Shown here: positions 1 to 11,807 of the stretch, piece by piece
Layout of the letters: each line of letters opens with the position of its first letter
Position numbering within the stretch: position 1 is the first letter of the stretch
Source of the DNA: Bacteroidia bacterium
Lineage (GTDB): Bacteria > Bacteroidota > Bacteroidia > NS11-12g > UBA955
DNA length: 11,807 nt
Assembly (NCBI GenBank): GCA_023254645.1
Contig: JALRLA010000106.1
Span: 1 to 11,807, forward strand
Reading direction: 5' to 3'
The notes under the pieces: model-generated
Database searches by the model: none
Seen by the model: the letters and a program-made list of their open reading frames with translations, nothing else
What the model was told of the DNA's origin: nothing
Made by a program: the position numbers and the translations under genes

Positions 1-230
1 CCGCCAATGGCTGGACCCGCAACGGTAAATTTGACCTCCATGGTCTTGGCCAATGAGGTTACTTCGTGTTGGTTGAGGCCTTTTCTCATGCGGGTTCCAC
101 CGCCAGCAGCGCCTCCTCTCAAAGAGTTGATGACTACCCAACCTTCGGCCTCTGTTTCGGCATCTTTCCAGTTGAATACGATTTCAGGCTGCTTGCCTTC
201 AAATTTCTCGATAAGCTTGTCCAGTTTCAC
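1..230 (-). CDS. Glu/Leu/Phe/Val dehydrogenase, N-terminal part (runs off left edge)
   Basis: The reverse strand reads about 76 residues from a GTG at 228-230 to the window edge. They include NWKDAETEAEGWVVINSLRG, the glycine-rich stretch GGAAGGGTRMRKGL and LAKTMEVKFTVAGPAIGG. This is the dimerisation/substrate-binding domain of the amino-acid dehydrogenase family that oxidatively deaminates Glu, Leu, Phe or Val with NAD(P); the lysine in MEVKFTV matches the family's substrate-carboxylate-binding lysine. The catalytic lysine and the Rossmann domain lie outside the window, so substrate cannot be told. An in-frame TAG at 240-242 limits the start to GTG (228-230) or TTG (237-239); there is no ATG. 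It lies 45 bases downstream of anmK on the same strand, so co-transcription is possible. Family call is firm, exact enzyme open. Confidence 0.88.
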   Translation of the reverse strand, partial: MKLDKLIEKFEGKQPEIVFNWKDAETEAEGWVVINSLRGGAAGGGTRMRKGLNQHEVTSLAKTMEVKFTVAGPAIG

Positions 231-251
231 TTTTTGCAACTATTTGTGCTG

Positions 252-284
252 CAAAGTTCCGCATTCTGCGCGGCTCTACCGCAA
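252..284 (-). promoter_or_regulatory. Possible promoter for the dehydrogenase gene
   Basis: On the minus strand GAACTTTG (259-252) resembles the Bacteroidota -7 box TAnnTTTG (5 of 6 informative bases), with a TTG (284-282) 22 bases upstream. It overlaps the end of anmK and would give a leader of roughly 16 bases. Visual match only. Confidence 0.25.
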
Positions 285-1370
285 CAGGGAGGAAAAATCC
301 CCGTCCAATGATCCGCCGATGACGTTGTGCGTTGCTCCGGTAGCCGATGCCAATATATTGGGCTGGTTGCTAACGCGCATAGCGCCAAGCAAGGCAAATA
401 TCAAAGCCTCTTTGTACTCAACCAGGTTGGAGTCGGGAACCACCACCTCGCAAGGGCATTCTGACTTTAAGAAATCCACCAAGGTCTTGTTATAGGCTCC
501 GCCACCAGTGACCAACATGCGTCCTGATCCCGGTTGACACACCCCATCGGCTTGAAAACGCTCGATGGCCTTACCCACTTGGGCAGCCGAATGCAAGACC
601 AGTGTCTTCATGCGGTCTTCGGTGGGGTGTTGATCGTATTCCCGAACCACGTGCCAAAAATGCTTATTGATCCACTCTCGACCGAGGCTCTTGGGGTAAT
701 TCTGATGGTAATAGTCAATGGCGTTCAGCTCGTCTAACAAGGGATAAATGACTTGGCCGCTTTCAGCGATCGCCCCGCCCTCATCGTAAGAAACATTCAA
801 TTCTCTGGCCAGTCTATTGAGCACAATGTTGCAGGGAGAAACATCAAAGGCGACCCGTTTTTCATTCACGCAGGCTGAAATATTGGAGAATCCACCCAAA
901 TTCAAGCAAAATTCATAGTCTCCAAAGAGCAATTGATCTCCGATTGAAACCAAAGGAGCACCTTGACCCCCGGCGGCTACATCCCCTCTTCTGAAATTGG
1001 AAACCACAGGGCGCTGAGCATAATGACTCAAAGTTGCCCCATCGCCAATTTGGGTGGTCAAGCCTTTGTTGGGATTGTGAAATATGGTATGCCCATGAGA
1101 AGCCACTAGATCCACGTTGTGTCCACTTGATTCGTGAAATACCCGGGCCAAATCACCCAAATAACGCCCGTAAAACACATCGGTTTTGGCCAAAACTTCG
1201 CCGTATTGATAGCGCAATTGGCTCAATCTAACACGCCAGGTTTCATTGTAAGGTATGGTTACTGCCGTGAGTATTTCGGCCGACCAGCCGTCTGAATTTT
1301 GTTGCACATCACAAAGAGCCAGGTCAACTCCATCCATGCTCGTCCCACTCATGATACCCAATACCTTCAT
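276..1370 (-). CDS. anmK: Anhydro-N-acetylmuramic acid kinase
   Basis: AnmK phosphorylates and opens 1,6-anhydro-MurNAc to MurNAc-6-phosphate, feeding cell-wall turnover products back into metabolism in the cytoplasm. Visible family signatures, in order: the N-terminal phosphate-binding loop GIMSGTSMDGVDLAL (residues 5-19), SHGHTIFHNP, GGQGAPLV, LNLGGFSNIS, AFDVSPCNIVLN with D176 at the catalytic-base position, and the adenosine-site glycines in LVTGGGAYN near residue 290. The 364-residue length is normal for the family. The frame continues upstream to a TTG at 1397, but that would put nine extra residues before the motif and overlap the likely promoter, so the ATG at 1368-1370 is preferred. 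The gene is divergent from the Tat-signal aminotransferase and precedes the amino-acid dehydrogenase on the same strand. No nearby murQ or other recycling gene is seen. Confidence 0.95.
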   Translation of the reverse strand: MKVLGIMSGTSMDGVDLALCDVQQNSDGWSAEILTAVTIPYNETWRVRLSQLRYQYGEVLAKTDVFYGRYLGDLARVFHESSGHNVDLVASHGHTIFHNPNKGLTTQIGDGATLSHYAQRPVVSNFRRGDVAAGGQGAPLVSIGDQLLFGDYEFCLNLGGFSNISACVNEKRVAFDVSPCNIVLNRLARELNVSYDEGGAIAESGQVIYPLLDELNAIDYYHQNYPKSLGREWINKHFWHVVREYDQHPTEDRMKTLVLHSAAQVGKAIERFQADGVCQPGSGRMLVTGGGAYNKTLVDFLKSECPCEVVVPDSNLVEYKEALIFALLGAMRVSNQPNILASATGATHNVIGGSLDGDFSSLLR

Positions 1371-1374
1371 GCTC

Positions 1375-1405
1375 CAAAAATGCCCATTCCCTGACAAACT
1401 TGCAA
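1375..1405 (-). promoter_or_regulatory. Predicted anmK promoter, leaderless-type
   Basis: On the minus strand TTG (1405-1403), 20 bases, then CATTTTTG (1382-1375; 5 of 6 informative bases of TAnnTTTG), then GAGC and the ATG at 1370. Transcription starting a few bases after the box would begin at or next to the start codon. A second TTG-N20-CAAGTTTG match lies upstream (1425-1395) and would give a leader of about 20 bases; the sequence alone does not decide. Confidence 0.45.
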
Positions 1406-1466
1406 AAGTGAAGTGCCATAAACAAAAAATAGTTGCCCCTCACTAAGCCCATTTCCTCTTTTTTAT

Positions 1467-1474
1467 CTAGTTTG
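1467..1474 (+). promoter_or_regulatory. Weak -7-like box before the Tat aminotransferase
   Basis: CTAGTTTG ends four bases before the ATG at 1479. It keeps the TTTG half of the Bacteroidota -7 box but lacks the TA, and no -33 TTG is visible at the usual distance. It is listed because the box-to-ATG spacing equals that of better matches elsewhere in the window. Confidence 0.2.
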
Positions 1475-1478
1475 GAAC

Positions 1479-2750
1479 ATGCTCAATCGCAGACGATTCT
1501 TAGCTTGGACGGCCACAGCTGCTCCCCTTGCTCTTCAGGGCAATTCACTGTTATCCAACAACAAACCCAGCTTGCTAGAGGCCAAATTGGCGGCCGATTC
1601 TGACGATTGGGACCGCATTCGCAGCCTCTTTCCCTTGGACCGAAAGACGGTGTTTTTGAACAACGGCACCATGGGGGTCAGCCCTTATCCCGTCTTGCAA
1701 GCCAGCATAGATTCTCTGCAAGATTCGGCCACCCATGCCCGTTATCCCGGACACAACGACAAGTTGGAAAAACTACTGGCTGAGACCATTGGCTCCGATC
1801 ACGATGAGGTGGCCATCACCAAAAACGTCAGCGAGGGCATCAACCATATTTGCTGGGGCATTCCCTTGAAGAAAGGAGACGAAATCATTCTGACCAGCCA
1901 CGAGCATGTCGGCGGATGCGCCGCCTGGTTGCACCGAGCACGATTGGAAGGTTTGAGCATCAAAGTCGTGGATTTGAAACCCACGGCCGACCAAACCATG
2001 GAGGCCATCGAATCGGCCATCGGCCCACGCACCCGTGTGATTGCCGTACCTCACGTGCCTTGCACCATTGGCCAGGTTTTGCCTGTCCAAGACATATGCC
2101 GACTGGCCAAAATGAAAGGCATCATTTCGGTATTGGATGGCGCGCATCCGCTGGGAATGTTGCAATTCAACTTGCACGAAATAGGCTGCGATTACTATGC
2201 TGGCTGCCTGCACAAATGGGCCCTAGGCCCCTTAGGAACGGGGTATTTGTACATCAAAAAGGAGCGATTGGCCGAGACCCGCTGCACCCATGTGGCCGCT
2301 TATTCGCTGGATACTTTTAACATGAACGCCCAACCCCCTGCCCTCGGGGAATTGGTTGATTCTGCTTCGCGATTCAGTTACGGAAGCTTTTCTGGGGCGC
2401 TGATTGAAGGAGCTACGGCTGCCTTGGAATTTTACCATACCATGGGTCCTGCCCGTATCGAGCAGCGCAGCTTGGGCTTGGCCAGAATCTTGCAAGAAAA
2501 ATTGTTGGCCCTCCCGGTTGAACTCGAAATGCTCACACCGCTGGAGGCGCGCTCTAGAGGCGCTCAAATCTCCTTTAGGCTCAAAGACAAATCAAACGTC
2601 GAATTCGTTCAAGAAGCCCGCAAACAGCACATCATATTGAGGCATGTTGGCGAAAATGACATCGATTGTGTGCGCGTTTCCACGCACTACTACAACAACG
2701 AATCAGACCTCGAGGCCTTGCTCGAATGTTTGGTGGCTTATGCCGGTTAA
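1479..2750 (+). CDS. Tat-exported class V aminotransferase-fold PLP enzyme (isopenicillin N epimerase-like)
   Basis: A 423-residue fold-type I PLP enzyme of the class V/cysteine desulfurase-like group. Evidence: LNNGTMGVSP near residue 60 (substrate/cofactor entrance of isopenicillin N epimerase-like proteins), TSHEHVGG, the pyridine-nitrogen aspartate D220 in VLDGAHPLGM, and the Schiff-base lysine K246 in GCLHKWALGPLGTGYLY. The N-terminus MLNRRRFLAWTATAAPLAL is a twin-arginine signal (R4-R5 before F7-L8, then a moderately hydrophobic alanine-rich stretch), so the enzyme is probably folded with PLP in the cytoplasm and exported. Reaction and substrate cannot be inferred; epimerase, desulfurase-like or lyase activities are all possible. 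It stands alone in its orientation, starts 108 bases from the divergent anmK, and its TAA overlaps the TAA of the convergent downstream gene by four bases. Family is firm, function unknown. Confidence 0.9.
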   Translation: MLNRRRFLAWTATAAPLALQGNSLLSNNKPSLLEAKLAADSDDWDRIRSLFPLDRKTVFLNNGTMGVSPYPVLQASIDSLQDSATHARYPGHNDKLEKLLAETIGSDHDEVAITKNVSEGINHICWGIPLKKGDEIILTSHEHVGGCAAWLHRARLEGLSIKVVDLKPTADQTMEAIESAIGPRTRVIAVPHVPCTIGQVLPVQDICRLAKMKGIISVLDGAHPLGMLQFNLHEIGCDYYAGCLHKWALGPLGTGYLYIKKERLAETRCTHVAAYSLDTFNMNAQPPALGELVDSASRFSYGSFSGALIEGATAALEFYHTMGPARIEQRSLGLARILQEKLLALPVELEMLTPLEARSRGAQISFRLKDKSNVEFVQEARKQHIILRHVGENDIDCVRVSTHYYNNESDLEALLECLVAYAG

Positions 2751-4126
2751 GGGGCCTGGCGAATCAGGGTTTGGCTGATGGAGCGACCCTCTTTGGTCAA
2801 TACCAAGTGGTAGATTCCATTGCCCGCAGTTATAGGCCACTGCAACTCGGAACGAGATTGAACAGATCCTGAACCTGCAGCAACGACCTGGCCCAATGAA
2901 TTGATCAGCGCATAGGAATCAAAACCACCGTACATGAATATTCCAATGGTCTCAGAGCTGCTCGGATTGGGATAGATTCTTACCTGAATGTCTTCCAATT
3001 TCAATGCCAGTTGAGCAGTGTGATCGCCACAATCATCGATCAAAGAGGCGACAGGGCTATCGGCGTGGGCCTTGGCCCAAACCATGATATCATCGCTGTA
3101 ATCGTGAATCCAATCGGCAATTTGCTGGGTATCGAGACTGGTCCAATAATTATTCGAAAAATCAAAGTCCCAACCGGCTGCTGGGTTTTTATTGGTTCCC
3201 GTAAACTTGATTTTTTGACCAGTACCGGGATAGCGCAAAAAGTTGTTGCGATTCAAATGGGCGATGATGGGTTTGCTGCTGTCAGGCGTTGATCCGCTGA
3301 TGCTCATCATGGGGTAAAAACTACCCCCACAGCTGTCAAACGTATTACCGGTCGCTTGAACTCTCAAGGTATCGTAGTATCCCCAGCAATTCAATTGGAA
3401 ACCCGAAGCCATGTTTTCAAAACGATTGCACTCCATTTCCAAGGAGCCGTAAACGGAGACGGTAACACTGCCCGTACCCTTCACCCAGTTGCGATTGAAT
3501 TGAATATCGGTACCGTATCCGTAGACCGAATATTGGTTCTCGAAGGTGTCGTATTCCACGTTCAGCGTTCCTTGACCCGAGGTATAGATGGGATAGCCAT
3601 ACTTGGAACTCGATGGGAAACGGGAATGCAACACTTGCACGATGCCTTTATTGCTGCTGAATCGGTTGTATACGCCATAATAGGCATCTTCCATGCGGCA
3701 ATGCTCGACATCGACCCCCGCGCACTCGTTGTAGATGCTATAGGTACCCGAATTCGCTTGCCCATGGAAATGACAAAATTTGAACTGGGCACCCGTGTCT
3801 GAGGCCAAATTATATCCAGCGGCCTTGGCTTGCAAACGAACTTGGAACCCTTCCATGTGAATCATGGAATCAGGTTTTCCTACCGCTTCAATTCGGCCAT
3901 CGATGATGAATTGCAAAGCCTTGCTCGCGACTACGGTAACACCGGGTTCAATGCGAATGAAGGCTCCATCAGCCAAATAGGTATTGGCTGACAGGGTGTA
4001 TGGACTACCAGAAGCGGTCCAAGTTTGGTCAGTATCAATGTAGTTGGGTACGCTAGTCTGGGCTTGAAGGGAGGAAAAACCCATCGCGCCTATCAATCCG
4101 AATAACAGGGATTTGGTCTTAATCAC
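2747..4126 (-). CDS. Secreted right-handed beta-helix protein with T9SS type A sorting domain
   Basis: A 459-residue exported protein. It begins with a lipid-free signal peptide (K3, K5, hydrophobic core LLFGLIGAMGF, cleavage near LQAQ, residue 23). Residues about 30-350 show the short repeating beta-strand/turn pattern of parallel beta-helix proteins (for example VDVEHCRMEDAYYGVYN, LNVEYDTFENQYSVYGYG, LEMECNRFENMASGFQLN, VQATGNTFDSCGG), ending in FSNNYWTSLDTQQIADWIHD, a segment typical of Bacteroidota beta-helix proteins. Residues about 377-459 are a T9SS C-terminal domain (VRIYPNPSS at about 383, then NSLGQVV and NGIYHLVL), which directs outer-membrane transport and surface attachment or release. 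No catalytic residues of polysaccharide lyases are recognisable; an adhesin or glycan-binding role is possible but unproven. The start is GTG (4124-4126): an in-frame TAA lies four codons upstream. It converges on the PLP enzyme gene with overlapping stop codons. Confidence 0.9.
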   Translation of the reverse strand: MIKTKSLLFGLIGAMGFSSLQAQTSVPNYIDTDQTWTASGSPYTLSANTYLADGAFIRIEPGVTVVASKALQFIIDGRIEAVGKPDSMIHMEGFQVRLQAKAAGYNLASDTGAQFKFCHFHGQANSGTYSIYNECAGVDVEHCRMEDAYYGVYNRFSSNKGIVQVLHSRFPSSSKYGYPIYTSGQGTLNVEYDTFENQYSVYGYGTDIQFNRNWVKGTGSVTVSVYGSLEMECNRFENMASGFQLNCWGYYDTLRVQATGNTFDSCGGSFYPMMSISGSTPDSSKPIIAHLNRNNFLRYPGTGQKIKFTGTNKNPAAGWDFDFSNNYWTSLDTQQIADWIHDYSDDIMVWAKAHADSPVASLIDDCGDHTAQLALKLEDIQVRIYPNPSSSETIGIFMYGGFDSYALINSLGQVVAAGSGSVQSRSELQWPITAGNGIYHLVLTKEGRSISQTLIRQAP

Positions 4127-4130
4127 TTTG

Positions 4131-4138
4131 TAAAGTTA
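4131..4138 (-). promoter_or_regulatory. -7-like box of the T9SS beta-helix gene
   Basis: TAACTTTA on the minus strand (4138-4131) matches 5 of 6 informative bases of TAnnTTTG and ends four bases before the GTG start. It predicts a leaderless mRNA. No good -33 TTG at about 20 bases; CTG is present there (4161-4159). Confidence 0.35.
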
Positions 4139-4185
4139 CCCATTGCTAATTTAATAAGCAGATTCTCAAGGCAAATGACACTGCG

Positions 4186-4193
4186 TACATTTG
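4186..4193 (+). promoter_or_regulatory. -7 box of the menE-like gene, leaderless-type
   Basis: TACATTTG is a perfect Bacteroidota -7 box and is followed by CAGT and the ATG at 4198. No alternative start codon exists upstream in frame before a TAA at 4147-4149, so if this box is used the transcript begins at about the ATG. The -33 position holds TTC (4163-4165), not TTG. Confidence 0.5.
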
Positions 4194-4197
4194 CAGT

Positions 4198-5187
4198 ATG
4201 GCTTCCAACCGAACCTTGCATGCTGAATTTCTCGACGCCTGGCGATCAGGTGAAGAATCCTTCATCATGCACACTTCTGGTTCAACGGGCACTCCTAGCC
4301 AAATGATTTGGAAGAGAGAATTCATGATTTGGAGTGCCGAGCAAACCCTTTCTGCTTTTTTCAACTGCTGCCAAGACCTTAGCCAACTCTGCGTCTTGCC
4401 TTTAGACAAAGCAGGTGGCCTGATGCAGGCTGTTCGAGCGGAGGTATGGAAAACACCGATTGAGGTACGCGAAGCCACTTCTTTGCCCCAATTAGAGGGT
4501 CAGTTTTCGATCGTCTCTTTAACACCCATGCAACTTCACCATGTGGTACAGAGCAACCGCGGCATCGAACAATTGAAAGGGTTTCATACGGTTGTGCTGG
4601 GTGGAGGCCCCCTCGACCCTGACCTAGAGGCTCGTTTGACAGAGCCTGACTTGCTGCCTGTGCGCTTCATTCACACCTTCGGTATGAGCGAAACCTATAG
4701 CCACTTTGCCGGTCGAATCATCGGCGACACTCATGGCAATTACCGCGTTTTCAAGGGCTACGAATGGAAAGTGGAAGAAGAACTACTGTTTGTAAAAAGC
4801 CCTGCCACGGGCCATCAATGGCTAGAGACAAGGGATCGCGTGCGGGCCGAAGCCGGCAGATTCACCTGGCTGGGCCGGGCCGATTTTGTGGTCAATTCTG
4901 GGGGTATCAAACTCTCCATAGAGTCTATTGAAGAGGCAGTGTCTGCTCAATTGGGTTGGCCATTGACCGATTTCTTTGTTTGGAAAACACCTGACACCGT
5001 TCTCGGCGAGGCTCTGGTCTTGGTTCACACCCAGTTAACAACCATTGCGAGGACCTTGGATTGGTCTTTTTTACCCCCCTACCACAAACCCAAATTCCTT
5101 TACCATTGCCCTCATCCCATCATGGCCAACGGAAAGTGGCAACGGGCTACGAGCTTTGCTCAGTCGAGGGTGATCGACCTCAAATAA
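4198..5187 (+). CDS. menE: o-Succinylbenzoate-CoA ligase-like AMP-binding protein (MenE)
   Basis: MenE activates o-succinylbenzoate to its CoA thioester through an acyl-adenylate in cytoplasmic menaquinone synthesis. Visible adenylation-domain motifs: A3 phosphate loop HTSGSTGTP (residues 25-33), A5 FGMSETYSHFAG (about 161-172), A7 aspartate D213 in TRDRV, A8 hinge GRADFVVNSGGIKLS, and the A10 lysine K313 in NGKWQR near the C-terminus. At 329 residues it is much shorter than Escherichia coli MenE (about 450): the region before the A3 loop is reduced to about 22 residues, as is usual for Bacteroidota MenE homologues. The lysine that commonly follows TSGSTGxP is serine (S34) here. The gene stands alone, without menC or menD next to it, so the assignment rests on family resemblance. 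It overlaps the convergent small membrane-protein gene by eight bases. Confidence 0.8.
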   Translation: MASNRTLHAEFLDAWRSGEESFIMHTSGSTGTPSQMIWKREFMIWSAEQTLSAFFNCCQDLSQLCVLPLDKAGGLMQAVRAEVWKTPIEVREATSLPQLEGQFSIVSLTPMQLHHVVQSNRGIEQLKGFHTVVLGGGPLDPDLEARLTEPDLLPVRFIHTFGMSETYSHFAGRIIGDTHGNYRVFKGYEWKVEEELLFVKSPATGHQWLETRDRVRAEAGRFTWLGRADFVVNSGGIKLSIESIEEAVSAQLGWPLTDFFVWKTPDTVLGEALVLVHTQLTTIARTLDWSFLPPYHKPKFLYHCPHPIMANGKWQRATSFAQSRVIDLK

Positions 5188-5614
5188 TGCCAAAATTCAA
5201 GGCATTGAGCGTCAGGGCCAAACCCATGATACCAATGGCCAACAAGCGCATCCAAACCAACTCACCTGTCAGTTGAACGTATCGCTCGTCGTAGCCTTTT
5301 TCGGCCAGAAGCTTTTTCTGATAGAAGCCCATGGGCACCTGAATGCCTAGTATCAAGAGCAAATACAGAATCGAGTAAAAGTGGGAATATCCATTGTCCA
5401 TCATGGATGCTACGAGCACAAAAATCACGACTATGCCCAACAACAAATAGGTGGACAGGTTGCGAATGGGCTTCAAATCGGTGATCAAACGACCCCGAAC
5501 CTCATCGCTCAGCCTAAGCAAGCCCTTTTCGTGTTTGTTGCGTATGCGAATCACGATGGTGAAGTAGACGATGGCACCAATCAACATGGGCCAAATGGAT
5601 AACAACAATTCCAT
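5180..5614 (-). CDS. Uncharacterised four-helix membrane protein
   Basis: I do not recognise a family. The 144-residue protein has four clear hydrophobic segments at about residues 4-22, 54-72, 79-97 and 120-140, joined by charged loops: RIRNKHEKGLLRLSDEVRGR after helix 1 and QKKLLAEKGYDERYVQ after helix 3. No signal peptide cleavage site and no known catalytic motif are visible, so it is probably an integral inner-membrane protein. It follows the aldose-epimerase-like gene on the same strand after only 15 bases and is probably in its operon, but a -7-like box before its own ATG leaves separate transcription possible. Its TGA overlaps the end of the convergent menE-like gene, which constrains both C-termini (NFGII here). 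It could be an unannotated DUF family; function unknown. Confidence 0.7.
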   Translation of the reverse strand: MELLLSIWPMLIGAIVYFTIVIRIRNKHEKGLLRLSDEVRGRLITDLKPIRNLSTYLLLGIVVIFVLVASMMDNGYSHFYSILYLLLILGIQVPMGFYQKKLLAEKGYDERYVQLTGELVWMRLLAIGIMGLALTLNALNFGII

Positions 5615-5619
5615 GGCTG

Positions 5620-5627
5620 TAAAAATA
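5620..5627 (-). promoter_or_regulatory. -7-like box before the small membrane-protein gene
   Basis: TATTTTTA (5627-5620, minus strand) matches 5 of 6 informative bases of TAnnTTTG and ends five bases before the ATG at 5614. There is no -33 TTG at the usual distance (nearest gap 14). It may be an internal promoter or chance in an AT-rich gap. Confidence 0.25.
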
Positions 5628-5629
5628 GA

Positions 5630-6484
5630 TCAAAAGGGCTTCAAAGAGTAACTGAACGATTGACGTTCATTGGGCTTTAATACCCGAATGCCCTCTTTTT
5701 CAAAGAAACTCCCAGAGCTGCCAACCGAATCGGCCAATCCAGCCCAAGGTTCCAAGCAAAAGAAGGGCGCGCCTGGCTTGGTCCAAAAACCCCAGTAGGG
5801 AAAGTCATCAGCCGATGGCAATTGCATTTCAACCAAGGGACCACTGTTGTGTTCGAGACGTACGGAACTAATTCCACTGTTCTTGAACACGATGGCATCC
5901 TGCTGAAAATCTCCTGTTTTCAACGACAGTTCCTTCTGCTGGTTTAAACACGGACTTGAGTCGCCGGTATACAAGCCGTTTTCAATCAAATAACGCTCGG
6001 CAGTTAGGGGCTCTCCAAAAACCAATTGGTGTTCTTCCAATGGGCCCTCGAGGGCAAAACCGGGATGAGCACCAATCGAAAACGGCAGGTGACCATTTCC
6101 TGTATTGATGACCCTGTACTGAACCATCAATCGATCGAACTGAAGCTTGTATTCCACTTCCAGTTCAAATGAAAAAGGAAACCCCTGACGGGTTTGAACA
6201 TTATCTACCAATGTCAGTATCACCTGGTCTGCACTTTGATACCGAATGTTAAAATCACAATCGCGGGCGAAACCGTGTTGACGCAATTGGATGGTTCCTT
6301 CTGATACCTGAGAGCAATCGTTTTTAAGCTTACCTACAATGGGAAACAACAGGGGAGCCACTCGGTTCCAATAATGCTCGTCCACTTGCCACAGGCGATT
6401 CGGTCCACCCTGTTTGCTTAAAACCTGCAGTTCCGCCCCACGCTTGGATACTTCCACTTGAATCTGCCCATTTTCCAGTCTCAT
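5630..6484 (-). CDS. Aldose 1-epimerase family protein (LacX-like)
   Basis: A 284-residue galactose-mutarotase-like beta-sandwich protein of the LacX/YeaD type, which interconverts anomers of sugars or sugar phosphates in the cytoplasm. Supporting blocks: RLWQVDEHYWNRVAPLLFPI (about 30-49), RQHGFARDCDF with H70, SIGAHPGF with H140, and PYWGFWTKPGAPFFCLEPWA with E245. The two histidines and the glutamate correspond to the family's sugar-binding and acid/base catalytic residues, so the active site looks intact. No signal peptide is present. It is divergent from the DMT transporter gene (start codons 38 bases apart) and upstream of a small membrane-protein gene by 15 bases. No sugar operon is nearby, so its substrate cannot be named. 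Confidence 0.9.
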   Translation of the reverse strand: MRLENGQIQVEVSKRGAELQVLSKQGGPNRLWQVDEHYWNRVAPLLFPIVGKLKNDCSQVSEGTIQLRQHGFARDCDFNIRYQSADQVILTLVDNVQTRQGFPFSFELEVEYKLQFDRLMVQYRVINTGNGHLPFSIGAHPGFALEGPLEEHQLVFGEPLTAERYLIENGLYTGDSSPCLNQQKELSLKTGDFQQDAIVFKNSGISSVRLEHNSGPLVEMQLPSADDFPYWGFWTKPGAPFFCLEPWAGLADSVGSSGSFFEKEGIRVLKPNERQSFSYSLKPF

Positions 6485-6490
6485 GTGCAG

Positions 6491-6498
6491 CGAAGTTA
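6491..6498 (-). promoter_or_regulatory. -7-like box of the aldose-epimerase gene
   Basis: TAACTTCG (6498-6491, minus strand) matches 5 of 6 informative bases of the -7 box and ends six bases before the ATG at 6484. It lies back to back with the -7 box of the divergent transporter gene, only 11 bases apart. No -33 TTG at the usual distance. Confidence 0.3.
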
Positions 6499-6509
6499 AG
6501 GCTTGACTC

Positions 6510-6517
6510 TACCTTTG
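6510..6517 (+). promoter_or_regulatory. -7 box of the DMT transporter gene, leaderless-type
   Basis: TACCTTTG is a perfect -7 box and is followed by TGACC and ATG at 6523. It overlaps the alternative GTG at 6517-6519, which argues for the ATG as the true start. No clear -33 TTG is seen. Confidence 0.45.
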
Positions 6518-6522
6518 TGACC

Positions 6523-7380
6523 ATGAAGTGGGCCTTGTTGGCGAACCTACTGTTTGCACTCGTCGATTTAGCGTGGAAGCAAGCCCAGCAGTACAATTCT
6601 GTATCTGTCAATACGGCCATTCGATCCTGGACCTCCACCCTACTGTTAGGATGCGTGGTGTTGGTTGTAACTCCTAATTTAAATGAATGGAGCCAATCGT
6701 TTACGTATGCCATCCAACACGATTTTCGAATCATTGGAGTTGGACTTCTAGGTTGGCTCGGGTTGTGGGCCTTTGGAAAGTCCTTAAAAGACGGAGCCCT
6801 TCATATCATCATCCCTGTAGTAGCATTGACACCCGTTGTCACCTATGTCTTCTGGTTTTTCCAACATAACAGCCGATGGATGCCGCTTGAAAATTTGGCC
6901 ATTCTCTCGCTGATGATTGCAGGAATTTTACTCTCGTTCCAATTCCAAAGAAGTCAAGATCCTAAAGCCCCTACGCTTCCCATTATTTGGGCCTGTTTGG
7001 CTTCATGCAGCTGGGGCTTGTCCTATTCGTGGTACGAATCGGTCACTTCTCAAATAGGAGCCATCCCTACTGCAGCCTGGGTAGAAGCCTGCATAGCCAT
7101 TGGTTCAGCCTCCCTTTTGCTTTGGAAAAAATCAATTGCCTTCAGGGAAGTAAAATGGCCATTGCTCACCGGCATAATTACCGCATTAGCCGTATTAACG
7201 ACTGTACAATCGTATGCCGAACACGGCACTGAATCTACTGCTGTAGCCGGTGTAGTCACACCTGTGCTCTCGATATTTGGAGCTTGGATCATCAATAAAG
7301 AAAGGCCCATTGGTTTGCAGTGGGTCAGTCTATCCATATTGATAGTGACCTTGATTTGGCAAGCTTTGCGATTGGCTTAG
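6523..7380 (+). CDS. EamA/DMT-family membrane transporter
   Basis: A 285-residue, highly hydrophobic protein with about ten membrane segments in two EamA-like halves. The first half runs from MKWALLANLLFALVDLAWKQ to ILSLMIAGILLSFQF, and the second from LPIIWACLASCSWGLSYSWY to the C-terminus. Typical drug/metabolite-transporter features are the small-residue-rich helix start VVALTPVVTYVF and its counterpart GVVTPVLSIFGAWIINKERP, the second being the conserved end of the repeat where a P-x-x-x-x-x-G/A-x-x-x-x-x-E-R/K-P pattern is expected. It sits in the inner membrane; substrates of this family (amino acids, nucleosides, metabolites) cannot be read from sequence. The frame opens with GTG at 6517, but ATG at 6523 fits the promoter. 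Its TAG overlaps the TAA of the convergent HTH-like gene. Confidence 0.85.
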   Translation: MKWALLANLLFALVDLAWKQAQQYNSVSVNTAIRSWTSTLLLGCVVLVVTPNLNEWSQSFTYAIQHDFRIIGVGLLGWLGLWAFGKSLKDGALHIIIPVVALTPVVTYVFWFFQHNSRWMPLENLAILSLMIAGILLSFQFQRSQDPKAPTLPIIWACLASCSWGLSYSWYESVTSQIGAIPTAAWVEACIAIGSASLLLWKKSIAFREVKWPLLTGIITALAVLTTVQSYAEHGTESTAVAGVVTPVLSIFGAWIINKERPIGLQWVSLSILIVTLIWQALRLA

Positions 7381-8516
7381 AGATTATTTTTGATTCGATT
7401 CCAGTGAAACCGATTCATTTCAGCATTGTGCAGATGGTAAAAAACTGCCGGTTCCATAACCCGATTCTCTAAGGCACTGACTAGACTGTTGAAATGCTTC
7501 CATTCAATCGTTTGTTGTGAATTTCGCGGCTTGAATTGTTGGGTATAGGGTTCTATAATTTCTTTGATTAATGGCCAATCTGCGCGCTGCAGCTGGCGAA
7601 CCAAAAATTGAGACGTTCTCAACTGGTCATCATGAGGAATGGAACTATACCAAGATTCAATTAAATCCAACACTATGGACTTTCTATCGGCATCAATTTG
7701 AGAAAAACAGCCTGCCAACCGCGCAATAGGAACATTGGACATTTTATCAGTCAATTGCATGAGTCGATCCCATTCCCGAATTGAAGGAGGCATTAACTGC
7801 GTTTCTCGAAGATGGTTCAGCGAAAAATCAATCGCTTTTTTGTCTGAGGTCAGCCAAAATTTCTCTGGGCATTCTTCGGCACGGGGCATCAGAGCCAAAT
7901 ACCAATTGGGTCTTTCCTCATCTATAAAGTAAGTCGTAATTCGCTCCATGAAAAAGGGATGATTGATGACTTTCTCGGGCAAAGAAGTCACATCTATTTG
8001 TCCTTTTCTCATGCTCAGAGCCAATACCAGACCTGAGAGATACAAATCTTCCCAAGTCTTCATCCTGGATTGAGCCTCCGAGAACAATTCATCCCAATGA
8101 GTCACAGGTGAAACGAGCAATCCCGTTTGAAACCAAGCTTGATTTTCAGAGACCCAAACCTCTGAATTCGAAATGGCATTCATCGACTTTGCTCCTTCTC
8201 CTTGCGACAATTTGGCCAGATATGCCAGAAATCTCTGACCAAATTGTTGACCCCTTACCCAATCAGCGTAATCGACAAAACCTAAATAGCGAGTCAACGT
8301 ATCTAAGGTACTGCTGCTCGGCAATACTTTTACTTGCTCACTAAAGAAACGCTGCAAAGTGGAAACACTAATAAGAATTCCCGTTTTCAAGAAAATTTGG
8401 CAAGACAAAGATTCGTATTGCTTGGTAGATTGGGGCGAATATCCTTCTTTGGAGATTAGATCTCCCCTCAACTTTACCAAATCTTCAACGACTAATTTTT
8501 TTAGTGGGCGTGCCAT
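7377..8516 (-). CDS. Uncharacterised protein with HTH-like N-terminal module
   Basis: A 379-residue soluble protein without signal peptide or membrane segment. Residues about 38-87 (SCQIFLKTGILISVSTLQRF, then SSSTLDTLTRYLGFVDYADW) carry the pattern 'S-x-x-T-L-x-R-F-F ... S-x-x-T-L-D-x-L-x-x-Y-L-G-x-x-x-x-x-x-W', which I recall from N-termini of many Bacteroidota hypothetical proteins and which resembles a cro/xre-like helix-turn-helix. The remaining 290 residues look all-helical with no motif I recognise; a TPR-like helical repeat is possible. The N-terminus MARPLKK is basic. The gene is divergent from the LytTR regulator across 147 bases, so a regulatory or partner role is plausible but is inference. 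The ATG at 8514-8516 is preceded by AGGA, the only reasonable Shine-Dalgarno-like sequence at an ATG here. Confidence 0.75.
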   Translation of the reverse strand: MARPLKKLVVEDLVKLRGDLISKEGYSPQSTKQYESLSCQIFLKTGILISVSTLQRFFSEQVKVLPSSSTLDTLTRYLGFVDYADWVRGQQFGQRFLAYLAKLSQGEGAKSMNAISNSEVWVSENQAWFQTGLLVSPVTHWDELFSEAQSRMKTWEDLYLSGLVLALSMRKGQIDVTSLPEKVINHPFFMERITTYFIDEERPNWYLALMPRAEECPEKFWLTSDKKAIDFSLNHLRETQLMPPSIREWDRLMQLTDKMSNVPIARLAGCFSQIDADRKSIVLDLIESWYSSIPHDDQLRTSQFLVRQLQRADWPLIKEIIEPYTQQFKPRNSQQTIEWKHFNSLVSALENRVMEPAVFYHLHNAEMNRFHWNRIKNNL

Positions 8517-8521
8517 TTTCC

Positions 8522-8550
8522 TAAATGAACTTATTTGATAAGAAATCCAA
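8522..8550 (-). promoter_or_regulatory. Possible promoter of the HTH-like gene
   Basis: On the minus strand TTG (8550-8548), 18 bases, TTCATTTA (8529-8522; 4 of 6 informative bases of TAnnTTTG), then GGAAA and the ATG at 8516. The -7 box is weak and the AGGA could instead serve as a ribosome-binding site on a longer leader. Confidence 0.25.
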
Positions 8551-8583
8551 AAGGTTGATAATCAAGTTTATAAATTTCAAATA

Positions 8584-8621
8584 TTTTGGTTCAATGCAAG
8601 ATACCAACTCGCTAACCAAAA
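8584..8621. repeat. Inverted repeat TTTTGGTT / AACCAAAA in the divergent intergenic region
   Basis: A perfect 8-base inverted repeat (arms 8584-8591 and 8614-8621, 22-base spacer, about three helical turns centre to centre). A further AACCAA follows at 8621-8626 and an ACCAA lies at 8603-8607. It sits between the divergent HTH-like and LytTR genes and could be an operator. Eight bases in AT-rich DNA can occur by chance. Confidence 0.25.
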
Positions 8622-8626
8622 ACCAA

Positions 8627-8657
8627 TTGTTTGATTAAACGAAAAAGGTTCAATTTG
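8627..8657 (+). promoter_or_regulatory. Predicted promoter of the LytTR/sensor-kinase operon
   Basis: TTG (8627-8629), 20 bases, TCAATTTG (8650-8657; 5 of 6 informative bases of TAnnTTTG), then AATAAA and the ATG at 8664. This is one of the two promoter matches in the window with both elements at standard spacing. The short distance to the ATG predicts a nearly leaderless transcript. Confidence 0.5.
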
Positions 8658-8663
8658 AATAAA

Positions 8664-9350
8664 ATGTCCAAAATCAAAGCTCTCATATTGGATGACGAAC
8701 CTGCAGGCAGAACTGTACTTGCCTACTTCATTCAAGAATTTGGCAACGATTTCTTTGGGCCAGTGGTCACCTGTAGCTCCATCAAAGAAGCCTTGGAAAC
8801 CTTGGAAACTTTTGACCCCGATTTGATGTTCATTGACATTGAATTGCAAGGGGAAAGCGGCCTTGACCTGAGAAAATTAGCTCCTTTTATTCCAACTGTT
8901 GTGGTCTCCGCGCACGCACAGTATGCCATTGAGGCTTTCCGATTAGATGTGCTAGACTTCCTTACCAAACCTCTAGAGGTAGATCAATTTAAAGCCTTCC
9001 TAAAGAGGATTGAAACCAAAATCCAACCCAAACGACCCCATGAAGAATCATTGATTATACGAGATGGGGGCAACAGCGTAATTATTCACATAAAGGATAT
9101 TTTATTCATTGAAGCATCAGGGGCTTATTCCCAAATCCATACTTCCGAGCGCTCTTATTTGGTCAGTAAGACATTGAAAATTTTAACACCATTGTTGCCC
9201 AATCAGTTTTATCGATTGCATCGCTCCTATTTGGTACCAGGATCCCAGATCGATAGCTTCAAGGGAAATATGGTGAACCTAAAAACAGGACATCAAATTG
9301 GCCTTTCGAAAAGCGGAAGGAAATTGTTGCTTGAAAAATTTGGCCAATAA
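8664..9350 (+). CDS. LytTR-family response regulator
   Basis: A 228-residue cytoplasmic transcription regulator. Receiver domain, residues 4-120: acidic pocket D10-D11 in LILDDEPAG, phosphoacceptor D58 in LMFIDIELQGESGL, S82 in VVVSAHAQYA and K102 in LTKPL, all intact. LytTR DNA-binding domain, about 130-226: SVIIHIKDILFIEASGAYSQ, SKTLKIL and FYRLHRSYLVPGSQI, followed by the usual LSKSGRKLLLEKF ending. The frame is open upstream to a TTG at 8631, but the ATG at 8664 gives the canonical N-terminus and follows the promoter box. Its end overlaps the start of the sensor-kinase gene by about 20 bases, indicating a coupled pair in which that kinase phosphorylates D58 (inference from family practice). 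LytTR proteins bind paired direct repeats; the target here is unknown. Confidence 0.93.
   Translation: MSKIKALILDDEPAGRTVLAYFIQEFGNDFFGPVVTCSSIKEALETLETFDPDLMFIDIELQGESGLDLRKLAPFIPTVVVSAHAQYAIEAFRLDVLDFLTKPLEVDQFKAFLKRIETKIQPKRPHEESLIIRDGGNSVIIHIKDILFIEASGAYSQIHTSERSYLVSKTLKILTPLLPNQFYRLHRSYLVPGSQIDSFKGNMVNLKTGHQIGLSKSGRKLLLEKFGQ
8792..8809 (+). repeat. 9-base tandem repeat (CTTGGAAAC x2) in the response-regulator gene
   Basis: Two perfect adjacent copies of CTTGGAAAC encode L-E-T-L-E-T (residues 44-49) in the receiver domain before strand 3. Being a multiple of three, gain or loss of one copy would keep the frame. Confidence 0.6.
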
Positions 9351-11807
9351 AATTCATTTCATATTCATTCTGTTGTTGAGTTTGGTTTTTAAAATGCAAG
9401 CCCAGCAATTGCCTTTAGAAGGTGCGGAACTAAATAGCACCAAGGGTCTAAAAACTGACTTAACTCGCCAATGCCGCGTCGATCCTGAAGGAGCCATTTG
9501 GGTATGTCACAACCAAGGATTGCAGATTTCCCCAATTCCCAATCCTGCCCAAAAGGCCATTCAATCAACGATGAGGGATATCTCCACCTGGGATGTGGCT
9601 TTTTATCAATACTCTAAAAAATCATACACAGCGATCATCAGTTTTGACAGTGGTCTCTACATATTCAATGACCGTGGCCAATTATCCAAACGAATCACGC
9701 TTGCTAAAACAAGAGCCCTCCAATGGGTCAATAACAAACTCTATTGCCTGAGTGGTCAAGGCGTTTTGCAAATAAAGGGATTGGACACGGTGCGCATAAC
9801 CCCCCCCTGTGCACTCAATGAGCAAATCACTAGTTTCTTTTATTGGGGTGGGACCTACTATGCCTGTGCATATCCGAGCAATAGGTGGATACAATTCAAA
9901 GAATACGAGAACGGCCGAAGAGCCAAATGGAAAAATCAATCTCCCTGGCTTTTTACTCATTCCATTCTCAGTCATAAAGCCACCGATTCACTCCTCTTTC
10001 TGGGCTCTGAAGGAGCATATTATGTCATTGACAAAAACGACCAATCAATCCGATTCAACTTAGGGAGAAACAAAGAAAACAATTGGACCGTTTGGAGCAT
10101 CGAACAGAGTGAGGATCAGATTTACCTTGCCCTTGGCAACGTGCACAATTTAGAGCGCGGTGCCGTAATTAGGCACAATCCGTCAGTCGTAAACCTCAAC
10201 CTATCAAGCGTATCAACAGAACCCTTCATTTGGGGCCTAAGCTATGATACAACTCGGCATGTATTATGGGCATCAAGTTTAGGACAGGGTTGCTTTGCCT
10301 TGATGTTCCCCGATGGTTTTCAAAAAATCCCATTTGGCAATATCCATGCGGATCATGGCTATGTGTGCATTTGGAAGGACCAGGTGCTTTTTATAAAGAA
10401 AGACCAGCATTCAATATGGAACACCCAAGTATTTCCAGAAAGCATAATAGATATTCAAACTACAGCCAATAGAACATTCGCCTTGACCAAAGATTGGTTG
10501 TATGAATGGAACAGCACCAAATTCTCCTTCCAGCCCTTTTTTAATGTCTCTGAATACCAATACAATAAACTCATAGCCGCAGGCTATTCATTGTTGTTGC
10601 ATCGCCCTTATGGCGAATGGTCTTCGATTGACATCAACACCAAAAAATTGGAGAAATGGCCTAAAAGCTCCAAACAAACGGCTCAATTCATCAGTACAGA
10701 AGAGTTTGTCTTTACTCAAGAATTTAATGGTTCTTTGCATTTAGTTGACCTCAAAAATCGCCAGAGCAGCCCCTTAGGTAAGTGGGGTATCAACACGAAT
10801 ACGCACATTGCCATCTCAAATAACTTGATCATTGCTCAAGAGGGTCAAACGTGGAAAGTTTACCATTTTGCCAAAAATCAATTGCAGTTCCTCGTCGATT
10901 TAAACATCAAGGACTTCATCCTACCTGACCAAGAGTTTAAACTCTTCGGTAATTCTAGGGGTTTCTGGGTCCTGTCCAATTCCCATTTGTATCAAATTAC
11001 CATATCAAAAAGCGGAAGCGCACAAATCGCTAATCAACAATACATTGGCAACTTAACTACGCAATCGATTCGAAATTCAACCATGAATATTTCCCAACTC
11101 TGGTTTTTTCAATCTGGATTTTGGAAGTCCATTCCCTTGCCGAACAAACCGAATGCAGATAATTCAAATAAATTTTACGTAGAACACCAGTATGGAGAAA
11201 GGGACACTCTCGATAGGTCGCCGCTTGTTTTACAACCATTGAAAGATGTCAATATTCGATTTTTTCATCCTGAATATTGGACTCATTTCCATAGCCTTTT
11301 GAGCATTTGCTTAAAAAACAACCAAGACTCTGTTGTACATAGACAGGTTCGATCTGGTCAAGCAGGTAATTGGATTCCCGGAATTCCAACTGGTGTTTTC
11401 GCCTTGTTTTTGAACCATCAAAATGGATCTCAATGTGCCTTTGTCAAAACCAATTCAAAAAATGGTGGCTTTGCTATTGCCGTCATCATAGTTTTGGTCA
11501 TCTTTTCAACTCTGCTCAATTTTAGAGATTTATCCAAAAGTGCAGAGAACCAGCTGATCGCGCTTCGATGGAAAACACTAAAAAGCAACATGAACCCCCA
11601 TTTCTTGCACAACAGCATGAGCTTGATTCAATCCTTAATTGCCAACAAAGAAAACAAAAAAGCAATTGACGTTACTGGGAAAATCGCCGAAATCAACCGA
11701 TTGTTTTTGGAAACCAATTTGCAAGAACTGGCCACACTTGAAAAAGAATTGGAATTCTGTCGCAAGTACATTCAAATCGAATCCATGCGGTTCAGTGATA
11801 AAAAATT
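9331..11807 (+). CDS. LytS-type sensor histidine kinase with large periplasmic sensor (runs off right edge)
   Basis: An open frame of at least 825 codons without a stop. A TTG at 9331 (or 9340) opens a textbook signal peptide: KNLANK, core IHFIFILLLSLVF, cleavage near KMQAQ. The first ATG (9394) would lose it, so a TTG start inside the regulator gene is most likely; GGAAGG lies about ten bases upstream. Residues about 25-700 form a periplasmic domain rich in beta strands and W/G/D turns; VDPEGAIWVCHNQGLQI (about 50-66) resembles a two-component-regulator propeller repeat, and the stretch before the membrane may be a Y_Y_Y-like domain. One membrane helix follows (FAIAVIIVLVIFSTLLNF, about 714-731). 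Then comes the His_kinase segment with H757 in SNMNPHFLHNSMSLIQ and LEKELEFCRKYIQIES. The ATPase domain is beyond the window. The usual FLFN is FLHN here. It presumably signals to the adjacent LytTR protein. Confidence 0.88.
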   Translation, partial: MKNLANKIHFIFILLLSLVFKMQAQQLPLEGAELNSTKGLKTDLTRQCRVDPEGAIWVCHNQGLQISPIPNPAQKAIQSTMRDISTWDVAFYQYSKKSYTAIISFDSGLYIFNDRGQLSKRITLAKTRALQWVNNKLYCLSGQGVLQIKGLDTVRITPPCALNEQITSFFYWGGTYYACAYPSNRWIQFKEYENGRRAKWKNQSPWLFTHSILSHKATDSLLFLGSEGAYYVIDKNDQSIRFNLGRNKENNWTVWSIEQSEDQIYLALGNVHNLERGAVIRHNPSVVNLNLSSVSTEPFIWGLSYDTTRHVLWASSLGQGCFALMFPDGFQKIPFGNIHADHGYVCIWKDQVLFIKKDQHSIWNTQVFPESIIDIQTTANRTFALTKDWLYEWNSTKFSFQPFFNVSEYQYNKLIAAGYSLLLHRPYGEWSSIDINTKKLEKWPKSSKQTAQFISTEEFVFTQEFNGSLHLVDLKNRQSSPLGKWGINTNTHIAISNNLIIAQEGQTWKVYHFAKNQLQFLVDLNIKDFILPDQEFKLFGNSRGFWVLSNSHLYQITISKSGSAQIANQQYIGNLTTQSIRNSTMNISQLWFFQSGFWKSIPLPNKPNADNSNKFYVEHQYGERDTLDRSPLVLQPLKDVNIRFFHPEYWTHFHSLLSICLKNNQDSVVHRQVRSGQAGNWIPGIPTGVFALFLNHQNGSQCAFVKTNSKNGGFAIAVIIVLVIFSTLLNFRDLSKSAENQLIALRWKTLKSNMNPHFLHNSMSLIQSLIANKENKKAIDVTGKIAEINRLFLETNLQELATLEKELEFCRKYIQIESMRFSDKK
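9800..9807 (+). repeat. C8 homopolymer inside the sensor-kinase gene
   Basis: Eight consecutive C residues encode part of I-T-P-P-C near residue 157-161 of the sensor. The frame is open on both sides with eight Cs. It is the longest G/C homopolymer I noticed in the window. Confidence 0.7.

What the first reader, a model, noticed from the sequence alone, without database searches (positions are those of the whole stretch)
1375..8663. Window-wide pattern: -7 boxes end 4-6 bases before the start codon, predicting leaderless mRNAs
Seven genes have a match of at least 5 of 6 informative bases to TAnnTTTG immediately before the start: menE TACATTTG-N4-ATG, DMT TACCTTTG-N5-ATG, LytTR TCAATTTG-N6-ATG, T9SS protein TAACTTTA-N4-GTG, aldose epimerase TAACTTCG-N6-ATG, anmK CATTTTTG-N4-ATG, small membrane protein TATTTTTA-N5-ATG. 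Two more (PLP enzyme, HTH-like gene) show weaker versions at N4 and N5. The fixed spacing to the start codon is hard to explain by AT-richness alone. Established: Bacteroidota sigma factor recognises TTG/TAnnTTTG and ribosomes there depend little on Shine-Dalgarno pairing. Inference: transcription begins within a few bases of the start codon, so leaderless initiation may be the default in this organism.
Basis: partly seen in the sequence, partly recalled or inferred. Interest (0 to 1): 0.7.

Follow-up and report, generated by a model that had tools for sequence, protein, structure and literature searches.

The report
Promoters sitting against gene start codons
In an uncultured Bacteroidota genus, about a third of the genes that head a transcription unit appear to have their promoter placed so that the messenger RNA begins at, or within a few bases of, the start codon; this would make leaderless messages common in a phylum where measurements in model species found them rare.

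Summary
In detail: 7 of 9 window genes have a TAnnTTTG box of at least 5/6, ending 4-6 bases before the start (shuffles: mean 0.26, maximum 3). It holds genome-wide. Exact TAnnTTTG-N4-ATG occurs 105 times here, against 17 for N3 and 10 for N12; two congeners give 119/16/10 and 138/22/19. Unseeded motif discovery on 618 first genes finds TAnnTTTG, 33% of genes having it at gap 3-8. The boxes behave as sigma-A -7 elements: G is avoided at the free positions, and operon-internal genes mostly lack them (7 of 274, against 51 of 296 divergent genes). By the F. johnsoniae geometry, gap 4 puts +1 on the A of ATG. Within the genus orthologs keep the gap; outside, leadered promoters are usual in the few orthologs seen. 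"Default" is too strong: about half of recognised promoters are leadered. Among 88 genomes of the order and 97 others of the class, this genus's three genomes have the largest excess, atop a gradient. No transcript 5' ends were available.

The parts
4186..4193 (+). -7 box TACATTTG, 4 nt before menE ATG (4198)
   Evidence: 6/6; posterior 1.00; same box and gap in the close relative L063
6510..6517 (+). -7 box TACCTTTG, 5 nt before DMT (EamA-type) ATG (6523)
   Evidence: 6/6; posterior 1.00
6491..6498 (-). -7 box TAACTTCG, 6 nt before aldose-epimerase ATG (6484)
   Evidence: 5/6; posterior 0.99
1375..1382 (-). -7 box CATTTTTG, 4 nt before anmK ATG (1370)
   Evidence: 5/6; posterior 0.96; a 5/6 box at the same gap in L063 and L064
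1403..1410 (-). older, degenerate anmK box CACTTTTG, 32 nt before the ATG, a few bases farther up than the TATTTTTG boxes (18-26 nt) of outside orthologs; possible second, leadered promoter
4131..4138 (-). -7 box TAACTTTA, 4 nt before the GTG start (4126) of the T9SS-type gene
   Evidence: 5/6; posterior 0.88; TATTTTTG at the same gap before GTG in L063
5620..5627 (-). -7 box TATTTTTA, 5 nt before the small membrane protein ATG (5614)
   Evidence: 5/6; posterior 0.77; 5/6 at the same gap in L063
8650..8657 (+). probable -7 box TCAATTTG, 6 nt before LytTR response regulator ATG (8664)
   Evidence: 5/6; posterior 0.67
1467..1474 (+). weak box CTAGTTTG, 4 nt before PLP-enzyme ATG (1479)
   Evidence: 4/6 at gap 4, 5/6 at gap 3; posterior for gap 3-8 0.52
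8522..8529 (-). weak box TTCATTTA, 5 nt before the HTH-like gene ATG (8516)
   Evidence: 4/6; posterior for gap 3-8 0.28: not supported
252..259 (-). contrast: -7 box GAACTTTG of the leadered glutamate-dehydrogenase-like gene, 12 nt before TTG 239 and about 21 nt before the likelier GTG start

Best explanation
In this uncultured Bacteroidota genus (g1) the -7 element (TAHHTTTG) of the housekeeping sigma factor lies 3-8, most often exactly 4, bases before the start codon in about a third of the genes that head a transcription unit. RNA polymerase starts 4-5 bases after this element (measured in F. johnsoniae), so transcription begins on the A of ATG or G of GTG, or up to about 4 bases before it. 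The mRNA is then leaderless or nearly so, and the ribosome must start on a 5'-terminal AUG/GUG without upstream contacts. Shown here: the boxes, their fixed distance, their promoter-like features, their conservation in the genus, and their scarcity inside operons. Inferred: the start sites and the mode of translation. A second promoter class with ordinary leaders coexists.
For: Whole-genome exact counts for N3/N4/N12: G000 17/105/10, G001 16/119/10, G002 22/138/19, against flat counts in G011 84/87/101 and G025 97/99/102. 6/6 box at gap 4 in 59 of 926 genes, shuffled mean 0.30; 7,205 internal in-frame ATGs give 0-4 per gap. Unseeded motif discovery returns TAnnTTTG with 14% of first genes at gap 4 and 33% at gap 3-8 (bootstrap 29-36%). 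In 120 boxes chosen on six positions only, G at the two unchosen positions is 0.05 and 0.04, the TAHHTTTG rule of F. johnsoniae promoters (PMC6847099, section 14). Context: 6/6 box at gap 3-8 in 51 of 296 divergent genes, 28 of 90 same-strand genes 11-40 nt from their neighbour and 28 of 232 farther than 40 nt, but 7 of 274 within 10 nt. Same gap kept in 12 of 13 ortholog pairs within the genus. ATG 109 of 826, GTG 11 of 49, TTG 0 of 51 called starts carry a 6/6 box. The genome encodes a 287-aa primary-type sigma factor whose matches to solved SigA chains begin after their N-terminal part.
Against: No transcript 5' ends. No -33 TTG element stands out: 0-7 counts per spacer against 2.0 expected; it is also much less evident in F. 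johnsoniae. C at -1, expected at a start site, is also common in operon-internal genes (0.49 against 0.73 for box at gap 4). Gene starts come from a home-made caller, and the ortholog counts use only pairs whose starts agree. anmK keeps an older leadered-type box. For G006 (g5) the whole-genome excess (42/Mb) is not matched by its gene sample: 0 of 56 genes with a 6/6 box at gap 3-8; for G078 (26/Mb) it is 3 of 84.
Confidence: 0.86

Rival explanations
1. The pattern is the ordinary minority of leaderless genes seen across Bacteroidota, only easier to see here because the G+C content is higher and the background lower.
For: Other genera also show an N4 excess: g6 mean 25.9/Mb, g5 24.9/Mb, g2 22.7/Mb; G152 27.5/Mb and G078 26.4/Mb in the wider class. 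N4/N3 ratios tend to be high where the background is low (G016, G469, G447, G215).
Against: The excess is an absolute difference (N4 minus N3 per Mb), and the three g1 genomes (46, 54, 55/Mb) rank 1-3 of 88 in the order and lie above all 97 sampled class genomes (median -0.8/Mb, highest 27.5/Mb). The modelled gap 3-8 share of first genes is 0.33 in g1 against 0.06 in G011. Published fractions are about 3.7%, 5.5% and at most 13%.
Confidence: 0.12
2. The TTTG-containing box is a translation signal in the mRNA (a ribosome or S1 contact site), not a promoter.
For: It is anchored to the start codon; Bacteroidota use non-SD upstream features for initiation (PMC6847099, PMC10783764, passages).
Against: Operon-internal genes need translation as much but mostly lack it (7 of 274). 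The G-avoiding middle positions match the sigma-A element. Gap 3 is nearly empty (3 of 120 boxes; N3 counts near the reversed control) while gap 4 is full, as expected if transcription must not start inside the ORF.
Confidence: 0.04
3. The boxes are promoters, but the true start codons lie downstream, so the messages have leaders.
For: Starts were called from sequence, and errors are expected in any gene caller.
Against: The peak is locked to ATG/GTG and absent for TTG calls (0 of 51). The anmK start aligns from residue 1 and is ATG in 12 of 12 other loci with a match.
Confidence: 0.05
4. Chance or AT-rich upstream sequence.
For: Upstream regions tend to be rich in A+T.
Against: Shuffles, shifts of the spacing and the flat counts in an AT-richer relative (G025, 31.5% G+C) all speak against it.
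Confidence: 0.005

Closest known systems
Sigma-ABfr / sigma-A promoters of Bacteroidota (-7 element TAnnTTTG, TAHHTTTG)
   Same: Same six fixed bases, G avoided at the two middle positions, weak -33; 4-5 nt from element to start site assumed the same (PMC6847099, passages and section 14).
   Different: In F. johnsoniae 87% of predicted transcripts with a probable promoter have leaders over 10 nt; here about half of recognised promoters abut the start codon.
Leaderless genes of Actinobacteria and Deinococcus-Thermus (TA-like signal about 10-12 bp before the start; PMC3160421, passages)
   Same: [quoted passage not shown] use of both ATG and GTG in such genes is recalled for mycobacteria, not from a call.
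   Different: Different sigma factor and box; here in Bacteroidota, which that study named among clades with many 'atypical' genes.
Measured leaderless minority in Bacteroidota: B. thetaiotaomicron (about 3.7% of 5' UTRs under 10 nt, PMC7366714, passages), F. psychrophilum (5.5%, PMC9723704, passages)
   Same: Same phylum and -7 element; leaderless mRNAs exist.
   Different: The predicted share here is several times larger, and the geometry is conserved in the genus.

Membership tests
Bacteroidota sigma-A (-7) promoter | TAnnTTTG core | tested here: met
   Found by unseeded motif discovery
Bacteroidota sigma-A (-7) promoter | G nearly absent at the two middle positions (TAHHTTTG) | tested here: met
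   0.05 and 0.04 in 120 boxes
Bacteroidota sigma-A (-7) promoter | -33 TTTG/TTG element | tested here: not met
   No clear peak of TTG at spacers 10-29; I do not treat it as defining, since it is also much less evident in F. johnsoniae promoters
Bacteroidota sigma-A (-7) promoter | Short primary sigma factor lacking region 1.1 in the genome | tested here: met
   287-aa ORF in L003; best solved match aligns from its residue 97 on; judged by length and alignment only
Leaderless mRNA gene | Transcript 5' end at or within a few nt of the start codon | not testable with these tools
   No RNA data; inferred from 4-5 nt between -7 box and start site in F. johnsoniae
Leaderless mRNA gene | Promoter element at fixed distance from the start codon, above shuffled and shifted controls | tested here: met
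Leaderless mRNA gene | Signal scarce in genes inside operons | tested here: met
   7 of 274
SD-independent Bacteroidota translation (anti-SD sequestered by bS21/bS18/bS6) | bS21 present | tested here: met
   11 of 11 genomes searched
SD-independent Bacteroidota translation (anti-SD sequestered by bS21/bS18/bS6) | State of the 16S 3' end | tested here: inconclusive
   One exact pattern found no 16S 3' end in 11 genomes; its single hit lacks 16S context; an Rfam search did not complete

The most novel reading that the evidence does not exclude
A Bacteroidota lineage has shifted its promoters onto its start codons, making leaderless initiation one of two main expression modes, with the leadered mode kept mainly for strongly expressed genes. 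The shift is graded along the family, so intermediate stages can be read in living relatives, as at anmK, where ten outside loci have the box 18-26 nt upstream while the window and its two nearest relatives have a new box at 4 nt, and two of these three keep a relic of the old one.
Probability: 0.6. Interest if true: 0.75.

Novelty: new variant of a known kind. Interest (0 to 1): 0.62.

Why it matters
Ribosomes of Bacteroidota do not recognise Shine-Dalgarno sequences although the anti-SD is kept (PMC10783764, passages), and how they choose starts is not fully understood. For F. johnsoniae leaderless mRNA was considered and set aside because most transcripts are leadered (PMC6847099). A genus where start-abutting promoters are common offers a natural test: the same ribosome type, with and without leaders, in close relatives. 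It would also improve start and promoter annotation: in this genus a TAHHTTTG box at 4 nt marks the start codon.

Tried and rejected
Rejected: chance and AT-richness; a translational signal. A -33 element was looked for and not seen. Genome size alone does not explain the excess: Spearman -0.20, p 0.06, 88 genomes; 20 genus means p 0.55. The correlation with N3 density is circular and not used; that with the reversed-control density is -0.29 (p 0.005), but p 0.23 on genus means. The 16S 3' end could not be found by pattern, and an Rfam search for it did not complete. Codon adaptation rests on a reference of six genes picked by recalled protein motifs (one, 'L2', is probably misnamed), and of the five reference starts printed, two (AtpD-type) are leadered, two (DnaK and 'L2') have a near-start box and one lies 15 nt behind its neighbour; so it is only suggestive. 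Column conservation was hard to read because control pairs are largely coding upstream; mainly the gap comparison is used. The mixture model saturates (motif fraction 1.00) for the small samples (G003, G006, G025, G078, G191) and for the g1 operon-internal set, so those shares are rough. The GeneMarkS-2 paper is not held. The taxon name was not settled: relatives are MAGs, the nearest titled Bacteroidetes or Bacteroidota, others Flavobacteriales or Chitinophaga pinensis; my guess of an NS11-12-type order is recalled, not tested.
Full report
Observation. Every quoted box is present. Seven of nine genes have a TAnnTTTG-like box of at least 5/6 ending 4-6 bases before the start. Shuffling the upstream 40 bases 20,000 times gives a mean of 0.26 and a maximum of 3 such genes. 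PLP and the HTH-like gene are weak (posterior 0.52 and 0.28), and the glutamate-dehydrogenase-like gene looks leadered.

Genome-wide test. The window lies in G000, a draft of 1.92 Mb in 424 contigs. Exact TAnnTTTG-N4-ATG occurs 105 times (pattern read backwards: 20), against 17 for N3 and 10 for N12; the two congeners held give 119/16/10 and 138/22/19. One base of spacing removes the signal. In stretches of the three genomes (926 usable genes: called start, 90 bases upstream, at least 80 codons), a 6/6 box sits at gap 4 in 59 genes (shuffled mean 0.30, maximum 3 in 300), at gap 3-8 in 120, and a box of at least 5/6 at gap 3-8 in 231, against 80 at gap 9-14 and 39-62 in the further six-position windows. 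At 7,205 internal in-frame ATGs the counts are 0-4 per gap.

Unseeded discovery. A one-or-none motif search with free position, from 40 random starts, returned TAnnTTTG on 618 first-in-unit genes (divergent, or more than 10 nt behind a same-strand neighbour): 64% have it within 55 nt, 33% at gap 3-8 and 14% at exactly gap 4. The bootstrap gives 29-36% of first genes and 45-55% of recognised promoters (window left out). For G000 alone (111 genes) the gap 3-8 share is 0.33; for G011 (119 genes) 0.06. The smaller samples (G003 0.28, G006 0.09, G025 0.14, G078 0.12, G191 0.08) are rough because the model saturates there.

Why a promoter. (a) The 120 boxes were chosen on six positions; at the two free ones G is 0.05 and 0.04, the TAHHTTTG rule reported for F. 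johnsoniae promoters, where many have 4-5 nt between the element and the start site (PMC6847099; passages, section 14 read). (b) A 6/6 box at gap 3-8 is found in 51 of 296 divergent genes, 28 of 90 same-strand genes 11-40 nt from their neighbour, 28 of 232 farther than 40 nt and 6 of 38 without a called neighbour, but in 7 of 274 within 10 nt. (c) Gap 3 is nearly empty (3 of 120) and gap 4 full (59 of 120): any closer, and transcription would start inside the ORF. (d) ATG (109 of 826) and GTG (11 of 49) starts carry it, TTG calls do not (0 of 51), though TTG calls may often be wrong. (e) The genome has a 287-aa primary-type sigma factor without the long N-terminal part. A -33 element was not seen. 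C at -1 is enriched (0.73) but also common in operon-internal genes (0.49), so it is not used as proof.

Conservation. Among ortholog pairs within the genus whose starts agree (8 of 31, 25 of 38 and 48 of 98), genes with a 6/6 near box keep at least 5/6 at the same gap in 12 of 13 cases. G000 and G002 are close (median 96%), so the telling pairs are G001-G002 (7 of 7; median protein identity 78%) and G000-G001 (2 of 3). Counting 5/6 boxes in these two comparisons, 21 pairs have a near box in at least one member, 16 in both, 14 at the same gap; any g1 gene has at least 5/6 at gap 4 with frequency 0.10. In those 21 the six fixed box positions are identical in 0.71-0.86, the 16 columns upstream in 0.33-0.67 (pairs were chosen for having a box). 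Against genera outside (G003, G006, G011; 20 pairs with agreeing starts over five comparisons), 6 g1 genes had a 6/6 near box: the partner has a near box in 1, a 6/6 box only at 9-31 nt in 4, and none in 1. At anmK, 10 of 10 outside loci (L065-L074) have TATTTTTG 18-26 nt before the start and no near box, while the window, L063 and L064 have a 5/6 box at 4 nt; the window and L063 also keep CACTTTTG farther up. L063 and L064 are taken as same-genus relatives from identity only (96% and 78% for the PLP enzyme).

Distribution. By N4 minus N3 per Mb, the three genomes of the genus rank 1-3 of 88 in the order (55, 54, 46); next are G006 (42) and G469 (39). Genus g15 (15 genomes) averages 0.7. In 97 other class genomes the median is -0.8 and the highest 27.5. 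A second baseline, N12, taken for 14 genomes, gives much the same picture. A lineage whose preferred gap is not 4 would be missed. The genus is thus the extreme of a gradient, not an isolated case. Genome size does not explain it.

Two modes. rpsU of g1 has its box TATATTTG 23 nt upstream with an A-rich leader. Genes with a near-start box are rarer among the most codon-adapted genes: 6 of 120 in the top tenth, against 28 of 85 leadered ones (six-gene reference picked by recalled motifs). Against a simple split, dnaK has a near-start box. That leaders serve strong expression is therefore a suggestion. Divergent intergenic medians are shorter in the genus (88-129 nt) than in G003 (134), G006 (169), G011 (190) and G025 (198).

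Literature. Seen as passages: F. johnsoniae 87% of predicted transcripts with leaders over 10 nt (PMC6847099); F. psychrophilum 5.5% leaderless (PMC9723704); B. thetaiotaomicron about 3.7% of 5' UTRs under 10 nt (PMC7366714). Zheng 2011 names Bacteroidetes among clades with many atypical genes (PMC3160421). [quoted passage not shown] so the general idea is in print. StartLink describes the FCB group as using non-canonical AT-rich RBSs (PMC9581028). Among the titles and abstract starts listed (20 of 75, 20 of 60, 1, 4, 20 of 30, 8 and 6 papers) I saw no report of a Bacteroidota lineage with start-abutting promoters as a main class; the library holds open-licence papers only.

Limits. No RNA data; draft genomes; part of each genome sampled for gene-level counts (228 kb of G000); a home-made gene caller; ortholog tests restricted to agreeing starts; the whole-genome and gene-sample measures disagree for G006; the 16S 3' end was not found.

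Noticed in passing
window 6485-6522: The 38-bp space between the divergent epimerase and DMT genes holds two back-to-back -7 boxes (6491-6498 minus, 6510-6517 plus), a very compact bidirectional promoter.
   Followed up: partly
L158, L160, L164 (g1 genomes), rpsU: rpsU (bS21) is leadered: TATATTTG then 23 nt, A-rich, before ATG; by eye no extended Shine-Dalgarno sequence, unlike what an abstract (PMC9976891, search listing only) reports for many Flavobacteriales.
   Followed up: partly
G000-G002 samples: Genes with a near-start box are rarer among the most codon-adapted genes than leadered ones (6 of 120 against 28 of 85 in the top tenth), hinting at a division by expression level; dnaK is a counter-example.
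   Followed up: partly
window 2750-4200; L065-L074: In 8 of 9 outside loci with a menE match, menE lies directly behind the PLP-enzyme gene; in the window and L063 a T9SS-type gene lies between them and menE has its own start-abutting promoter.
   Followed up: partly
G152, G078, G469, G006 genomes: Other small genomes in and outside the family also show a start-locked N4 excess (26-42 per Mb), perhaps intermediate or parallel shifts.
   Followed up: no
G000-G002 samples: GTG starts carry a 6/6 near box at least as often as ATG starts (11 of 49 against 109 of 826), suggesting that 5'-terminal GUG is accepted.
   Followed up: no
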